Positions 1 to 64,000 of a stretch of 64,000 bases of DNA are shown piece by piece; the stretch's first letter is position 1; every line of letters starts with the position of its first letter. A program made the translations under genes and the position numbers. The stretch lies in assembly GCF_017654315.1 (NCBI RefSeq), contig NZ_CP072203.1, positions 3,782,001 to 3,846,000 of the forward strand. The letters are read 5' to 3'. The notes beneath the pieces were generated by a model, which was not told the origin of the DNA, ran no database searches, and saw only the letters and a list, made by a program, of their open reading frames with translations. This DNA comes from Gordonia polyisoprenivorans. GTDB taxonomy: Bacteria; Actinomycetota; Actinomycetes; Mycobacteriales; Mycobacteriaceae.

Positions 1-2
1 TC

Positions 3-239
3 CGCCGTCTGCAGCCGTCGGGCCACCTGGCCCGGTACGAGGCGCGTGTGGGCGACAACCACCACCACACGGTGTGCCGCGCCTGCGGGGCCATCGCCGA
101 CGTGGACTGCGCGGTCGGCGAACGCCCGTGTCTGACCGCCGCCGACGACAACGGTTTTCTCCTCGACGAGGCCGAGGTCATCTACTGGGGTCTGTGCGCA
201 GAGTGCGCAGCCTCCTCACACCCCGGGTCACGACCGTGA
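3..239 (+). CDS. furA: FurA-type ferric uptake regulator family, 3' end (partial)
   Basis: This is the C-terminal part of a Fur-family metal-dependent repressor; the start lies before the window. The reading frame enters at base 3. It contains the dimerisation-domain signature ending in [12 protein letters not shown], in which the His cluster and the C-x2-C pair are typical metal ligands. A second C-x2-C (LCAEC) near the C-terminus matches the structural zinc site of this family. The gene lies 36 bases upstream of katG on the same strand. In mycobacteria FurA represses its own operon with katG, so an autoregulated furA-katG operon is the natural reading. The promoter and operator would be outside the window. 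The family call is secure; specificity for iron or peroxide sensing is inferred from the katG neighbour. Confidence 0.9.
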
Positions 240-275
240 TCACAGCCCGGATCACCCATCACCGAAAGGAATGTC

Positions 276-2504
276 GTGTCTGACGAGCAAGCCGCACCCC
301 CCATCGGGGAGGCCCAGACCCCAGCCGGAGAGCCGTCGGGCTCAGGATGCCCCATGCACATCCGCCCACCCGTGGAGGGCGGTGGCAACAACCAGTGGTG
401 GCCGGAGAAGCTGAATCTGCGTGTCCTGGCCCATAATCCCGATGTCATCCGCCCGCGCGGCGGCGACTTCGACTACGACGCCGCGCTCGCCGATCTCGAC
501 GTCGACGCACTCGTCGCCGACGTCAAGGCGGTCATGACCGACTCGAAGTCGTGGTGGCCCGCCGACTTCGGCCACTACGGACCGTTCTTCATCCGAATGT
601 CGTGGCACGCCGCGGGTACCTACCGCGTCGAGGACGGCCGCGGAGGTGCCGGCACCGGCATGCAGCGTTTCGCGCCGCTGGACAGCTGGCCGGACAACGT
701 CAGCCTCGACAAGGCACGCCGACTGTTGTGGCCGGTGAAGAAGAAGTACGGCAAGGCGCTGTCGTGGTCGGACCTGCTGGTCCTCGCCGGCAATGTCGCA
801 CTCGAGGACATGGGTTTCCACACCAAGGGATTCGCGTTCGGCCGCCCCGACGAGTGGGAAGCCGAGGAGGTGTACTGGGGTGCGGAGTCGACGTGGCTGG
901 GCACCAATCTGCGCTACTCCGGTGAGCGCAGCCTGGAGAAGCCGCTGGGTGCCACCACGATGGGTCTGATCTACGTCAATCCCGAAGGGCCCGAGGGCAA
1001 TCCCGACTATCTCGCTGCCGCCCAGGACATCCGGGAGACCTTCGGCCGGATGGCGATGAACGACGTGGAGACCGCCGCGCTCATCGTCGGCGGACACACC
1101 TTCGGCAAGACCCACGGCAACGGTGACGCCGAGAAACTCGGCCCCGAGCCCGAGGCCGCACCGCTGGAACAGATGGGGTTGGGCTGGAAGAACCCGCAGG
1201 GCACCGGCGTCGGCAACGACACCATCACCAGCGGTCTCGAGGTCACCTGGACCCACACCCCCACCAAGTGGGACAACTCGTTCCTGGAGATCCTCTACGG
1301 CAACGAATGGGAACTGACCAAGAGCCCGGCCGGCGCCAACCAGTGGAAGCCCAAGGACAACGGCTGGGCCAATTCGGTGCCGATGGCCCAGGGCGACGGC
1401 AAGACCCACCCGTCGATGCTGACCACCGACCTCACGATGCGGTTCGATCCGATCTATGGCGAGATCACCCGCCGCTGGCTCGATCATCCCGAAGAGCTGG
1501 CCGACGAGTTCGCCAAGGCCTGGTTCAAGCTGCTGCACCGCGACATGGGCCCGGCCATCCGCTACCGCGGTCCGCTGGCGCCCGCCGAGACCTACCTGTG
1601 GCAGGACAACGTTCCCGCACAGCAGGGTCCGACGATCTCCGACGCCGACGTCGATTCGTTGAAGTCGTCGATCCTCGAGTCCGGTCTGTCGGTGGCACAA
1701 CTGGTCTCGACCGCGTGGAAGGCCGCTGCGACGTTCCGCGGCAGTGACTTCCGCGGCGGTGCGAATGGCGGCCGGATCCGGTTGCAGCCCCAATTGGGTT
1801 GGGAATCCAGCGAACCGGACGAGCTGGCACAGGTCATCAGCACCCTGGAGGGGATCGCCGACGCCTTCAACAAGGAGTCCGGCCCGAAGGTGTCCTTCGC
1901 CGATCTCGTGGTGCTCGGCGGTGTCGTCGGTATCGAGAAGGCCGCCAAGGCTGCCGGGTTGTCGGTGTCGGTGCCGTTCACTCCCGGTCGTACCGACGCC
2001 TCGCAGGACGAGACCGATGTCGAGTCGTTCGCGTACCTGGAGCCGCGTTACGACGGCTTCCGTAACTACGAGGGCAAGGGCAACGAACTGCCCGCCGAGT
2101 ACAACCTGGTCGACAAGGCCAACCTGCTGACCCTCTCGGCACCGGAGATGACGGTGCTCGTCGGTGGTTTGCGTGTGCTCGGCGCCAACCACCAGGGTTC
2201 GTCTCTCGGTGTGCTCACCGAGACGCCCGGCACGCTGACCAACGATTTCTTCGTCAACATCTGTGACATGGACGTCGAGTGGGCGCCGTCGCCGGCCGAC
2301 GACGGCACCTACGTCGCGACCGATCGGGCGACCGGCGCGCAGAAGTGGACCGGCACGCGTGTGGATCTGGCCTTCGGGTCGAACTCGGATCTGCGGGCAT
2401 TGGCCGAGGTCTACGCCGAGGACACCTCGTCGGAGAAGTTCGTGGCCGACTTCGTCGCCGCGTGGACCAAGGTGATGGAACTCGACCGGTACGACCTGCA
2501 CTGA
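276..2504 (+). CDS. katG: Catalase-peroxidase KatG
   Basis: This bifunctional haem enzyme removes hydrogen peroxide (catalase) and oxidises small donors (peroxidase). It is 742 residues, the usual length for a KatG with an active N-terminal and a haem-free C-terminal domain. Distal-site residues are visible as IRMSWHAAG (Arg107, Trp110, His111). The proximal haem ligand is His274 in [11 protein letters not shown]. Tyr233 ([14 protein letters not shown]) and Met259 (FGRMAMND) complete the Met-Tyr-Trp adduct needed for catalase activity. The start is GTG at 276, chosen because GAAAGGA lies 5 bases upstream. It follows furA closely and is probably controlled by it. A strong hairpin follows the stop. 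In mycobacteria this enzyme also activates isoniazid. Confidence 0.97.
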
Positions 2505-2523
2505 CCTGACCGGTCATCGCACC

Positions 2524-2568
2524 CGATCGGGGGCATCGTCGCGCACGTCGCGTCGGTGCCCCCGATCG
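2524..2568. terminator. Bidirectional terminator between katG and the FBP gene
   Basis: A perfect 12-bp inverted repeat (cgatcgggggca at 2524-2535 and its complement at 2557-2568) with a 21-base loop lies between two convergent genes. There is no U tract, as is common for actinobacterial terminators. It probably serves both strands. Confidence 0.7.
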
Positions 2569-2619
2569 TCGTGTGACTCACCGATCGTCATGACTCACCG
2601 ATCGCCGTGTGTCACCGGA

Positions 2620-3144
2620 TCACCGGCTTCCGACTCGGGCGACGAACCGTGCGACCCGCTCGCGTAGCGCACCGATTCTCAGCTGCCGGACCCGCTCGGG
2701 ATCGTCACCGGCCATCGCCGACGACGGCTTGCGTCGCACATTCTCCGAGCATTCGAAGTTCGCACAGATGAGGGTTCCGACGGTGTCACCCTTACGACCC
2801 GCGCCACCCGCGCGCCGCGCGGCGAAGAGGATCACCTCATTGGGGAGCGAAATGTCTTCGCACAGTGCGCATTGCGGTCGGGTGCGGGCCGGGACGGAGC
2901 CGGCACGCAACATGATCCCGATCGGCTCGGCACCGCCGCCCGCCCCGGGGTCGTCGGCTGCGTCGGGCGCGGGGGCGAGAACGAGGTACCCGATGGCGGG
3001 TGACTTGGGATCGCGCCAACCGAGGTAATCGAGCCGGTCCCACCGGATCGTGTCGAATGCGTCGGGCATCGGGATCGCCTTGCGTTCGCGCACCGAGGTG
3101 TTGACGAACGATGCGCGGATTTCTGATTCGGTCATGGGTCGCAT
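2620..3144 (-). CDS. FBP (EF-G-binding, FusB-like) treble-clef zinc-finger protein
   Basis: This 174-residue protein matches the actinobacterial FBP-domain family, whose C-terminal treble-clef zinc finger resembles FusB-type elongation-factor-G-binding proteins. The putative zinc ligands are two Cys pairs, QCALC and CANFEC, about 40 residues apart. An N-terminal helical part (MTESEIRASFVNTS) precedes them. The start is ATG at 3144 because AGGAG lies 6 bases upstream; an in-frame GTG at 3168 lacks such a site. It is a single gene convergent with katG. By family it may bind EF-G or ribosomes, but whether it confers fusidic-acid tolerance is unknown. I would call it an FBP-domain protein of unproven function. 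Confidence 0.75.
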   Translation of the reverse strand: MRPMTESEIRASFVNTSVRERKAIPMPDAFDTIRWDRLDYLGWRDPKSPAIGYLVLAPAPDAADDPGAGGGAEPIGIMLRAGSVPARTRPQCALCEDISLPNEVILFAARRAGGAGRKGDTVGTLICANFECSENVRRKPSSAMAGDDPERVRQLRIGALRERVARFVARVGSR

Positions 3145-3482
3145 GGAGGACTCCTGGGAGTTGCGCACCGCGCGAGGGTGATCCGCCGTGCAGGCGCGGC
3201 GTCGACGGCCGGCCGCACGGGTGGTGACCTCGCACGGTGGTGAAGGGGACGCGGAGCGGGTGTCCGCGGATATGACTCATCGCGCGAACGCCACCATCGG
3301 GCGTTCGCGGCGCAGGCCTGCGGTCATCTGCGGCCGGCGCGGGCGCCGGCGACCTCCCGTCGATTCACCTGCGCCAGTGTCATCGTCCGGGACGCCCGGA
3401 GTCAACACGTTTCTCACCGACGGGCGTGTTGGTTCATGTCCCACCGCCGTGATGTGGGCGCTTCACGTGACACACTCGGCTC
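3145..3482. other. Divergent intergenic region with a spaced inverted repeat
   Basis: This 338-base gap separates the divergent FBP and methyltransferase genes. I see no credible coding frame. The only structure I can point to is an inverted repeat, caacacg (3403-3409) and cgtgttg (3425-3431), with centres 22 bases apart. That spacing would suit a dimeric regulator. It lies roughly 50-80 bases before the methyltransferase start. No clear -10 element is visible. Confidence 0.35.
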
Positions 3483-4076
3483 ATGACCCGATGGGATGGC
3501 ACGGCGGCGCCGCGTGGCGAGGATTACGACGATCGCTGGTCGTCGCTGGCCGCCGCGGGCGAGAACGTCCACGGCGAAGCCGACCTGGTCGCCGATCTCG
3601 CACGCGGGATCGGTGGTCGCCGCATACTCGACGCCGGGTGCGGCACGGGGCGGGTCGCCATCGAGCTGGCCCGCCGCGGTTTCGAGGTCGTCGGCGTCGA
3701 CGCGGACCCCTCGATGCTGGCGACCGCCCAGCGCAAGGCCGGCGACATCCGTTGGCTCCGAGCCGATCTGAGTTCACTCGACGCCCACCTCGACGAGCTC
3801 TTCGATCTCGTCGTCCTCGCCGGGAACGTGATGATCTTCCTCACGCCCGGCACCGAGGCCGGAGTGCTGCGCCAGTGCGCATCGAGGCTGCGGCCCGGCG
3901 GGCTGCTGGTCGCCGGATTCCAGCTCCGCCCCGACCGTCTTGCACTGTCCGACTACGACATCCACGCCCACGCCGCCGGCCTCGAACCGGGCGCGAGATT
4001 CGCCACCTGGGACCGCCGTCCGTTCGACGGCGGGGAGTACGCGGTGTCGGTGCACTCGCGCCCGGCCGACGCCTGA
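3483..4076 (+). CDS. Class I SAM-dependent methyltransferase
   Basis: This 197-residue Rossmann-fold methyltransferase has motif I at about residues 42-53 (RILDAGCGTGRVA). The acidic end of strand 2, VVGVDADPSML, holds the ribose of S-adenosylmethionine. Motif IV-like LVVLAGNVMIFL and a post-motif (RLRPGGLLVAGF) follow. The family (Methyltransf_25/11-like) does not reveal the substrate. The ATG at 3483 has no obvious ribosome-binding site. It is a single gene; the next operon begins 131 bases downstream. Function beyond SAM-dependent methyl transfer cannot be assigned from sequence alone. Confidence 0.85.
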   Translation: MTRWDGTAAPRGEDYDDRWSSLAAAGENVHGEADLVADLARGIGGRRILDAGCGTGRVAIELARRGFEVVGVDADPSMLATAQRKAGDIRWLRADLSSLDAHLDELFDLVVLAGNVMIFLTPGTEAGVLRQCASRLRPGGLLVAGFQLRPDRLALSDYDIHAHAAGLEPGARFATWDRRPFDGGEYAVSVHSRPADA

Positions 4077-4082
4077 GATCGG

Positions 4083-4110
4083 CGCCGGGGCCCGGCTCAC
4101 TCGCCCGGCG
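4083..4110 (+). terminator. Possible terminator after the methyltransferase gene
   Basis: A 7-bp inverted repeat (cgccggg at 4083-4089, cccggcg at 4104-4110) with a 14-base loop lies just after the methyltransferase stop. GC-rich stems of this length occur by chance here, so support is modest. Confidence 0.35.
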
Positions 4111-4128
4111 GCGGCCCTCGTCAGTGAC

Positions 4129-4134
4129 TATGCT
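4129..4134 (+). promoter_or_regulatory. Candidate -10 element of the URC operon
   Basis: TATGCT fits the mycobacterial TANNNT -10 pattern and would start transcription near 4141, leaving a leader of about 65 bases before the URC1-like gene. No convincing -35 element is visible. Confidence 0.35.
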
Positions 4135-4207
4135 GGCGGTTTCCCCGAGGGAGGCATCCGGGACACCGGTACCACCGAATCACCGGGGTAGGTGAAAGGA
4201 GTCGCCG

Positions 4208-5500
4208 ATGCCTGCCGCATCCGACAGTTCCGTACCCGCCGGTTCCCGGCCGTCCGCGGTCCGCACACCCGGGCACATCCGCCTCACCTCGCACAGCGGC
4301 GGAGCCGGTGCCCCGGACATCGCCTGGGGTGCGCCGACCGCCCGGGAACGAGGGCCGGTGATCGCGACCACCACCGACCGCGCCCACCGCAACGTGATCG
4401 GGACGCACTCGGGCTCCTACAGCGTCTATCGCGCGCTGGCCGTCGCCTCGGGCGCGTTGTCACGGGAGCATCGGGCCGACCTCACCAACACCTCCCCCAC
4501 CGACGTCGTCGGGCCACACCCGCAGTGGACCGACCGCAACGCCATCGTCAGCATCGATCCCTGGGGCGCACTCGTCGCCGAGTCGTTCCCCGAGCCGCTC
4601 GCCGCGGGATACGACATCCGTCCGACGATCGCGATCACCAAGGCCCATGTGATCCTGCCCGAGATCATCCATGCCATCGCGCAGGGCCGCCTGCAGCCCG
4701 ATGGTGAGGTGCTGCTGCCCACCGGCGCCGCACTGGTCACCAAGGCGGCCATCGAGCCCGTGTGGTGGTTACCCGGCATTGCCGACCGATTCGGCTGCAG
4801 CGACACCGAATTGCGCCGGGTGCTCTTCGAGGAGACCGGTGGCATGTACCCGGAGCTGGTGACGCGGCCGGATCTGGAGGTCTTCCTGCCGCCGATCGGT
4901 GGCCAGACCGTCTACATCTTCGGTGATCCGCAGGGCTTGTCCGATCCTGCCGTCGAACTGACCGCGCGGGTGCACGACGAGTGCAACGGCTCGGACGTGT
5001 TCGGCTCGGACATCTGCACTTGCCGCCCCTATCTCACCCACGCGATCGAGGAATGCATTCAGGGAGTCCAGCGCGGCGGGGTCGGTCTGGTCGCCTACTC
5101 CCGCAAGGAGGGGCGCGCCCTCGGCGAGGTCACCAAGTTCCTGGTCTACAACGCCCGCAAACGACAGGTCGGCGGCGACACCGCCGATCAGTACTTCGCG
5201 CGCACCGAATGCGTTGCCGGCGTTCAGGACATGCGCTTCCAGGAGCTCATGCCCGACGTCCTGCACTGGCTCGGTATCACCCGCATCGACCGGCTGGTCT
5301 CGATGAGCAACATGAAATACGACGCGATCACCGGCTCGGGCCTCGAGGTCGGCGAGCGCGTCGACATCCCACCCGAACTCATCCCGGAGGATGCGCGCGT
5401 GGAGATCGACGCCAAAACGGCCGCAGGCTATTTCACCAGCGGCGCGGTGCCGACCACCGATGACCTGCGTCAGGTGAAGGGCCGGGGGCTGCGCCGATGA
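4208..5500 (+). CDS. URC1-like protein (GTP cyclohydrolase II homologue)
   Basis: The C-terminal half (about residues 225-430) is a GTP cyclohydrolase II (RibA) fold. The zinc site is preserved as Cys259-x10-Cys270-x-Cys272, the same spacing as RibA. YSRKEGRALGEVTK around Arg299 corresponds to the RibA catalytic-loop region. The N-terminal ~220 residues are not the DHBP synthase found in RibBA fusions. That architecture, plus the next two genes, identifies it as URC1/Urg1 of the uracil-catabolism (URC) pathway rather than riboflavin synthesis. The ATG at 4208 follows GAAAGGAG. Its stop overlaps the next start (ATGA), so translation is coupled. Databases usually label such proteins simply GTP cyclohydrolase II. 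The exact reaction in the URC route is not something I can read here. Confidence 0.85.
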   Translation: MPAASDSSVPAGSRPSAVRTPGHIRLTSHSGGAGAPDIAWGAPTARERGPVIATTTDRAHRNVIGTHSGSYSVYRALAVASGALSREHRADLTNTSPTDVVGPHPQWTDRNAIVSIDPWGALVAESFPEPLAAGYDIRPTIAITKAHVILPEIIHAIAQGRLQPDGEVLLPTGAALVTKAAIEPVWWLPGIADRFGCSDTELRRVLFEETGGMYPELVTRPDLEVFLPPIGGQTVYIFGDPQGLSDPAVELTARVHDECNGSDVFGSDICTCRPYLTHAIEECIQGVQRGGVGLVAYSRKEGRALGEVTKFLVYNARKRQVGGDTADQYFARTECVAGVQDMRFQELMPDVLHWLGITRIDRLVSMSNMKYDAITGSGLEVGERVDIPPELIPEDARVEIDAKTAAGYFTSGAVPTTDDLRQVKGRGLRR

Positions 5501-6744
5501 CCGCACCCGGTGGTCGGTCCTCGACATCGTCGGTGGGCACCCTCGACGGGCCCGTGGCAGCTCTTCGGTCGACGGCCGAGATCCGGCGCCGCGCAGGTGA
5601 TCTGCTCACCTCCGCCCGCGCCGGCCGTTCTGCTCATTTCACGGTCGACGACTCCCGCATCGGCGCGGTGGTCGAGTTCGTGTCGGCGCTGACGCGCGAG
5701 CGCTACCCCGATCTCGACATCCCCTTCCACAGCCGGTGGCGCCACGTCGAGGCCGGCGGAATCGATCGACGCGTGGAGCTCGACGCGCGACTCGGCGACA
5801 TCGGTGCCGCCGAGCGCGCCCGCACCCACATCGATCTCGCCGTGGTGAGTGTCCTGCTCGACGCCGGGGCCGGCGCCGACTGGTACTTCGACGAGCCGGG
5901 CACCGGAGTGCGGTTCACCCGCTCCGAAGGTCTCGCGGTGGCGAGTGTTCACGCCTTCTTCGACGGCGTCTTCTCCGGCAGCCGCGACGAGCCCCTACGG
6001 GTCGATGCCGACGGTCTGCGTGCGCTGGATTCATCGCGCCTGGCAACGGCTTTCGGGGTCTCCGAGAACCGACCTCTCGTCGGTCTCGAGGGCCGCCTGC
6101 AGGTACTGAACCGGCTCGCCGATGCCATGGCGGCGCGTCCCGACGTGTTCGGCACCGGACGTCCGGGCGATCTGTTCGACCACCTCGGAGGCGGCACACG
6201 AGAGATCCGGGCACACGAGATCCTCACCGCACTGCTCGACACCCTCGCCCCGATCTGGCCCGCGGACAACCGGATCGACGGTATCGCCCTGGGCGACTGC
6301 TGGCGCCATCGCGGGGTCCGGGGCGCCGGCGCGACCGACGGGTGGATGCCGTTCCACAAGCTGTCGCAGTGGCTGACCTATTCGCTGCTCGAACCGTTCG
6401 CGTCGGCCGGGGTCGAGGTCGGCGGCCTCGAGGATCTGACGGCGTTGCCCGAATACCGCAACGGTGGCCTACTGCTCGACTCCGGCGTCCTGGCCACGGT
6501 GAATCCCGGTGCCGCACAAGCGGTATGGTCGGTCGGCGACGAGTTCGTCGTCGAGTGGCGCGCACTGACCGTCGCCCTGCTCGACGAACTCGCACCACTG
6601 GTGGCCACCGAACTCGGTGTCCCGGGGCTGCCCCTGGCGTGCGTTCTCGAAGGCGGGACCTGGGCCGCCGGGCGCCGATATGCGGCGCAACTGCGGGGTG
6701 GTCTGCCACCGTTGACCATCGACAGCGATGGCACGGTGTTCTGA
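5497..6744 (+). CDS. URC4/Urg3 family protein (DUF1688)
   Basis: This 415-residue protein is recognised as the DUF1688 family, named URC4 in the yeast Lachancea kluyveri and Urg3 in fission yeast. There it is required to use uracil as nitrogen source. Recognisable stretches include the [16 protein letters not shown] region near the N-terminus and [19 protein letters not shown] around residues 285-305. No well-known catalytic motif is visible. The length fits the family. It overlaps the upstream URC1-like gene by 4 bases and is followed 44 bases later by upp. The biochemical activity of the family is poorly defined, so I claim only a role in the URC pathway, inferred from family and context. 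Confidence 0.85.
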
Positions 6745-6788
6745 GCGGGCACCCGGACGTCCACCGACCACCGAAGAAGGGGCCACTG

Positions 6789-7418
6789 ATGAACGCCGTG
6801 CACGTCATCGATCATCCACTCGTGCAACACAAGCTGACGCTGATGCGACAGGCCGACACCTCCACCAACGATTTCCGCCGCCTGCTCAACGAGATCGCCA
6901 CCCTGATGGCCTACGACGTACTCGCCGACATCCCGATGCAGGAGATCACCATCAAGACGCCGATGGAGGTCACCACCGGCCGGGTGATCGACGGCAAGAA
7001 GCTGGTGTTCGCGTCGATCCTGCGTGGGGGCACCTCGATCGCCGACGGCATGCTCACGGTGGTGCCCGGTGCGCGGATCGGTCACATCGGGCTCTACCGC
7101 GACCCGAAAACCCATGTTGCCGTCGAGTATTACTTCAAGATGCCTCGCGAACTCGAGGAACGTGACGTCGTGATCGTCGACCCGCTTCTGGCCACCGGTC
7201 ACTCGGCGGTGGCCGCGGTGGACCGGATCAAGGAGTATCGGCCCCGTTCGATCCGGTTCGTCTGTCTACTGACCTGCCCCGAGGGTCTGGCCATGCTCCA
7301 CGGCGCCCACCCGGATGTGCCGGTGTTCACCGCATCGGTGGATCGCGAACTCGATGCCAACGGTTACATCCTGCCCGGTCTCGGTGACGCCGGCGACCGG
7401 ATCTACGGCACCGCCTGA
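6789..7418 (+). CDS. upp: Uracil phosphoribosyltransferase
   Basis: This 209-residue enzyme joins uracil to PRPP to make UMP. The PRPP-binding loop reads [13 protein letters not shown] at about residues 127-139. The uracil-binding C-terminal segment is [17 protein letters not shown]. The N-terminal [12 protein letters not shown] signature is intact. A much longer open frame runs upstream through the DUF1688 gene, but the ATG at 6789, with a purine-rich AAGAAGGGG upstream and the family length, is the real start. In the URC pathway the first step is UMP formation (Urg2/Urc6 in fungi), so this copy probably serves catabolism rather than only salvage. A second upp elsewhere in the genome would support that. 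Confidence 0.95.
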
Positions 7419-7445
7419 GCCGAACGAAAGTCAGAGAGCCGATCA

Positions 7446-8144
7446 ATGCCGACGGTACAGACCAGTTCCTCGTTACGATTCGCCTTCCTCGTCACCTGCG
7501 CGGGCGGATTCCTCGACAGCTACACCTACCTCGCGCGAGGTGGCGCCTTCGCCACCGCCCAAACCGGGAACGTGGTGTTCTTCGCCGTCGAGATCGCCCA
7601 GCGACACCCGATGCAGGCGCTTGCGCATGTGTGGCCGATCCTGGCATTCCTCGTCGGGATCGGTGCGGCGGTGCACATCCGCAAGGGCAGACTCGATCGC
7701 GTACTGCCCCACCCGATCCGGTTGACCGTCGCCCTGCAAGCGGCGATCCTCGCCATCGTCGGCTTCATCCCCTCGAGCGCCCCGCACTATACGGTGACGA
7801 TCCCGATAGCCTTCGTCGCCGCGATGCAGATCGAGATGTTCCGGAACGTCGCCGGGCACAACTACGTCGCCATCGCCACCACCGGGAACCTGATGCGTCT
7901 GGTCGAGGCAGCACACGGCGTGGCGGTGGATCGCGACCCGGAATCGCGGCGGCCACTGGCAATCTATCTCGGGGTGGTCGGGATCTTCGCCGGCGGCGCT
8001 CTGATCGGCGCACTGACCACACACCTCATCGGGGTCCACGCAGCCTGGATACCTGCGGCATTCCTGGGAGTCACCCTCGCCCTGTTCATCTGGGACGAGC
8101 GGGACACCCCCGGCGCCGCCGAGACCGACGAACCAGCGCCGTAG
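7446..8144 (+). CDS. DUF1275 (YoaK-like) integral membrane protein
   Basis: This 232-residue hydrophobic protein has about six membrane segments, for example LAHVWPILAFLVGIGAAVHI, VALQAAILAIVGFI, AIYLGVVGIFAGGALIGAL and AAFLGVTLALFIW. The DUF1275 hallmarks AGGFLDSYTYL and TGNVVFFAVEI lie near the N-terminus, and a second internal TGN (ATTGNLMRL) lies in the middle. The family is widespread and uncharacterised, with transport often suspected. The gene starts 27 bases after upp and ends the operon, so it may move uracil, a URC intermediate or the three-carbon end product. That link is inference from position only. Confidence 0.8.
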   Translation: MPTVQTSSSLRFAFLVTCAGGFLDSYTYLARGGAFATAQTGNVVFFAVEIAQRHPMQALAHVWPILAFLVGIGAAVHIRKGRLDRVLPHPIRLTVALQAAILAIVGFIPSSAPHYTVTIPIAFVAAMQIEMFRNVAGHNYVAIATTGNLMRLVEAAHGVAVDRDPESRRPLAIYLGVVGIFAGGALIGALTTHLIGVHAAWIPAAFLGVTLALFIWDERDTPGAAETDEPAP

Positions 8145-8147
8145 CGC

Positions 8148-8741
8148 TCAGGTCAGGTCGCCGGTGAGATAGTGGGTGATGACCGGACCGACCTGCGCCA
8201 CGAGCTCGTCGCGATCGGCTGCCACGATCTCGGGCTGTCGGATCACGAAGCGCAGCATGAGAAGTCCGAACATCTGGGAGGCGATCAGCGCCAGTCGCCG
8301 CTCTCGGCGGTCGGCGCGGACCGCACTGCCGAGCGCGACCTCCACGATTGCTCCCGGGACATCCTGCGCCGGGCCGGCGGCAGGGTTGGTCGAAGCGATG
8401 AGGCGCAGTACGCCGGGAATGTGCGATTGCAACTCCGGTGATTCCCACGCTGCGATGGCTCGTCGCACGAACTCCGGGCCGGCACGCTCGTCGGTCGGCA
8501 TGTCGGCGAACACCAGCGAGAGGTCGACGGGCGGTCGTAGTGCCTCGGCCACCAGATTCTTCTTCGGCCCGAAGTAGTGATGGACCAACGCCGGGTCGAC
8601 ACCGGCACGACCGGCCACGGCACGCACCGTGGTCCGGTCGAACCCGTTGTCCGCCAATAGTTCCCGGGTCGCCGCCAGGATCTTCTCGCGAGTGTCGCGC
8701 GACTGTCCCGCCGGCGGTCTCCCCCGCGTCCGCCCGGTCAT
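8148..8741 (-). CDS. TetR-family regulator of the adjacent ABC exporter
   Basis: This 197-residue protein has an N-terminal TetR helix-turn-helix at about residues 18-60 (TREKILAATRELLADNGF ... VHHYFGPKKNLVAEAL). The C-terminal ligand domain is variable. The start overlaps the stop of the upstream ATPase gene (ATGA), so it is the last gene of a permease-ATPase-ATPase-tetR operon. Autoregulation is likely: a near-perfect palindrome lies upstream of the first gene at 11544-11557. The ligand is unknown; TetR regulators paired with exporters usually sense the exported toxic compound. It converges with the DUF1275 gene, with only 3 bases between stops. Confidence 0.9.
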   Translation of the reverse strand: MTGRTRGRPPAGQSRDTREKILAATRELLADNGFDRTTVRAVAGRAGVDPALVHHYFGPKKNLVAEALRPPVDLSLVFADMPTDERAGPEFVRRAIAAWESPELQSHIPGVLRLIASTNPAAGPAQDVPGAIVEVALGSAVRADRRERRLALIASQMFGLLMLRFVIRQPEIVAADRDELVAQVGPVITHYLTGDLT

Positions 8742-9637
8742 CGCAAATCCGGGGTTCGCGCGAGAACCAGCATCCGCTCCTCGATGGTCGCCGGGACCGT
8801 GGTGACCTCGCCGGAGATGTCGGCATGCTCGAGAATGCCGCGCACCCGCGCCGGATCGGTGTCGGCCACCCGAATGGTCCGGCCGGCGAGGATGACCGGA
8901 ACGCCCTTGCCCTGCAGCGCCGCGAAGGCGCTGCGCCAGTCCGGCGTGTCGACGAGCGCAGCACGCGTGTCACCGACGACGTCGTCCTCGCTGCCCTGCG
9001 CGACCAGCCGACCCGCCGACATCAGCAGCAACCGGTCGCACTCCTGCGCCTCCTCCATATAGTGCGTGGTCACGAGCACCCCCACCCCGGAATCCGCCTG
9101 CGCGCGAATCGTGTCCCAGAGCTCCGCCCGGGACAACGCATCCACCCCCGAGGTCGGCTCGTCGAGGACGAGGACGTCGGGATGATGGGCGAGCGCGACC
9201 GCGAAGGCGACCTTGCGCTGGGTGCCGAGCGGCAGATTCCCGACGAGGGTGTCGGCGTAGCCCGCGAGATCGGCGGGGACCGTCGCATCACCGTGATAGG
9301 CATCCGCGCTGAACGTCATGTTCTCGCGCACGGTCAGATCGCGGTACAGGCCCAGATTCTGGGGCACGTAGCCGAGCCGCGCCCGCCGGCGCTGGTCTGG
9401 TGGGCCGTCGAACAGCGAGGTCTGCCCGTCGGTGGGGGCGAGCAATCCCAACAGCATCCGGATGAGGGTCGTCTTACCGGCACCGTTGGCACCGAGGAGT
9501 CCGACGACCTCACCGGAATCCACCGACATCGTGACCTCGGACACGGCGACGAAATCACCGAATCGTCGGGTCACCGAATGGCTGCCGAGTAGCGATCCGG
9601 TGGCCTCGGGCATGGTCCCCCGGTGCTCCGCGCTCAT
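8738..9637 (-). CDS. ABC transporter ATPase (second of two)
   Basis: This 299-residue nucleotide-binding protein has Walker A LGANGAGKTTL, Q-loop region PQNLGLYRDLTV, and Walker B VLVLDEPTSGVD. The H-loop is seen in VLVTTHYMEEAQ. The signature is degenerate: NLPLGTQRKVAFA replaces the usual LSGGQ, with LPLGTQ at the position. The C-terminal ~70 residues resemble the regulatory extension of ABC-2 exporters. The ATG at 9637 overlaps the stop of the preceding ATPase gene. With the next gene it resembles the two halves of E. coli YbhF, which is a fused double ATPase. It energises the single ABC-2 permease of the operon. Confidence 0.92.
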   Translation of the reverse strand: MSAEHRGTMPEATGSLLGSHSVTRRFGDFVAVSEVTMSVDSGEVVGLLGANGAGKTTLIRMLLGLLAPTDGQTSLFDGPPDQRRRARLGYVPQNLGLYRDLTVRENMTFSADAYHGDATVPADLAGYADTLVGNLPLGTQRKVAFAVALAHHPDVLVLDEPTSGVDALSRAELWDTIRAQADSGVGVLVTTHYMEEAQECDRLLLMSAGRLVAQGSEDDVVGDTRAALVDTPDWRSAFAALQGKGVPVILAGRTIRVADTDPARVRGILEHADISGEVTTVPATIEERMLVLARTPDLR

Positions 9638-10458
9638 GCCGGTGCCCCCTGACGGTTCCGCCGTGCCAGGGAGAGTGCGATCACGATGTCCTCCAGATCG
9701 GGGTCGACCCGGGAATCCGGGGTCGTCTCTTCTTCGGTCGTCCAGTATTCGTGACGCTGGTGGCCACGCCGCCACGACCAGTCTCGTCGCACCGGCGTGG
9801 CACCCTCGGTGATGATGCCGGAGAAGCCTTCTCGCACCGAATCGTAGGATCCGTCGACGAGTACGTGACCGTCGTCGAGCACGACGAGATCACCCGCACG
9901 CTCGGCCTCGTCGAGGTAGGTCGTCGACATCAGGACGGCGGTCCCCGCGGCCGCCGTCTCGGCGATCATGCCCCACAGGTCGATCCGACTCACCGGGTCG
10001 ACGCCCGTGCTCGGTTCGTCGAGGATCAACAGCGGTGGGCGGTGGATCATCGCCATCGCGGTACCCAGCTTGCGTCGCATACCGCCGGACAGATCCCGCG
10101 CCAGGCGGTCGGCCGCCACCGACAGACCGGAACGCTCGATCAATTCGTCACGGCGCGAACGGAGTTGCTCTCCGCCGAGGCCGTAGATGCCGCCGACGAA
10201 GTCGAGATTCTGCCGGACGGTCAGCGCGCCCCAACTGCCCGGACCGGCCGCGAGGAAACCCACCTGCTTCTTGGGTGGACGGTGCACCTGTCCCGAGTCG
10301 GGTTGCACCTCGCCGGCGAAGAGTCGCAGCAGGGTCGACTTCCCGGCTCCGTCACCACCCACGATGGCCACGATCTCACCCTCGTGAGCGCGCACGCTCA
10401 CCGAGTCCAGCGCGGCGGTCTTCCCGAACGTCACGGTGACGTCGTCGGCCCCGATCAT
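9634..10458 (-). CDS. ABC transporter ATPase (first of two)
   Basis: This 274-residue ATPase has Walker A VGGDGAGKSTLL, a canonical signature LSGGMRRKLG, Walker B LLILDEPSTGVDP and H-loop region MSTTYLDEAE. It is coupled by 4-base overlaps to the permease upstream and the second ATPase downstream. Two different ATPases with one permease gene suggests a heteromeric motor, as in YbhF-type exporters. The partner permease may act as a homodimer. The charged tail after residue 225 (HEYWTTEEETTPDS) has no recognised role. The substrate is unknown. Confidence 0.92.
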   Translation of the reverse strand: MIGADDVTVTFGKTAALDSVSVRAHEGEIVAIVGGDGAGKSTLLRLFAGEVQPDSGQVHRPPKKQVGFLAAGPGSWGALTVRQNLDFVGGIYGLGGEQLRSRRDELIERSGLSVAADRLARDLSGGMRRKLGTAMAMIHRPPLLILDEPSTGVDPVSRIDLWGMIAETAAAGTAVLMSTTYLDEAERAGDLVVLDDGHVLVDGSYDSVREGFSGIITEGATPVRRDWSWRRGHQRHEYWTTEEETTPDSRVDPDLEDIVIALSLARRNRQGAPA

Positions 10459-11510
10459 GACGCGGCCTTCTCCTTGGCTGCGTGTCGATGACCGGTACCC
10501 GGCGCGAGATCACGCCGGAACCGCATGGTCGCGGCGGTGAACACGACGACCGCCATCACCGCGAGCACCAGCAACGGGAGCCAGAGCGTCGAGATGGGCG
10601 CCCCGCGCAGCATCACCGCCTGCGAGATCATCGTGAAGTAGGTCAAGGGCAGCAGATACCCGATCCAGCGCACCCCGGCGGCCATCGCGTCGAGCGGGAA
10701 GATCATGCCGGACAACAGGATCTGTGGAAGAAGGAAGAAGAAGGCGGTTTGGATGGCCTGCCCGGTGGTCTGGGAGATGGTGGAGATGAACACCCCCAGA
10801 CCCAGCACCACGAACAAGAACAACGCCGCGGCGATCGCGAAGGTGAGCACGTTGCCGTTGAACGGCACGTCGAACAGGAGCATGCCGAGCACCGTCACGA
10901 TGATCATGTCCACGGCCGCGACCAGGAAGTAGGGGACGATCTTGCCGAGGATGACCTGGGCAGGCGAGATCGGCATCACCGCAAGCTGTTCGAGCGTCCC
11001 GGTCTCGCGTTCCCGCACCAATCCGATACTGGTGATGATCGTGCCGATGAAGGTCAGGATGAGACCGATGATCGCGGGCACCATCACCCACGACGTCTTG
11101 AGCGAGGGATTGAAGAGCACCTCGATGTGCACCTTGGCACCGAACTTGTTGAGGGCACCGACCGCCGATTGCGCGGCGAACAGATTGGACCCGTCGACAA
11201 GCGCCTCGATGGGCGCGGTCGGCGAGTCACTGGTCACCATTGCGACGTCGACCTTGTTGTCGCGCAGCATGTCCCGGGCATCGGCAGCAGTGGCCCCGGC
11301 CGCTTTGTCGGTCACCTCGAAGTACGACGGCAGGCCGGCGGCGACGGTGTTCGCCTGCGGTCCGACCACCGCCGTCTGGACGGAGGAGACGTAGAAGTTG
11401 GCGGCGTATCCGAAGATCACCAGCAACAGCAACGGCATCGCAACCAGTAGGCCGAGCGTGCGCTTGTCGCGCACCAGTTCGCGGAATTCCTTGATGATCA
11501 TCGCTCGCAT
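10455..11510 (-). CDS. ABC-2 family transporter permease
   Basis: This 351-residue membrane protein of the YbhR/YbhS type begins with a cytoplasmic basic segment (MIIKEFRELVRDKRT) and one membrane helix (LGLLVAMPLLLLVIFGYAA). An extracellular domain of about 130 residues follows, then five more helices from WVMVPAIIGLILTFIGTI onward. The motif VRERETGTLEQLAVMPISP between helices 2 and 3 is characteristic of ABC-2 permeases. ATG at 11510 is used here, but ATG at 11501 (MIIKEF) is equally plausible and has better ribosome-site spacing. It is the first gene of the exporter operon, behind a palindromic operator candidate. Export of drugs or lipophilic compounds is likely but unproven. Confidence 0.9.
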   Translation of the reverse strand: MRAMIIKEFRELVRDKRTLGLLVAMPLLLLVIFGYAANFYVSSVQTAVVGPQANTVAAGLPSYFEVTDKAAGATAADARDMLRDNKVDVAMVTSDSPTAPIEALVDGSNLFAAQSAVGALNKFGAKVHIEVLFNPSLKTSWVMVPAIIGLILTFIGTIITSIGLVRERETGTLEQLAVMPISPAQVILGKIVPYFLVAAVDMIIVTVLGMLLFDVPFNGNVLTFAIAAALFLFVVLGLGVFISTISQTTGQAIQTAFFFLLPQILLSGMIFPLDAMAAGVRWIGYLLPLTYFTMISQAVMLRGAPISTLWLPLLVLAVMAVVVFTAATMRFRRDLAPGTGHRHAAKEKAAS

Positions 11511-11543
11511 ACCTGCGACGGTAGGTCCGCGCAGGTCAAAAAG

Positions 11544-11557
11544 TCAACAGTTGTTGA
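11544..11557. promoter_or_regulatory. Palindromic operator candidate upstream of the ABC exporter operon
   Basis: tcaacagttgttga has perfect 6-base arms (tcaaca/tgttga) around a two-base centre. It sits in an unusually AT-rich stretch 34 bases before the permease start, where -35/-10 elements would be expected. It is a plausible TetR-family binding site for the regulator encoded at the end of the operon. Confidence 0.5.
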
Positions 11558-11590
11558 ATTAATTGTCCGAATCGTGCCGCCGGACGTCGG

Positions 11591-12160
11591 TCATGTGGCT
11601 GCTCCGACACCGTCGGCCACAGCCGGCCCGACGACTTCGTAACGGGCGCACACGAATGCCTCGTTGCGACCGTGCTCGATCAACCGGAGATCGGCGGGGC
11701 GGGTGAACAGTGGACGCCCACTACCGAGCATGACCGGGGCGATGTTGACGATGACCTCGTCGAGCATGGCGGCTTCGGCGAACTGCGCCGCCAGATCCCC
11801 TCCCCCGACGACCCAGATGTCTTTTCCGCCGGCCGCGTCGAGGAGGGTCTCCCGGAGATCGGCGGGCGCGCCGGAGACGAAGCGGATCGACGGTGCCACG
11901 GCATCGAGGTCACGGTGGGTGAACACGAATGTCGGTGTCGTATACGGCCACGGTTTGCCGTCGCCGACCTCGTGATCGACCACCCACCGGTAGGTCGTGG
12001 CCCCCATGACCACCACTCCGATGTCGCCGATGAAGTCGGTGTAATTCATCGGACCGTTCTCGTCGATGGGTTGACGCAGCAGCCATCCGAGGTCGTCGCG
12101 GTCGTCGGCGAGGAACCCGTCGAGGGTCGTTGCGGTGTAGTAGCGGAATCGAGCGGTCAT
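11591..12160 (-). CDS. Dihydrofolate-reductase-family protein (RibD C-terminal fold)
   Basis: This 189-residue protein belongs to the DHFR/RibD_C superfamily of NADPH-dependent reductases. It begins with RFRYYTATTLDGFLAD, the usual first strand of the YwjB/YyaP-like branch. A cofactor-binding GGGDLAAQF is near residue 120, followed by the IAPVMLGSGRPLF segment. It lacks the residues expected of a true folate-pathway DHFR, so its substrate is unknown. Its start overlaps the stop of the AraC-DinB gene by 4 bases (ATGA), implying a co-expressed pair. Confidence 0.85.
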   Translation of the reverse strand: MTARFRYYTATTLDGFLADDRDDLGWLLRQPIDENGPMNYTDFIGDIGVVVMGATTYRWVVDHEVGDGKPWPYTTPTFVFTHRDLDAVAPSIRFVSGAPADLRETLLDAAGGKDIWVVGGGDLAAQFAEAAMLDEVIVNIAPVMLGSGRPLFTRPADLRLIEHGRNEAFVCARYEVVGPAVADGVGAAT

Positions 12161-13116
12161 GAGAATTCTCCGATTCGGTTGCGGTGCCAGATGATCGGGT
12201 CGGGGTCCCGGCGGTCGGCCGGGAGCTCGATGCCGGCGTCGCGCATCATCATTCGCGCGAGGACTCGCCGGTGGGCGGCAAAGGTCACCACATGGGCGAC
12301 GATCTCGGACAGCAGAAACGACTCCGGCGGTTCACAAATGGCGTCGATGACGCGGTCTGCCCAGGCATGCCGGCGATCGATCTCCCGAACCAGCGCGAGC
12401 CAACGACCCGAGACCTCCTGGTGTAATGCGATCAAGGCGTCGAGGCCGGTCGGGATGTCGGCCGGCGCATCTGCGCCCTCGATCGCGGCGAGCCACGGCA
12501 CCTTGTCGGCGACCAGGTGTGCCAGCACGTGGGCGATCGAGTCGTCGGGCCCCTGCCAGTCGGTGATCCGGTGCTCCGGCAACCTGATTCGCTCGTATTC
12601 GGCGGCTTCGAGTCCGGTGGCGGCATCGAGCAGCACGGCAACGTCGTCGAGGTCGTGTCGGACCATCAACGCCACCGGATTGCCCGCGGTCTCGCCGTGT
12701 CCTCCGGAGGTGCCCGTGCCGTCGGAGTCCTCGACATAGAGACCGGTGGGCGAATGGAAGTGGATTCCGTTGGGTGCGGGGAGCCAGTGTCCGCGGGAGG
12801 ACTCGGTGCCGGTGGAACCCGGTGGGTGGCCGAAGGCACGGGAGTACGCCCGGCTGAATCCCTCGACGGAGTCGTAGCCGGAATCGAAGGCCACCTCGGT
12901 GACCGAACTCCCCTGGCGCAGATACCAGCACGCCCGTTCGAGCATCACCCGTCGACGCATCGCCACCGGCGATTCGCCCGAGAATCGGCTCACCTGCCTG
13001 CTGAAGTGGAATTGGGAGCTGTGCGCACTCGCCGCCATTCCCGACAGCGAGACGTTGTCGTCGGCGAGGACTGCGTCGAGCAACTCGCGCACGCGGTCAC
13101 GACCGGAGTCGGTCAC
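12157..13116 (-). CDS. AraC-type regulator fused to a DinB-like domain
   Basis: This 319-residue protein has two parts. Residues 1-105 are an AraC DNA-binding domain with two helix-turn-helix units (SLSGMAASAHSSQFHFSRQVSRF and VTEVAFDSGYDSVEGFSRAYSRAFG). Residues about 145-310 form a DinB/YfiT-like four-helix bundle (LDDVAVLLDAATGLEAAEYE ... IAHVLAHLVADKVPW ... EIVAHVVTFAAHRR) whose spaced His residues may bind a metal. A sensor domain placed after the DNA-binding domain is unusual for AraC proteins. The GTG at 13116 has no ribosome-binding site but overlaps the stop of a tiny upstream ORF. It is coupled to the DHFR-like gene. Ligand and targets are unknown. Confidence 0.85.
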   Translation of the reverse strand: MTDSGRDRVRELLDAVLADDNVSLSGMAASAHSSQFHFSRQVSRFSGESPVAMRRRVMLERACWYLRQGSSVTEVAFDSGYDSVEGFSRAYSRAFGHPPGSTGTESSRGHWLPAPNGIHFHSPTGLYVEDSDGTGTSGGHGETAGNPVALMVRHDLDDVAVLLDAATGLEAAEYERIRLPEHRITDWQGPDDSIAHVLAHLVADKVPWLAAIEGADAPADIPTGLDALIALHQEVSGRWLALVREIDRRHAWADRVIDAICEPPESFLLSEIVAHVVTFAAHRRVLARMMMRDAGIELPADRRDPDPIIWHRNRIGEFS

Positions 13117-13142
13117 GACCGGAGAACCGCGGTCGTCGTCAT
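13113..13142 (-). CDS. Possible leaderless 9-codon upstream ORF coupled to the AraC-type gene
   Basis: ATG at 13142 opens MTTTAVLRS and stops in TGA, which overlaps the GTG of the AraC-type gene (GTGA). A -10-like GATACT at 13155-13150 lies 7 bases before the ATG, so the transcript could begin at the ATG. The AraC-type start lacks a ribosome-binding site, so translation could depend on this mini-ORF. This is hypothetical. Confidence 0.35.
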   Translation of the reverse strand: MTTTAVLRS

Positions 13143-13214
13143 GGTGTCCAGTATCGGCCGCCGACGCCCTGCGCCGCTTGACCGTTCTTGCGGTCCTCTC
13201 CCGAGGAGCGCTCG

Positions 13215-13247
13215 CTCGACTGCCGTACCGACCGCACTCGACTGCCG
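13215..13247. promoter_or_regulatory. Direct repeat 22 bp apart between the AraC-type and crotonase genes
   Basis: ctcgactgccg occurs at 13215-13225 and again at 13237-13247. The 22-bp centre-to-centre spacing (two helix turns) is typical of direct-repeat sites bound by AraC-family proteins. It lies in the divergent region between the regulator and the crotonase gene. Confidence 0.4.
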
Positions 13248-13298
13248 CGACGGTGCCCGGTGGACACCTGCGGGTGAGTCGCGAGATCGGCTCCTCGG

Positions 13299-13304
13299 TA
13301 GCCT
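13299..13304 (+). promoter_or_regulatory. -10 element implying a leaderless crotonase mRNA
   Basis: TAGCCT fits TANNNT and ends 7 bases before the ATG at 13312, with no ribosome-binding site between, as in leaderless actinobacterial transcripts. Confidence 0.45.
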
Positions 13305-13311
13305 CCTAGAC

Positions 13312-14139
13312 ATGAGTGACACACAGTGGAAGGCCTTCGAGGTCGCGGTCGCCGACGACATCGCCGAGGTGAGCCTGATCGGCCCCGGCAAGGGCAATGC
13401 GATGGGCCCGGATTTCTGGGCGGAGCTGCCGGTGCTCGTCGCCGAACTCGACGCCGACGATGCGGTGCGCGCGATCGTGCTCCGCGGTTCGGGTGCCCAT
13501 TTCTCCTACGGCCTCGACCTCGCGGCAATGGCCGGCGATCTCGGTGCGGTGCTCGCCGACAGGGCGAAAGCCAAGGCACGCACCGAGTTCCACGACACGA
13601 TCCGTCGCATGCAGGCATCGATCACCGCCGTCGCGGACTGCCGCACACCGGTGATCGCGGCGATCTCGGGCTGGTGCATCGGTGGCGGCGTGGATCTCAT
13701 CACGGCTGCCGACGTGCGCTACGCCAGTGCCGACGCGAAGTTCAGTGTGCGCGAGGTGCGCGTGGCGATGGTCGCCGACGTCGGCACCCTGGCCCGCCTG
13801 CCCGGGATCATCGGCGAGGGCCACCTGCGCGAGCTCGCGTTGACCGGCAAGGACATCGACGCCGCCCGCGCGGAGAAGATCGGGCTCGTCAACGACGTGT
13901 TCGCCACCCCGGAGGAGGCACTCGAGGCCGCTCGCGCGACCGCTCGCGAGATCGCCGACAACCCGCCACTGGTGGTTCAGGGCGTCAAGGCCGTGCTCGA
14001 TCACAGCCGTTCGGCGGCCCAGGCCGACAGTCTGCGTTATGTGGCGGCCTGGAACGCGGCGTTCCTGCCGAGCAACGACCTCACCGAGGCGGTGACGGCC
14101 GTCTTCGAGAAGCGCAAGCCCAGGTTCTCCGGCTCCTGA
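13312..14139 (+). CDS. Crotonase-family protein, probable delta3,5-delta2,4-dienoyl-CoA isomerase
   Basis: This 275-residue enzyme has the crotonase fold with the oxyanion-hole segment AISGWCIGGGVDLITAADVRY. The stretch FSVREVRVAMVADVGTLARLP closely resembles ECH1, the delta3,5-delta2,4-dienoyl-CoA isomerase. The Glu of REV and the Asp of VADVG, 8 residues apart, match the ECH1 catalytic pair. The role would be rearranging dienoyl-CoA intermediates during beta-oxidation of unsaturated fatty acids. A longer frame upstream is rejected because family homology begins at MSDTQWKAFEV. The gene stands alone, divergent from the AraC-type gene, with a likely leaderless start. A generic enoyl-CoA hydratase label is the fallback. 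Confidence 0.85.
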   Translation: MSDTQWKAFEVAVADDIAEVSLIGPGKGNAMGPDFWAELPVLVAELDADDAVRAIVLRGSGAHFSYGLDLAAMAGDLGAVLADRAKAKARTEFHDTIRRMQASITAVADCRTPVIAAISGWCIGGGVDLITAADVRYASADAKFSVREVRVAMVADVGTLARLPGIIGEGHLRELALTGKDIDAARAEKIGLVNDVFATPEEALEAARATAREIADNPPLVVQGVKAVLDHSRSAAQADSLRYVAAWNAAFLPSNDLTEAVTAVFEKRKPRFSGS

Positions 14140-14146
14140 GAACCTG
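14121..14146. terminator. Terminator hairpin overlapping the crotonase stop codon
   Basis: A perfect 9-bp stem (caggttctc / gagaacctg) with an 8-base loop spans the TGA at 14137-14139 and lies between two convergent genes. Confidence 0.6.
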
Positions 14147-14169
14147 CCGCTCACCGCCGGAGACGCCCG

Positions 14170-14643
14170 TCAGTCGGTCGGTGTGAGTTCGAAGACCGGG
14201 ATCAGTCGGTCGGTGCGCTTCTCGTAGAGGTCGAAGTTGGGCCACACCGACCGCAACTCCTGCCATGCGGCGGCTCGGTGGTCGTCGTGGAGTTCGGCGA
14301 CGCGCACCGCCCGGCGCCGGCCACGGTCGATGATCTCGGCGGAGTCGGTGGCGCGCAGGTTGTAGACCCACTGCGGGGTCTTCTCGCCGCCGAAATACGA
14401 TCCGGCGATCAACCAGCGCCCGCCGGAACGCGGGACCGCAAGCAATCGCGTCTGTCGCTCCACACCACTACGCCTGCCCGCCACCACCACAGTCGTGTTC
14501 GGCAATCCGGCGATGTCGAGCAGTCCGTACCGCTCGCCGGTCACCGTACGTATCACGTTGTCACACTTGACAATCTGCGGAAGATAGCGCGGCATCCAGG
14601 GAATCGAGCCGATGCGCACGGCCAGCGGGGTGAGTAAGCCCAT
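14170..14643 (-). CDS. Deazaflavin (F420)-dependent nitroreductase-family protein (Ddn-like)
   Basis: This 157-residue protein belongs to the actinobacterial Ddn/FDOR split-beta-barrel family, many of whose members use F420. Diagnostic stretches are LPNTTVVVAGRRSGVERQ, the cofactor-binding RLLAVPRSGGRWLIAGSYFGG and the PQWVYNLRA motif. The start is the ATG at 14643 (MGLLTPLAVRIG); upstream codons lie outside the family. Members reduce quinones, activated alkenes or nitroimidazoles, but the substrate here cannot be read. It is a single gene convergent with the crotonase gene. Confidence 0.82.
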   Translation of the reverse strand: MGLLTPLAVRIGSIPWMPRYLPQIVKCDNVIRTVTGERYGLLDIAGLPNTTVVVAGRRSGVERQTRLLAVPRSGGRWLIAGSYFGGEKTPQWVYNLRATDSAEIIDRGRRRAVRVAELHDDHRAAAWQELRSVWPNFDLYEKRTDRLIPVFELTPTD

Positions 14644-14776
14644 GCGCCCAGTCTGACATGGGCCCGGCGCACGAGACCGGCATGGTTGCGCAGCGGGCCC
14701 CGATACGTCAAGGACAGAACTCACAGGTGTGGATGCACTTGCGCACCACAGGTCCACGTCGGCGCAGGATCTGCCC

Positions 14777-15319
14777 ATGACATCCGATCACCGCATTCCC
14801 ACCTCGACCCAGCACGTCCCCGGGGCCGCCGACCCCGTACCCGACAGCACCATTCCCGACAGGGCCGTTCCCGACACCGATCCGATCCCGCCGACCGAGA
14901 TCGCCCAGCTGCCCTTCTACGACGCCGCCGAACTCCGCGAACGGTGGCGCGCCCTGTTGGGGCCGCTCGGATTCGACGAGTCGACCCTGTGGCTGGTCTT
15001 CGTCGAACGCGGCACGCAGATGATTCCCGTGATCAACCAGCTACCGCTGCCGCACACCCCCAATCGCCATCTCCTCGACACGATGATGGGGCACCTCGGC
15101 CAGGTGATCGCCGCCAGCGGCGGATTGTCCCTGGCCGCTCTGCTGGCGCGTCCGGGGGCGGACGGGGTGACGGCCCGAGACCGCGGGTGGGCATCGATGA
15201 TCACCGAATGTGCTGCGCGCCATCGAGTCCCACTGCAGCCGGTGTTCCGCGCCAACGACATCGCCGTGGTCGCGTTGCCCGGAGACGCCGAGTCGGGTGC
15301 GCTCGACGCGGCGTCGTGA
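14777..15319 (+). CDS. Conserved hypothetical actinobacterial protein
   Basis: This 180-residue protein is not one I recognise. The first ~45 residues are low complexity, rich in Pro, Asp and Ser (two imperfect repeats around PDSTIPDRAVPDTD), and probably disordered. The rest is a compact alpha/beta domain with YDAAELRERWRALLGPLGF, LWLVFVERGTQMIPVINQLP and RHRVPLQPVFRANDIAVVALPG. No membrane segment, metal site or catalytic motif is visible. ATG at 14777 follows AGGAT; an in-frame start at 14729 is possible but would put the frame close to the promoter of the divergent Ddn-like gene. It converges with the membrane protein downstream of htpG. Function is unknown. Confidence 0.6.
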   Translation: MTSDHRIPTSTQHVPGAADPVPDSTIPDRAVPDTDPIPPTEIAQLPFYDAAELRERWRALLGPLGFDESTLWLVFVERGTQMIPVINQLPLPHTPNRHLLDTMMGHLGQVIAASGGLSLAALLARPGADGVTARDRGWASMITECAARHRVPLQPVFRANDIAVVALPGDAESGALDAAS

Positions 15320-15348
15320 CCTCGACCGTGTGTCGGCGGGACGGCGCC

Positions 15349-16374
15349 TCAGCCGGCAGGTGAATACGTCGGGACGGGTTGTGCGTCGAGGTCGACCGCA
15401 CCGTTCATCGGTTGATCCACCTCCACGGTCGTCCCCCCGCCGTAGGTCGCGGTGTAGTGCGCCTGCCAGGTGACCCCGCCGAACACCGATACCGAGGTGG
15501 GGGTTGCCGGATCGAGTTCCCGGACCAGGTCGTGCAGACCCGTCGGCGCGCGCCAGCGAACCGAGGACACCTCTGCCGAACGGTACAGGCGTTGTGTGCA
15601 TCCCGGCCGATCCGTCGAGGCGTCGGCCTGCGTCGAACTCGCGCACCGATCCAGGTAGGTGTGCAGCGCCGAGTCCACCGCAGCGTTGCCGGCGTCGCCG
15701 AGGGTGACACCGGGATCGCCCCTCGTCGGCGCCGCAGCACCACCGGTGACATCGGTCGAGTCGGTGACGGCGAGGTAGCGATTGCTGCTCGTCCAGACCA
15801 GGCGACCCGGAAAGACATACGCGGTACCGATCCCGGCCACCGGCCGACCCTGCAGCGACAGACCGGGAATCGTCGACGACGCCAGGTCCACCGCGGCGAG
15901 ACCGTCGTCGACCAGCCATCGCCGGCCGTCGCGCACCGTGCGATACGTCGTGCGGACCGGATGGCCACCGATCCGGAACTCGGCACCGACATCGACGGAC
16001 CCGGCGGGGGTCCGGGAACCGGTCGGCGCGACCGGAGTCGTTGAGCCGCCGCTGCTTTCACGAGAACCGAGCTCGTGTACGGAGACGTCGGTGATCGCGG
16101 CGGCGGCGCGCGCCCGCGCCAATGCGTCGGACGTCAGGAATTCGCGCGACGGGGGCTCGGTCATCAGCGCGAGCGCGGCGGCACCGTCGGCGTCGGCGAC
16201 CGCGCGCAGAAAGGCGGAGACCGTCTCGGCCGGGGTGGACGGCGAGGAATCCTCACGCCCATAGGTGAACACCAGCGTCGTCGCCACGGCAACGACGATC
16301 ACCACCAGCGTGGCGGCGCCGGCGAGCCATGCTCGTCCCGGCCGGCGACGCCACGTGGCGGTGGGTTCACTCAC
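15349..16374 (-). CDS. Membrane-anchored hypothetical protein coupled to htpG
   Basis: This 341-residue protein has a basic N-terminus (ATWRRRPGR) and one membrane helix (AWLAGAATLVVIVVAVATTLVF), followed by an extracytoplasmic portion. The part just outside the membrane, AETVSAFLRAVADADGAAALALM, resembles the start of NTF2-like or DUF4878-type lipoprotein domains. A Ser/Thr/Gly/Pro-rich linker follows near residues 105-125. Two Cys pairs may form disulphides outside the cell. The GTG at 16374 overlaps the htpG stop (GTGA), so the two are translationally coupled. No link between the exported protein and the cytoplasmic chaperone is known to me. Confidence 0.65.
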   Translation of the reverse strand: MSEPTATWRRRPGRAWLAGAATLVVIVVAVATTLVFTYGREDSSPSTPAETVSAFLRAVADADGAAALALMTEPPSREFLTSDALARARAAAAITDVSVHELGSRESSGGSTTPVAPTGSRTPAGSVDVGAEFRIGGHPVRTTYRTVRDGRRWLVDDGLAAVDLASSTIPGLSLQGRPVAGIGTAYVFPGRLVWTSSNRYLAVTDSTDVTGGAAAPTRGDPGVTLGDAGNAAVDSALHTYLDRCASSTQADASTDRPGCTQRLYRSAEVSSVRWRAPTGLHDLVRELDPATPTSVSVFGGVTWQAHYTATYGGGTTVEVDQPMNGAVDLDAQPVPTYSPAG

Positions 16375-18428
16375 CCCTCTGCATCCACTCCTTCTGCGTC
16401 ACCCTTCGGCGACTCCCCCGCGGTGTCCGCTCCCGCGATGTTTCCATCCTGCGCACCGAGCGAATCGGTGAGCGTCGCCGCCAACAGCCGGGCGAACGCG
16501 GCCGGGTCGTCGAGTTCGCCGCCTTCGGCGATCAGCGCCATGCCGTAGACGAGTCGGGCGGTGTCGACGAGCGACTCGTGATCGGCGGTGGCGCCGAACG
16601 CCTTGTTCAGGCCGGCAACCAACGGGTGCCCGGCGTTGAGTTCGAGAGCCCGCTTGGTCTTGGGCACCTCCTGACCCGACGCCCGATACAGCTTCTCCAA
16701 CTGCGGCGACATCGAGAAGTCGTCACCGACGAGGCACGCCGCCGATTCGGTGAGTCGTTTGGACAACCGGGCCTCGGTGATGTCGTCGGAGAGCGCCTCG
16801 CCCAACCACGTCAGCAGACCCTCGAAATCCTTGGCCTTCTCGTCGTCGGCATTTTCGGTGTCGGAGTCCCCGTCGATGCCGTCGAGGTCGACGGCGCCCT
16901 TCGCCACCGACCGGAACTGCTTGCCCTCGAACTCCAGGCCGGCACCGACCCACATCTCGTCCACCGGGTCGGCGAGGATCAGCACCTCGATTCCCTTGGC
17001 GCGGAACGCTTCCAGATGCGGGGAGCTCTCGATCTGCTGGCGCGACTCACCGGTCATGTAGTAAATCGAGTCCTGCTTCTCCGGCATCCGGCCCACGTAA
17101 TCGGCCAGCGACGTCAGATCCTCGTCACTGTGGGTGGAGGCGAACACCGACGCCTTGAGGACGGCGCCGCGGTTGTCGACGTCGTTGACCAGACCTTCCT
17201 TGAACACTCGACCGAAGCTCGACCAGAAGGTCTGGTAGTCCTCCGGCCGGGAGCCGCGCATCTCGCTGACCGTCGAGATGACCTTCTTGGTGAGGCGGCG
17301 CCGAATGGCACGGATCTGCCGGTCCTGCTGCAGGATTTCCCGGGACACGTTGAGCGACAGGTCCGCGGCGTCGACGACACCCTTGACGAACCTCAGGTAC
17401 TCGGGCATCAGCTCTTCGCAGTCGTCCATGATGAACACGCGCTTGACGTAGAGCGAGATCCCGACGTTGCGCTCGCGCATGAACAGATCGAACGGCGCCT
17501 GGGTGGGGATGAACAGCAACGCCTGGTACTCGAAGGTGCCCTCGGCCTTGAGCGTGATGATCTCCAGCGGCTTGTCCCAGGCATGCGCGACGTGCCGGTA
17601 GAACTCCTCGTACTCCTCATCGGAGACCTCATCGCGCGAGCGCGCCCACAGCGCCTTCATCGAGTTGATGGTCTCGGGCTCGACGGTGGTGACGGTGGTC
17701 GGCTCACCGCCCTCTTCCTCGGCGGGCGTCGTGGTGGTCTTCTCGACATCCATCCGGATCGGCCAACCGATGAAGTCGGAGTACTTCTTGACCAACGAGC
17801 GCAAGGTGGCCGCGTCGGTGTAGTCGTGCAGGTGGTTCTCGGTGTCGACGGGCTTGAGCGTCAAGGTGACGGCGGTGCCCTGCGGCGCGTCGGCGACCTC
17901 GTCGAGGGTGTAGGTGCCGTCCCCGGTCGACTCCCACCGGGTACCGGTTGCCTCGCCCGCCTTCCTGGTGAGCAGGGTGACCGTGTCGGCGACCATGAAC
18001 GTGGAATAGAACCCGATACCGAACTGGCCGATCAGCTCGTCGGTCGTGGCGGAATCCGATCCGGACTTCTGTGCCTCGGCGAGCTGCTTGCGCAACTCCG
18101 CGGTACCCGACTTGGCGAGGGTGCCGATCAGATCGACCACCTCCTCACGCGACATGCCGATGCCGTTGTCGCGCACGGTCAGGGTCCGCGGACCCGACTC
18201 GCCCTCGGCGGGCGTCACGGTCTCGAGCGTGATGTGCAGATCCGACGTGTCGACGTCGAGATCCTTGTTCAGCAACGACTCCAGACGCAGCTTGTCGAGC
18301 GCGTCCGAGGCGTTCGAGATCAACTCCCGCAGGAAGCTGTCCTTGTTGGAGTAGATCGAGTGGACCATCAGGTCCAGCAGCTGCCGGGTCTCGGCCTGGA
18401 ATTCTCTGACTTCTGATGCGGTACTCAT
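16371..18428 (-). CDS. htpG: Molecular chaperone HtpG (Hsp90)
   Basis: This 685-residue Hsp90 has all three domains. The N-terminal ATPase contains ETRQLLDLMVHSIYSNKDSF, LRELISNASDALDKLR, DNGIGMSREEVVDLIGTLAKSGT and GQFGIGFYS. The middle client-binding domain and C-terminal dimerisation domain follow. The C-terminal tail is acidic and lacks MEEVD, as in bacteria. ATG at 18428 is preceded by GGAGG. A -10 TAAAAT about 90 bases upstream and a palindrome at its -35 region suggest a regulated promoter. Acidic low complexity near SDTENADDEKAKD sits between the middle and C-terminal parts. Confidence 0.95.
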   Translation of the reverse strand: MSTASEVREFQAETRQLLDLMVHSIYSNKDSFLRELISNASDALDKLRLESLLNKDLDVDTSDLHITLETVTPAEGESGPRTLTVRDNGIGMSREEVVDLIGTLAKSGTAELRKQLAEAQKSGSDSATTDELIGQFGIGFYSTFMVADTVTLLTRKAGEATGTRWESTGDGTYTLDEVADAPQGTAVTLTLKPVDTENHLHDYTDAATLRSLVKKYSDFIGWPIRMDVEKTTTTPAEEEGGEPTTVTTVEPETINSMKALWARSRDEVSDEEYEEFYRHVAHAWDKPLEIITLKAEGTFEYQALLFIPTQAPFDLFMRERNVGISLYVKRVFIMDDCEELMPEYLRFVKGVVDAADLSLNVSREILQQDRQIRAIRRRLTKKVISTVSEMRGSRPEDYQTFWSSFGRVFKEGLVNDVDNRGAVLKASVFASTHSDEDLTSLADYVGRMPEKQDSIYYMTGESRQQIESSPHLEAFRAKGIEVLILADPVDEMWVGAGLEFEGKQFRSVAKGAVDLDGIDGDSDTENADDEKAKDFEGLLTWLGEALSDDITEARLSKRLTESAACLVGDDFSMSPQLEKLYRASGQEVPKTKRALELNAGHPLVAGLNKAFGATADHESLVDTARLVYGMALIAEGGELDDPAAFARLLAATLTDSLGAQDGNIAGADTAGESPKGDAEGVDAEG

Positions 18429-18519
18429 CGACGACCTCCACATGCTCTTGGATCACCTATCCCCGACCGGGCGTGCGCCGCGACGGAGGCGGTCTGCCCG
18501 GGTCGGGGGACAACGTCGG

Positions 18520-18525
18520 ATTTTA
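18520..18525 (-). promoter_or_regulatory. -10 element of the htpG promoter
   Basis: TAAAAT on the minus strand is a good -10 box, about 90 bases before the htpG start, with transcription expected near 18513. No classical -35 box precedes it at 17 bases; a palindrome (18544-18557) occupies that place. Confidence 0.5.
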
Positions 18526-18543
18526 GCGAGCCGTGAACGCAGT

Positions 18544-18557
18544 ACCCTGAACAGGGT
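18544..18557. promoter_or_regulatory. Palindrome between htpG and the PIG-L gene
   Basis: accctgaacagggt has perfect 6-base arms around AA and falls at the expected -35 region of the htpG promoter, in a divergent region. It may be an operator for htpG, for the PIG-L gene or for both. It resembles neither CIRCE nor the HspR (HAIR) site. Confidence 0.4.
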
Positions 18558-18611
18558 CTCGAACGATAGACGGCGCCCGGTCGCCCGACACCGAGGAGGT
18601 GACGACGGTAG

Positions 18612-19364
18612 ATGACGGTTCCGCGGATGATGCTCGTGCACGCCCACCCCGACGACGAATCATTGTGGACCGGGGGCACGATCGCCCGTCATGTCGAACT
18701 CGGCGGCGACGTGTCGGTGGTGACCGCGACCTGGGCGACGGGTACGTCCCGGCACGGCGAACTGTGTAACGCACTCACCGAGCTGGGGGTGACACGCGAG
18801 CCGATCATGCTGGGATTCGCCGACGACGGGGTGCCCGTGTCGGCACCCGGCGCGAAGAGATTCTGCGACGTCAGCTTCGACAAGCAGGTACGGATTCTGG
18901 TGGGCCACATCCGCCGGCTGCGCCCGGAGATCCTGCTCACTTACGATCCGGTCGGCATCTACGGGCACCGCGATCACGTTCACGCGCACCGGCTGGCCCT
19001 CGCGGCCGCCGATGCCGCAGGCGCCTCCATGCTCCATCGGAGCACCGGACCGGCCTGGCGCATCCGCTCGGTGTACATGGCCACCATCGCCGACTGGATG
19101 ATCGAGGACGTCGTCGACGACTTCTTCCCGACGATCTCCCGGTACGCCCTGCCGGGGACGCCACCGTCGGGCATCGACCTCGAACTCGACGTGTCGGCGT
19201 GGGTCAAGCAGAAGGCCGCGGCGGTCGCCTCCCATCGCTCGGAGGTGGAACGCAGCCAGATGATCTCGAGCCTGATGAATCTGCCGCGCGAACGGCGTGA
19301 CCGCCTGTTCGGCACCGAGTGCTACATCCGCCGAGACCTCGTGCGCGGCGGCGTCGATCTGTGA
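18612..19364 (+). CDS. PIG-L family deacetylase
   Basis: This 250-residue zinc hydrolase has the LVHAHPDDES motif at residues 8-17, whose His and Asp bind zinc and act in catalysis. The third ligand lies in YGHRDHVHAHRLA at about residues 118-130. Family members remove acetyl groups from N-acetylglucosamine-type substrates, as MshB and Mca do in mycothiol metabolism. This protein lacks the long N-terminal insert typical of MshB and seems a separate paralogue, so its substrate is open. GAGGAGG lies 12 bases before the ATG, a slightly long spacing. It converges with recD. Confidence 0.85.
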   Translation: MTVPRMMLVHAHPDDESLWTGGTIARHVELGGDVSVVTATWATGTSRHGELCNALTELGVTREPIMLGFADDGVPVSAPGAKRFCDVSFDKQVRILVGHIRRLRPEILLTYDPVGIYGHRDHVHAHRLALAAADAAGASMLHRSTGPAWRIRSVYMATIADWMIEDVVDDFFPTISRYALPGTPPSGIDLELDVSAWVKQKAAAVASHRSEVERSQMISSLMNLPRERRDRLFGTECYIRRDLVRGGVDL

Positions 19365-19395
19365 GAAGTGTTCTGCCAGCCCGTCGTCCGCGCAG

Positions 19396-21432
19396 TCACT
19401 GACCCGCCGGGGAGGAGCGCAGTCCGCTCGCGCGGTGCACGCGACGACCGACCGCCGCCCGTAACGTCTCCGGGGTTCCGACGATCCGCACCCGCGACTT
19501 GGCGCGGGTGATGGCGGTGTAGAGGAGTTCGCGGGTGAGCAGCGGCGAATCCGGCGGTGGCAGAACGACGGTGACCGCATCGAACTGGCTGCCCTGGCTG
19601 CGGTGGATGGTCATTGCGTAGGCCCACATCGTCTCGGCCAGCCGCGCCGGCGGGACGAACATCGGATCACTGAACTCGCTACGCCGGAAGGCAACGGTCA
19701 GCGACGGATCGCCGGCCTCGGCGATCACCACACCGCAGTCGCCGTTGAACACCCGGTTCTGCCGATCGTTGGCGGTGACCAGGATCGGCATCCCGGGTTG
19801 TGGCACCGCGAGATCGGTCGTCACAGGCGGATGGCCGGGGATCTCCGCGCACCACTCGACGATCTGACGCGTCCACCCATGCACACCCCACCGACCCACA
19901 CGGTGTGCACACAACACGCGGTGTGAATCGAGCACCTGCAGCGCGGTCGGCGCATCGCCGGCACGGGCCGCCGACCACAGATCGGTGACCCAGGCGACGA
20001 CGTCGCGGTGGATCGCGGGATCGTCGGGCTCGACGAGTGTGATGTCGGCCAGCTCGCCGGAGCCGATGAGCTCGAGCACGCGATCGCCGTCACCGTCGTT
20101 CACCGCCGCGGCGACCGTGGCGATGCCGTCGCGGTTGCGGAAATTGCGGGTCAGTTCGACGATCCCATCGGCCAACCGCGGACGTTCCGATGCGGTGATC
20201 CGCGACTGATCGGCCAGTGCCATGATCTCGGCATCGAGTGCGCTGTCGTGGTCTGCGTCGCTGGGATGTGTTGCGCCGCTGGAGTGTATTGCGCCGCTGG
20301 AGTGTATTGCGCCGCTGGGTGGCCGCTCGACGAGGTCGGCGAGCACCGCCCCGGCCTCCACCGACGCGAGCTGATGGGGATCGCCCACCAGGATCAGGCG
20401 TGCATCCGGGCGCACCGCCTCGAGGAGGTGACTCATCGCGGTCACCGACAGCATCGAGGTCTCGTCCACGACCACCACGTCGTGCGGCAAGCGATTGCCA
20501 CGCCCATAGCGCGGACGCGAACCGGGCCGCCAGCCCAGCAGTCCGTGGACGGTCACCGCGTGTACCGGTGGGCCGCCTGACGGTTCACCCACCGCGGCCG
20601 GACCGAGCCCGCGGCTCATCCCGTCGAGTGAGGCCTGCAGCTGGGCGACCGCGCGGCCCGTGGGAGCGCACACCGCGATGTGCAGGCGTGACGGGGCGAG
20701 CCGATCGAGGACGGCGAGGATGCGCGCAACCGTGTAGGTCTTGCCGGTACCCGGACCGCCGGTGAGCACCGAGGTCCACCGCGAGGCGGCGAGCGCAGCG
20801 GCCAGCCGCTGACGTGGTGCGAGGCCTGCGCCCTCGCCGAAGACCTCGTCGAGAGCACGGGCGACCCGCTCGGCCGAGACGTCGGGAACCGACGCGGCCC
20901 GTTCGGCGAGGACGGTGCGGATCACCTGCTCCTGCTGAAAGTACTTGCGCAGGTAGATCAATGGCCCGTCGGCGGTGTCGGCGACCACCAACGGACGCAG
21001 GGGGCCGCCCGAGGCGCCGACGACCAGCGGACTCGAGCGCAACCCGCCGACGAGTTCGTCGGCGGGCGGCAGCGCCGGCATCGCCGCCGGGCCGTCCGCC
21101 CCGACGGCACCACCCACTGCGGGCGCGGAGTCGTGTCCTACCCCCGCGGCGATGTCGGACAGGTCGCGCACGGCCAGACAGGTCGAGCCCAGTCGCACCG
21201 CGCGCACGGCCAGCGCTGCGGCGAACTCGGCGATCTCCGACACCGGCTCACCGCACATACGCACCAGTCGGTTCGCGACGTGCACGTCGGCGGCGTCGAG
21301 GATACCGGCGGCGTTGGCATCGCCGAGTAGCCCGCGGGCGCCGCGCACCCGCCTACCGTCATCGACGCGGTCACCGGGGCCGGCGGGATCGTCGGCCGTG
21401 ACCGCCGTGACCGGTGGCGTGGGATGGGTCAT
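19396..21432 (-). CDS. recD: Exodeoxyribonuclease V subunit alpha RecD
   Basis: This 678-residue SF1B helicase is the 5'-3' motor of RecBCD. Walker A is TGGPGTGKTYT near residue 226, motif II is VVVDETSM, motif III LILVGDPHQLASV, and the C-terminal UvrD_C-like segment contains TIHRSQGSQFDAV (motif V) and YTAITRAKSRV (motif VI). The ATG at 21432 overlaps the recB stop. An 18-bp in-frame tandem repeat (three copies, encoding SSGAIH-type units) lies between motifs in the middle, in a loop of variable length. It is the last gene of the thioesterase-recC-recB-recD operon. Confidence 0.95.
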   Translation of the reverse strand: MTHPTPPVTAVTADDPAGPGDRVDDGRRVRGARGLLGDANAAGILDAADVHVANRLVRMCGEPVSEIAEFAAALAVRAVRLGSTCLAVRDLSDIAAGVGHDSAPAVGGAVGADGPAAMPALPPADELVGGLRSSPLVVGASGGPLRPLVVADTADGPLIYLRKYFQQEQVIRTVLAERAASVPDVSAERVARALDEVFGEGAGLAPRQRLAAALAASRWTSVLTGGPGTGKTYTVARILAVLDRLAPSRLHIAVCAPTGRAVAQLQASLDGMSRGLGPAAVGEPSGGPPVHAVTVHGLLGWRPGSRPRYGRGNRLPHDVVVVDETSMLSVTAMSHLLEAVRPDARLILVGDPHQLASVEAGAVLADLVERPPSGAIHSSGAIHSSGATHPSDADHDSALDAEIMALADQSRITASERPRLADGIVELTRNFRNRDGIATVAAAVNDGDGDRVLELIGSGELADITLVEPDDPAIHRDVVAWVTDLWSAARAGDAPTALQVLDSHRVLCAHRVGRWGVHGWTRQIVEWCAEIPGHPPVTTDLAVPQPGMPILVTANDRQNRVFNGDCGVVIAEAGDPSLTVAFRRSEFSDPMFVPPARLAETMWAYAMTIHRSQGSQFDAVTVVLPPPDSPLLTRELLYTAITRAKSRVRIVGTPETLRAAVGRRVHRASGLRSSPAGQ
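20263..20316. repeat. 18-bp tandem repeat inside recD
   Basis: Three head-to-tail 18-bp units; the last two are identical (ggagtgtattgcgccgct) and the first differs at three positions. The repeat keeps the reading frame and encodes His/Ser/Gly/Ala-Ile units. It is less GC-rich than its surroundings. Confidence 0.9.
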
Positions 21433-24400
21433 CGCGGCACTCCCGCCAGCAGGTCCGAAAGCGCCGTGATCAGCTCCGGCGGTACCGACCACTCGAACAC
21501 CCCGCAACCCGGAGGCGTCGACGGCCCGGCCATCCCCCGCACGAAGTGGTACTGCACCGGCCCGAGATGCGACGCGGCCGCGTACCCGGGCAATCTCCAC
21601 CGCAGATAGCGATGCAGCGCAACCGAATACAGCAACGCCTGCAACGGATAGTGGGAGCGGATCATCTCCGCGGCCATCGCCTCGGCCGAGAAGTCCTCGA
21701 CCATCAACGCCCCCGGGTGCAGGCGATTGGTCTTGTAGTCCACCACGACGAAGCGTCCGTCGGGGATTCGCAGTACCGAATCGATGCTGCCGGTGAGGAA
21801 TCCGCGCAAACGTTGGGTGGGCAGCGACGCCAGGATCGGCACATACGGTCGCAGGAGATCGTCCTCCGGCAGCAGGTCGTCCATCAGATCGGCGATGGCG
21901 GCCAGTGGTGCGCCCGCGCCGAGGGGGTCATCGCCGGCCACCTCGGGCGGCCCGAGCGGCATCTCGAAGTCCAGCTCGGCCAACCGGTCTCGTGGTCCGA
22001 CACTCCAGAGGTCACCGAAACCCAGTGGCGTGGTGAGAACCTTGTCGAGGGCCGAGGTCAGCGCGTCGGCGTCCACCGGCAACCCGTAGCGAGATGCCGA
22101 CCGCTCGCACAGTTCCCGCACATGTGCGCGCCGGTCGGGTGCCGAGGTGTCGACGTACTCGAGGGTTTCGTGCACGAGGATGCCGAAGGCCGCACCGAAC
22201 GGCATCCCGTTCATCGGTGACGGTGTCCCGGCCCGATCGTCGGCGACGGCGATCGGCAGTGCCTCCTCGATGACCCCGACGGGCTCGTCGTCCACGGCCT
22301 GCGCCTCGGGTTCTGGTTCACTGCCCCGGCCACCCGGACCGAGGGAGGCGTGTCCGGCGGCGGCGATGATCGCCGAATACGACGTGCGCCGCCACCCGCT
22401 GTCGATCCGGCCGCCGAACACCGCCGCGGAGAGTTCCTCCGGTGACCGCTCGGACGTGTCGGACACCCATCGCCCGGGATCGAGGCCGCCGGCGGATTCG
22501 ACGCTGATGGTGTCGGTACCCGCACCGAGCTTGACGAGCCGGGCCTCGCACTCGTCGGGGTCGGGCACCCGCACCGACTCGGCGACGGTGGTACCCGGCT
22601 CCATGTAGCCGGGTGGGTGGCCGAAGATCAGACGATGCAGCGCCGAATCGCTCGTGCCGCGCGAGGGTGCCCACCAGGCGACCACCTGCGAGCCGGCACG
22701 GGTCAGCGCCACATACAGCTTGCGCAGGTCCTCCCCCGCGTCCTCGGCGACACTGCGGCGCAGACGTTCGGGACGCCCCGTGGTGTCCTGACCGCCGACG
22801 TCGAGGTGCCGCTCGCCGTTGTCGTCGTGGTACCGGAACGTCTTCGGCGAGGAGTTGCGGGCGCCGTCCCAGCCGAAGGGGACGTACACGATCGGGAATT
22901 GCAGGCCCTTGCTGGCATGCACCGTCATGATCTGTACGACCTGGGTATCGCGGTCGAGTCGCCGGGTCTGCTCATCCGAACGCCGCCACAGCGATTCGTC
23001 GGCGATGCGGTCGGCCAGCCACTCCGACAGACTCGACAGTCCGCAATCCTCCTCCACCACATGGCGATTGCACACCGTCGACACCTGCAACAGATCGGTG
23101 AGCATCCGCTCACCGTTGGCGCCGGCGAGTACACGACCGGCCACGCCGTGGTCGGCGAGTATCCGCTGCGCCATCGCAGCGAACCCCCCGTCGTCGAAAG
23201 TCCGTGCCAGATCCGCCAACCCGGCCGCCAGCTCGGTCAGTGCGGCGTCGTCGGCGCCGGCCAACCGGTCGGGGTCCCAGCCGATGAGCGGGGTCAGTGC
23301 AGCCAGCGCCACCCGGTCGTTACGCGAGGGTGACTCGATCGCCCGGAGCATCCACAACCAGTGCCGCGCACTCATGGTGGCGAACACGCTCGTGCCGGTC
23401 CCCACGACCGACCCGATACCGTGGGCGCCCAGCGCGTTCTGCAGCGGCTCGATGGTGCGGTTGGCCGACACCAGTATGGCGATGTCACCCGGGTGCACCG
23501 CACGGATTCCGGAGTCGGTGCTCAGGTGGGTGCCCGACGCGAGCAGCGATGCGACATCGGCTGCGACATCGGCGATGACGGCCGCGCGGACATCGTTGAC
23601 CGAGGCGAATGCGCTGTTGCGCATGAGAACCGGGAAATCGTCGTGGCGAAACCAGCGCACGCGCAACGACGGCACCGGCTTCTGGGCGTCTGGGGTCCGG
23701 GTGTCTGGGTGTCTGGGGTCTGGGGTCTGGGTGTCTGGGGTTTGGGCGTCTGGGCCGGTCGCCGCCGAGATGAGCCGGCTGCCCGGCCGACGGGCGTTCA
23801 CCTGGTGCACAGTGATCTGGTCGTTGCCGAGATTGGCGCCGCCATAGATCCGGAACAGCGCCTCGACGAGGTTCTCGTCCGAACGCCAGTTGGTGTCCAG
23901 GGCCAGGCGCTGCCCCGCCACCCGCACCGCGTCGAGATAACTGAGGATCTCCGCGCCACGGAAGGCATAGATCGACTGTTTGGGGTCGCCGACGAGCACC
24001 AGACGCCGCTGACCGTGAAAGCACCGGCGCAGGATCTCCCACTGCAGCGGGTCGGTGTCCTGGAACTCGTCGACGAGGATCAGCTCGAAGGTGTCGCGGA
24101 TACGCGCACACGCGTCGTCGCCGATGTTCTCGTCGATCACGATGCGGTACAAGATCATCTGCAGATCGTCGTAGGTGCGCAGCCGGGATTCGCGTTTGCG
24201 GCGCTCGACGATCTCGCGTACGCGACGGCAGAAGTTGACGCGCCGGGTCGCGGCACGGTCGGCCCGCGGTGCGCCCTCCGCGTCGGCGGCACCGGCCGGG
24301 ACGAGGTCCACAGCCGGATTACGCACGGCCTCTTTGGCGATGGTCACCGCATCGTCGAAGGTGAACACCGGATCGTCGGGGTCGCGACCGAAGCCGCGTA

Positions 24401-24953
24401 GATACAGATCCAGGGCGGTCTCCTCGACGAGATCGTCGACGTCCTCCACGATCTCGTAGACCAATTCGCGTTCACCGAGGAACCCGAGCGCCTCGAGCAT
24501 GCGGTTGCAGAAGGTATGGGTGGTGGCGATGGTCGACGCGTCGAAGTCCGACAGGGCACGGGCGAGCCGATCACGTCGTAACGCGATCGTCTCGGCGTCG
24601 CCGGCGAGGATCAGCGTCAGCAGTTCGTCCGGTTCGCCGCCGGGCGTCGGCGAGGAATTGGTGTCGGGCGCGTCGTCTCGGGCGTCGATCGCGCTGAGCA
24701 GACCGGCGAGGCGGTCGCGCATCCGCTCGCGGAGTTCGGCGGTCGCCGATCGGCTGAAGGTGACGAGCAACAGCTTGTCGATCGGCAGGCCCTCGGCGAT
24801 GTGGCGGGCCGCGATGCCGACGATCGCATAGGTCTTACCGGTTCCCGCGCTGGCCTCGAGCACGGTGGTGTGCTCGGCCAGGGGCTCGTCGAGCCGGAAG
24901 GGACGCGGGGCGTCGAGTCGTCCGTGGGCGACACCTGCTGCGGGGAAGGTCAT
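21429..24953 (-). CDS. recB: Exodeoxyribonuclease V subunit beta RecB
   Basis: This 1174-residue subunit has a 3'-5' SF1 helicase and a nuclease. Walker A is LEASAGTGKTYA (about 32-43). Walker B/motif II is LILVDEFQDTDPLQW. Helicase motifs III (RLVLVGDPKQSIYAFRGAE) and V-VI (IMTVHASKGLQFPIVYVPF ... YVALTRAGSQ) are present. The C-terminal nuclease has its metal-binding core RFVVVDYKTNRL near residue 1072 and a downstream SHYPLQALLYSVALHRYL. An insert of about 25 residues rich in TPD units, from a DNA repeat, falls between helicase motifs. ATG at 24953 overlaps the recC stop. Its length fits RecB. Confidence 0.96.
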   Translation of the reverse strand: MTFPAAGVAHGRLDAPRPFRLDEPLAEHTTVLEASAGTGKTYAIVGIAARHIAEGLPIDKLLLVTFSRSATAELRERMRDRLAGLLSAIDARDDAPDTNSSPTPGGEPDELLTLILAGDAETIALRRDRLARALSDFDASTIATTHTFCNRMLEALGFLGERELVYEIVEDVDDLVEETALDLYLRGFGRDPDDPVFTFDDAVTIAKEAVRNPAVDLVPAGAADAEGAPRADRAATRRVNFCRRVREIVERRKRESRLRTYDDLQMILYRIVIDENIGDDACARIRDTFELILVDEFQDTDPLQWEILRRCFHGQRRLVLVGDPKQSIYAFRGAEILSYLDAVRVAGQRLALDTNWRSDENLVEALFRIYGGANLGNDQITVHQVNARRPGSRLISAATGPDAQTPDTQTPDPRHPDTRTPDAQKPVPSLRVRWFRHDDFPVLMRNSAFASVNDVRAAVIADVAADVASLLASGTHLSTDSGIRAVHPGDIAILVSANRTIEPLQNALGAHGIGSVVGTGTSVFATMSARHWLWMLRAIESPSRNDRVALAALTPLIGWDPDRLAGADDAALTELAAGLADLARTFDDGGFAAMAQRILADHGVAGRVLAGANGERMLTDLLQVSTVCNRHVVEEDCGLSSLSEWLADRIADESLWRRSDEQTRRLDRDTQVVQIMTVHASKGLQFPIVYVPFGWDGARNSSPKTFRYHDDNGERHLDVGGQDTTGRPERLRRSVAEDAGEDLRKLYVALTRAGSQVVAWWAPSRGTSDSALHRLIFGHPPGYMEPGTTVAESVRVPDPDECEARLVKLGAGTDTISVESAGGLDPGRWVSDTSERSPEELSAAVFGGRIDSGWRRTSYSAIIAAAGHASLGPGGRGSEPEPEAQAVDDEPVGVIEEALPIAVADDRAGTPSPMNGMPFGAAFGILVHETLEYVDTSAPDRRAHVRELCERSASRYGLPVDADALTSALDKVLTTPLGFGDLWSVGPRDRLAELDFEMPLGPPEVAGDDPLGAGAPLAAIADLMDDLLPEDDLLRPYVPILASLPTQRLRGFLTGSIDSVLRIPDGRFVVVDYKTNRLHPGALMVEDFSAEAMAAEMIRSHYPLQALLYSVALHRYLRWRLPGYAAASHLGPVQYHFVRGMAGPSTPPGCGVFEWSVPPELITALSDLLAGVPR
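23681..23757. repeat. Irregular TCTGGG-type minisatellite inside recB
   Basis: About eight copies of tctggg followed by one to three variable bases run for about 75 bases on the plus strand. In the gene they encode a Thr-Pro-Asp/Gln-rich stretch. Strand slippage could easily change the copy number, and non-multiples of three would frameshift recB. Confidence 0.85.
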
Positions 24954-27900
24954 CTGATCACCTCGTGCTCGACGACGGGTCCCCACAGCCGGCGGGCGAG
25001 CGAGGTGAAGACCGGCTCACCCGGCGTCAGCCCGATCTGCGCCCACGATGCGGTGTCGGCGGCGCACACCGAGGTCAACGTGTCGAAGTCGACGGACGCG
25101 GTGACATCGCCTCCGTAGACGAAACGCAGATAGGGGTCGGTATGTGCACCGAACTTGCCGGCGAACGTGGTGGCCGCCGCATTCAACGCGATCATCTCCG
25201 AGCTCCCGCTCGCGCGTTTGATGCCATAGGCGGCACCGGGATCCAGCGGCAACGGCAACACGGTGCGCAGACCGAGCCGACGGATCCCGACGAGCTCGGC
25301 GAGCAGCGCGAGCGGATCGTCGGGGCCGGCCAGTCGGACCACCGAGATCCCGGGTGCCTTGCGATCGGCCCGGCCGATCATCGTCGTCGAGTCGATCAGG
25401 GGACCGCCGACCACGCCGCAGCGTTGCGCAGCGGCGAGCGCGACGAGCCGAATCCAGGCCGAAAGCCGATGTTTGGCACGAACTTTCGAGTAGGTCGCGG
25501 CGACGATACCGCTGCCGAACACGTCGCCGACACTGCCGTGGACCCGGGTACCGTCCGGGAGATCGAGCACGAAGTCGCGGGTCGCGGCATCCCCGTGGCG
25601 CAGACCGACGGCCGCGTCGTACACCGCACCCACCTGACGGGAGATGCGGATCAGTTCGCGTCGCCCGAATTCGGCAGGCGGCAGGGTGCCGCGACGTACC
25701 TCGGCCATCTGGCAATCCCGGAGATCGGCGCCGGCGAGCATCCGGGCCAGCAGCCGGTCACCGATCGCCCACTCCTCGAGCCCGGCGACCCTGACCTCGA
25801 GACGGTCGGAATCGTCGTGCTCCTCATCAGGCATCCGGGCACCGAGACGCTGACGCACGAAACCCTCGATGGGATTGGCGAAAAAGGTGACAAGCGAAGC
25901 CAATTCGACGTCGGAATCGGTGTCGGCTGCGGGCGCATCGAGGTGGGCGCCGGCGATCGGGCGCACCGGCCGTGTGGTGCCCCGCAAAGCACGGGCGCCG
26001 GCGAGTAGTCCGCGATCGAAACTGAAGGGACCCTCGACACCGCCGACGACGGCGCGCTCGAAGTTGCGGGCATCGAACCCGTGCAGGGTGTGCCGCCAGA
26101 TCACGTCGGCGGCCCGGATACCGCAGAGGGTGGCGACCGTGTCGGCGAGTTCGCTGACGACCACCGCAGGCGGCACCCTACTGCCCGATACCGGGTCGGC
26201 GCCGGTGTAGAAGACCAGGAAGTGCTCCTGGGCGGCGGTCAGCGCGTCGAGGAACAACTGGCGGTCCTCGGCACGCGGATTGCGTTCGCCAATCAGGGGA
26301 ACCCGGCCCAGGATGTCGTCGCCGTCGACGCGCAACGCCCTCGGGAAGGCCTCGGCGTCGACGCCGAGCAGCACGACCACCCGGTGCGGTACCGACCGCA
26401 TCGGCACCAGGGTGCAGACCGTCAGTTCACCGGTACGGAAATTGGCCCGGGTCGGACGCCCGGCGATCATCATCGCGACGAGATCACGCACATCGGAAAG
26501 CCGCAGCACACGATCGCTCGCCGGCGAGTTCTCGTTCTCACATGCGAGTGCCGCCCTGTCAACAGCGCCGAGTGCCGCAGCGTCAACAGCGCCGAGTGCC
26601 TCGGTGATCGACCTGCGCGCCTGCGCCGTCTGCCACTCGTCGCCGGGCGCGGTCTCGGTCAACTCGTCGACGATCGTGATCAGGCTCTCGGCCCACTGAG
26701 CCGCCGGCGCGGACCCCGACAGGCGCACCACGAGCGCGCCCAGACGGTCGACGAATTCGATCAGCCGCCCCGCGAGGTCGATCTGGGTGCTCTCCACACC
26801 CTCGAGGGGCAATGCGGCACCCAGCCATTCGCCGTCGTCCTCCTCGGCGACGACGCCGAGCGCCACCCGGTCGAGCCCCGCGGAGAAGGTTCCCTGTCCG
26901 AAACCCGAGAGGCCGAACCGCTTTCGTTGTGTCTCGTCGATACCCCACCGGATTCCGCTGCGCGAGAGCCACTCCCGCACCCAGTCCAGATCGTCGTCGG
27001 ACATCGCGAACCGCCGGCTCACCGGTTCACGCGTCAGCAGGTCGATGACCTGCCCAGCGGTGATCCGGCCGACGGCCAGTTCGACGACGGTGGCCACCAC
27101 GTCGAGGACCGGATTAAGATGGCGCAGACCGCGATCGGCAAGTCGGACCCGCAGCGCGGCGGCCGGGTGGTCGAGTCCGCTCTGACCGAAGGCGCCGCGG
27201 ATCAACGGCGCGAACGTCTCGACGTCCGGGCACATGACGATCACGTCGCGTGGCTGCAGGGTCGGGTCGGCATCGAACAGATGCAACAGCCGGTCCCGCA
27301 TGGCCTCGACCTGCCGTTCGGGACCATGACAGGCATGGATCTCGACCGAGTCGTCCGCGGTTCGTGTGCCGCGGGACGCGCGGGGATCGGCGTCGTCACG
27401 GATGCCGGCCTGCACGGCCTGCAGCACCGTCGACGGCGGATCGTCGCCCGCCCGATGATGCGTCTCGGTGTCGAGGTGCCCGGCAATGGACAGCTGCAGT
27501 TCTTGCACGTCGTGGGACAGCCCGGCCAACAACGGATTTCGCAAGGATGGCGGACGCCACGACCCACGTCGGGTATCGGCGGGTACCTCCGTCGTGGCCA
27601 CCGCACGCCACAGGGCGGGACCGGGGTGCGGAACGAACAGGTGCACGTCGCGGTGGGCTCCGAGCGCCGAGGCCACCTGCCGGAAGGTCTCGGTGATGCG
27701 GGTCGGCCCGAACACCGACACCCGCGGCGGGAGGTTCACGGCGGCGGGGTCGGCCCGCACCGCCTCGCACAGGGCACCGAGCCGCTCCACCGGGTGTGCG
27801 GCCCCGATGCGGTCGCGGACGGCACACCAGAACCGGGGCTGCCACGCCATGTCGTCGGGCAGGGCCGCTCCGGCACCGTTGCGCTGCCCGCCGGCCGCCC

Positions 27901-28426
27901 AGTCGGCGAGCATGCCGGGCCGTTGGCGGGCGTAGCGCTCGAAGAGGTCGGCGATGTGGCGCGCGGTGGCGTACCGGCGGCCGAGTCGAGCACCGTCCGG
28001 GCCGTCGCCCTCGGTGGTGTTCGTGTCTGCGCCGGCGGCCGCTGCAGTGGATGCAGACCCGATGTGCCGCGCCAGCATCGCCATCTGCGGGTCGTCGATG
28101 AGGTCGTCGAGAACCGCGAGCACCGGCCAGACGAGCGCGTCGACGCGCCACGCCGCCGCGAGTTGCACGTCGGTGTCGAGGGCGTCGATCACGGCGTCGG
28201 TCAGCTCGCCCGGTGAGCAGAAGCCGATGTTGGCGGCGATTCCGTCACCGAGCTCGGTCGACGATCCCAACCGGACCGCCAGCCGCTGCGACAACCACCG
28301 TTCGATCCCTCGCGCGGGCACGGCCACGATCTCGCTTGCCATCGGGTCGGGCAGACCGGTGGTCAGGACGTCGGCGAGCGCGTCGGCCAGGACGTCGGTG
28401 CGCTCGGCGCGGTGTAATCGCAGCAT
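24950..28426 (-). CDS. recC: Exodeoxyribonuclease V subunit gamma RecC
   Basis: This 1158-residue protein is the inactive-helicase scaffold of RecBCD that scans for Chi. Recognisable parts are the N-terminal EIVAVPARGIERWLSQRLA, the RecC signature VSVFGPTRITETF, and MCPDVETFAPLI with DHPAAALRVRLADRGLRHLNP. VLLGVDAEAFPRALRVDGDD and the C-terminal recognition region also match. No Walker A is present, as expected. ATG at 28426 lies 15 bases after the thioesterase stop. A 24-bp duplicated segment sits around residue 610. It binds the non-cleaved strand path and couples RecB and RecD. Confidence 0.94.
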   Translation of the reverse strand: MLRLHRAERTDVLADALADVLTTGLPDPMASEIVAVPARGIERWLSQRLAVRLGSSTELGDGIAANIGFCSPGELTDAVIDALDTDVQLAAAWRVDALVWPVLAVLDDLIDDPQMAMLARHIGSASTAAAAGADTNTTEGDGPDGARLGRRYATARHIADLFERYARQRPGMLADWAAGGQRNGAGAALPDDMAWQPRFWCAVRDRIGAAHPVERLGALCEAVRADPAAVNLPPRVSVFGPTRITETFRQVASALGAHRDVHLFVPHPGPALWRAVATTEVPADTRRGSWRPPSLRNPLLAGLSHDVQELQLSIAGHLDTETHHRAGDDPPSTVLQAVQAGIRDDADPRASRGTRTADDSVEIHACHGPERQVEAMRDRLLHLFDADPTLQPRDVIVMCPDVETFAPLIRGAFGQSGLDHPAAALRVRLADRGLRHLNPVLDVVATVVELAVGRITAGQVIDLLTREPVSRRFAMSDDDLDWVREWLSRSGIRWGIDETQRKRFGLSGFGQGTFSAGLDRVALGVVAEEDDGEWLGAALPLEGVESTQIDLAGRLIEFVDRLGALVVRLSGSAPAAQWAESLITIVDELTETAPGDEWQTAQARRSITEALGAVDAAALGAVDRAALACENENSPASDRVLRLSDVRDLVAMMIAGRPTRANFRTGELTVCTLVPMRSVPHRVVVLLGVDAEAFPRALRVDGDDILGRVPLIGERNPRAEDRQLFLDALTAAQEHFLVFYTGADPVSGSRVPPAVVVSELADTVATLCGIRAADVIWRHTLHGFDARNFERAVVGGVEGPFSFDRGLLAGARALRGTTRPVRPIAGAHLDAPAADTDSDVELASLVTFFANPIEGFVRQRLGARMPDEEHDDSDRLEVRVAGLEEWAIGDRLLARMLAGADLRDCQMAEVRRGTLPPAEFGRRELIRISRQVGAVYDAAVGLRHGDAATRDFVLDLPDGTRVHGSVGDVFGSGIVAATYSKVRAKHRLSAWIRLVALAAAQRCGVVGGPLIDSTTMIGRADRKAPGISVVRLAGPDDPLALLAELVGIRRLGLRTVLPLPLDPGAAYGIKRASGSSEMIALNAAATTFAGKFGAHTDPYLRFVYGGDVTASVDFDTLTSVCAADTASWAQIGLTPGEPVFTSLARRLWGPVVEHEVIR
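26558..26605. repeat. Two-copy 24-bp tandem duplication inside recC
   Basis: gtcaacagcgccgagtgcc begins both 24-bp units (26558 and 26582). The duplication encodes two copies of ALGAVD. It is in frame. Confidence 0.8.
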
Positions 28427-28441
28427 GTCGCCTTGCTCCGG

Positions 28442-28924
28442 TCAGTCCCTCGGCCGCAGCTCCGGGAGTTGCGCCCGGTGGGACTCGAGGATCTCCCGGG
28501 CCGACGGCGGGATCGGGGTCGGCCGACCGGTCGCCGGGTCGATGACGACCATGGTGGTACGGGCGAGGGCACACAGGGTGCCGTCGGCGGCCGACAGCGT
28601 GGCGCCGATCGTGTAGGAACTCGTGCCCAGACGCGTGATCGCCAACCGCATGACGACGGGATCGAGGGTGTAGTCCAGGGTAGCCCGGAACTCCACGTCC
28701 TGACGCACCACCAGGATCGGAAGTCGTTCGGACCCGCCCGGGAACCATCGGGAGAACGCGCGCACCCGACCTTCCTCGAACAGCCGCGCGAATTGCACGT
28801 TGTTGATGTGGGCGTTGATATCCATGTCGCCCCAACGCAATTGGAGCTCGACCTCCGCGGGCGCATGCGGCGGTGGCACCTCGGCGTCGGGTGTCGGTGT
28901 CGTCGGCTGGGTGTCGGAGTCCAC
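28442..28924 (-). CDS. Hot-dog fold acyl-CoA thioesterase (4HBT family)
   Basis: This 160-residue hot-dog protein has the 4HBT catalytic region RWGDMDINAHINNVQFARLFEEGR at about residues 33-56, where the Asp and the following His-Asn pair are typical. QDVEFRATLDYTLDPVVM gives the central strands. The first ~25 residues are Pro/Thr-rich and probably disordered. I place the start at GTG 28924 because TAGGCT, a good -10 box, ends 7 bases before it, indicating a leaderless transcript; a GTG at 28948 would lie upstream of that box. It heads the recC-recB-recD operon, an odd partner for DNA repair. The substrate acyl-CoA is unknown. Confidence 0.85.
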   Translation of the reverse strand: MDSDTQPTTPTPDAEVPPPHAPAEVELQLRWGDMDINAHINNVQFARLFEEGRVRAFSRWFPGGSERLPILVVRQDVEFRATLDYTLDPVVMRLAITRLGTSSYTIGATLSAADGTLCALARTTMVVIDPATGRPTPIPPSAREILESHRAQLPELRPRD

Positions 28925-28931
28925 GAGGGGG

Positions 28932-28937
28932 AGCCTA
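28932..28937 (-). promoter_or_regulatory. -10 element heading the thioesterase-recCBD operon
   Basis: TAGGCT on the minus strand, ending 7 bases before the GTG at 28924 with no ribosome-binding site, fits a leaderless promoter that would also drive recCBD. Confidence 0.5.
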
Positions 28938-29100
28938 GCGCCACGCACCGACGGTCACACTCGGCGACCCGCGCCGGGATACGCCCACAAATGGCGGCAT
29001 GTGTCCGGCGTTGTCCGTACACTCATCTCCCGAGTGGGCCGAGCCGGACGTTGCAGGAGTATCCCGGCGCATGCGGACATGAGGGGCATTGGGGGGCCGG

Positions 29101-29676
29101 GTGATCGTGCAGACGTCGCGGATGTTGTTGCGGCCGGTCGAACGCTGCGACGTCGACGATCTCGTGCGCCTCGACAGCGATCCGTACGTGATGCACTTCG
29201 TCAGTGGCGGCATCGCCACACCCCGCAGTCTCGTCGAGGAGTGGGTCGTGCCCCGCGCGCAGACCGAATTGCGCACCGGCCGCGGCGGCCTGTGGACGGT
29301 GATCGATCGTCGTTACGGGGTGTTCCTGGGTTGGGTGTCGTTACGGGCGCCAAGACACTCCAGCCGCCCGGAGCTGGAACTGACCTATCGGTTGCGGCGC
29401 GAGTACTGGGGCCGGGGCTTGGCCACCGAGGCCGCGCGGATCGTCACCGACCTCGCGTTCACCGACCTCGATGCGCAGCGGGTGTTCGCCAGCGCCACCT
29501 CCACGCACGCGGCCTCGCGTCGTGTGATGGAAAAGCTGGGCATGCGGATCTGCGGCATTCACGTCGGCGACGAGAACGCGCCGGGCGGATTCGGCGAGGT
29601 CGAATACGACCTGCTCCGTGAGGACTGGCAACGACGTCACGAGGGTTGGGGCGCCTCGACCGATCTGACCGCCTGA
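29101..29676 (+). CDS. GNAT-family N-acetyltransferase (RimJ/RimL-like)
   Basis: This 191-residue protein starts with the strand QTSRMLLRPVERCDVDDLVRL, typical of Acetyltransf_3 enzymes. The acetyl-CoA-binding motif A is YRLRREYWGRGLATEAARI near residues 98-116. The conserved SRRVMEKLGM follows. I prefer GTG at 29101 since a G-run lies 4-9 bases upstream; TTG at 29089 is possible. The branch acetylates N-terminal or side-chain amines of proteins or small molecules; the target is unknown. It is divergent from the thioesterase gene. Confidence 0.85.
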   Translation: MIVQTSRMLLRPVERCDVDDLVRLDSDPYVMHFVSGGIATPRSLVEEWVVPRAQTELRTGRGGLWTVIDRRYGVFLGWVSLRAPRHSSRPELELTYRLRREYWGRGLATEAARIVTDLAFTDLDAQRVFASATSTHAASRRVMEKLGMRICGIHVGDENAPGGFGEVEYDLLREDWQRRHEGWGASTDLTA

Positions 29677-29703
29677 TTCGGCGTTCACCGCGACGACGGA
29701 CCA

Positions 29704-29709
29704 TAATGT
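29704..29709 (+). promoter_or_regulatory. -10 element upstream of ndh
   Basis: TAATGT (within cataatgt) is the best -10 candidate before ndh. It ends 6 bases before an ATG at 29716, so the transcript may begin with a short leaderless ORF. Confidence 0.4.
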
Positions 29710-29715
29710 CCTGAC

Positions 29716-29760
29716 ATGGATGCCTCACCGCGACCGATCCGGCGGCGAGGACTACCGTGA
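29716..29760 (+). CDS. Possible leaderless 14-codon ORF in the ndh leader
   Basis: The ORF encodes MDASPRPIRRRGLP and stops 117 bases before ndh. It has no ribosome-binding site but sits at the expected start of transcription. The run of three Arg and two Pro codons could slow ribosomes. It may be a regulatory leader peptide or chance. Confidence 0.3.
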   Translation: MDASPRPIRRRGLP

Positions 29761-29877
29761 AGAGGTGTGCGACGTGATCGCGCCCGCACCCAGACCGTAT
29801 CCACGGCCCGACACAATCGAGCACGCATGCCCGCCTTCGGGTATGTCGACCACGATCGATGAGGAGACGTTCTTCCG

Positions 29878-31374
29878 ATGAGCAGCCCCACCCCGACTTC
29901 GGCACGCCCTCACGTCGTCATCATCGGCTCCGGCTTCGGTGGTCTCTTCGCCGCCCAGCGGCTCGCGAAGGCCGATGTGGACGTCACACTCATCGGCAAG
30001 ACCACCCACCACCTCTTCCAGCCGATGCTCTACCAGGTGGCCACCGGCATCGTCGCCGAGGGTGAGATCGCCCCGGCCACCCGCGTGGTCCTGCGTAAGC
30101 AGCGCAACGTCACGGTGCTGATGGGCGATGTCTTCCAGATCGACCTCACCGCCAAGACGGTCACCTCGCGGCTGCTCGAGCGCATCACGATGACGCCGTA
30201 CGACAAACTCATCATCGCCGCGGGCGCCGACCAGTCGTACTTCGGCAACGACCACTTCGCCGAGTACGCGCCGGGCATGAAGACCATCGATCACGCACTC
30301 GAGTTGCGCGGACGCATCCTCGGCGCCTTCGAGCAGGCCGAGCTGTCCGACGACCCGGCCGAACGCGCCAAGCTGCTGACCTTCGTGGTCGTCGGCGCCG
30401 GCCCGACCGGCGTCGAGCTGGCCGGTCAGATCGCGGAGATGAGCGACAAGACCCTCAAGGGCGCCTTCCGCAACATCGATCCCACCGAGGCCCGGGTGAT
30501 CCTGCTCGACGCGGCGCCCGCGGTGCTGCCGCCGTTCGGCGAGAAGCTCGGTCGCAAGGCGGCCGCACGGCTGGAGAAGATGGGGGTGGAGATCCAGCTC
30601 GGCGCCATGGTCGTCGACCTCGACTACGACGGCCTCGTGGTCAAGGAGAAGGACGGCAGCACCCGACGCATCGAATCGCAGTGCAAGGTGTGGTCGGCGG
30701 GCGTGCAGGCCAGTCCGCTCGGCAAGCAGCTCGCCGAGCAATCGGCGGTCGAACTCGACCGGGCCGGCCGGGTGAAGGTGCTGCCCGATCTGACCATCCC
30801 CGACCACCCCGAGGTCTTCGTCGTCGGCGACATGATGGCCGTCGACGGCGTTCCGGGGGTGGCGCAGGGCGCGATCCAGGGCGGGCGCTACGCCGCCGAC
30901 GCGATCAAGGCCGAGCAGAAGGGCCAGACGCCCGATCAGCGCAAGCCGTTCAGTTACTACGACAAGGGCTCGATGGCCACCATCTCGCGCTTCAGCGCGG
31001 TGATGCAGGTGCCGATCCCGGGAACCAAGAAAAAGTTCGAGACCGAGGGATACTTCGCCTGGCTCGGCTGGCTCGCATTGCACCTGGTGTACCTCGTCGG
31101 TTTCCGCAACCGGCTGAACACGCTGATCAACTGGTTCTTCGCGTTCAGCACGCGCGGTCGCTCGCAGCTCGCGGTGACCGAACAGCAGGTCTACGCGCGC
31201 ACCGCCATCGGCGCGCTGTCGGCATTGGAGAACAAGTCGGTGCCCGAGGTGGAGGCCGAGGCGGCCGGTGCCGACGACTCCGCCGCGGCGACCGAGTCGG
31301 CGAACGAGCCGACCAGTGATGCCGATGCCACGACGACCGAGGCCGACAAGGCCTCCGCGGCCGAGGCCAGCTAG
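29878..31374 (+). CDS. ndh: Type II NADH dehydrogenase (NDH-2)
   Basis: This 498-residue flavoprotein oxidises NADH and passes electrons to menaquinone without pumping protons. The FAD-binding fold opens with HVVIIGSGFGGLFAAQRL (residues 12-29). The NADH-binding fold is FVVVGAGPTGVELAGQI near residue 170. VFVVGDMMAVDGVPGVAQGAIQGG closes the FAD site and AIQGG is a quinone-site hallmark of NDH-2. A C-terminal membrane-associated segment (FAWLGWLALHLVYLVGF) anchors it. The last ~50 residues form an acidic Ala/Glu/Thr-rich tail not needed for catalysis. GAGGAGA precedes the ATG. In M. tuberculosis ndh also lies beside the urease operon. Confidence 0.94.
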   Translation: MSSPTPTSARPHVVIIGSGFGGLFAAQRLAKADVDVTLIGKTTHHLFQPMLYQVATGIVAEGEIAPATRVVLRKQRNVTVLMGDVFQIDLTAKTVTSRLLERITMTPYDKLIIAAGADQSYFGNDHFAEYAPGMKTIDHALELRGRILGAFEQAELSDDPAERAKLLTFVVVGAGPTGVELAGQIAEMSDKTLKGAFRNIDPTEARVILLDAAPAVLPPFGEKLGRKAAARLEKMGVEIQLGAMVVDLDYDGLVVKEKDGSTRRIESQCKVWSAGVQASPLGKQLAEQSAVELDRAGRVKVLPDLTIPDHPEVFVVGDMMAVDGVPGVAQGAIQGGRYAADAIKAEQKGQTPDQRKPFSYYDKGSMATISRFSAVMQVPIPGTKKKFETEGYFAWLGWLALHLVYLVGFRNRLNTLINWFFAFSTRGRSQLAVTEQQVYARTAIGALSALENKSVPEVEAEAAGADDSAAATESANEPTSDADATTTEADKASAAEAS

Positions 31375-31387
31375 GGCTGAGCCCTAG
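31371..31387. terminator. Hairpin spanning the stop codons of both ndh and ureD
   Basis: ctagggctgagccctag forms a 7-bp stem with loop TGA. The ndh TAG and the ureD TAG on the other strand are both inside it, so one structure may end both convergent genes. Confidence 0.6.
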
Positions 31388-32094
31388 ATCTGCGCGAGGG
31401 CTGCCGCGTCGAGAGCGTCGCAGTGGCTGCGTGCCTGCGCCACTCCCCGACCCAGCGCGGTGGTGAGCGATGCGTCGCCGACCAGGGCGAGCCGGGCCGC
31501 GAAATGGTCGGTGTCCACGTGTGCCGGACTCGCGTCCGGATAGCGGAACACGCTGGACAGTGCGTTGAAACCGACTGCTGCACAAGCCGATCCGGCACCC
31601 AACTCGAGTCCGTGACGCAGGATGGGACGCCGGTCGACGTCGACGTGAAGTCGTCCGTGCCATCGTCCGGCGTCGTCACCGGGGTGATCGACGGCCGACC
31701 GGCCGATCTGGATGTGCTCGTGCAGGTCGATCGTCGCGTCGGCGTCGGCGTGCACCTCGATCACCGAATCGTGGTGGGCTCCCCCTGCCACGACGGTGGG
31801 CTGCGGGTCGAGCCGCAGATGGGCGCCCGCGCCGACCTCGATACGCCATCGCGAGGTCGACCCCACCCGATCCGCGGCGGGCAGGGCGATCATCGCGGCC
31901 ACCGAGCCGAGGTCGAGTGAGGTGCCCTCCCCGAGATGTACGACGACCTCGATGTGGTCGCCGCCCAGCGGGGTCGCCGCGGTCCCGATCAGGTGGGCAC
32001 GCGACATACCGGTCCGGCGAACGGCCAGCCCGCCGGTGGCCCGCACGCGCGGCGAGCGACCGGCCTCGACGACGATCTCGACCTCGGTGCGCAT
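31384..32094 (-). CDS. ureD: Urease accessory protein UreD
   Basis: This 236-residue UreD/UreH scaffold binds apo-urease and, with UreF and UreG, channels nickel into the active site. Family marks are TPLGGDHIEVVVHLGEGTSL, QPTVVAGGAHHDSVIEVHADAD and SVFRYPDASPAHVDTD. Low similarity between UreD proteins is normal. The ATG immediately follows the ureG stop (TAGATG). It is the last gene of ureABCFGD, converging with ndh. Confidence 0.88.
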   Translation of the reverse strand: MRTEVEIVVEAGRSPRVRATGGLAVRRTGMSRAHLIGTAATPLGGDHIEVVVHLGEGTSLDLGSVAAMIALPAADRVGSTSRWRIEVGAGAHLRLDPQPTVVAGGAHHDSVIEVHADADATIDLHEHIQIGRSAVDHPGDDAGRWHGRLHVDVDRRPILRHGLELGAGSACAAVGFNALSSVFRYPDASPAHVDTDHFAARLALVGDASLTTALGRGVAQARSHCDALDAAALAQI

Positions 32095-32799
32095 CTACCG
32101 TCCGGCCGCCCCGCCACCCACCGGCGCGTCGGCCGCGAGATGACCACGCACCCAGGCCAGCACATCGGTGGCGGCCGGATCGTCGGTGAGCGAGATCATC
32201 GCGGTCGGGCGGCCCTCACGGACCTTGGCGGCGTCACGTCGCATCACCTGCAGATCGGCACCGACCTGCGGGGCGAGGTCGGTCTTGTTGATGACGAGCA
32301 GGTCCGACCAGGTCACCCCGGGGCCGCCCTTGCGGGGAACCTTGTCGCCGCCGGCGACGTCGATGACGAAGATCTGCACGTCGATCAGCCCGGTGGAGAA
32401 GGTGGCGGTGAGGTTGTCGCCGCCGGATTCGACGAGGATCAGATCCAGCGGCGGATTGGCCGCGATCAGGTCATCGATCGCGTCGAGGTTGGCGGTGATG
32501 TCGTCGCGGATCGCGGTGTGCGGGCAGCCACCGGTCTGCACGGCGGTGATCCGCTCGTCGGGCAGGACCGCGTTGCGGCGCAGGAAGTCGGCGTCCTCGG
32601 TGGTGTAGATGTCGTTGGTCAGCACGGCCACCGACAGTTCGTCGCGCAGTTGGCGACACAGGGCTGCGACGAGCGCGGTCTTGCCCGAGCCGACCGGCCC
32701 GCCGATGCCGATGCGCAACGGTTCTCCGGGCTCGCGGTGGCGGCGGGGCCGGTCGTGGCCGTGATCGTGGGGTTCGCCGTCGATCAGGTGCGGGGGCAT
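32095..32799 (-). CDS. ureG: Urease accessory GTPase UreG
   Basis: This 234-residue SIMIBI-class GTPase supplies energy and nickel for urease maturation. Walker A is [13 protein letters not shown] near residues 32-44. [12 protein letters not shown] and the metal-binding [11 protein letters not shown] (Cys-Pro-His) are classic. NKTDLAP recognises guanine. The N-terminus has a modest His-rich stretch ([13 protein letters not shown]) that may hold nickel. The ATG follows GAGAGGA. A 69-base gap separates it from ureF. Confidence 0.95.
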
Positions 32800-32868
32800 G
32801 AGGTTCCTCTCGGGGGTCGGATCGTGGTCGGCCGCGGTGGCGGTCGATTCGGCTCGTGAGCCGTGACG

Positions 32869-33528
32869 TCAGCTCATGAACAGTGGCATGGGCCGGGACT
32901 CGTGACGCTCGGCGAAGACATCGAGGACCGGGTCGGACAGATCGGCCAGTCCGGTCGCGGCCTGCGCGGCCACCGATTCGCACTCGGCACCGAGGTCGGC
33001 GATCATCACCGCGACATCGGCCGGGTCGAGGGCGAGTAGCCGCTGCCCGGCCGTCGCCGTACCGCTGACCGTCGTGTAGACGCACACGAGCGCGGTGTGC
33101 AGTCCCGACAGGCCCGACGCCGCGCCGACCGAACCGCTGATGACCGGCAGATGGGTGCTGGGCAGGTGCGCCGAAAAATCGGTGGTCGGGAACATCCGTC
33201 GGGCCAGCCGGACCATCCCGCGGCCCTGCGCGAGAGACGCTTTGCGGGCGGCGGCCGACGGGGTACGGGCGTCGGTCTCGATCTGGGCGGTCGGTACGTC
33301 GAGGGTGCCCTCGGCCACGGCAGCGGCGATCGATGCCGCGACGAGACCGCTGGTCGTCAGCCGACGGTGCAGGAAGGCGGCGAGATCGGCGACGCCGCGC
33401 ACGAAGCCGTCGGTGATCGCCTGCTCGACACCACCGGAGTGGACGTGGCCCCCCACGGGTAGGCGCGAGTCGGCCAGGGTCAGCATCATCGACAACGACG
33501 ACGTGGCGGGCGCAGCGGGATCGGTCAC
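32869..33528 (-). CDS. ureF: Urease accessory protein UreF
   Basis: This 219-residue all-helical protein opens with LMLTLADSRLPVGGHVHSGG-like residues 13-33, the UreF signature for the start of the first helix bundle. Conserved GLSGLHTALVCVYTTVSGTATAG near residue 140 follows. It acts as a GTPase-activating adaptor between UreD and UreG. It starts 6 bases after ureC ends, within the ure operon. Its sequence is divergent from enterobacterial UreF, as usual in actinobacteria. Confidence 0.88.
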   Translation of the reverse strand: MTDPAAPATSSLSMMLTLADSRLPVGGHVHSGGVEQAITDGFVRGVADLAAFLHRRLTTSGLVAASIAAAVAEGTLDVPTAQIETDARTPSAAARKASLAQGRGMVRLARRMFPTTDFSAHLPSTHLPVISGSVGAASGLSGLHTALVCVYTTVSGTATAGQRLLALDPADVAVMIADLGAECESVAAQAATGLADLSDPVLDVFAERHESRPMPLFMS

Positions 33529-33534
33529 GGTGGC

Positions 33535-35253
33535 TCAGAACAGGAAATACCGTTGGGCCATCGGCAGTTCGGGCACCGGCTCGGCATCCCACACCGCACC
33601 GTCGATGCGCACGGTGAAGGTATCGGGGTCGACCTCGATGGTCGGCATCGCGGCATTGCGCGGCATGTCGGCCTTGCCGAGGGCGCGGGTGTTCTTCACC
33701 GGCACCAGCCTGCGGCGGATGCCGATGCGATCGGCCAGGTCGGCGTCACAACCCGGCGCGACGAAACTCAGCGAGGTGTCGGCGGCGGTGGGCGCCGCGG
33801 CGCCGAACATGGGTCGGGGCAGGACCGGTTGGGGGGTCGGGATGGAGGCGTTGGCGTCTCCCATCTGCGCCCAGGCGATCGCGCCGCCCTTGATCACCAG
33901 ATCCGGCTTCACACCGAAGAACGCCGGATCCCACAGCACGAGATCGGCGAGCTTGCCGACCTCGACCGAGCCGATCTCGTCGTCGAAACCGTGCGCGACC
34001 GCAGGGCAGATCGTGTACTTGGCGATGTAGCGCTGCGCACGGTTGTTGTCGGCGCGGCTGTCGCCCTCGAGCGCACCACGTTTGCGCTTCATCACGTGCG
34101 CGGTCTGCCAGGTGCGCAACACGACCTCACCGATACGCCCCATCGCCTGCGCGTCCGACCCGATCATCGAGATCGCGCCGAGGTCGTGCAGCAGGTCTTC
34201 GGCAGCGATGGTCGACGGCCGGATACGGCTCTCGGCGAACGCGAGATCCTCGGGCACGGTGGGATTGAGGTGATGGCAGACCATCAGCATGTCGAGGTGT
34301 TCGTCGAGGGTGTTGACGGTGTGCGGACGGGTCGGGTTGGTGGAGCTCGGCAACACATTGGGCGCCGCGGCGACGGTGATGATGTCGGGTGCGTGCCCAC
34401 CGCCTGCACCCTCGGTGTGATAGGCGTGGATGCTGCGACCGGCGATGGCACCCAGCGTCGATTCGACGAAACCGGCCTCGTTGAGGGTGTCGGAGTGCAG
34501 TGCCACCTGCACCCCGGTCTCGTCGGCCACCCGCAGGCAGGCGTCGATCGCCGCCGGTGTACTCCCCCAGTCCTCGTGGAGCTTGAATCCCGATGCGCCG
34601 GCCCGGATCTGCTCGCGCATGGCCTCGGCACTGACGGTGTTGCCCTTGCCCAAAAGAGCGATGTTCATGGGCCAGTGGTCGGTGGCGGCGAGTATCGATG
34701 CCAGATGCCACGCCCCGGGCGTGACGGTGGTGGCCTTGGAACCCTCCGCGGGGCCGGTGCCCCCGCCGATCAGCGTGGTGATGCCGTTGCCGAGCGCCTC
34801 GTCCATGATCTGCGGGCAGATGAAGTGCACGTGGCAGTCGATACCGCCCGCCGTCAGGATCTTGCCGTTGCCCGCGATGATCTCCGTCGACGCCCCGATC
34901 ACCAGGTCGGGGTGCACGCCATCCATCGTGTCGGGGTTTCCGGCCTTGCCCATGGCGACGATGCGGCCGTCGCGGATTCCGATGTCGGCCTTGATGATTC
35001 CCCAGTGGTCAAGCACGACGACGCCGGTGATGACGGTGTCGGGCGCGCCGTCGGCGCGGGTGGCACGACTCTGCCCCATCGATTCCCGAATGACCTTGCC
35101 GCCACCGAACACCGCTTCGTCGCCGGCCAGACCCGGTCCGCCGCAACGGTCCTCGGTGACCTCGATGAGCAGGTCGGTATCGGCCAGACGGATCAGATCA
35201 CCGGTGGTGGGGCCGAACAGTTGCGCGTAGCGGTCGCGTCCGAGGATCGCCAT
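33535..35253 (-). CDS. ureC: Urease catalytic subunit alpha UreC
   Basis: This 572-residue nickel enzyme hydrolyses urea to ammonia and carbamate. All key residues are present: nickel ligands His141 and His143 ([10 protein letters not shown]), carbamylated Lys224 ([10 protein letters not shown]), His253 ([10 protein letters not shown]), His279 ([12 protein letters not shown]) and the flap Cys326 ([21 protein letters not shown]). ATG at 35253 is chosen since the ureB stop is one base away and family homology starts at [16 protein letters not shown]. It assembles with UreA and UreB as a trimer of trimers. Confidence 0.98.
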
Positions 35254-35254
35254 C

Positions 35255-35584
35255 TCAACCCACCTTCCCGGGCGCATCCAACGAGATCCCGTGCACCTCA
35301 CGGGTTCCGCCGAGCGGTACCAGTGTCACCGTCATCTCGATTCCCGGCTCGAAGCGCACCGCGGTGCCTGCGGGGATGTCCAGACGCCGCCCAAGAGCCT
35401 GATCCCGGTCGAAGTCCAGTGCCGGATTGGCCTGCGGGAAGTGGACGTGACTGCCGACCTGGACCGGCCGATCGCCCGTGTTGGTGACGGTCAGCGTAAT
35501 CGCCGCGGCCCCCTCGTTGAGCTCGATGACGCCGTCGGCAGTGATCACCTCACCGGGCACGATCGTCGATTTCTGTTGCGCCAC
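35255..35584 (-). CDS. ureB: Urease subunit beta UreB
   Basis: This 109-residue structural subunit has the family marks [45 protein letters not shown] (split here across the barrel) and the C-terminal GGTREVHGI. It lies between ureA and ureC with almost no spacing, the standard order. It has no catalytic residues and stabilises the active-site assembly. Confidence 0.96.
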
Positions 35585-35601
35585 TGGATAACTCCCCTAC
35601 C

Positions 35602-35904
35602 TCAGCCGATCGGGTGATGCACGGTGACCAACTTGGTGCCGTCCGGGAAGGTCGCCTCGACCTGCACGTCGTGCAGCATCTCCGGGATCCCGTCCATCAC
35701 GTCGTCGCGGGTGAGCACCTCACGGCCGCTCGCCATGAGTTCGGCGACGGTGCGACCGTCTCGCGCGCCTTCGAGGACGTGATCGGTGATGACGGCGACC
35801 GCCTCCGGATAATTGAGCCTGAGTCCGCGTCCCTGCCTGCGGCGGGCCAGCTCGGCGGCGTAGGAGATGAGCAGACGCTCCTGCTCATGCGGCGACAGTC
35901 GCAC
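35602..35904 (-). CDS. ureA: Urease subunit gamma UreA
   Basis: This 100-residue subunit begins with GTG at 35904 ([19 protein letters not shown]), with GGAAGGA 8 bases upstream; a longer in-frame frame upstream is not part of the family. Conserved [24 protein letters not shown] and [31 protein letters not shown] are intact. It is the first gene of ureABCFGD. A 143-base gap separates it from the CitE-like gene, so it may have its own promoter or be co-transcribed. Confidence 0.96.
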
Positions 35905-36047
35905 CGATTCCGTCCTTCCCCGTGTCGGTACCTGTTGGAATTCGACGCCCTCGGGTCCGAATTCATCTCCGGGGCACCTGCGGTGCACTCCGGCTCCGTC
36001 ATCCTGCCACTTCTCGGTGTGCTCGGCGCGGCGAGCGCACCGAGGCG

Positions 36048-37304
36048 TCAGCCGGAGGTCAGGGCACCGCCGCCGGCGGACAATTCGTCGAGCCGCGCCG
36101 GTGTGCACAAGGACGCCACTGCGCACACCTCGTCGACGGTGAAGGCCGCGGCGGCCATGCCGCGGCGGATCACCAGTGCCAGCGACATCGCGGTCGCCGG
36201 CTCGTCGACCACATCACCGGAGCGTCGCTCGAAATAGGCCTGCAGTCGGCTCGCCGCGGTCGGCATCGCCGATCGGTAGAAGCCGACAACCGCCAGCCAT
36301 CGGGTGACGAGATGGCCCGGATGCATGTCCCAGCCCTGGTAGAAGCCGCGTTCCAGCGACCGCGTGACCAGCCGGTGATGGCGACGCAGTGCCGCGTCGA
36401 TCTGCTCGGCATCCCCGGTGGGCATCACCTGGGTGGATCCGTCACTGATCCACACCCCGGTCTGCGCGGCGGCCACCTGCATGACGGCCTTGGCGTGGTC
36501 GGCGACGGGATGCTCGAGTGACTGCTGCGCCGAGACGATCCCGCAGGCCGCGCTGTAGTCGTAGGTGCCGTAGTGCAGTCCCCAGATGCGCGGGCCGCCA
36601 CGATGGATGGCCTGCGCCAGGGTGGCGCGTCCGTCGGGGCCGAGCACGGCCTGCGGGATCTCGATCTGCAGCTCGACCCGCACGGTGGCGTCGGCGAGGC
36701 CGTGTGCGCGCTCGAACTCCTCGCACAGAACGGTGATCGCGTCGACCTGCCGGACGTCGCGCAGTTTGGGCACGGTGACGACGAACCCCGACGGGACTCC
36801 CCCCGCCGCCTCGAGTACGAGTTCGAGGGTGCGGATCCCCCGTGCCCGTTCGAACGCGCCGAGTCCCTTGGCACGCACGCCCGCCGACCGGGGGGCGTGC
36901 GGCCGATCGTCGACCCAGCGGGCCAGGGTCTGCCCGGCGCGTCGGGCGTCGGCGTCCTCGCGCTCGTCGCCACGCCAGCCGTAGCCGTCCTCGAGGTCGA
37001 TGCGCAGATCCTCGATCGGGTTGGCGGCCAACCGGGTGCGCACGATCTCGCGCACCTCCTCACCGGCGAGTTCGGCCACCGCGGACGCATTCGACTCCAG
37101 ATCGAGTGCGGCGGTTCCCCACCGGCGCGGGGTGTCGGCGTCGACGTCGGCGGCACTGACGTAGACCGTGTGCACGGGCTGTGGTTCCGGGCGATCCCCG
37201 GGGAACCACCGACCGAGATCGGCGTCGACCGGTGACAGCAGCTCCTCGATCCGCGCTCGGGCGGCGTCGGTGATGCCGCGCTCGTGGGCCATGCCGTCGG
37301 TCAT
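36048..37304 (-). CDS. HpcH/HpaI-CitE superfamily aldolase-like protein (DUF6986-like)
   Basis: This 418-residue protein has a CitE/malyl-CoA-lyase-type TIM barrel. Visible features are [19 protein letters not shown] (metal-binding acidic segment), [28 protein letters not shown] (Glu metal ligand) and [19 protein letters not shown], followed by [19 protein letters not shown]. The family is often mislabelled phosphoenolpyruvate kinase. Related proteins sit in purine/allantoin clusters of other actinomycetes, so a glyoxylate- or malate-related step is plausible but unproven. It overlaps the PaaI gene by 4 bases and precedes urease. Confidence 0.7.
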
Positions 37305-37735
37305 CGTGGCAACGAGCCTTCGGGGACCTCGATGTTCTGCAGCCGAACCTGGCTGCGGCTGACCATCCGATCCTGGTCATCGAAGATCTCGACCGCCCAC
37401 AACTGCTGACGCCGCCCCCGGTGAATGGGACTGGTGCGTGCGGTGATGGTGCCCGTGCTGATCGAACGGAGGAAATCGGTGTTGTTGTTCACGCCGACCG
37501 CGGTACCACCGATACCGGTCTCCTGCAGCCAGAAGAAACCGCTCATACTGGCCGCGCTCTCGGCCACGGCGCAATAGACGCCGCCGTGCACGATCCCGAA
37601 CGGCTGATGATGTTTGGGGCCGAGTTCGAGAGTGGCGACCAACCCGTCGATCGTCACCGACTCGATCACCGTGCCCAACTCGCTGTCGAGCCCGCGCCAC
37701 TCGGTCGACTTCACGTACTCCTCATTGCTCGTCAT
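37301..37735 (-). CDS. PaaI-family hot-dog thioesterase
   Basis: This 144-residue protein has the PaaI-type signature HHQPFGIVHGGVYCAVAESAASM at about residues 42-64, with the catalytic-loop HGG, and VGVNNNTDFLRSISTGTITA for the substrate-binding strand. ATG at 37735 begins the family match (MTSNEEYVKS). It overlaps the aldolase-like gene by ATGA. As I recall, its M. tuberculosis counterpart Rv1847 also lies next to ureA, so the linkage is ancient. The acyl substrate is unknown. Confidence 0.85.
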   Translation of the reverse strand: MTSNEEYVKSTEWRGLDSELGTVIESVTIDGLVATLELGPKHHQPFGIVHGGVYCAVAESAASMSGFFWLQETGIGGTAVGVNNNTDFLRSISTGTITARTSPIHRGRRQQLWAVEIFDDQDRMVSRSQVRLQNIEVPEGSLPR

Positions 37736-37798
37736 GAGGACAAGAGTGTCATGTCGGAGGCAATCGGGGTGAGTCGAAAACACCCCCGAAGGAACCGG

Positions 37799-37832
37799 TA
37801 GGCCCCACATCTCGTTGGAGATGTGGGGCCTA
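37799..37832. other. Perfect 15-bp hairpin with a 4-base loop
   Basis: taggccccacatctc and its exact complement flank gttg. It lies between two divergent genes, so neither strand carries an upstream gene that needs a terminator. It may be a leader structure, a small RNA or a palindromic repeat element. Confidence 0.8.
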
Positions 37833-37892
37833 CCGTGGCGTGGACCGGGGGTCTCTGCAGCCCTCAGGACTCTCGCGCGGTCCAACGGTTAC

Positions 37893-37911
37893 TTAATGTA
37901 GGCTAGCCTTA
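37893..37911. promoter_or_regulatory. DtxR/IdeR-like iron box upstream of blaI
   Basis: The 19-mer ttaatgtaggctagcctta matches the DtxR/IdeR consensus at 14 of 19 positions, including the central TAGGCTA and CCT. It lies in an AT-rich stretch where the promoter is expected. Confidence 0.5.
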
Positions 37912-38039
37912 CCCGGCTGTCAAGCATGGCCGGCAGAAACGGGTACAGGTGCAGGTCACACGCCATAACCACATACGGCGCAACCACCACGGTCGCGCTC
38001 AACGAGTCGGATGCGGCATCGAGGAGAATCGGCAGTAAA

Positions 38040-38438
38040 ATGCGAAAGATGAACGGATTGGGAGACCTCGAGCGGGCAGTCATGGACACGCTGTGGGCCA
38101 CTCCCACCCCACAGACGGTCCGACAGGTCCACGAGTCACTCTCGGAGAACAGGTCACTGGCCTACACGACGGTGATGACGGTCCTGCAGCGCCTGGCCAA
38201 GAAGAATCTGGTCACCCAGATCCGCGAGGACCGCGCCCACAAGTACGTGCCGACACATCCGCGCGAAGACCTGGTTGCATCGCTGATGGTCGACGCCCTG
38301 AGCGAAGCCGACGCCCCCGGTTCGCGGCACGCGGCGCTGGTGTCGTTCGTCGGTCGGGTCGGCGCCGACGAGGCCGCCGCCCTGCGCCATGCGCTCGATG
38401 AGCTCGAAGCCGCCCGTGCGGCGCACGAAACCGGCTAG
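38040..38438 (+). CDS. blaI: BlaI/MecI/CopY-family repressor
   Basis: This 132-residue winged-helix repressor has GLGDLERAVMDTLWATPTPQTVRQVHESL and AYTTVMTVLQRLAKKNLV, the MarR-like DNA-binding core of the family. The C-terminal helices dimerise. In M. tuberculosis BlaI (Rv1846c) controls blaC and its own operon and is released by beta-lactam exposure. ATG at 38040 matches the homologue start; GAGGAG lies 13 bases upstream. It is followed 47 bases later by the M56 protein, the presumed sensor-protease. An iron box overlaps its promoter region. Confidence 0.93.
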   Translation: MRKMNGLGDLERAVMDTLWATPTPQTVRQVHESLSENRSLAYTTVMTVLQRLAKKNLVTQIREDRAHKYVPTHPREDLVASLMVDALSEADAPGSRHAALVSFVGRVGADEAAALRHALDELEAARAAHETG

Positions 38439-38485
38439 ATTCACCTGACACAGCCCGCACAGCCCAACCGCGAGGACAGCCAACG

Positions 38486-39442
38486 ATGACCGCCCTTCTC
38501 TTCGGCATCCTGACGTTGCTGTTGGTCGGTCCCGTACCGGAGGCACTGTCCCGCGCCGCGTGGCCGATCCGCGCGCCGCGCGCGGCGATGACACTGTGGC
38601 AGGCCATCGCCCTGGCCGCGGTGCTCTCGGCATTCAGTTGCGGACTCGCGATCGCGGCGAATCTCCTCGCCCCCGGTGCCGACGGCACCCCCACCACCCA
38701 CCCGCTGCACGAGATCGAACGCCTCGGTATCCCGCTGTGGTCGATCTACGTCTCGGTCTTCGCCCTCACCCTGCTGATCGGTGCGCGGTTGTTGTTCACG
38801 GTGATCCGGGTCGGGGTGCGTACCCGCGCCCGCCGCGCCAATCACCGTCAACTGATCGACATCCTCGACGCCTGCGATCGCTCCGACCACACCCATCCGC
38901 TGTTCGCTCGCGACATCCGCATGCTCGACGTCAGTGAACCACTCGCATATTGCCTACCCGGCCTGCGTCAACGCGTCGTGCTCTCCGAAGGTGTGGTGTC
39001 ACGACTGACCCGCGACGAACTGATCGCGGTCATCGCCCACGAACGCGCTCACCTGCGGGCCCGGCACGATCTGGTCCTCGAGGCATTCATCGCGCTCCAC
39101 GAGGCGTTCCCGCGATTCGTCCGCAGCAGCTCGGCCCTCGACGCGGTGAAGTTGCTCGTCGAGGCCCTCGCCGACGATCAAGCGGTCCGCGCCACCGCGC
39201 CGACCACCCTCGGTCGTGCGCTCGTCGCCTGCGCCGACGCGGTCGCCCCCCGCGGGGCGATGGCCGTCGGCGGGCCGACCACCCTCGCCCGGGTCAACCG
39301 CCTCTGTCACGACCGGCCCACCCCCCTGCTGGCGCTGGCCGCCTATGCCGCCGCCGTGGCCATCCTCGTGATCCCCACACTCGCCGTCGCCATCCCCTGG
39401 CTGACCGAGATCAGCCGGCTTCTCACGGCCCACCACCACTGA
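38486..39442 (+). CDS. M56-family (BlaR1-like) membrane metallopeptidase
   Basis: This 318-residue protein has about four membrane helices: two before residue 60, one near WSIYVSVFALTLLIGARLLF, and one near the C-terminus (LLALAAYAAAVAILVIPTLAV). The cytoplasmic zinc site is AVIAHERAHLRARHDL (HExxH, about residues 180-195), and the second-half LVEALADDQA supplies the third ligand. It lacks the external penicillin-sensor domain of staphylococcal BlaR1, as does M. tuberculosis Rv1845c. It likely cleaves BlaI to induce the regulon. Confidence 0.88.
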   Translation: MTALLFGILTLLLVGPVPEALSRAAWPIRAPRAAMTLWQAIALAAVLSAFSCGLAIAANLLAPGADGTPTTHPLHEIERLGIPLWSIYVSVFALTLLIGARLLFTVIRVGVRTRARRANHRQLIDILDACDRSDHTHPLFARDIRMLDVSEPLAYCLPGLRQRVVLSEGVVSRLTRDELIAVIAHERAHLRARHDLVLEAFIALHEAFPRFVRSSSALDAVKLLVEALADDQAVRATAPTTLGRALVACADAVAPRGAMAVGGPTTLARVNRLCHDRPTPLLALAAYAAAVAILVIPTLAVAIPWLTEISRLLTAHHH

Positions 39443-39505
39443 CCGACGACACCGGCATCCGCCGGTGCGGGTCACCCGACAACGCGCACCGGACCCGATA
39501 ACCCA

Positions 39506-39511
39506 TAGGCT
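39506..39511 (+). promoter_or_regulatory. -10 element implying a leaderless gnd mRNA
   Basis: TAGGCT ends 6 bases before the ATG of gnd with no ribosome-binding site, as in leaderless transcripts. Confidence 0.5.
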
Positions 39512-39517
39512 GGGGTC

Positions 39518-42461
<2,944 letters not shown>

Positions 42462-42468
42462 TCGCCTG

Positions 42469-43908
42469 GTGCAGATCGTCCTCTACGTCGCCGGCCTGGT
42501 CGGCTTCGTCGCGCTCACCCTGGGCACCGCGCTGTTCGTCGCCGCGGAGTTCTCACTCACCGCGCTCGAACGATCGGCCGTCGACTCCGACGTCACCACT
42601 CGTGGCGACCGCCGCGCGCGGATGGTGCAGCGCGCCCATCGCACATTGTCGTTCCAGCTCTCCGGAGCTCAACTCGGCATCACCATCACCACGCTGGTCA
42701 CCGGCTACATCGCCGAACCCGTTCTGGCGCAACTGATCACACCCGGACTGCAGGCATTGGGTCTCGGCTCCGGCGCTGCCGGGGGTATTTCCCTGGCGCT
42801 GTCGCTGCTCATCGCGACCTCGTTGTCGATGGTGCTCGGCGAGTTGGTGCCGAAGAATCTCGCCATCGCCCATCCGTTGTCGGTGGCCCGCGCGACGGCC
42901 GGACCGATGACGATCTTCTCGGCGATGTTCCGCTACGTCATCAACGGCCTCAACGGCTCGGCCAACTGGGTGGTCCGCCGCCTCGGTATCGAGCCGGCCG
43001 AAGAGCTCCGCTCCGGACGTTCGCCGCAGGAGTTGGCGTCGCTGGTGCGCAACTCGGCGCGACAGGGCTCCATCGACGAGGACACCGCGACCCTGGTGAA
43101 CCGCTCGCTGCGCTTCGGCGAACTCACCGCCGAGGATCTAATGACCCCGCGCGTCACGGTGGAATGCCTCGACCGTGACGCCAGCGTGCGTGACCTCGTC
43201 ATCGCCTGCTCGGCCACCGGGCATTCCCGGTTCCCCGTCGTCGACGACGGCGACCTCGACGAGCTCATCGGCGTCGTGCACATCAAGCAGGCCTTCACCG
43301 TCGCCCCCGACGAGCAGTCGAGGACCACCGTCGCCGCCCTGGCCCGTCCCGTCGGCCGGGTACCGGTGACGCTGGACGGCGACGCGCTCATGGAACGCAT
43401 CCGCGCCGACGGCATGGAGATGTGCGTGGTCATCGACGAGTACGGCGGGACCGCGGGCATCGTGACGACCGAGGATCTCATCGAGGAGATCCTCGGCGAT
43501 GTCACCGACGAGCACGACGACGAACACCCCGACGTCCAGGCCGACGGGGAGGGTTATCTCTGCGCGGGTCTCTTGCGGGTCGACGAGCTGTACGAGGCCA
43601 CGGGTTATCGGGCGCCGGACGGCTCCTACGACACCCTCGGCGGTCTGGTGATGTTCGTTCTCGGCCGCATCCCGCAGGCCGGCGACACTGTCGAACTGCC
43701 GCTGCGGACACCGGTGATCGACCCCGATGACGACGACGAGTCCGACGACGCCGACGAACTCAGCGATCAACGTTGGCGTGCGACGGTGACCGAGATGGAC
43801 GGCAGGCGGGTCGACGTGGTGTCGCTGCAGCCGATCTCCGACGAACCCGCCTCGGAGTCACTGGCCGCGCGTTTCCACTGGAACTCCGACACGGCAGGTG
43901 AGCGATGA
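42469..43908 (+). CDS. CNNM/HlyC-CorC family membrane protein (first of a pair)
   Basis: This 479-residue protein has an N-terminal DUF21/CNNM membrane domain with about four helices (LYVAGLVGFVALTLGTALFVAAEFSL first). A cytoplasmic CBS pair near residues 215-345 contains DLMTPRVTVECLDRD and CVVIDEYGGTAGIVTTEDLIEEILGD, and a C-terminal CorC_HlyC domain follows. The hemolysin label is historical; homologues export or regulate Mg2+/Co2+. GTG at 42469 follows the guaB1 stop by 7 bases. It overlaps the second copy by ATGA. Confidence 0.88.
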   Translation: MQIVLYVAGLVGFVALTLGTALFVAAEFSLTALERSAVDSDVTTRGDRRARMVQRAHRTLSFQLSGAQLGITITTLVTGYIAEPVLAQLITPGLQALGLGSGAAGGISLALSLLIATSLSMVLGELVPKNLAIAHPLSVARATAGPMTIFSAMFRYVINGLNGSANWVVRRLGIEPAEELRSGRSPQELASLVRNSARQGSIDEDTATLVNRSLRFGELTAEDLMTPRVTVECLDRDASVRDLVIACSATGHSRFPVVDDGDLDELIGVVHIKQAFTVAPDEQSRTTVAALARPVGRVPVTLDGDALMERIRADGMEMCVVIDEYGGTAGIVTTEDLIEEILGDVTDEHDDEHPDVQADGEGYLCAGLLRVDELYEATGYRAPDGSYDTLGGLVMFVLGRIPQAGDTVELPLRTPVIDPDDDDESDDADELSDQRWRATVTEMDGRRVDVVSLQPISDEPASESLAARFHWNSDTAGER

Positions 43909-44981
43909 ACGACATCGGCGCCATCGTCCTGGCGGTGGTGTTGCTGGCCGGCAACGCCTTCTTCGTCGGCGCGGAGTTCTCGCTCATCTCCGCGCGACGC
44001 GACCGGCTCGAGGCGCTCGCCGAGGACGGCAAGGCCCGGGCCCGCACCGTGATCCGGACGGGCGAGCACCTGTCGTTGATGCTGGCCGGAGCACAGTTGG
44101 GCATCACCGTCTGCTCGATCCTGCTCGGACGTGTCGCCGAACCCGCGGTGGCCCATCTCATCGAGGGGCCCTTGGACCTGGTGCACATCCCCGAGCAGGT
44201 GGTGCATCCGATCGCCTTCGCGATCGCCCTCGCACTGGTGGTGGTCCTACACATCCTGCTCGGCGAGATGGTGCCCAAGAACATCGCGCTCGCCGGACCG
44301 GAGACCTCGGCGATGCTGCTGGTACCGGTGCATCTGGCGTTCATCAAGATCGCGCGGCCGTTCATCGGCGTCTACAACTGGCTGGCGAACATCACGTTGC
44401 GCGCGATGCGCGTGGAACCCAAGGACGAGCTCGATTCGTCGGTGTCGCCCGTCGAGCTCGCCCAGATGCTCGGCGAGTCCCGCGAGGAGGGTCTCATCGA
44501 CGCCGAGGAGCACGACCGCCTCGACCGCGCGCTGCGCTCGGTGAGCCGAACCGTCGCCGAGGTGATGATCCCCCTGGACCGGATGCGCAGCGTCGACGTC
44601 GAGCGCGACCCGCAGACCGGCGGCAGTGGCCCCACCCTCGGCGCGGTCGAGCGTGCGGTCAGCGCCACCGGGTTCTCACGGTTCCCGGTCCGTGGCCCGG
44701 ACGGCACCTATACCGGCTATCTGCACCTGAAGGACATCCTCGACGACATCCTCGACGAACGGATCGGCCCGGACACCGTCATCGGTGTCGACAAGGTCCG
44801 CCCGCTGCCGGTGATCGCCGCCGACACCCCGCTCGACGAGGCCACCGGCGTCCTGCGCCGGACCAGCTCGCATCTGGGTGCGGTCGTCGACGACACCGGC
44901 CGCACGGTCGGGATCGTTGCGTTGGCAGACCTCGTCGAGGAGTTCGTGGGTACGGTCCGCGACGAGACCCACCGGATCTGA
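43905..44981 (+). CDS. CNNM family membrane protein (second of the pair)
   Basis: This 358-residue relative of the preceding protein has a DUF21 membrane domain (AIVLAVVLLAGNAFFVGAEFSLISARRDR start, later HPIAFAIALALVVVLHILLGEMVPK). A CBS pair ends in GIVALADLVEEFVGTVRDE. It lacks the C-terminal CorC_HlyC domain. The pair, coupled by a 4-base overlap, probably forms a heteromer for divalent-cation transport. The same tandem occurs in M. tuberculosis (Rv1842c-Rv1841c). Confidence 0.87.
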   Translation: MNDIGAIVLAVVLLAGNAFFVGAEFSLISARRDRLEALAEDGKARARTVIRTGEHLSLMLAGAQLGITVCSILLGRVAEPAVAHLIEGPLDLVHIPEQVVHPIAFAIALALVVVLHILLGEMVPKNIALAGPETSAMLLVPVHLAFIKIARPFIGVYNWLANITLRAMRVEPKDELDSSVSPVELAQMLGESREEGLIDAEEHDRLDRALRSVSRTVAEVMIPLDRMRSVDVERDPQTGGSGPTLGAVERAVSATGFSRFPVRGPDGTYTGYLHLKDILDDILDERIGPDTVIGVDKVRPLPVIAADTPLDEATGVLRRTSSHLGAVVDDTGRTVGIVALADLVEEFVGTVRDETHRI

Positions 44982-44982
44982 C

Positions 44983-45924
44983 GTGATCGGCGAGATCCTC
45001 GCTCCCGCACGGTGGCACGCACTCCTCGACGCCCACGGCCGGCGCGTCGAGGAACTGATCGGTCCGTACCTGCGCGAGCGCCGCCGAGGTCACCGCCATC
45101 CGGTCCTCGACTTCCTGTTCACCTACTACTCGTCACGTCCCTCCCACGTGCGGCGGTGGCATCCCGGATACGGGATCGTCCTGCGCATCGACGACACCGC
45201 CCGCGACCAGGCCTGGGCGCGAGAGGTCGGCACGCTTCGCGGCTACCACCGCACACCGACGGGCGTCACCGTCGATCCGCACTACCTGCATCGCCGCCTC
45301 GACGCCGTGCGCTCGGCACGCGAAGTGCTCACCGCGACCGCCGCCCGGCCCGCACGCCTCGGGTGCTTCGGGCTGCACGAGTGGGCAATGGTGTACCGCA
45401 CCAACGACATCCGCCACGATCACCCGCTGCGACTCGGTGCCGCGGGCACCGACGCGGTGGTCGAGGCCATGCCGTTGCGCTGCACCCACTTCGACGCGTT
45501 CCGGTTCTTCACCGAACCCGCCCGCCCCCGCAACGAACGTCCCCTGGACCCCGACGACCGCCTCGCCACCGATCAACCGGGGTGCCTGCATGTGTCGATG
45601 GACCTCTACCGCACCTGCTTCACCCTGGCCCCGCTGCTCGATGCGACGCTGACCCTCGACGCCTTCGAACTCGCCCGCGACGCGCGGGAGATCGACATGC
45701 GCGCGAGCCCCTACGATCTGCGGTCACTGGGATACGAGCCGATCGCGGTGGAGACCGCGGCCGGGCGTGCGCACTACGTCCGCGAGCAAACCGCGCTCAC
45801 CCGCCGCGCCGCTGCGGTCCGCACGCGAATCCTCGCGGCGATCGAGGCCCTGCCCGGCGTCGGCGAACCACGCAGCGCGCAGCCGACCGGGGCCCTCGGC
45901 GATGTTTCCCGACGAGTAACATAG
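44983..45924 (+). CDS. Actinobacterial protein commonly labelled 3-methyladenine DNA glycosylase
   Basis: This 313-residue protein matches an actinobacterial family I recall being annotated as 3-methyladenine DNA glycosylase. Hallmarks are [20 protein letters not shown] near residue 40, [14 protein letters not shown] and [14 protein letters not shown] cannot see a helix-hairpin-helix-GPD motif or a Tag/AAG catalytic signature, so the enzymatic label is doubtful. GTG at 44983 lies one base after the previous stop, so it belongs to the upstream operon. It precedes glcB. The conserved Tyr, His and Cys residues suggest an enzyme of undefined type. Confidence 0.6.
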
Positions 45925-46022
45925 GGGGCCGCACACCGCAGAACCACGAGTTCACACCCCGTCCGGGCACCCAGGTGCCACCGGGGGTGAGCGCTGTGGG
46001 GACCACACGAAGGAAGGCGCAC

Positions 46023-48212
46023 ATGTCTGACCGGATCACCGTCAACGGCTTGCAGGTCTCTCGAGTCCTCTACGACTTCGTCAACGATGAGGCGTTGCCG
46101 GGCACCGGTATAGACGCCGACACTTTCTGGTCCGGGGCCGCCGAGGTCGTCGCCGACCTCGCCCCGAAGAACAAGTCGTTGCTCGCCGTCCGCGATGATC
46201 TACAGGCCAAGATCGACACCTGGCACCGCGACCATCAGGGTGCCGATTTCTCCGATGCCGCCACCTTCGGTGAGTACAAGGACTTCCTGACCGGGATCGG
46301 CTACCTCGTGCCGATACCCGACGACTTCCAGATCAGCACCGCCGGCGTCGATCGCGAGATCAGCGAGACCGCGGGCCCACAGCTGGTGGTGCCCGTCCTC
46401 AACGCCCGCTTCGCGCTCAATGCCTCCAACGCGCGCTGGGGATCGTTGTATGACGCCCTCTACGGCACCGACGTCATCGCGGAGACCGACGGCGCAGAGA
46501 AGGGCAAGTCCTACAACAAGGTTCGCGGCGACAAGGTCATCGCCTACGCAAAGGACTTCCTGGACAAGGCGGTTCCGCTCGAACAATGCAGCTACACCGA
46601 CGTGACCGCGTTCGCCGTCGTCGACGGCGCGCTGTCGGTGACGCTGGCCGACGGATCGACGGCCATCCTCGCCGACCCGTCGGCGTTTGCCGGTTATCGC
46701 GGGGAGGCGTCCTCACCGTCGTCGATCCTGTTGCGCCACAACGGCCTCCACCTCGACATCGAGATCGACCCGGACTCCCCCATCGGCTCCACCGACCCGG
46801 CGGGCATCAAGGACGTGGTCATGGAGTCGGCGATCACCACGATCATGGACTTCGAGGATTCCGTCGCCGCGGTCGACGCCGACGACAAGGTGCTCGGCTA
46901 CCGCAACTGGCTCGGCCTGAACAAGGGCGACCTGGCCGAAGAGGTGACCAAGGGCGGCAAGAGCTTCACCCGCCGCCTCAACGGCAACCGCGAGTACACC
47001 GCACCCGACGGGACCGGCTTCGACCTGCACGGCCGCTCGCTGCTGTTCGTCCGCAACGTCGGTCACCTGATGACCAACCCGGCGGTCCTCGACGCCGACG
47101 GCAACGAGGTCCCCGAGGGAATCCTCGACGCCCTGGTCACCTCGCTGGCCGGCATCCACGGACTGTCCACCCAGTCGGGTGTGCAGAACTCCCGGACCGG
47201 GTCCATCTACATCGTCAAGCCGAAGATGCACGGCCCCGACGAGGTCGCCTTCACCGTCGAGCTGTTCGGCCGCGTCGAGAAGGTCCTCGGTCTGCCGGAG
47301 AACACCCTCAAGGTCGGCATCATGGACGAGGAGCGCCGCACCACGGTGAACCTCAAGGCCGCGATCAAGGCCGCCGAGAAGCGGGTGGTGTTCATCAACA
47401 CCGGCTTCCTCGACCGCACCGGCGACGAGATCCACACCTCGATGGAGGCCGGCGCCATGATCCGCAAGGGCGAGATGAAGAAGCAGAAGTGGATTCTCGC
47501 CTACGAGGATTTCAACGTCGACACCGGTTTGGCCGCCGGCCTGCAGCACAAGGCGCAGATCGGCAAGGGCATGTGGGCGATGACCGATCTGATGGCCGAC
47601 ATGGTCGAGCAGAAGATCGGCCAGCCCAAGGCCGGCGCGACCACTGCGTGGGTGCCCTCACCGACGGCGGCGACACTGCACGCCATGCACTACCACCTCG
47701 TCGACGTCTTCGAGCGCCAGGACGAGATCGCCAAGCGGGATCCGGCGTCGGTCGATGACATCCTCACCATCCCGCTCGCCCCGAGGACCGATTGGTCCGA
47801 TGAGGAGAAGCGCGAGGAGCTCGACAACAACTGTCAGTCCATCCTCGGCTACGTGGTGCGTTGGATCGACCACGGTGTCGGGTGCTCCAAGGTCCCCGAC
47901 ATCCACGACATCGCACTGATGGAAGACCGTGCGACGCTGCGCATCTCGAGTCAGCTCCTCGCCAACTGGATCCGGCACGGCATCGTGACCGCCGACGACG
48001 TGGTCGACGCGCTCAAGCGGATGGCCCCGGTGGTCGACCGGCAGAACGAGGGCGACCCCGATTACCGGCCGATGGCCCCGGACTTCGACACCAACATCGC
48101 CTGGCAGGCGGCCAAGGAGCTGATCCTCGAGGGCACCACCCAGCCCAGCGGTTACACCGAGCCGATCCTGCATCGTCGCCGACGCGAGTTCAAAGCGGCT
48201 GCTCAGGGCTGA
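46023..48212 (+). CDS. glcB: Malate synthase G
   Basis: This 729-residue enzyme condenses glyoxylate with acetyl-CoA to malate. Signatures are [19 protein letters not shown] (substrate-binding and metal-site acidic residues), [21 protein letters not shown] (catalytic Arg and Glu), [21 protein letters not shown] and the late [26 protein letters not shown] with the catalytic-Asp-containing [16 protein letters not shown]. The long G-isoform insert is present. A far longer open frame upstream is a shadow; ATG at 46023 follows AAGGAAGG and matches [14 protein letters not shown] terminator follows. Confidence 0.97.
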
Positions 48213-48231
48213 TTCGGCGCTGCGTGAGGTT

Positions 48232-48277
48232 TCCGACCGGCCCTGACATGCCATAGGGTGTGCCCGGGCCGGTCGGA
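48232..48277 (+). terminator. Terminator after glcB
   Basis: A perfect 12-bp stem (tccgaccggccc / gggccggtcgga) with a 22-base loop follows the glcB stop by 19 bases and ends just before the ribosome-binding site of the next gene. Confidence 0.65.
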
Positions 48278-48294
48278 CAACGGAGGACCAACGG

Positions 48295-49485
48295 GTGGCA
48301 CACCATCGCGTCGACGATGACAAGAACAGGCTGCGGCATCGCGGGGTGAGCCGCGGCCTGGTCATGGTTCTGTTGTCGGCAGTCCTGATCGCCGCGTGTG
48401 TGGTGGTGTGGTTCCGCATCGGTGATCACGTCGACCGTGAGGCCGATGCCGCGGCCGCCCAATGCGTCGACGGTCCGGCCACGGTCACCGTCCTCGCCGA
48501 CCCCGACATCGCGCCGGGACTCGAGGCCATCGCGCAGGCATATTCGGCGACCACTCCGGTGGTGCGCGATCACTGTGTCCGCATCGCGGTCGCCGCCCGC
48601 GACGCCAAGATCACCCTCGACGGTCTGACCGGCAGCTGGGACACCGCGTCGATGGGTCCGTATCCGGCCGCATGGGTGCCCCAGTCATCGGTGTGGGCCG
48701 CCCAGCTCACGACCGCCAAACCCGATCTGGTGGACGGCGATCCCGATTCGCTGGTGACCTCGCCGGTGGTGCTCGCGACCGCTCCGGAACTCGGCGCGAA
48801 GCTCACCGGCCAACTCGACTGGGGACAGCTCCCGACGCTGCAGAGCCGCGACGACAGTCTCGACGACCTCGGGCTGCGCGGGTGGGGGTCGTTGCGTATG
48901 TCGATGCCGCGTGAGGGCCAATCGGATCCGAGTGTCCTCGCCGCGCAGGCGGTGGCGATGCGGGTGACCCACAGTGTCGGCACCCTGACCGCTGCCGACG
49001 CCGCCTCGACGCGGGTGTCCTCCAGCATCGACGCACTCACCCGAACCGCTCCGCGCTCCCCCGATGGTTCACCGGCGGGAGCGGCGACCGCGATCGCCAC
49101 CGCCGCCGACCCGGCGAGCGCACCCATCCATGCCGTGCCCATCACCGAGCAACGGCTGTACCAGCTGACCAAGGACGATGCCAAGACCCGGCTCGCCGAG
49201 GTGATCCCCGACGGCCCAACCCCGATCGCCGACTTCCCCGTCCTGCATCTCAAGGGCGATCAGGTCCCGCAGTTCGCCAGCGCCGCGATCTCCGAATTCC
49301 TCGGCTATGCCGAGAAACCCGAGCACCTGCGGGCATTGACCGGCCTCGGTTTCCGCGGCGATGCCCCACTACCGCCGAAGACCGCGACGGTCGCCTTCCC
49401 GATGACCGACGATCCGATGCCCAACCCGGAGGATCAGGCCATCGTCACGATCAACAAGCTCATGTACGGCACCAGCGAGGGTTGA
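48295..49485 (+). CDS. Membrane-anchored substrate-binding-like protein (Rv1836c-related, short)
   Basis: This 396-residue protein has a cytoplasmic basic N-terminus, one helix (GLVMVLLSAVLIAACVVVWF) and an external domain that resembles a periplasmic solute-binding fold, with ATVTVLADPDIAPGLEAIAQAYSA early and an FPVLHLKGDQV element late. Position between glcB and gcvP equals that of M. tuberculosis Rv1836c, which as I recall is longer and ends in a von Willebrand A domain; none is present here. GTG at 48295 follows GGAGGA. Function is unknown. Confidence 0.7.
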   Translation: MAHHRVDDDKNRLRHRGVSRGLVMVLLSAVLIAACVVVWFRIGDHVDREADAAAAQCVDGPATVTVLADPDIAPGLEAIAQAYSATTPVVRDHCVRIAVAARDAKITLDGLTGSWDTASMGPYPAAWVPQSSVWAAQLTTAKPDLVDGDPDSLVTSPVVLATAPELGAKLTGQLDWGQLPTLQSRDDSLDDLGLRGWGSLRMSMPREGQSDPSVLAAQAVAMRVTHSVGTLTAADAASTRVSSSIDALTRTAPRSPDGSPAGAATAIATAADPASAPIHAVPITEQRLYQLTKDDAKTRLAEVIPDGPTPIADFPVLHLKGDQVPQFASAAISEFLGYAEKPEHLRALTGLGFRGDAPLPPKTATVAFPMTDDPMPNPEDQAIVTINKLMYGTSEG

Positions 49486-49491
49486 CCGGCC

Positions 49492-49527
49492 GCCCGGGCG
49501 TCACCACCCCACGTATGACACCCGGGC
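49492..49527. terminator. Terminator between convergent Rv1836c-like and gcvP genes
   Basis: Arms gcccgggcgtca and tgacacccgggc pair at 11 of 12 positions around a 12-base loop, between two convergent stop codons. Confidence 0.6.
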
Positions 49528-49534
49528 ACCTGTG

Positions 49535-52477
49535 TCACTCGGCGAATGCCGCCACCGGCGGGCAACTGCACACGAGGTTGCGGTCACCGAAGGCCCCGTC
49601 GATGCGGCGCACCGCGGGCCACACCTTGGCTCGCCCGCCCGCGGACGGCAGGCCCTGCGGGTACACGGCCAGCTCCCGGGAGTACGGATGATCCCACTCG
49701 CCGACCAGGCACTCCGCGGTATGCGGTGCCCCTCGCAGCGGGTTGTCCTCCGCGGGCCAGGTGCCCGCGGCCACGGCGTCGATCTCGGCGCGGATCGCGA
49801 TCATCGCGTCGCAGAACGCGTCGAGTTCGTCGAGGTTCTCACTCTCGGTCGGCTCGACCATCAGCGTGCCGGCCACCGGGAAACTCATCGTCGGCGCGTG
49901 GAAGCCGTAGTCGGCCAATCGTTTTGCCACATCGTCGACGGTCACCCCGGTCTCCTTGGTCAGCGGACGCAGATCCAGGATCGCCTCGTGCGCCACCCAG
50001 CCGCCGACCTCACCGGTGTCCCCGGCGCCGGCCTCGTGGCCGGTGTAGAGCACCGGATAATGATCGGCGAGACGACGCGCGATGTAGTTGGCCGAGGCGA
50101 TGGCGGTCAGCGTCGCCCGACGCAGACCGGCCGCGCCCATCATCGCGATGTAGGCGTAGGTGATCGGCAGGATCGACGCGGAGCCGTAGGGTGCGGCGGC
50201 GATCGTCGGGCCGTCGGGCAACTCCGGGGCGAGCGGGTGGCCCGGGAGGAACGCCGCGAGATGACGGCGCACCGCGACCGGACCCACCCCGGGCCCGCCG
50301 CCCCCGTGCGGGATGCAGAACGTCTTGTGCAGGTTCAGATGACTCACGTCGCCGCCGAAACGCCCCGGACGGGCGACGCCGACGAGCGCATTGAGGTTGG
50401 CTCCGTCGACGTAGACCTGACCGCCGGCGTCGTGGACGGCCGCACAGATGTCGGCGATGTCGTGTTCGAACACGCCGTGGGTGGACGGGTAGGTGATCAT
50501 GATCGCGGCCAGGCGCGTGCCGTGCTCGGCGATCTTGGTCCGCAGATCCTCGACGTCGACGTCCCCGTTGGTGCGGCAGGCCACCACGACCACCCGCATC
50601 CCGGCCATCACCGCCGAGGCCGCGTTGGTGCCGTGCGCACTCGACGGGATCAGACACACGTCGCGGTCGGTGTCGCCGCGGCTGTGGTGATAGCCACGGA
50701 TCGCCAGCAGACCCGCATACTCACCCTGTGAACCCGCGTTGGGTTGCAGGCTCACCCGGTCGTAGCCGGTGATGGCTACCAGCCACGATTCCAGGGTCGC
50801 GATCAGCTCGCGGATGCCCGCACTGTCCTCGGCCGGGGCGAACGGGTGTAGTCCGGCGAAGCCCGGCCAGGTGATGGGTTCCATCTCGGCGGTGGCGTTG
50901 AGCTTCATCGTGCACGACCCGAGCGGGATCATGCTGCGGTCGAGCGCGATGTCCTTGTCGGACAGGGCGCGCAGGTATCGCAGCATCGACGTCTCGGTGC
51001 GGTGGCGGTTGAACGCCGGGTGCGTGAGGTAGTCGCTCGTGCGCGTCGCGATCGGCTGGGCGAACTGCCGGGGCCGCACACCGGCCGAATCGAAGACCGC
51101 GAGCACGGTGCGCACGTCGTCCTCGGTGGTGGTCTCGTCGCAGGCGATGCGCACGGTGTCGGCGTCCGCGCGCCACAGTGCGATCCCGGCTTGACGGGCG
51201 GTGGCAACGATCCGGTCGGCACCGCCGGGGATTCGGACGGCCACCGTGTCGAAGAAGGTCGAGTGCTCGACGGCGAAGCCGGCGGCGGTGAGTGCGTCGG
51301 CGATCTGCGCAGCTCGCTCATGGACCCGAATCGCGATGGCGCGCAATCCTTCCGGTCCGTGATATCCGGCGTACATCGCCGCGATGACGGCCAGCAGGAC
51401 CTGTGCGGTACAGATGTTGCTGGTCGCCTTCTCGCGGCGGATGTGCTGTTCACGCGTCTGCAGCGACAGCCGATAGGCGAGGTTGTCGTCGGCATCTTTG
51501 GACACCCCGACGAGTCGTCCGGGCATCTGCCGGGTGTGGGCGGTACGCACCGCGAGGTATCCGGCATGTGGGCCACCGAAGCCCATGGGCACACCGAACC
51601 GCTGGGTGGTACCGAAGGCGACGTCGGCGCCCAGCTCACCGGGCGGGGTGATCAGGGTCAATGCCAACAGGTCGGCGCCCACCGCGACGAGCGCCCCGGC
51701 CTCGTGGGCGGCCTCGATGATCGGCGCGGCGTCGATGATGCGACCGGACGCACCCGGCACCTGCAGCACCACGCCGAAAAAGTCGTCGGCGGGCAGACCG
51801 TACCCGGGAAGCCCGGGATGCAATGCCGCCTCGACGATCTCGATACCCAACGGCTCGGCACGGGTCTCGATGACCGCCCTGGTCTGCGGGTACAGGTCGG
51901 CGTCGACGACCAGCCGCGCCGATTTCGACTTGCCCGCCCGACGCATGAGCGTCATCGCCTCCGCGGCCGCGGTCGCCTCGTCGAGCATCGACGCATTCGC
52001 GACCTCGAGGCCGGTGAGGTCGGAGACCATGGTCTGGAAGTTGAGCAGTGCCTCGAGGCGCCCCTGGCTGATCTCGGGCTGATAGGGGGTGTAGGCGGTG
52101 TACCAGGCCGGATTCTCCAGCACGTTGCGACGGATCACCGGCGGGGTGAGCGTGTCGTGGTAGCCCAGCCCGATCATCGAGCGGGAGACCGTGTTGCGCG
52201 CGGCGAGTTCGGCGAGGGTGGCAAGCACCTGGTGTTCGGTGACCGGCGGCGGAAGCGCGTCGAGGCCGTTGTCGTCGGGCGAATCGGCGATCACCGCGGG
52301 CACCACGCGCGCGGCGAGTTCGTCGAGACCCGACACGCCGATGGTGCCCAGGATGTGCGCGGTCTCCGCGTCGTCGGGGCCCACATGACGGTCGACGAAG
52401 GCCGACGGGACGGGCGACCGGGATTCGACGGGCGACCGGGATTCCACGGGTGACTGGGATTCGGACAGACGGGTCAT
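49535..52477 (-). CDS. gcvP: Glycine dehydrogenase (decarboxylating), P-protein
   Basis: This 980-residue homodimer-type P-protein decarboxylates glycine and loads the aminomethyl group onto lipoyl-GcvH. The PLP lysine is in [17 protein letters not shown] in the C-terminal half. [18 protein letters not shown] and [15 protein letters not shown] segments ([15 protein letters not shown]) are intact. ATG at 52477 follows GAGAGG. The N-terminus carries three 18-bp repeats giving ESRSPV units before the true domain ([10 protein letters not shown]). A tandem glycine riboswitch lies in its leader. gcvH is near but transcribed separately; gcvT is not in the window. Confidence 0.97.
52409..52462. repeat. 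18-bp tandem repeat in the 5' end of gcvP
   Basis: Three units; two are identical (gacgggcgaccgggattc) and the third has three changes. It encodes the disordered (S/E)SRSPV N-terminus and keeps frame. Confidence 0.88.
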
Positions 52478-52544
52478 GACGGGACCTCTCACGGGATCCG
52501 GGCACCGGATCGTTCGGTCCTCCCCCTCTGTCATGCCGCGGATC

Positions 52545-52757
52545 GCAGATCCGGCCGGCGCCTGAGAGATTCGGCCGTACGCGGCGTCACCGACACGTGT
52601 GGCCTTTCACCGTGGGCGGACGAGTTGCTCGTCACTTTCCAGAGACGCCGGCGTCCATCACGGTCCGGGTGCCTGAGAGTTTGACGGAGAGGTATTGCTC
52701 CTTCGGCGGTCACCGCGTGGCCTCGGCTCCGAGGCGTGGGCGGCGACGCTCTCCCGT
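52545..52757 (-). ncRNA. Tandem glycine riboswitch upstream of gcvP
   Basis: Read on the minus strand, the first aptamer contains gggagagc, gccgaaggagcaa, ctctcaggcacc and gtctctggaaag, the conserved glycine-aptamer blocks. The second begins after a short linker with cccacggtgaaagg and ends in aatctctcaggcgcc. Two aptamers in series before a glycine-cleavage gene is the classic arrangement, usually switching gcv expression on when glycine is high. The region between the second aptamer and the gcvP start contains a small ggatc/gatcc hairpin that could be part of the expression platform. Confidence 0.9.
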
Positions 52758-52822
52758 GATGCAGCGGCGCCCGTCCAGTCTACCGTCGGGTAACCCGGCG
52801 GGTGCAGCGCGCCACGAGATGG

Positions 52823-53440
52823 CTATCCGGTGCGGCGCGTGCGGCTCTTGCGGCGTGCGGCGAGCTCGTCCTCCGGCGCGGTTTCGGTGACGCCACCGTC
52901 GGCCCGTTCACCGGGGAACTCGGAGATGGTGCCGGTGAGTTCGCGCATCGCTCCGCTCACCGCGATCCCGAAGACGCCCTGACCGCCCTGGAGCAGGTCG
53001 ACGACTTCTTCGGCAGAGGTGCACTCGTACACCGTCGTCCCGTCCGAGAACAGGGTGATGCGCGCGAGGTCCTCGACCCCCCGCTGACGCAGATGGTCGA
53101 CCGCGACGCGGATGTTCTGCAGGGAGATCCCGGTGTCGAGCAGACGTTTGACGATCTTGAGGACGAGGACGTCCTTGAACGAGTAGAGCCGTTGACTGCC
53201 GGACCCGGCGGCACCGCGAATCGACGGGACGACCAGCGAGGTGCGTGCCCAGTAGTCGAGCTGACGGTAGGTGATGCCGGCGATCTGGCAGGCGCTCGGC
53301 CCGCGGTAACCGATCAGCTCGTCGGGCACCGTGTCATTGGGAAACAGGCCGGGAGCGATGTCCTCCAGGCTTCCCTGCGTCGCCGTTCGCGGCGCGCCAC
53401 GATCCCCGCTCGCACCGTTGTCCTTCGGCTGATCGCCCAC
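52823..53440 (-). CDS. MerR-family regulator (Rv1828-like)
   Basis: This 205-residue regulator has the winged-helix MerR DNA-binding region YRGPSACQIAGITYRQLDYWARTSLVVPSIR, then RLYSFKDVLVLKIVKRLLDTG, and a coiled-coil/dimer segment. The C-terminal effector part (TLFSDGTTVYECTSAEEVVDLLQGGQGVFGI) lacks Cys pairs for metal. It corresponds to Rv1828 of M. tuberculosis by sequence and place. GTG at 53440 follows GAGGAG. It is upstream of gcvP on the same strand, separated by the riboswitch. Its targets are not evident. Confidence 0.88.
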   Translation of the reverse strand: MGDQPKDNGASGDRGAPRTATQGSLEDIAPGLFPNDTVPDELIGYRGPSACQIAGITYRQLDYWARTSLVVPSIRGAAGSGSQRLYSFKDVLVLKIVKRLLDTGISLQNIRVAVDHLRQRGVEDLARITLFSDGTTVYECTSAEEVVDLLQGGQGVFGIAVSGAMRELTGTISEFPGERADGGVTETAPEDELAARRKSRTRRTG

Positions 53441-53725
53441 TGCAGACTCCTCGCCACACCTTGAGAACCGGTCGGACGGGCATGCGCATTAGTCGGCCAC
53501 CCTTGGTGGTCCACTGTACGCGCCCGCGCGCCGATCGATGTCCTGCTCGCCACGGATGTCCTGCGGCGATCCGGGACTGACGGTATGCCTGCCGGCGACC
53601 CCGAATCAACGCGACGCGCCACGAGGCTCAACCTCTACTTGAGATGGAGGCAGACGGAGACCAGACGGTTGCCGATCCGTGATGTGTCGCTACCGCCGAC
53701 AGCGGACCGGCTCACCTCGCGCGGA

Positions 53726-54226
53726 TCAGGCGCCGCCACTCGCCTTGAAGTCGTCGGGTGAGACGTTGTCGAGGAACTCCTTGAACTTCTCGACCTCGTC
53801 GTCCTTCTCGTTCGGCGCTTCGTCGGTGTCCTCGTCCGGGATGAGCAGACCCGCCTCGGCGAGGACCTCCTCGTCGGCGATGATCGGGACCTCGGCGCGC
53901 ATGGCGACCGCGATCGAATCCGAGGGCCGCGCCGACACCCGCAGGTCATTGGCGAAGACCATCTCGGCGTAGAACGTGCCCTCTTGCATGTCGACGATGC
54001 GTACCTCGACGAGGGTCTGCCCGAACTCCTCGATGAGGTTGACGATCAGATCGTGGGTCAACGGCCTCGGCGGCTCGATCCCCTTCTGCCGCAGCGCGAT
54101 CGATGCGGCCTCACTCTGCCCGATCCAGATCGGCAGATATCGTGCCCCGTCGACCTCACGCAGCAACAACACGGGTTGACTCTGTGGCGGCTCGACGCGG
54201 ATACCGACCACGCGCATTTCGCTCAT
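53726..54226 (-). CDS. Bifunctional nuclease family protein (DUF151)
   Basis: This 166-residue protein has the BFN/DUF151 core: VVGIRVEPPQSQPVLLLREVDG, RYLPIWIGQSEAASIALRQKGI and RVSARPSDSIAVAMRAEVPI. An acidic tail of about 35 residues (DEDTDEAPNEKDDEVEKF) follows. Plant and archaeal members show RNase/DNase activity; the bacterial role is unclear. ATG at 54226 is preceded by GGAGG at 8 bases. It lies between two MerR genes, as in M. tuberculosis (Rv1829). Confidence 0.88.
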   Translation of the reverse strand: MSEMRVVGIRVEPPQSQPVLLLREVDGARYLPIWIGQSEAASIALRQKGIEPPRPLTHDLIVNLIEEFGQTLVEVRIVDMQEGTFYAEMVFANDLRVSARPSDSIAVAMRAEVPIIADEEVLAEAGLLIPDEDTDEAPNEKDDEVEKFKEFLDNVSPDDFKASGGA

Positions 54227-54382
54227 GTCATGCACCTCCACCCGATGACGACGGAACCGATTCTCGTTGACCCGATGGGTCCTTCTCGACGCTACACCGC
54301 ACCACCGCCACGCGACGGTCGAGTCGGTCCGGCCGGACCATCGGTCCGGCCGATGAACGGGAACGGAAGTCCGGGCGAGACG

Positions 54383-55108
54383 TCAGTCCAGGACGTCCCG
54401 GACGGCCGCCTTGACCAGCTGGGTGTGCAAAGTGACCGAGAGCGCCGCGATCTCACGCACCAGCTCCTCGGCGCGATCGCGAGCGCCGGTGCCCTTGCCC
54501 TTGGCGATCGGACTGGCGATCTGGGCGACCAGCCCGGCCTCACGGTCGGCGGAGACCTTGAACGCACGCAGGTGCCGCGTCTCGACGCCGTAGCTCGCCA
54601 GTGCCGCAGCGGCTTCCACCAGCCGCACCGCGTCCTCGTCGAAGAACCCGGCGGGTCCGGGAGTCAGCAGCCCACCGCGCTGGAGTTCGGTCACGAATGC
54701 GGAATCCACGCCCGTGCGCTCCATCAACGACTCCCGGGACACCCGGTCTCCACGAGTCCCGAAGTCGGTGGCCGGCGCCACCGCCGAACGGGCCGACGAC
54801 AGCAGCCGTGTGCCGTTGCCGGCCGGCCCGTCGTTGCCGTGATCGATCGTGTCGAGTTGTTCCTTGATGACCTTCAGCGGCAGATATCGATCGCGTTGCG
54901 CGGTCAGCACGAAGCGCAAGCGATCGCAGTCCGCCTGACTGAATCGTCGATAGCCCGACGGCGCCCGCTCCGGACTGATCAGTCCCTCGGACTCGAGGAA
55001 TCGGATCTTGGAGATCGTGACGTCGGGAAAGTCCTCACGCAGCAGTGCGAGGACCGACCCGATGGACATCGGTCCGTCGCCGCGCTGCCCTGCTGGGGAG
55101 GCCGGCAC
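54383..55108 (-). CDS. MerR-family regulator (Rv1830-like)
   Basis: This 241-residue MerR protein has SIGSVLALLREDFPDVTISKIRFLESEGLISPERAPSGYR (split helix-turn-helix and wing) and DRLRFVLTAQRDRYLPLKVIKEQLD. The second half, TPGPAGFFDEDAVRLVEAAAALASYGVETRHLRAF, resembles Rv1830. GTG at 55108 lies just after the garA stop; ATG at 55069 is an alternative. In mycobacteria the homologue has been linked to growth and division control and antibiotic tolerance, but I cannot confirm function here. Confidence 0.87.
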   Translation of the reverse strand: MPASPAGQRGDGPMSIGSVLALLREDFPDVTISKIRFLESEGLISPERAPSGYRRFSQADCDRLRFVLTAQRDRYLPLKVIKEQLDTIDHGNDGPAGNGTRLLSSARSAVAPATDFGTRGDRVSRESLMERTGVDSAFVTELQRGGLLTPGPAGFFDEDAVRLVEAAAALASYGVETRHLRAFKVSADREAGLVAQIASPIAKGKGTGARDRAEELVREIAALSVTLHTQLVKAAVRDVLD

Positions 55109-55112
55109 GTGC

Positions 55113-55559
55113 CTAGGAAGCGGAACCGTCGCGCGGGCCGCTCAGGAACACGAGCCGGAACTTGCCGATCTGCACCTCGTCGCCGTTGCTCAGCGTCGCG
55201 GTGTCGACCGGTTCACGGTTCACGTAGGTGCCGTTGAGGCTGCCCACATCGACCACCTGGAACTCGGCATCGGACAGCCGGAACTCGGCGTGCCGACGGC
55301 TCACGGTGACGTCGTCGAGGAAGATGTCGCTGTCGGGGTGGCGGCCCGCGGAGGTGGTCGCCTGGTCGAGCAGGAACCGGGACCCGGCGTTCGGACCGCG
55401 CTTGACGACAAGCAGCGCCGTGCCGGGTGAGAGTCGCTCGACCCCGGTATCGGCGGGCTCACTCGAGGTGCCGGCCGAGTCGAGTTCGTTGATGAACTCC
55501 TCGCGGAAGACCGACGTGGTCTCCACTGGCGCCTCGAAGTCCTTGTCGTTATCGCTCAC
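55113..55559 (-). CDS. garA: FHA-domain signalling protein GarA (OdhI)
   Basis: This 148-residue protein has an N-terminal phosphoacceptor motif ETTSVFREE (Thr14 and Thr15) and a C-terminal FHA domain with SAGRHPDSDIFLDDVTVSRRHAEF and VGSLNGTYVN. When unphosphorylated, GarA/OdhI binds and inhibits 2-oxoglutarate dehydrogenase and regulates glutamate enzymes; PknB/PknG phosphorylation makes the FHA domain bind its own tail and releases inhibition. GTG at 55559 follows AAGGAGA. It is followed by the MerR gene 4 bases later, as in mycobacteria. Confidence 0.95.
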   Translation of the reverse strand: MSDNDKDFEAPVETTSVFREEFINELDSAGTSSEPADTGVERLSPGTALLVVKRGPNAGSRFLLDQATTSAGRHPDSDIFLDDVTVSRRHAEFRLSDAEFQVVDVGSLNGTYVNREPVDTATLSNGDEVQIGKFRLVFLSGPRDGSAS

Positions 55560-55884
55560 TATCTCTCCTTCGTCGTCCGAAGTGCGCTGTTGTCGATCGC
55601 GGCGCCGTCGAGGCGCTCGGCCGCGTCCGAAGCGGGTCGGGGAACCGGGTACCCGACGCGCGGGCAGTCGGTTCGTCGCACCTTGTCGGCGCCCGAATCC
55701 AACCTACCGTTTCGCGCCGACCCGACCCATCAGACCCGGCAGACACCGATTGATCATAGCCGCCCGGATCCGACGACCACGACCGTTGGGGCGCGTTTCC
55801 CCTTACGCCACCGCGTATCCGGTGGATCGGGCCCGGCCGCCGCCCCTCGGGGCGAGACCTACGCGTCGCCCCGGGTGTCTCCAC
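55560..55884. other. Gap between garA and gcvH with the garA promoter
   Basis: This 325-base gap has no credible gene. On the minus strand TATGAT at 55758-55753 is a strong -10 for garA, implying a leader near 190 bases. Two short hairpins (cgcccc/ggggcg at 55841-55854 and ccaccg/cggtgg at 55808-55825) follow gcvH and may end its transcript. Confidence 0.45.
55753..55758 (-). promoter_or_regulatory. -10 element of the garA promoter
   Basis: TATGAT on the minus strand is a five-of-six match to the consensus, about 195 bases before garA. No clear -35 box is present. Confidence 0.45.
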
Positions 55885-56289
55885 TCAGCCGTCGATGACC
55901 TGCCGGTATCCTTCGGCGTCGAGCAGGTCGCCCAACTGAGCGTCGAGTTCGCCGGACTCCTCGACCGCGATCTCGACGAGCCAGCCGGCCTCGTAGGGCT
56001 CGGAATTGACCAGATCCGGCGTCGACTCGAGTTCGTCGTTCACGGCCGCGATCGTCCCGTTGAGGGGCCCGAAGATGTCGGACACGCTCTTGGTCGACTC
56101 GACCTCGGCGAACGACTCGCCGGCCTCCACCTCCGACCCGACCTCGGGCAACTGCACGAAGACGACGTCACCGAGCTGTTCCTGGGCGAAGTCGGTGATC
56201 CCGATCCGGACGGTCGTGGGCGAGACCCGACGGACCCATTCATGCTCGGGTGTGTAGGTCAATTCGGCCGGCACGTTGGTTTCGGTCAC
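55885..56289 (-). CDS. gcvH: Glycine cleavage system H protein
   Basis: This 134-residue lipoyl carrier shuttles the aminomethyl group between P-, T- and L-proteins. The lipoyl-lysine is Lys67 in [26 protein letters not shown] near the start and GWLVEIAV near the end are family marks. GTG at 56289 follows AAAGGGGG. It lies after the pgsA-like gene on the same strand with 28 bases between, as in M. tuberculosis. Confidence 0.97.
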
Positions 56290-56317
56290 TGTGCCCCCTT
56301 TCTGTTCGTTCGAGACT

Positions 56318-56962
56318 TTAACCCGCTCCGGCCGAGGAGACCCGGTCGAGTCGCGGCATCATGCGCATCACCATGATCGTCTGGGCCCAATAGAGCACGA
56401 ACGACCACAGATACATTCCGACCCCCCAGATCAGGAAGGCCCAGCCGATCGGATAGCAGATGGTGCCGACCACCGAATCAAGTTGTCCGGCAAGCAGCCA
56501 CGGGAAGGCGCTCATCAGGGCGAAGGTCGCGGCCTTGCCGACGTAGAGCACCGGCAGGGCCACCAGTCCGCGCGAACGCAACAGCGGTGCGCTCGCGAAC
56601 AGCAGCACGTCCCGCGCGATGATGACGCCGATCAACCACCACGGCACGAAGTCGCGCAGCCCGAAACAGATCGGGATGACCACGATGTAGAGGCGATCGG
56701 CAGCGGGGTCGAGCAGTTCGCCGAGCCGTGACGACTGGTCGAGCAGCCGGGCGAGTTTCCCGTCGAGCCAGTCGGTGACCCCGGACACGAACAGCACGAC
56801 GAACGCCCATCCGTCGGCCTTCTCGACGATCACCAGCCAGATGAAGACCGGGATGAGAACCAGCCGCAACACACTGAGCGCGTTGGGCACGGTGAGGATG
56901 CGGTCGGCGCCGGACGCCTCTGCGGTCACCGGGCCGTCGTCGCCTCCCCCGGGTCCGGTCAC
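56318..56962 (-). CDS. CDP-alcohol phosphatidyltransferase (PgsA2-like)
   Basis: This ~214-residue membrane enzyme transfers a phosphatidyl group from CDP-diacylglycerol to an alcohol. The catalytic motif is [31 protein letters not shown] (D-G-x2-A-R-x8-G-x3-D-x3-D), complete. Five to six helices follow. GTG at 56962 overlaps the secA2 stop (GTGA), so the two are coupled; GTG at 56929 is an alternative. The place matches pgsA2 (Rv1822); glycerol phosphate as acceptor is likely but not certain, as cardiolipin synthases share the motif. Confidence 0.85.
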
Positions 56963-59469
56963 CGGAAGATACCGATGATTCCCTGCAGTGTCTTGGCGCC
57001 GCCGGACGCGAACAGGTTGTCGTGGACCATATAGGTCCACGTCATCGTCGACCGGTGCAGGTCGGCGGCTCCCAGGTCGACCCCGTCGGGAGTGATCACT
57101 GCCTCGCGGAAGGTCTTGCGCGACTTGTCGATCGCCCGGGTCGGCAGTTCGGAGAACTCGGCGAGGATGAGCCGGTGGAATTCGTCGAGCGGACTCTCCC
57201 GCCCGATCGCCCGCAGGTGGATGCTCGCCCGGACGTCGGAGACGAAGGCGAGGTGATCGGCCCATTCGCGATCGAGGTGGTACAGCATGATCTCGCGAGC
57301 GGCCTGCTCGAGAACGTCATCGGCGAGCGGTTCGACGGGAATCCACCGCGACTTCTCCTCGGTCGCGTCGGGCTCGGCGGTCGTGGTCTCCTCGGCGGCA
57401 CTGTCCTCGGTCGCCGGGCCGTCGGATTCCTGCGCGTCGACGGCCTTCTCGTCCGCCCCGGCCTCGGCATCGTTCTTCTCGGCACCGACCTTCTCGTCGG
57501 TGTTCGACTCATCGGTTTTCGACTCGCTGGCGGCCTCGGCGGTTCCGGTGAGTTCGGCATAGCGCTGCGGCTCGAGATCACGGAGTTCCTTCAGCGCGGT
57601 ATCGGTGGTCAACACCTCCATCCGGCGTTTGACCACGATTTCGCGTTGCTGATTCACCAGCTGGTTGTAGCGCCAGGTGTTGGCGTGCAGTTCGAGCATC
57701 ACGCCCTCGGCCACGCGTTGCGCCTGCTCGATGAGGTCGATTCCCTTCGATCCCATCGATCCGTCCTCGGACTGCGCGACGGGATCACGCTTGAACGAGA
57801 GATTCTTGGTGACGACCGGATCCTCGAGGCTGCTGAAGAACACCGACATGCCCGGGTCGCCCTGACGGCCGGCGCGGCCACGCAGCTGGTTGTCGAGACG
57901 TTCGGTGTCGTGCCGCCCGGTGCCGACAACGCACAGTCCGCCGAGTTCGATGATCTCCTCGCGGGCCGTCTCGTCGTCCGAGGACCCGCCCAATCGGATG
58001 TCGGTGCCGCGTCCGGCCATCTGCGTCGACACGGTGACGGCGTCCTTGGTGCCGGCCTCGGCGATGATCTTGGCCTCTTCGGCGTCGTTCTTCGCGTTGA
58101 GGACCACGCATCCCACGCCGGCCTTCTCCAGGAAGTACGCGAGTTCTTCGGACTCGGCGACGTCGTGGGTACCGATCAGGACCGGCTGACCGGTCTCGTG
58201 GACCTCTTTGACGTAGGCGACGACGGCCTCCACCTTGTTGGCCTTGGTGTCGTAGACCCGATCGGGCAGATCCTTGCGGATGTTGGGGGTGTTCGGTGGG
58301 ATCTGCGAGACCCGCAGGTCGTAGAACTGCCGGAACTGCTCACCGGCGGCCAGCGCGGTACCGGTCATGCCGCACACCGTCGGGTAGCGGCCGATCAACG
58401 CCTGCACGGTGATGGTGTCGATGACCTCACCGGAGTCGGTCTGGGCGAGACCCTCCTTGATCTCCACGGCCGCCTGCATGCCGTCGGGCCACCGCTGCAG
58501 CTGGGCCACCCGACCGCGGGAGGCGTTGATCAGGTGCACGCCGCCGTCGCGCACGATGTAGTGCACGTCGCGCTCGAGAAGGTGGTGGGCGTGCATGGCG
58601 ACGTTGACGTGGACCAGCGTCGTGCCGACATGCTCTTCGTCGTAGAGATCGATGCCGCCGAGTTCCTCCTCGACGAAGGCCGCGCCCTCGTCGGTGAGCG
58701 AGACGTTGCGTCCCTCGACGTCGATCTCGTAGTGCTTGTTCTTCATCCGCGCGACCACGTCGTGGATGGCCTGATCGGGCACCTCGACGTCGGCGGTTCC
58801 GGCGAGGACCAGCGGAATGAGCGCCTCGTCGACGAGCACCGAGTCCGCCTCGTCGATGATCGCGACGTCGGGGGTCGGCGAGACGAGTTCGTCGGCATGA
58901 ATCGCGAGCTGATCGCGCAGCACGTCGAAGCCGATTTCGTTCACCGAGCCATAGGTGACGTCGCCGTCGTAGGCCTGCTTGCGCTCGGCGCGACTCGAAT
59001 TCTCCGACACCGCGTGCACGGTGATACCGAAGGCGGCGAACAGTGGGGTCATCCACTCCGCGTCGCGGGTCGCGAGGTAGTCGTTCACCGAGATGACGTG
59101 GACGCGATGGCCTTCCAGGACGTGACCGACGGCGGCGATCGCGCCGGCGAGCGTCTTGCCCTCTCCGGTGCCCATCTCGATGACGTCACCGTCGAGCAGG
59201 CGCAACGCACCCTGCAGCTGGACGTCGAACGGCCGCAGTCCCAGCGACCGGTCGGCGGCCTCGCGGGCGAGGGCGAGGAACTTCGCGCGATCTCCCCCGT
59301 CGGCGCCGATGTCGAGTTTCTCCGCCTCCGCGCGGAAGTCCGCGTCGTCGAGGTCGGCCGCCCAGTCGGTGTGTGCCTCGGCATCCTTGAGCAGGCTCAA
59401 CGACTTGGACTGGTTCCGCGAACTCTGTGCCCCCAGCAAACGCCACATGCTGTTCGTCAGCTTTCCCAC
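56959..59469 (-). CDS. secA2: Accessory preprotein translocase ATPase SecA2
   Basis: This 836-residue SecA paralogue has Walker [13 protein letters not shown] near residue 100 and Walker [18 protein letters not shown] [47 protein letters not shown] and [24 protein letters not shown] motifs ([20 protein letters not shown]) follow. It lacks the C-terminal zinc tail of SecA1. Residues about 642-706 are an acidic, repeat-poor insert absent from the M. tuberculosis protein. GTG at 59469 follows AGGAGA; a much longer upstream frame is rejected. In mycobacteria it exports a small set of proteins including SodA. Confidence 0.93.
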
Positions 59470-59626
59470 CGAGCGTTCTCCTACCAGTTGTTCCCGGATC
59501 GAATCGCCGTCCACGGTACGCGGCCGGTGCCACCGCCGTGACGCCCACCGTGGGACGGTGAATCCACCGTGCCGATCCCCGTCGGCCGGATGTCGAGAAC
59601 GGCAGGCGGAGAATACGTCGACTACG

Positions 59627-60154
59627 GTGGCCATCGTGGTCTTCCCCTGGTCACGACGCAGCACTGTCTCCGGCACCGTCGCCATGTCGGCCATCCTCGC
59701 TGTCGTGGCCGCCGCGGTGGCGATCACCGTTCTGCGCGACCCGGATTCGGCACCCGGCGATCCAGCCGCGCCGCAGGCTCTTCCCGCGGGCGCGTCCTTC
59801 ACCTCGGTCTCGGTGTCGGGTGCGGCGATCCCCGGCGGCGGACCGCTCGTGATCGCCTTCGGCGATGCCGGGCGGATCTCGATGACCGCCGGCTGCAATC
59901 GGCACGTGGGCGGCGCGGCGCTGCACACCGGTTCCGCACCCGGCACGGAACCGATCACCACGCTTCGGGTCGGTGCACTGGCATCGACGATGATGGCGTG
60001 TCCGCCTCCACGCGAGGGCGCCGACGCCTGGCTGTCACATTTCACCAGCCAACCGCTGGTCTGGCACCTCGACACCACTGCCCTGACGTTGACCGCACCC
60101 GCGTCCGCCGACACCCCGGAGACCGTGGTCGTCCTGGCCCGAGATCACCCCTGA
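59627..60154 (+). CDS. META-domain (HslJ-like) membrane-anchored protein
   Basis: This ~175-residue protein has a basic stretch (PWSRRS), a membrane or signal helix ([21 protein letters not shown]) and an external META domain. META marks are [12 protein letters not shown] and [19 protein letters not shown], with the usual Cys residues. GTG at 59627 is my choice; GTG 59636 and ATG 59684 are in frame and possible. It is divergent from secA2. Bacterial META proteins such as HslJ and lipoproteins are linked to heat or antibiotic tolerance, mechanism unknown. Confidence 0.75.
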
Positions 60155-60204
60155 GTACCGCGCAGCACCGAACCACCGACAACCCCTCGCAGACAGGACC
60201 CACC

Positions 60205-61197
60205 ATGCCCGATGCCAGTCCCGCCGTCGTGACCGTGACCGGAGCCGCCGGCAGTATCGGTTACGCCTCGCTGTTCCGCATCGCCGCCGGCGCGATGCTG
60301 GGCCACGATCGTCCGGTGCGTCTGCGGCTGCTGGAGTTGCCTGCCGCGGTCACCGCCGCCGAGGGCACGGCCATGGAACTCGAGGACGGCGCATTTCCGT
60401 TGCTGGAGTCGATCGACATCTTCGACGACGCCCGCGATGCGTTCGACGGCGCCCAGTTCGGGCTTCTCATCGGCGCCCGGCCCCGGACCAAGGGGATGGA
60501 GCGCGCAGAGCTGCTCGCCGCCAATTCGGCGATCTTCGCCGAGCAGGGTCGGATCATCAATGATGTGGCGGCACAGGATATCCGGGTGATCGTGGTCGGT
60601 AATCCGGCCAACACGAACGCGGCGGTCGCCGCCGCCAACGCCCCCGACGTTCCCGCCGAGAGATTCACCGCGCTGACCCGGCTGGACCACAACCGTGCGA
60701 TCGCCCAGGTCGCCCGGCGTACCGGGACCCCGGTCGGCCGGATCAGTCGCGTCACCATCTGGGGCAACCACTCGGCGAGCCAGTACCCCGACATCTTCCA
60801 CGCCCGGGTCGGCGACACCCCCGGCGCCGAGATCGCCGCCGACGAGCGATGGCTCGTCGAGGATTTCATCCCGACCGTCGCCACCCGGGGCACCGCCATC
60901 ATCGAGGCGCGCGGCGCATCCTCGGCCGCCTCCGCGGCCAACGCGACCATCGATCACGTCCACGACTGGGTCCTGGGCACCGCCGGGGACGACTGGACGT
61001 CGGTCGCGATGCCATCGACCGGCGCGTACGGCATTCGCGAGGGGCTCGTCAGCTCGGTTCCCGCGCGGGCCGTCGGCGGCCGGTGGGAAGTCGTCGAGGG
61101 CCTCGACATCAACGACTTCTCCCGTGCCCGGATCGATGCCTCCGTCGCCGAGCTCGAGGGCGAACTCGACGCCGTGGCCAAACTCTCGACCGCGTGA
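60205..61197 (+). CDS. mdh: Malate dehydrogenase
   Basis: This 330-residue NAD-dependent enzyme interconverts malate and oxaloacetate in the TCA cycle. The NAD fold is [21 protein letters not shown] (residues 8-28). [18 protein letters not shown] gives substrate Arg residues, [10 protein letters not shown] and [16 protein letters not shown] (catalytic Asp) follow, and [13 protein letters not shown] carries the catalytic His. ATG at 60205 follows AGGACC. It is probably transcribed with or just after the META gene, 50 bases upstream. Confidence 0.96.
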
Positions 61198-61241
61198 GAA
61201 CCGCCTCCGCCGTGTCGGGCGCACGGGAGCCGTGCGCGGCC

Positions 61242-61247
61242 TAAGCT
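61242..61247 (+). promoter_or_regulatory. -10 element implying a leaderless ppk2 mRNA
   Basis: TAAGCT ends 7 bases before the ppk2 ATG and no ribosome-binding site intervenes. Confidence 0.5.
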
Positions 61248-61254
61248 TCTCCGC

Positions 61255-62085
61255 ATGGCAAAGAAGGGCAAGCCGGACAAGGTCAAGATCTCCACCTCGG
61301 TGTACGAGGCGGAGCTGTTCCGGTTGCAGACCGAACTGGTGAAACTGCAGGAGTGGGTGCGCGAATCCGGAGCCCGGGTCGTCGTCATCTTCGAGGGGCG
61401 CGACGCCGCGGGCAAGGGCGGCACCATCAAGCGGGTGACCGAATACCTGAGTCCGCGGGTCGCGCGGGTCGCCGCCCTGCCCGCCCCCACCGATCGTGAA
61501 CGGGGACAGTGGTATTACCAGCGCTACGTCGCGCACCTTCCCGCCCCGGGCGAGATCGTGTTGTTCGACCGATCCTGGTACAACCGTGCCGGCGTCGAGA
61601 AGGTGATGGGGTTCTGCACCCCCGAGGAGCACACGCGTTTCCTGCGTCAGACACCGATCTTCGAGCAGATGCTCATCGACGACGGAATCCTGTTGCGCAA
61701 GTACTGGTTCTCGGTCTCCGACGACGAGCAACTCCGCAGGTTCCGAGCACGGATGAACGACCCTGTGCGGCAATGGAAGTTGAGCCCCATGGATCTCGAG
61801 TCGGTCTACCGGTGGGAGGACTACTCCCGCGCCAAGGACGAGATGATGGTGCACACGGACACCTCGATCTGCCCGTGGTACGTCGTCGAATCCGACATCA
61901 AGAAGCACGCTCGCCTCAACATGATCTCGCATCTTCTCTCGACCATCGAGTATCACGAGGTCCCGAGCCCCAAGGTCAACCTGCCCAAACATCCCATCGA
62001 GACCGGCAACTACCACCGGCCCCCGCGGTCGTTGTCGAAATATGTTCCCGACCACGTGGCCACCCTGCTGGGCTCGCCTGAGTGA
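61255..62085 (+). CDS. ppk2: Polyphosphate kinase 2
   Basis: This 276-residue single-domain class I PPK2 makes nucleoside triphosphate from diphosphate and polyphosphate. Walker A is VVIFEGRDAAGKGGTIKRV at about residues 43-61. Walker B is IVLFDRSWYNRAGVEKVMGFC. The lid module includes RWEDYSRAKDEMM and SPWYVVESD-like CPWYVVESDIKKHARLN. The start appears leaderless. Conserved length and a basic N-terminus (MAKKGKPDK) fit. Whether GDP or ADP is preferred cannot be read. Confidence 0.94.
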   Translation: MAKKGKPDKVKISTSVYEAELFRLQTELVKLQEWVRESGARVVVIFEGRDAAGKGGTIKRVTEYLSPRVARVAALPAPTDRERGQWYYQRYVAHLPAPGEIVLFDRSWYNRAGVEKVMGFCTPEEHTRFLRQTPIFEQMLIDDGILLRKYWFSVSDDEQLRRFRARMNDPVRQWKLSPMDLESVYRWEDYSRAKDEMMVHTDTSICPWYVVESDIKKHARLNMISHLLSTIEYHEVPSPKVNLPKHPIETGNYHRPPRSLSKYVPDHVATLLGSPE

Positions 62086-62094
62086 TCCCGCGAA

Positions 62095-62136
62095 CCCGCA
62101 CGCCCGGATCGCCCCCGCGTGGCGCCTCCGTGCGGG
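62095..62136 (+). terminator. Possible terminator after ppk2
   Basis: An 8-bp inverted repeat (cccgcacg / cgtgcggg) with a 26-base loop lies 9 bases after the ppk2 stop and before the next promoter. Confidence 0.4.
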
Positions 62137-62143
62137 CGGGGCG

Positions 62144-62149
62144 TAGCAT
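62144..62149 (+). promoter_or_regulatory. -10 element before the DUF503 gene
   Basis: TAGCAT fits TANNNT and ends 9 bases before the ATG at 62159, with no ribosome-binding site, consistent with a leaderless start. Confidence 0.45.
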
Positions 62150-62158
62150 CACCCGACG

Positions 62159-62458
62159 ATGTGGATCGGTTTCGCAGAGTTCGATTACCTGCTCGGTGAT
62201 GTTCATTCGCTCAAGCAGAAGCGGTCGGTGATCCGACCGATCATCGCCGAGATGAAGTCGCGGTTCTCCGTCGCCATCTCCGAGGTGGATCACCGGGAGG
62301 TGCACCGGCGCACGGGGATCGGGGTTGCCGTCGTGTCCCCGGACCGGGCGCATGCGGTGGAGATACTCGATGCGGTGGAACGCTATGCCGCCGCGCGCCC
62401 CGAGGTGCAGTTGCTCTCCGCCCGGATTCGCGTGCTGCAGTCGGGCGACATCGAGTGA
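62159..62458 (+). CDS. DUF503 family protein
   Basis: This 99-residue protein has the full DUF503 pattern: WIGFAEFDYLLGDVHSLKQKRSVIRPIIAEMKSRF in parts, then VAISEVDHREVHRRTGIGVAVVS. Family members are small, often encoded near rbfA, infB or truB and thought to act in ribosome or RNA handling; here it stands alone after ppk2. The function is not established. The start looks leaderless. Confidence 0.85.
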   Translation: MWIGFAEFDYLLGDVHSLKQKRSVIRPIIAEMKSRFSVAISEVDHREVHRRTGIGVAVVSPDRAHAVEILDAVERYAAARPEVQLLSARIRVLQSGDIE

Positions 62459-62479
62459 CGCCGCGACGACCGCAGGGTC

Positions 62480-63058
62480 TCAGGCGTCGGTGACGACCCC
62501 GGCGGCCACGGCAACCTCTCGATAGGCCCGAGCCAGCGAGTCCACGGTCTCGTGGGCATTGAGCCCGCTGGGGTTGGGTACCACCCACAGCTGCGCCCCG
62601 GCCCAGTCCGGGGTGTCGGGCTGTCGTCCGGGCGTTGCGGTGCGCTGCCCGAATGCGGTGCGGTAGGCCGTGATTCCGAGGATCGCCACCACCCGCGGAG
62701 CGATCCGGGCAACGGTCGAGCGCAATCGTTGCCCGCCCGAGCGCAATTCGTCGGCGGAGAGGTCGGCGGCCGCTGCGGTGGCCCGCTCGACCACGTTCGT
62801 GATGCCGATCCCCGCGTTCAGGAGAGCCGCGCCATCGGCCTCGCTCATGCCCGACGACGCATCGATCACGTGGTCGGTGATCCCGGCGCGGTACAGCGCC
62901 GGGTAGAAGCGATTACCCGGCCGGGCGAAGTGCGCGCCGGTGGCCGCGCTCCAGAGCCCGGGGTTGATCCCCACGAACAGCAGTCGACAGCCGGGACCGA
63001 GGAGGTCGTCGATCCGCTCGTCGCGGTGGGAGAGTAATTGCGCCCTGGTGAAACCCAT
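62480..63058 (-). CDS. mug: G/U mismatch-specific DNA glycosylase Mug
   Basis: This 192-residue uracil-DNA glycosylase-fold protein removes uracil or ethenocytosine opposite guanine. The catalytic-loop motif is FVGINPGLWSAATGAHFARPGNRFY (residues 28-52 region), with the GINPG Asn used by Mug. The second motif is VPNPSGLN (residues about 161-168), the DNA-intercalation loop. The upstream VOC gene ends 18 bases before it on the same strand, so they may be co-transcribed. Confidence 0.9.
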   Translation of the reverse strand: MGFTRAQLLSHRDERIDDLLGPGCRLLFVGINPGLWSAATGAHFARPGNRFYPALYRAGITDHVIDASSGMSEADGAALLNAGIGITNVVERATAAAADLSADELRSGGQRLRSTVARIAPRVVAILGITAYRTAFGQRTATPGRQPDTPDWAGAQLWVVPNPSGLNAHETVDSLARAYREVAVAAGVVTDA

Positions 63059-63076
63059 CGATGCAGATGCGTGCGA

Positions 63077-63427
63077 TCAGTGGCCCGAGGCGACGCAGAA
63101 CTGATTGCCGTCGGGATCGGCCAGGGTGATCCACGCGAACCCGTCGATCTCGTGTTCACCGATGCGTGTGGCACCGGCATCGACGAGTCGCTGAGCTTGA
63201 GCAGTGCGGTCGTCGGCCGTGAGATCGAGGTGCACTCGGTTCTTGCCCGGCGTCGGCTCCTCCACCTTCTGGAAACCCAACGTCGGCGCCCCCTCGCCGA
63301 GGGAGACCATCACGAAGTAGCCCTCGTTCTCGGCGACGACGGTGCCGCCCATCGCGTCGGCCCACCACCGGCCGAGTCGTACCGGGTCCAGCGAATCGAT
63401 GGTGATCATGCCGATGGCGAGGCTCAT
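63077..63427 (-). CDS. VOC-family (glyoxalase/bleomycin-resistance-like) protein
   Basis: This 116-residue single-module VOC protein begins IGMITIDSLDPVRLGRWWADAMGG, has GEGAPTLGFQKVEEPTPGKNRVHLDLT in the middle and ends ITLADPDGNQFCV. The putative metal ligands His (RVHLD) and Glu (near the C-terminal GNQF, usually E) are incomplete: the common final Glu is Gln-Phe-Cys here. It may be a non-catalytic or binding member. The start is probably leaderless. Function is unknown. Confidence 0.8.
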   Translation of the reverse strand: MSLAIGMITIDSLDPVRLGRWWADAMGGTVVAENEGYFVMVSLGEGAPTLGFQKVEEPTPGKNRVHLDLTADDRTAQAQRLVDAGATRIGEHEIDGFAWITLADPDGNQFCVASGH

Positions 63428-63433
63428 GTCTCG

Positions 63434-63439
63434 ACCGTA
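63434..63439 (-). promoter_or_regulatory. -10 element before the VOC gene
   Basis: TACGGT on the minus strand ends 6 bases before the ATG at 63427, again the leaderless pattern. Confidence 0.45.
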
Positions 63440-63507
63440 GCCGAATCATGCGTGATGGTGCATTCACCTGGTTGTTCGGCGTCACGGGTTGACCGGCGCG
63501 AGCCGTC

Positions 63508-63951
63508 GTGAGTGCATGGGTCATGCGACCCAGCGACCTCGACGACAATTCCACAGACCTCGGCCACCGACAACCGGTCCTCGTCGTGGATGCCGCCAAC
63601 GTCGTCGGTTCGGTGCCCGACGGATGGTGGCGTGACCGGCGCGGGGCCACCGAACGCGTGCGAGATCGGCTCGCCGATATCGCCGACTCCGGTGTCGCGG
63701 GGTTCGAGGGGCCGGTGAACATCGTCCTGGTCGTCGAAGGCCGGGCGCGGGGTGTCGCCTCGACCGCGTCGGTCACCGTCGTCGACGCCGACGGCTCGGG
63801 TGATGACGCGATCGTCGACGTGGTGCGCCGACTGCGCACACATAGGATCGCAGTGGTCACCGCGGACCGCGAATTGCGGGGTCGCGTAACCGATCTCGGC
63901 GCAGAGGTCCTCGGCCCATCGGTGATCACCCGACGCAAACCACACGAGTGA
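63508..63951 (+). CDS. Small NYN/PIN-like domain protein
   Basis: This 147-residue protein has QPVLVVDAANVVGSVPDGWWRDRRGATERVRDRL near the start and AVVTADRELRGRVTDLGAEVLGP at the end. An acidic residue opening the first strand (VVDAANVV) and another in TADRELR are the expected metal-binding positions of the NYN/PIN nuclease fold. I recall similar actinobacterial proteins labelled NTP pyrophosphohydrolase, without evident basis. GTG 63508 is used; ATG 63523 is an equal alternative. It is divergent from the VOC gene. Function is unproven. Confidence 0.6.
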   Translation: MSAWVMRPSDLDDNSTDLGHRQPVLVVDAANVVGSVPDGWWRDRRGATERVRDRLADIADSGVAGFEGPVNIVLVVEGRARGVASTASVTVVDADGSGDDAIVDVVRRLRTHRIAVVTADRELRGRVTDLGAEVLGPSVITRRKPHE

Positions 63952-63965
63952 ACTGCTGTCGTGGT

Positions 63966-63971
63966 TACAGT
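63966..63971 (+). promoter_or_regulatory. Possible -10 element near the window end
   Basis: TACAGT in a short, less GC-rich stretch after the last gene may start transcription of a gene beyond the window. Confidence 0.3.
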
Positions 63972-64000
63972 GAGGGGGCAGCCGTACGGACGACCCGAAA

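Follow-up and report, generated by a model that had tools for sequence, protein, structure and literature searches.

We read a compact set of four genes in the Gordonia genome as a URC-type operon for uracil catabolism, with the DUF1688 protein URC4 as a predicted N-glycohydrolase; the probability of this explanation as a whole is estimated at roughly 0.7. The window analysed, a stretch of 64,000 nucleotides, spans positions 3782001-3846000 of a genome that consists of a single contig of 6,033,879 bases. The open reading frames for URC1, URC4, a uracil phosphoribosyltransferase (UPRT) and a DUF1275 protein lie on one strand, and each starts with ATG (Table 1). URC1 and URC4 overlap in the sequence ATGA (5497-5500), and gaps of 44 and 27 nt separate URC4 from UPRT and UPRT from DUF1275, respectively. 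The same-strand arrangement of four genes with ATGA coupling of the first two, described in the sequence-only reading, was borne out by the reading frames and the family matches. The wider proposal of that reading, a bacterial URC operon serving uracil catabolism, is partly supported: synteny, gene families, co-occurrence, a second UPRT and urease speak for it, and corrections are needed for the chemistry of URC1, the N-terminus of this protein and DUF1275. A scan of 3900-8400 found no sigma-70-like promoter sites (0.5 in shuffled sequences) and two terminator-like sites, both on the opposite strand (1.1 in shuffled sequences). Nothing matched in an Rfam search of 2400-9000 at gathering cut-offs.

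Table 1. Genes of the predicted URC operon and the urease locus (window positions), with family matches
Gene	Position	Strand	Product and matches
URC1, GTP-cyclohydrolase-II homologue (probable UTP cyclohydrolase)	4208-5500	+	430 aa; NF005536/PRK07198 (781 bits, 2e-235, cut-off 403); PF12471 'GTP cyclohydrolase N terminal', residues 23-209 (1.2e-77); PF00925, residues 238-385 (1.6e-15)
URC4 / DUF1688, predicted (phospho)ribosylurea N-glycohydrolase	5497-6744	+	415 aa; PF07958 (467.6 bits, 4.3e-140)
upp, UPRT of the operon	6789-7418	+	209 aa; PF14681 (1.3e-71); TIGR01091 (245.5 bits, 4e-73, cut-off 208.35)
DUF1275 membrane-protein family gene, local addition	7446-8144	+	232 aa; PF06912 (1.4e-42)
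Urease alpha subunit gene, separate locus	33538-35241 (genome 3815538-3817241)	-	TIGR01792 (904.2 bits, cut-off 680)

URC1 exceeds its family cut-off, DUF1688 adjoins URC1, and a UPRT is present for entry via UMP. The same three families make up the fungal URC system (URC1 and URC4 of Lachancea kluyveri; urg1, urg3 and urg2 of Schizosaccharomyces pombe), from which the Gordonia operon differs in being bacterial, in its translational overlap and in the extra DUF1275 gene. According to a passage in PMC2174524, the S. pombe genes for the GTP-cyclohydrolase-II homologue, DUF1688 and UPRT are clustered and induced by uracil. The conversion of uracil to urea and 3-hydroxypropionic acid by Urc1, Urc4 and other enzymes is mentioned in a passage of PMC3869809, and a passage of a yeast model paper has URC4 degrading ribosylurea to urea (PMC7530994). 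In the yeast the urea goes to URC3/URC5, as stated in the same passage, whereas Gordonia has a urease gene.

Of at least 591 stretches from species genomes, 569 encode a relative; conservation of the unit was assessed in the best 80 of the 569, a sample biased toward close kin. URC1 was found directly upstream of URC4 on the same strand in all 80 of these loci and UPRT downstream in 76, the contig in the other four (L022, L035, L039 and L081) stopping 50-270 nt past URC4. In another genome set URC1 and UPRT stood on either side of URC4 in 21/21 loci. At L083 the URC1 match is split in two pieces, and at L083 and L084 the identity of UPRT is only 30-32%. URC1, URC4 and UPRT form a conserved unit. 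Within the family, URC4 was detected in 27 of 201 genomes and URC1 above its cut-off in the identical 27; in a phylum set of 296 genomes each was found in four, again the same ones (in both cases the lists of genomes were compared by hand). The operon is therefore patchy in its distribution, and its two enzymes travel together. Taken with the family matches, the synteny, the second UPRT and urease, the identical genome sets support a URC-type operon well.

The closest URC4 proteins (best 120 of 7998) were those of Gordonia, with 98% identity in Gordonia sp. L191 and 91% in G. polyisoprenivorans; such proteins already bear the database name 'URC4/urg3 family protein'. In a maximum-likelihood tree of 87 URC4 rows the window protein fell within a set of 18 (support 99/96) in which every row of known origin belongs to Actinomycetota. 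The other rows of known origin in the enclosing set of 32 (100/100) are Comamonadaceae or other Proteobacteria. This topology, which covers URC4 alone, suggests transfer of the operon from a Burkholderiales-like donor to Mycobacteriales. Downstream of the unit, the 43 proteobacterial loci encode a BMP/PnrA-like substrate-binding protein (20/43), an ABC ATPase (21), permeases (21 and 19) and a phosphorylase-superfamily protein (11/43); 7 kb of downstream sequence was present in 33 of the 43, so that the remainder were partly unable to show these genes. The transporter and phosphorylase genes fit the use of nucleosides. None of these downstream clusters occurred among the 37 actinobacterial loci. 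Pfam names of neighbour clusters were taken from one representative per cluster, and the 9 of 20 representatives that lacked a Pfam match are probably not real genes.

A second UPRT is encoded at genome position 2680977 and is 34% identical to the UPRT of the operon. The presence of two enzymes suggests that the operon copy is catabolic and the other one housekeeping. DUF1275 had been counted as a member of the operon. It proved to lie outside the conserved unit, being found near URC4 in only two of the best 80 of 569 loci, both from Gordonia, and in none of the 21 further loci, with flanks of about 1.5 kb; on this ground it was rejected as a member of the pathway. The operon contains no uracil transporter, unless DUF1275 is one. 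A TetR gene (8148-8741) was rejected as regulator: it is on the opposite strand, and a relative scoring at least 80 bits was found near URC4 in 1/80 loci (L021).

The N-terminal ~220 residues of URC1, previously regarded as unexplained, correspond to the described Pfam domain PF12471 and are part of a solved protein: URC1 was aligned over residues 20-428 with 7eev and 7ej3 (776 bits), to which the PDB gives the name 'GTP cyclohydrolase II'. We take these two structures to be the proteins of the UTP cyclohydrolase paper in ACS Catal 2021. Residues Cys259, Cys270, Cys272, Asp341 and Arg343 of URC1 were kept in 19/19 aligned relatives. In RibBA (4i14), cysteines aligned with the Cys triad of URC1, presumably a zinc-binding site, and Asp-Ala-Arg aligned with Asp341/Arg343, whose counterparts in GTP cyclohydrolase II are, we assume, associated with pyrophosphate release. 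The view that the chemistry of URC1 is largely undefined does not stand, given the solved relatives, the UTP cyclohydrolase work of 2021, to which a passage of PMC12507026 refers for the URC pathway, and a theoretical paper of 2022, cited in a passage of PMC9499338.

The operon as such adds one more example of a system already described; the noteworthy part is the link of URC4 to Qng1, the queuosine-5'-monophosphate N-glycohydrolase (DUF2419, Q_salvage, PF10343). The version of Pfam searched here still gives DUF1688 the name 'Protein of unknown function'. Six of nine proteins searched with PF10343 matched at E <= 10, and a single one, the relative P0174, passed the Pfam cut-off of 25, by 0.4 bits (25.4 bits, E 1.3e-5). 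The window URC4 gave nothing at E <= 10. A precomputed PF10343 match was present in one protein, again P0174, of the best 120 of 7997 URC4 hits, and a precomputed DUF1688 match in 8 of 120 Q_salvage proteins among the matches listed. Alignments of 87 URC4 rows and 35 Q_salvage rows were then hand-picked from hit lists and loci. Q_salvage matches at E <= 10, mostly weak, were seen in 27 of the 87 URC4 relatives and were lacking in 60. Conversely, DUF1688 matched 24 of the 35 Q_salvage rows at E <= 10 (best 2.3e-6), a set enriched for such matches as it includes all eight proteins with a precomputed one. Profile-profile comparison (hhalign) of the two alignments gave 96.1% with E 2.8e-9 over 277 columns, and URC1, used as control, gave 0.0% against URC4 and 0.2% against Q_salvage. 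The Qng1 fold of URC4 was found by structure and profile comparison; sequence searches of the PDB recovered no Qng1, whether P0174 or the URC4 profile served as query.

PDB titles name the Qng1 mutants K199C and D231N, which affect the motifs YKRAQ and LTAFADY. Lys199 was aligned by hhalign with Lys288 of URC4 (FHKLSQ) and Asp231 with Glu319 (LTALPEY). In URC4, Lys288, Gln291, Glu319, Tyr320 and Arg355 are fixed in 87/87 rows; at the matching places of Q_salvage Lys, Gln, Asp and Arg are found in 35/35 and Tyr in 31/35. The common Lys, Gln, Tyr and Arg positions indicate that the site has been kept, with a systematic change of Asp to Glu. Helix-hairpin-helix DNA glycosylases, too, characteristically have a Lys/Asp pair. 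URC4 is about 20% identical to Qng1 and about 80-90 residues longer, it carries the motif EYRNGG, fixed in 87/87, and it is tied to URC1 across genomes. A shared fold leaves a shared reaction unproven, and the acidic residue differs. On these comparisons we nevertheless consider it fairly probable that URC4/DUF1688 belongs to the Qng1 N-glycohydrolase family as a second, catabolic branch, marked by the Asp-to-Glu change, which would free urea from phosphoribosylurea. The listings and passages of open-licence papers that were searched showed neither a link between DUF1688 and Qng1 nor a mechanism of URC4; the ACS Catal 2021 paper may treat URC4. In the passage of PMC4897934 that names it, DUF1688 appears merely as a chance mutation.

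In the proposed route, UPRT would convert uracil to UMP, which general kinases would raise to UTP. URC1, as a zinc-dependent GTP-cyclohydrolase-II homologue, would open the pyrimidine ring with departure of a three-carbon piece and leave N-ribosylurea, probably as the 5'-phosphate. URC4, acting in the same way as Qng1 and the helix-hairpin-helix DNA glycosylases, would then hydrolyse the N-glycosidic bond of (phospho)ribosylurea to give urea and ribose (5-phosphate), and urease would release ammonia from the urea. The fold of a nucleotide N-glycohydrolase would fit a cut between ribose and urea. Yeast urc4 mutants accumulate ribosylurea. If Asp341/Arg343 mean pyrophosphate release in URC1, a 5'-monophosphate would be passed to URC4, the form that Qng1 takes; its main substrate is queuosine-5'-monophosphate, according to passages in PMC11592518 and PMC12301720. 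The analysis establishes the gene content, its synteny and co-occurrence, the kinship of URC4 with Qng1 and the conserved Lys and acidic positions; we infer all reactions in Gordonia, the presence of a 5'-phosphate on what URC4 takes and the part played in nitrogen supply. The urease alpha gene within the window could serve to use the urea; the urea carboxylase model TIGR02712 stayed below its cut-off in the genome.

The Rut, reductive and oxidative pathways act on free uracil. They have the starting compound in common with URC, which works through the nucleotide. RutA reached at best 127.8 bits in the genome (cut-off 498.3), and NF006183 (PRK08318), which we take to be a PreA-type dihydropyrimidine dehydrogenase, at best 34.1 bits with this model (cut-off 335). 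A dihydropyrimidinase is encoded at 1512983 (547.9 bits, cut-off 393.25) near genes for an F420-dependent oxidoreductase and an NCS1 permease. This locus may represent another pyrimidine or hydantoin route, and URC is perhaps not the sole one. For nitrogen-limited M. smegmatis, passages of PMC4617892 deal with a reductive pathway.

Nitrogen would likewise be supplied if URC4 were a ureido-amidohydrolase, converting ribosylurea to ribosylamine, CO2 and ammonia and leaving the N-glycosidic bond uncut. We regard this as rather unlikely: the fold and the profile relate URC4 to an N-glycohydrolase, and the passage of the yeast model paper cited above has it yield urea, which is used by URC3/URC5 (PMC7530994). 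The relationship to Qng1 could also mean that URC4 is a divergent queuosine-salvage hydrolase, placed beside URC1 for some other nucleotide-related role. This is very improbable in view of the identical genome sets of URC1 and URC4, the Glu in place of Asp, the invariant EYRNGG and a genome (G258) that has a separate Q_salvage gene in addition to its DUF1688 gene; that PF10343 finds no match across the Gordonia genome is neutral by itself.

An operon not meant for uracil would result if URC1 were a GTP cyclohydrolase II serving riboflavin or deazapurine synthesis, as its domain, the three retained cysteines and the PDB name of 7eev/7ej3 would allow. We give this hardly any credence, since URC1 has the PF12471 N-terminus and belongs to the separate family NF005536, UPRT and URC4 always accompany it, and urg1, urg3 and the UPRT gene of S. 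pombe are uracil-induced in the passage cited (PMC2174524). Expression tied to riboflavin is unlikely because a GTP cyclohydrolase II domain is also encoded by a separate gene, at genome position 3428122.

If the N-glycohydrolase reading of URC4 is true, the nitrogen of uracil would be released as urea and ribose 5-phosphate recovered by an enzyme with the fold of a DNA glycosylase, presumably with the same URC4 chemistry in fungi and bacteria. The link to Qng1 offers a concrete reaction, a likely 5'-phosphate substrate and two residues, Lys288 and Glu319. With this assignment of URC4 the chemistry of the URC pathway would be complete, and the DNA-glycosylase/queuine-salvage fold would gain a catabolic member.

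In the Comamonadaceae, genes for a BMP/PnrA-like ABC transporter and a phosphorylase-superfamily protein were often found 3' of the URC operon when the neighbours of the fetched loci (best 80 of 569 URC4 relatives) were inspected. Their role is possibly nucleoside import. In the Gordonia window, a methyltransferase-domain gene lies on the same strand as URC1 and ends 131 nt upstream of it. Elsewhere in this genome (locus L126) the dihydropyrimidinase gene adjoins genes for an F420-dependent oxidoreductase, a MocR-like regulator and an NCS1 permease, possibly constituting a second route for pyrimidine or hydantoin.

Coordinates of the features discussed
Feature	Locus and position	Genome or contig position
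URC4	window 5497-6744	
Methyltransferase-domain gene	window 3483-4076	
Transporter and phosphorylase-superfamily genes	L077:8561-9559	
same	L057:5672-7732	
same	L019:14380-16044	
same	L080:10866-12059	
Dihydropyrimidinase region	L126:5523-14782	1510522-1519781
Split URC1 match	L083	G258:C101:32448-33661
UPRT adjoining URC4	L083 and L084, about 2720-3300	

In L083, from a draft genome, the URC1 match is split into two pieces in differing frames; either the gene itself is disrupted or the sequencing introduced an error. The UPRTs of L083 and L084, loci of two distant actinobacterial genomes, share just 30-32% identity with that of the window and perhaps represent another type of UPRT.

In a maximum-likelihood tree of URC4, the window's sequence and other actinobacterial URC4 sequences were nested within a Comamonadaceae/Proteobacteria set (window URC4; L009, L036, L038, L043, L060, L075, L079). 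Because of this nesting, the URC4 phylogeny suggests that the operon was acquired by horizontal transfer.
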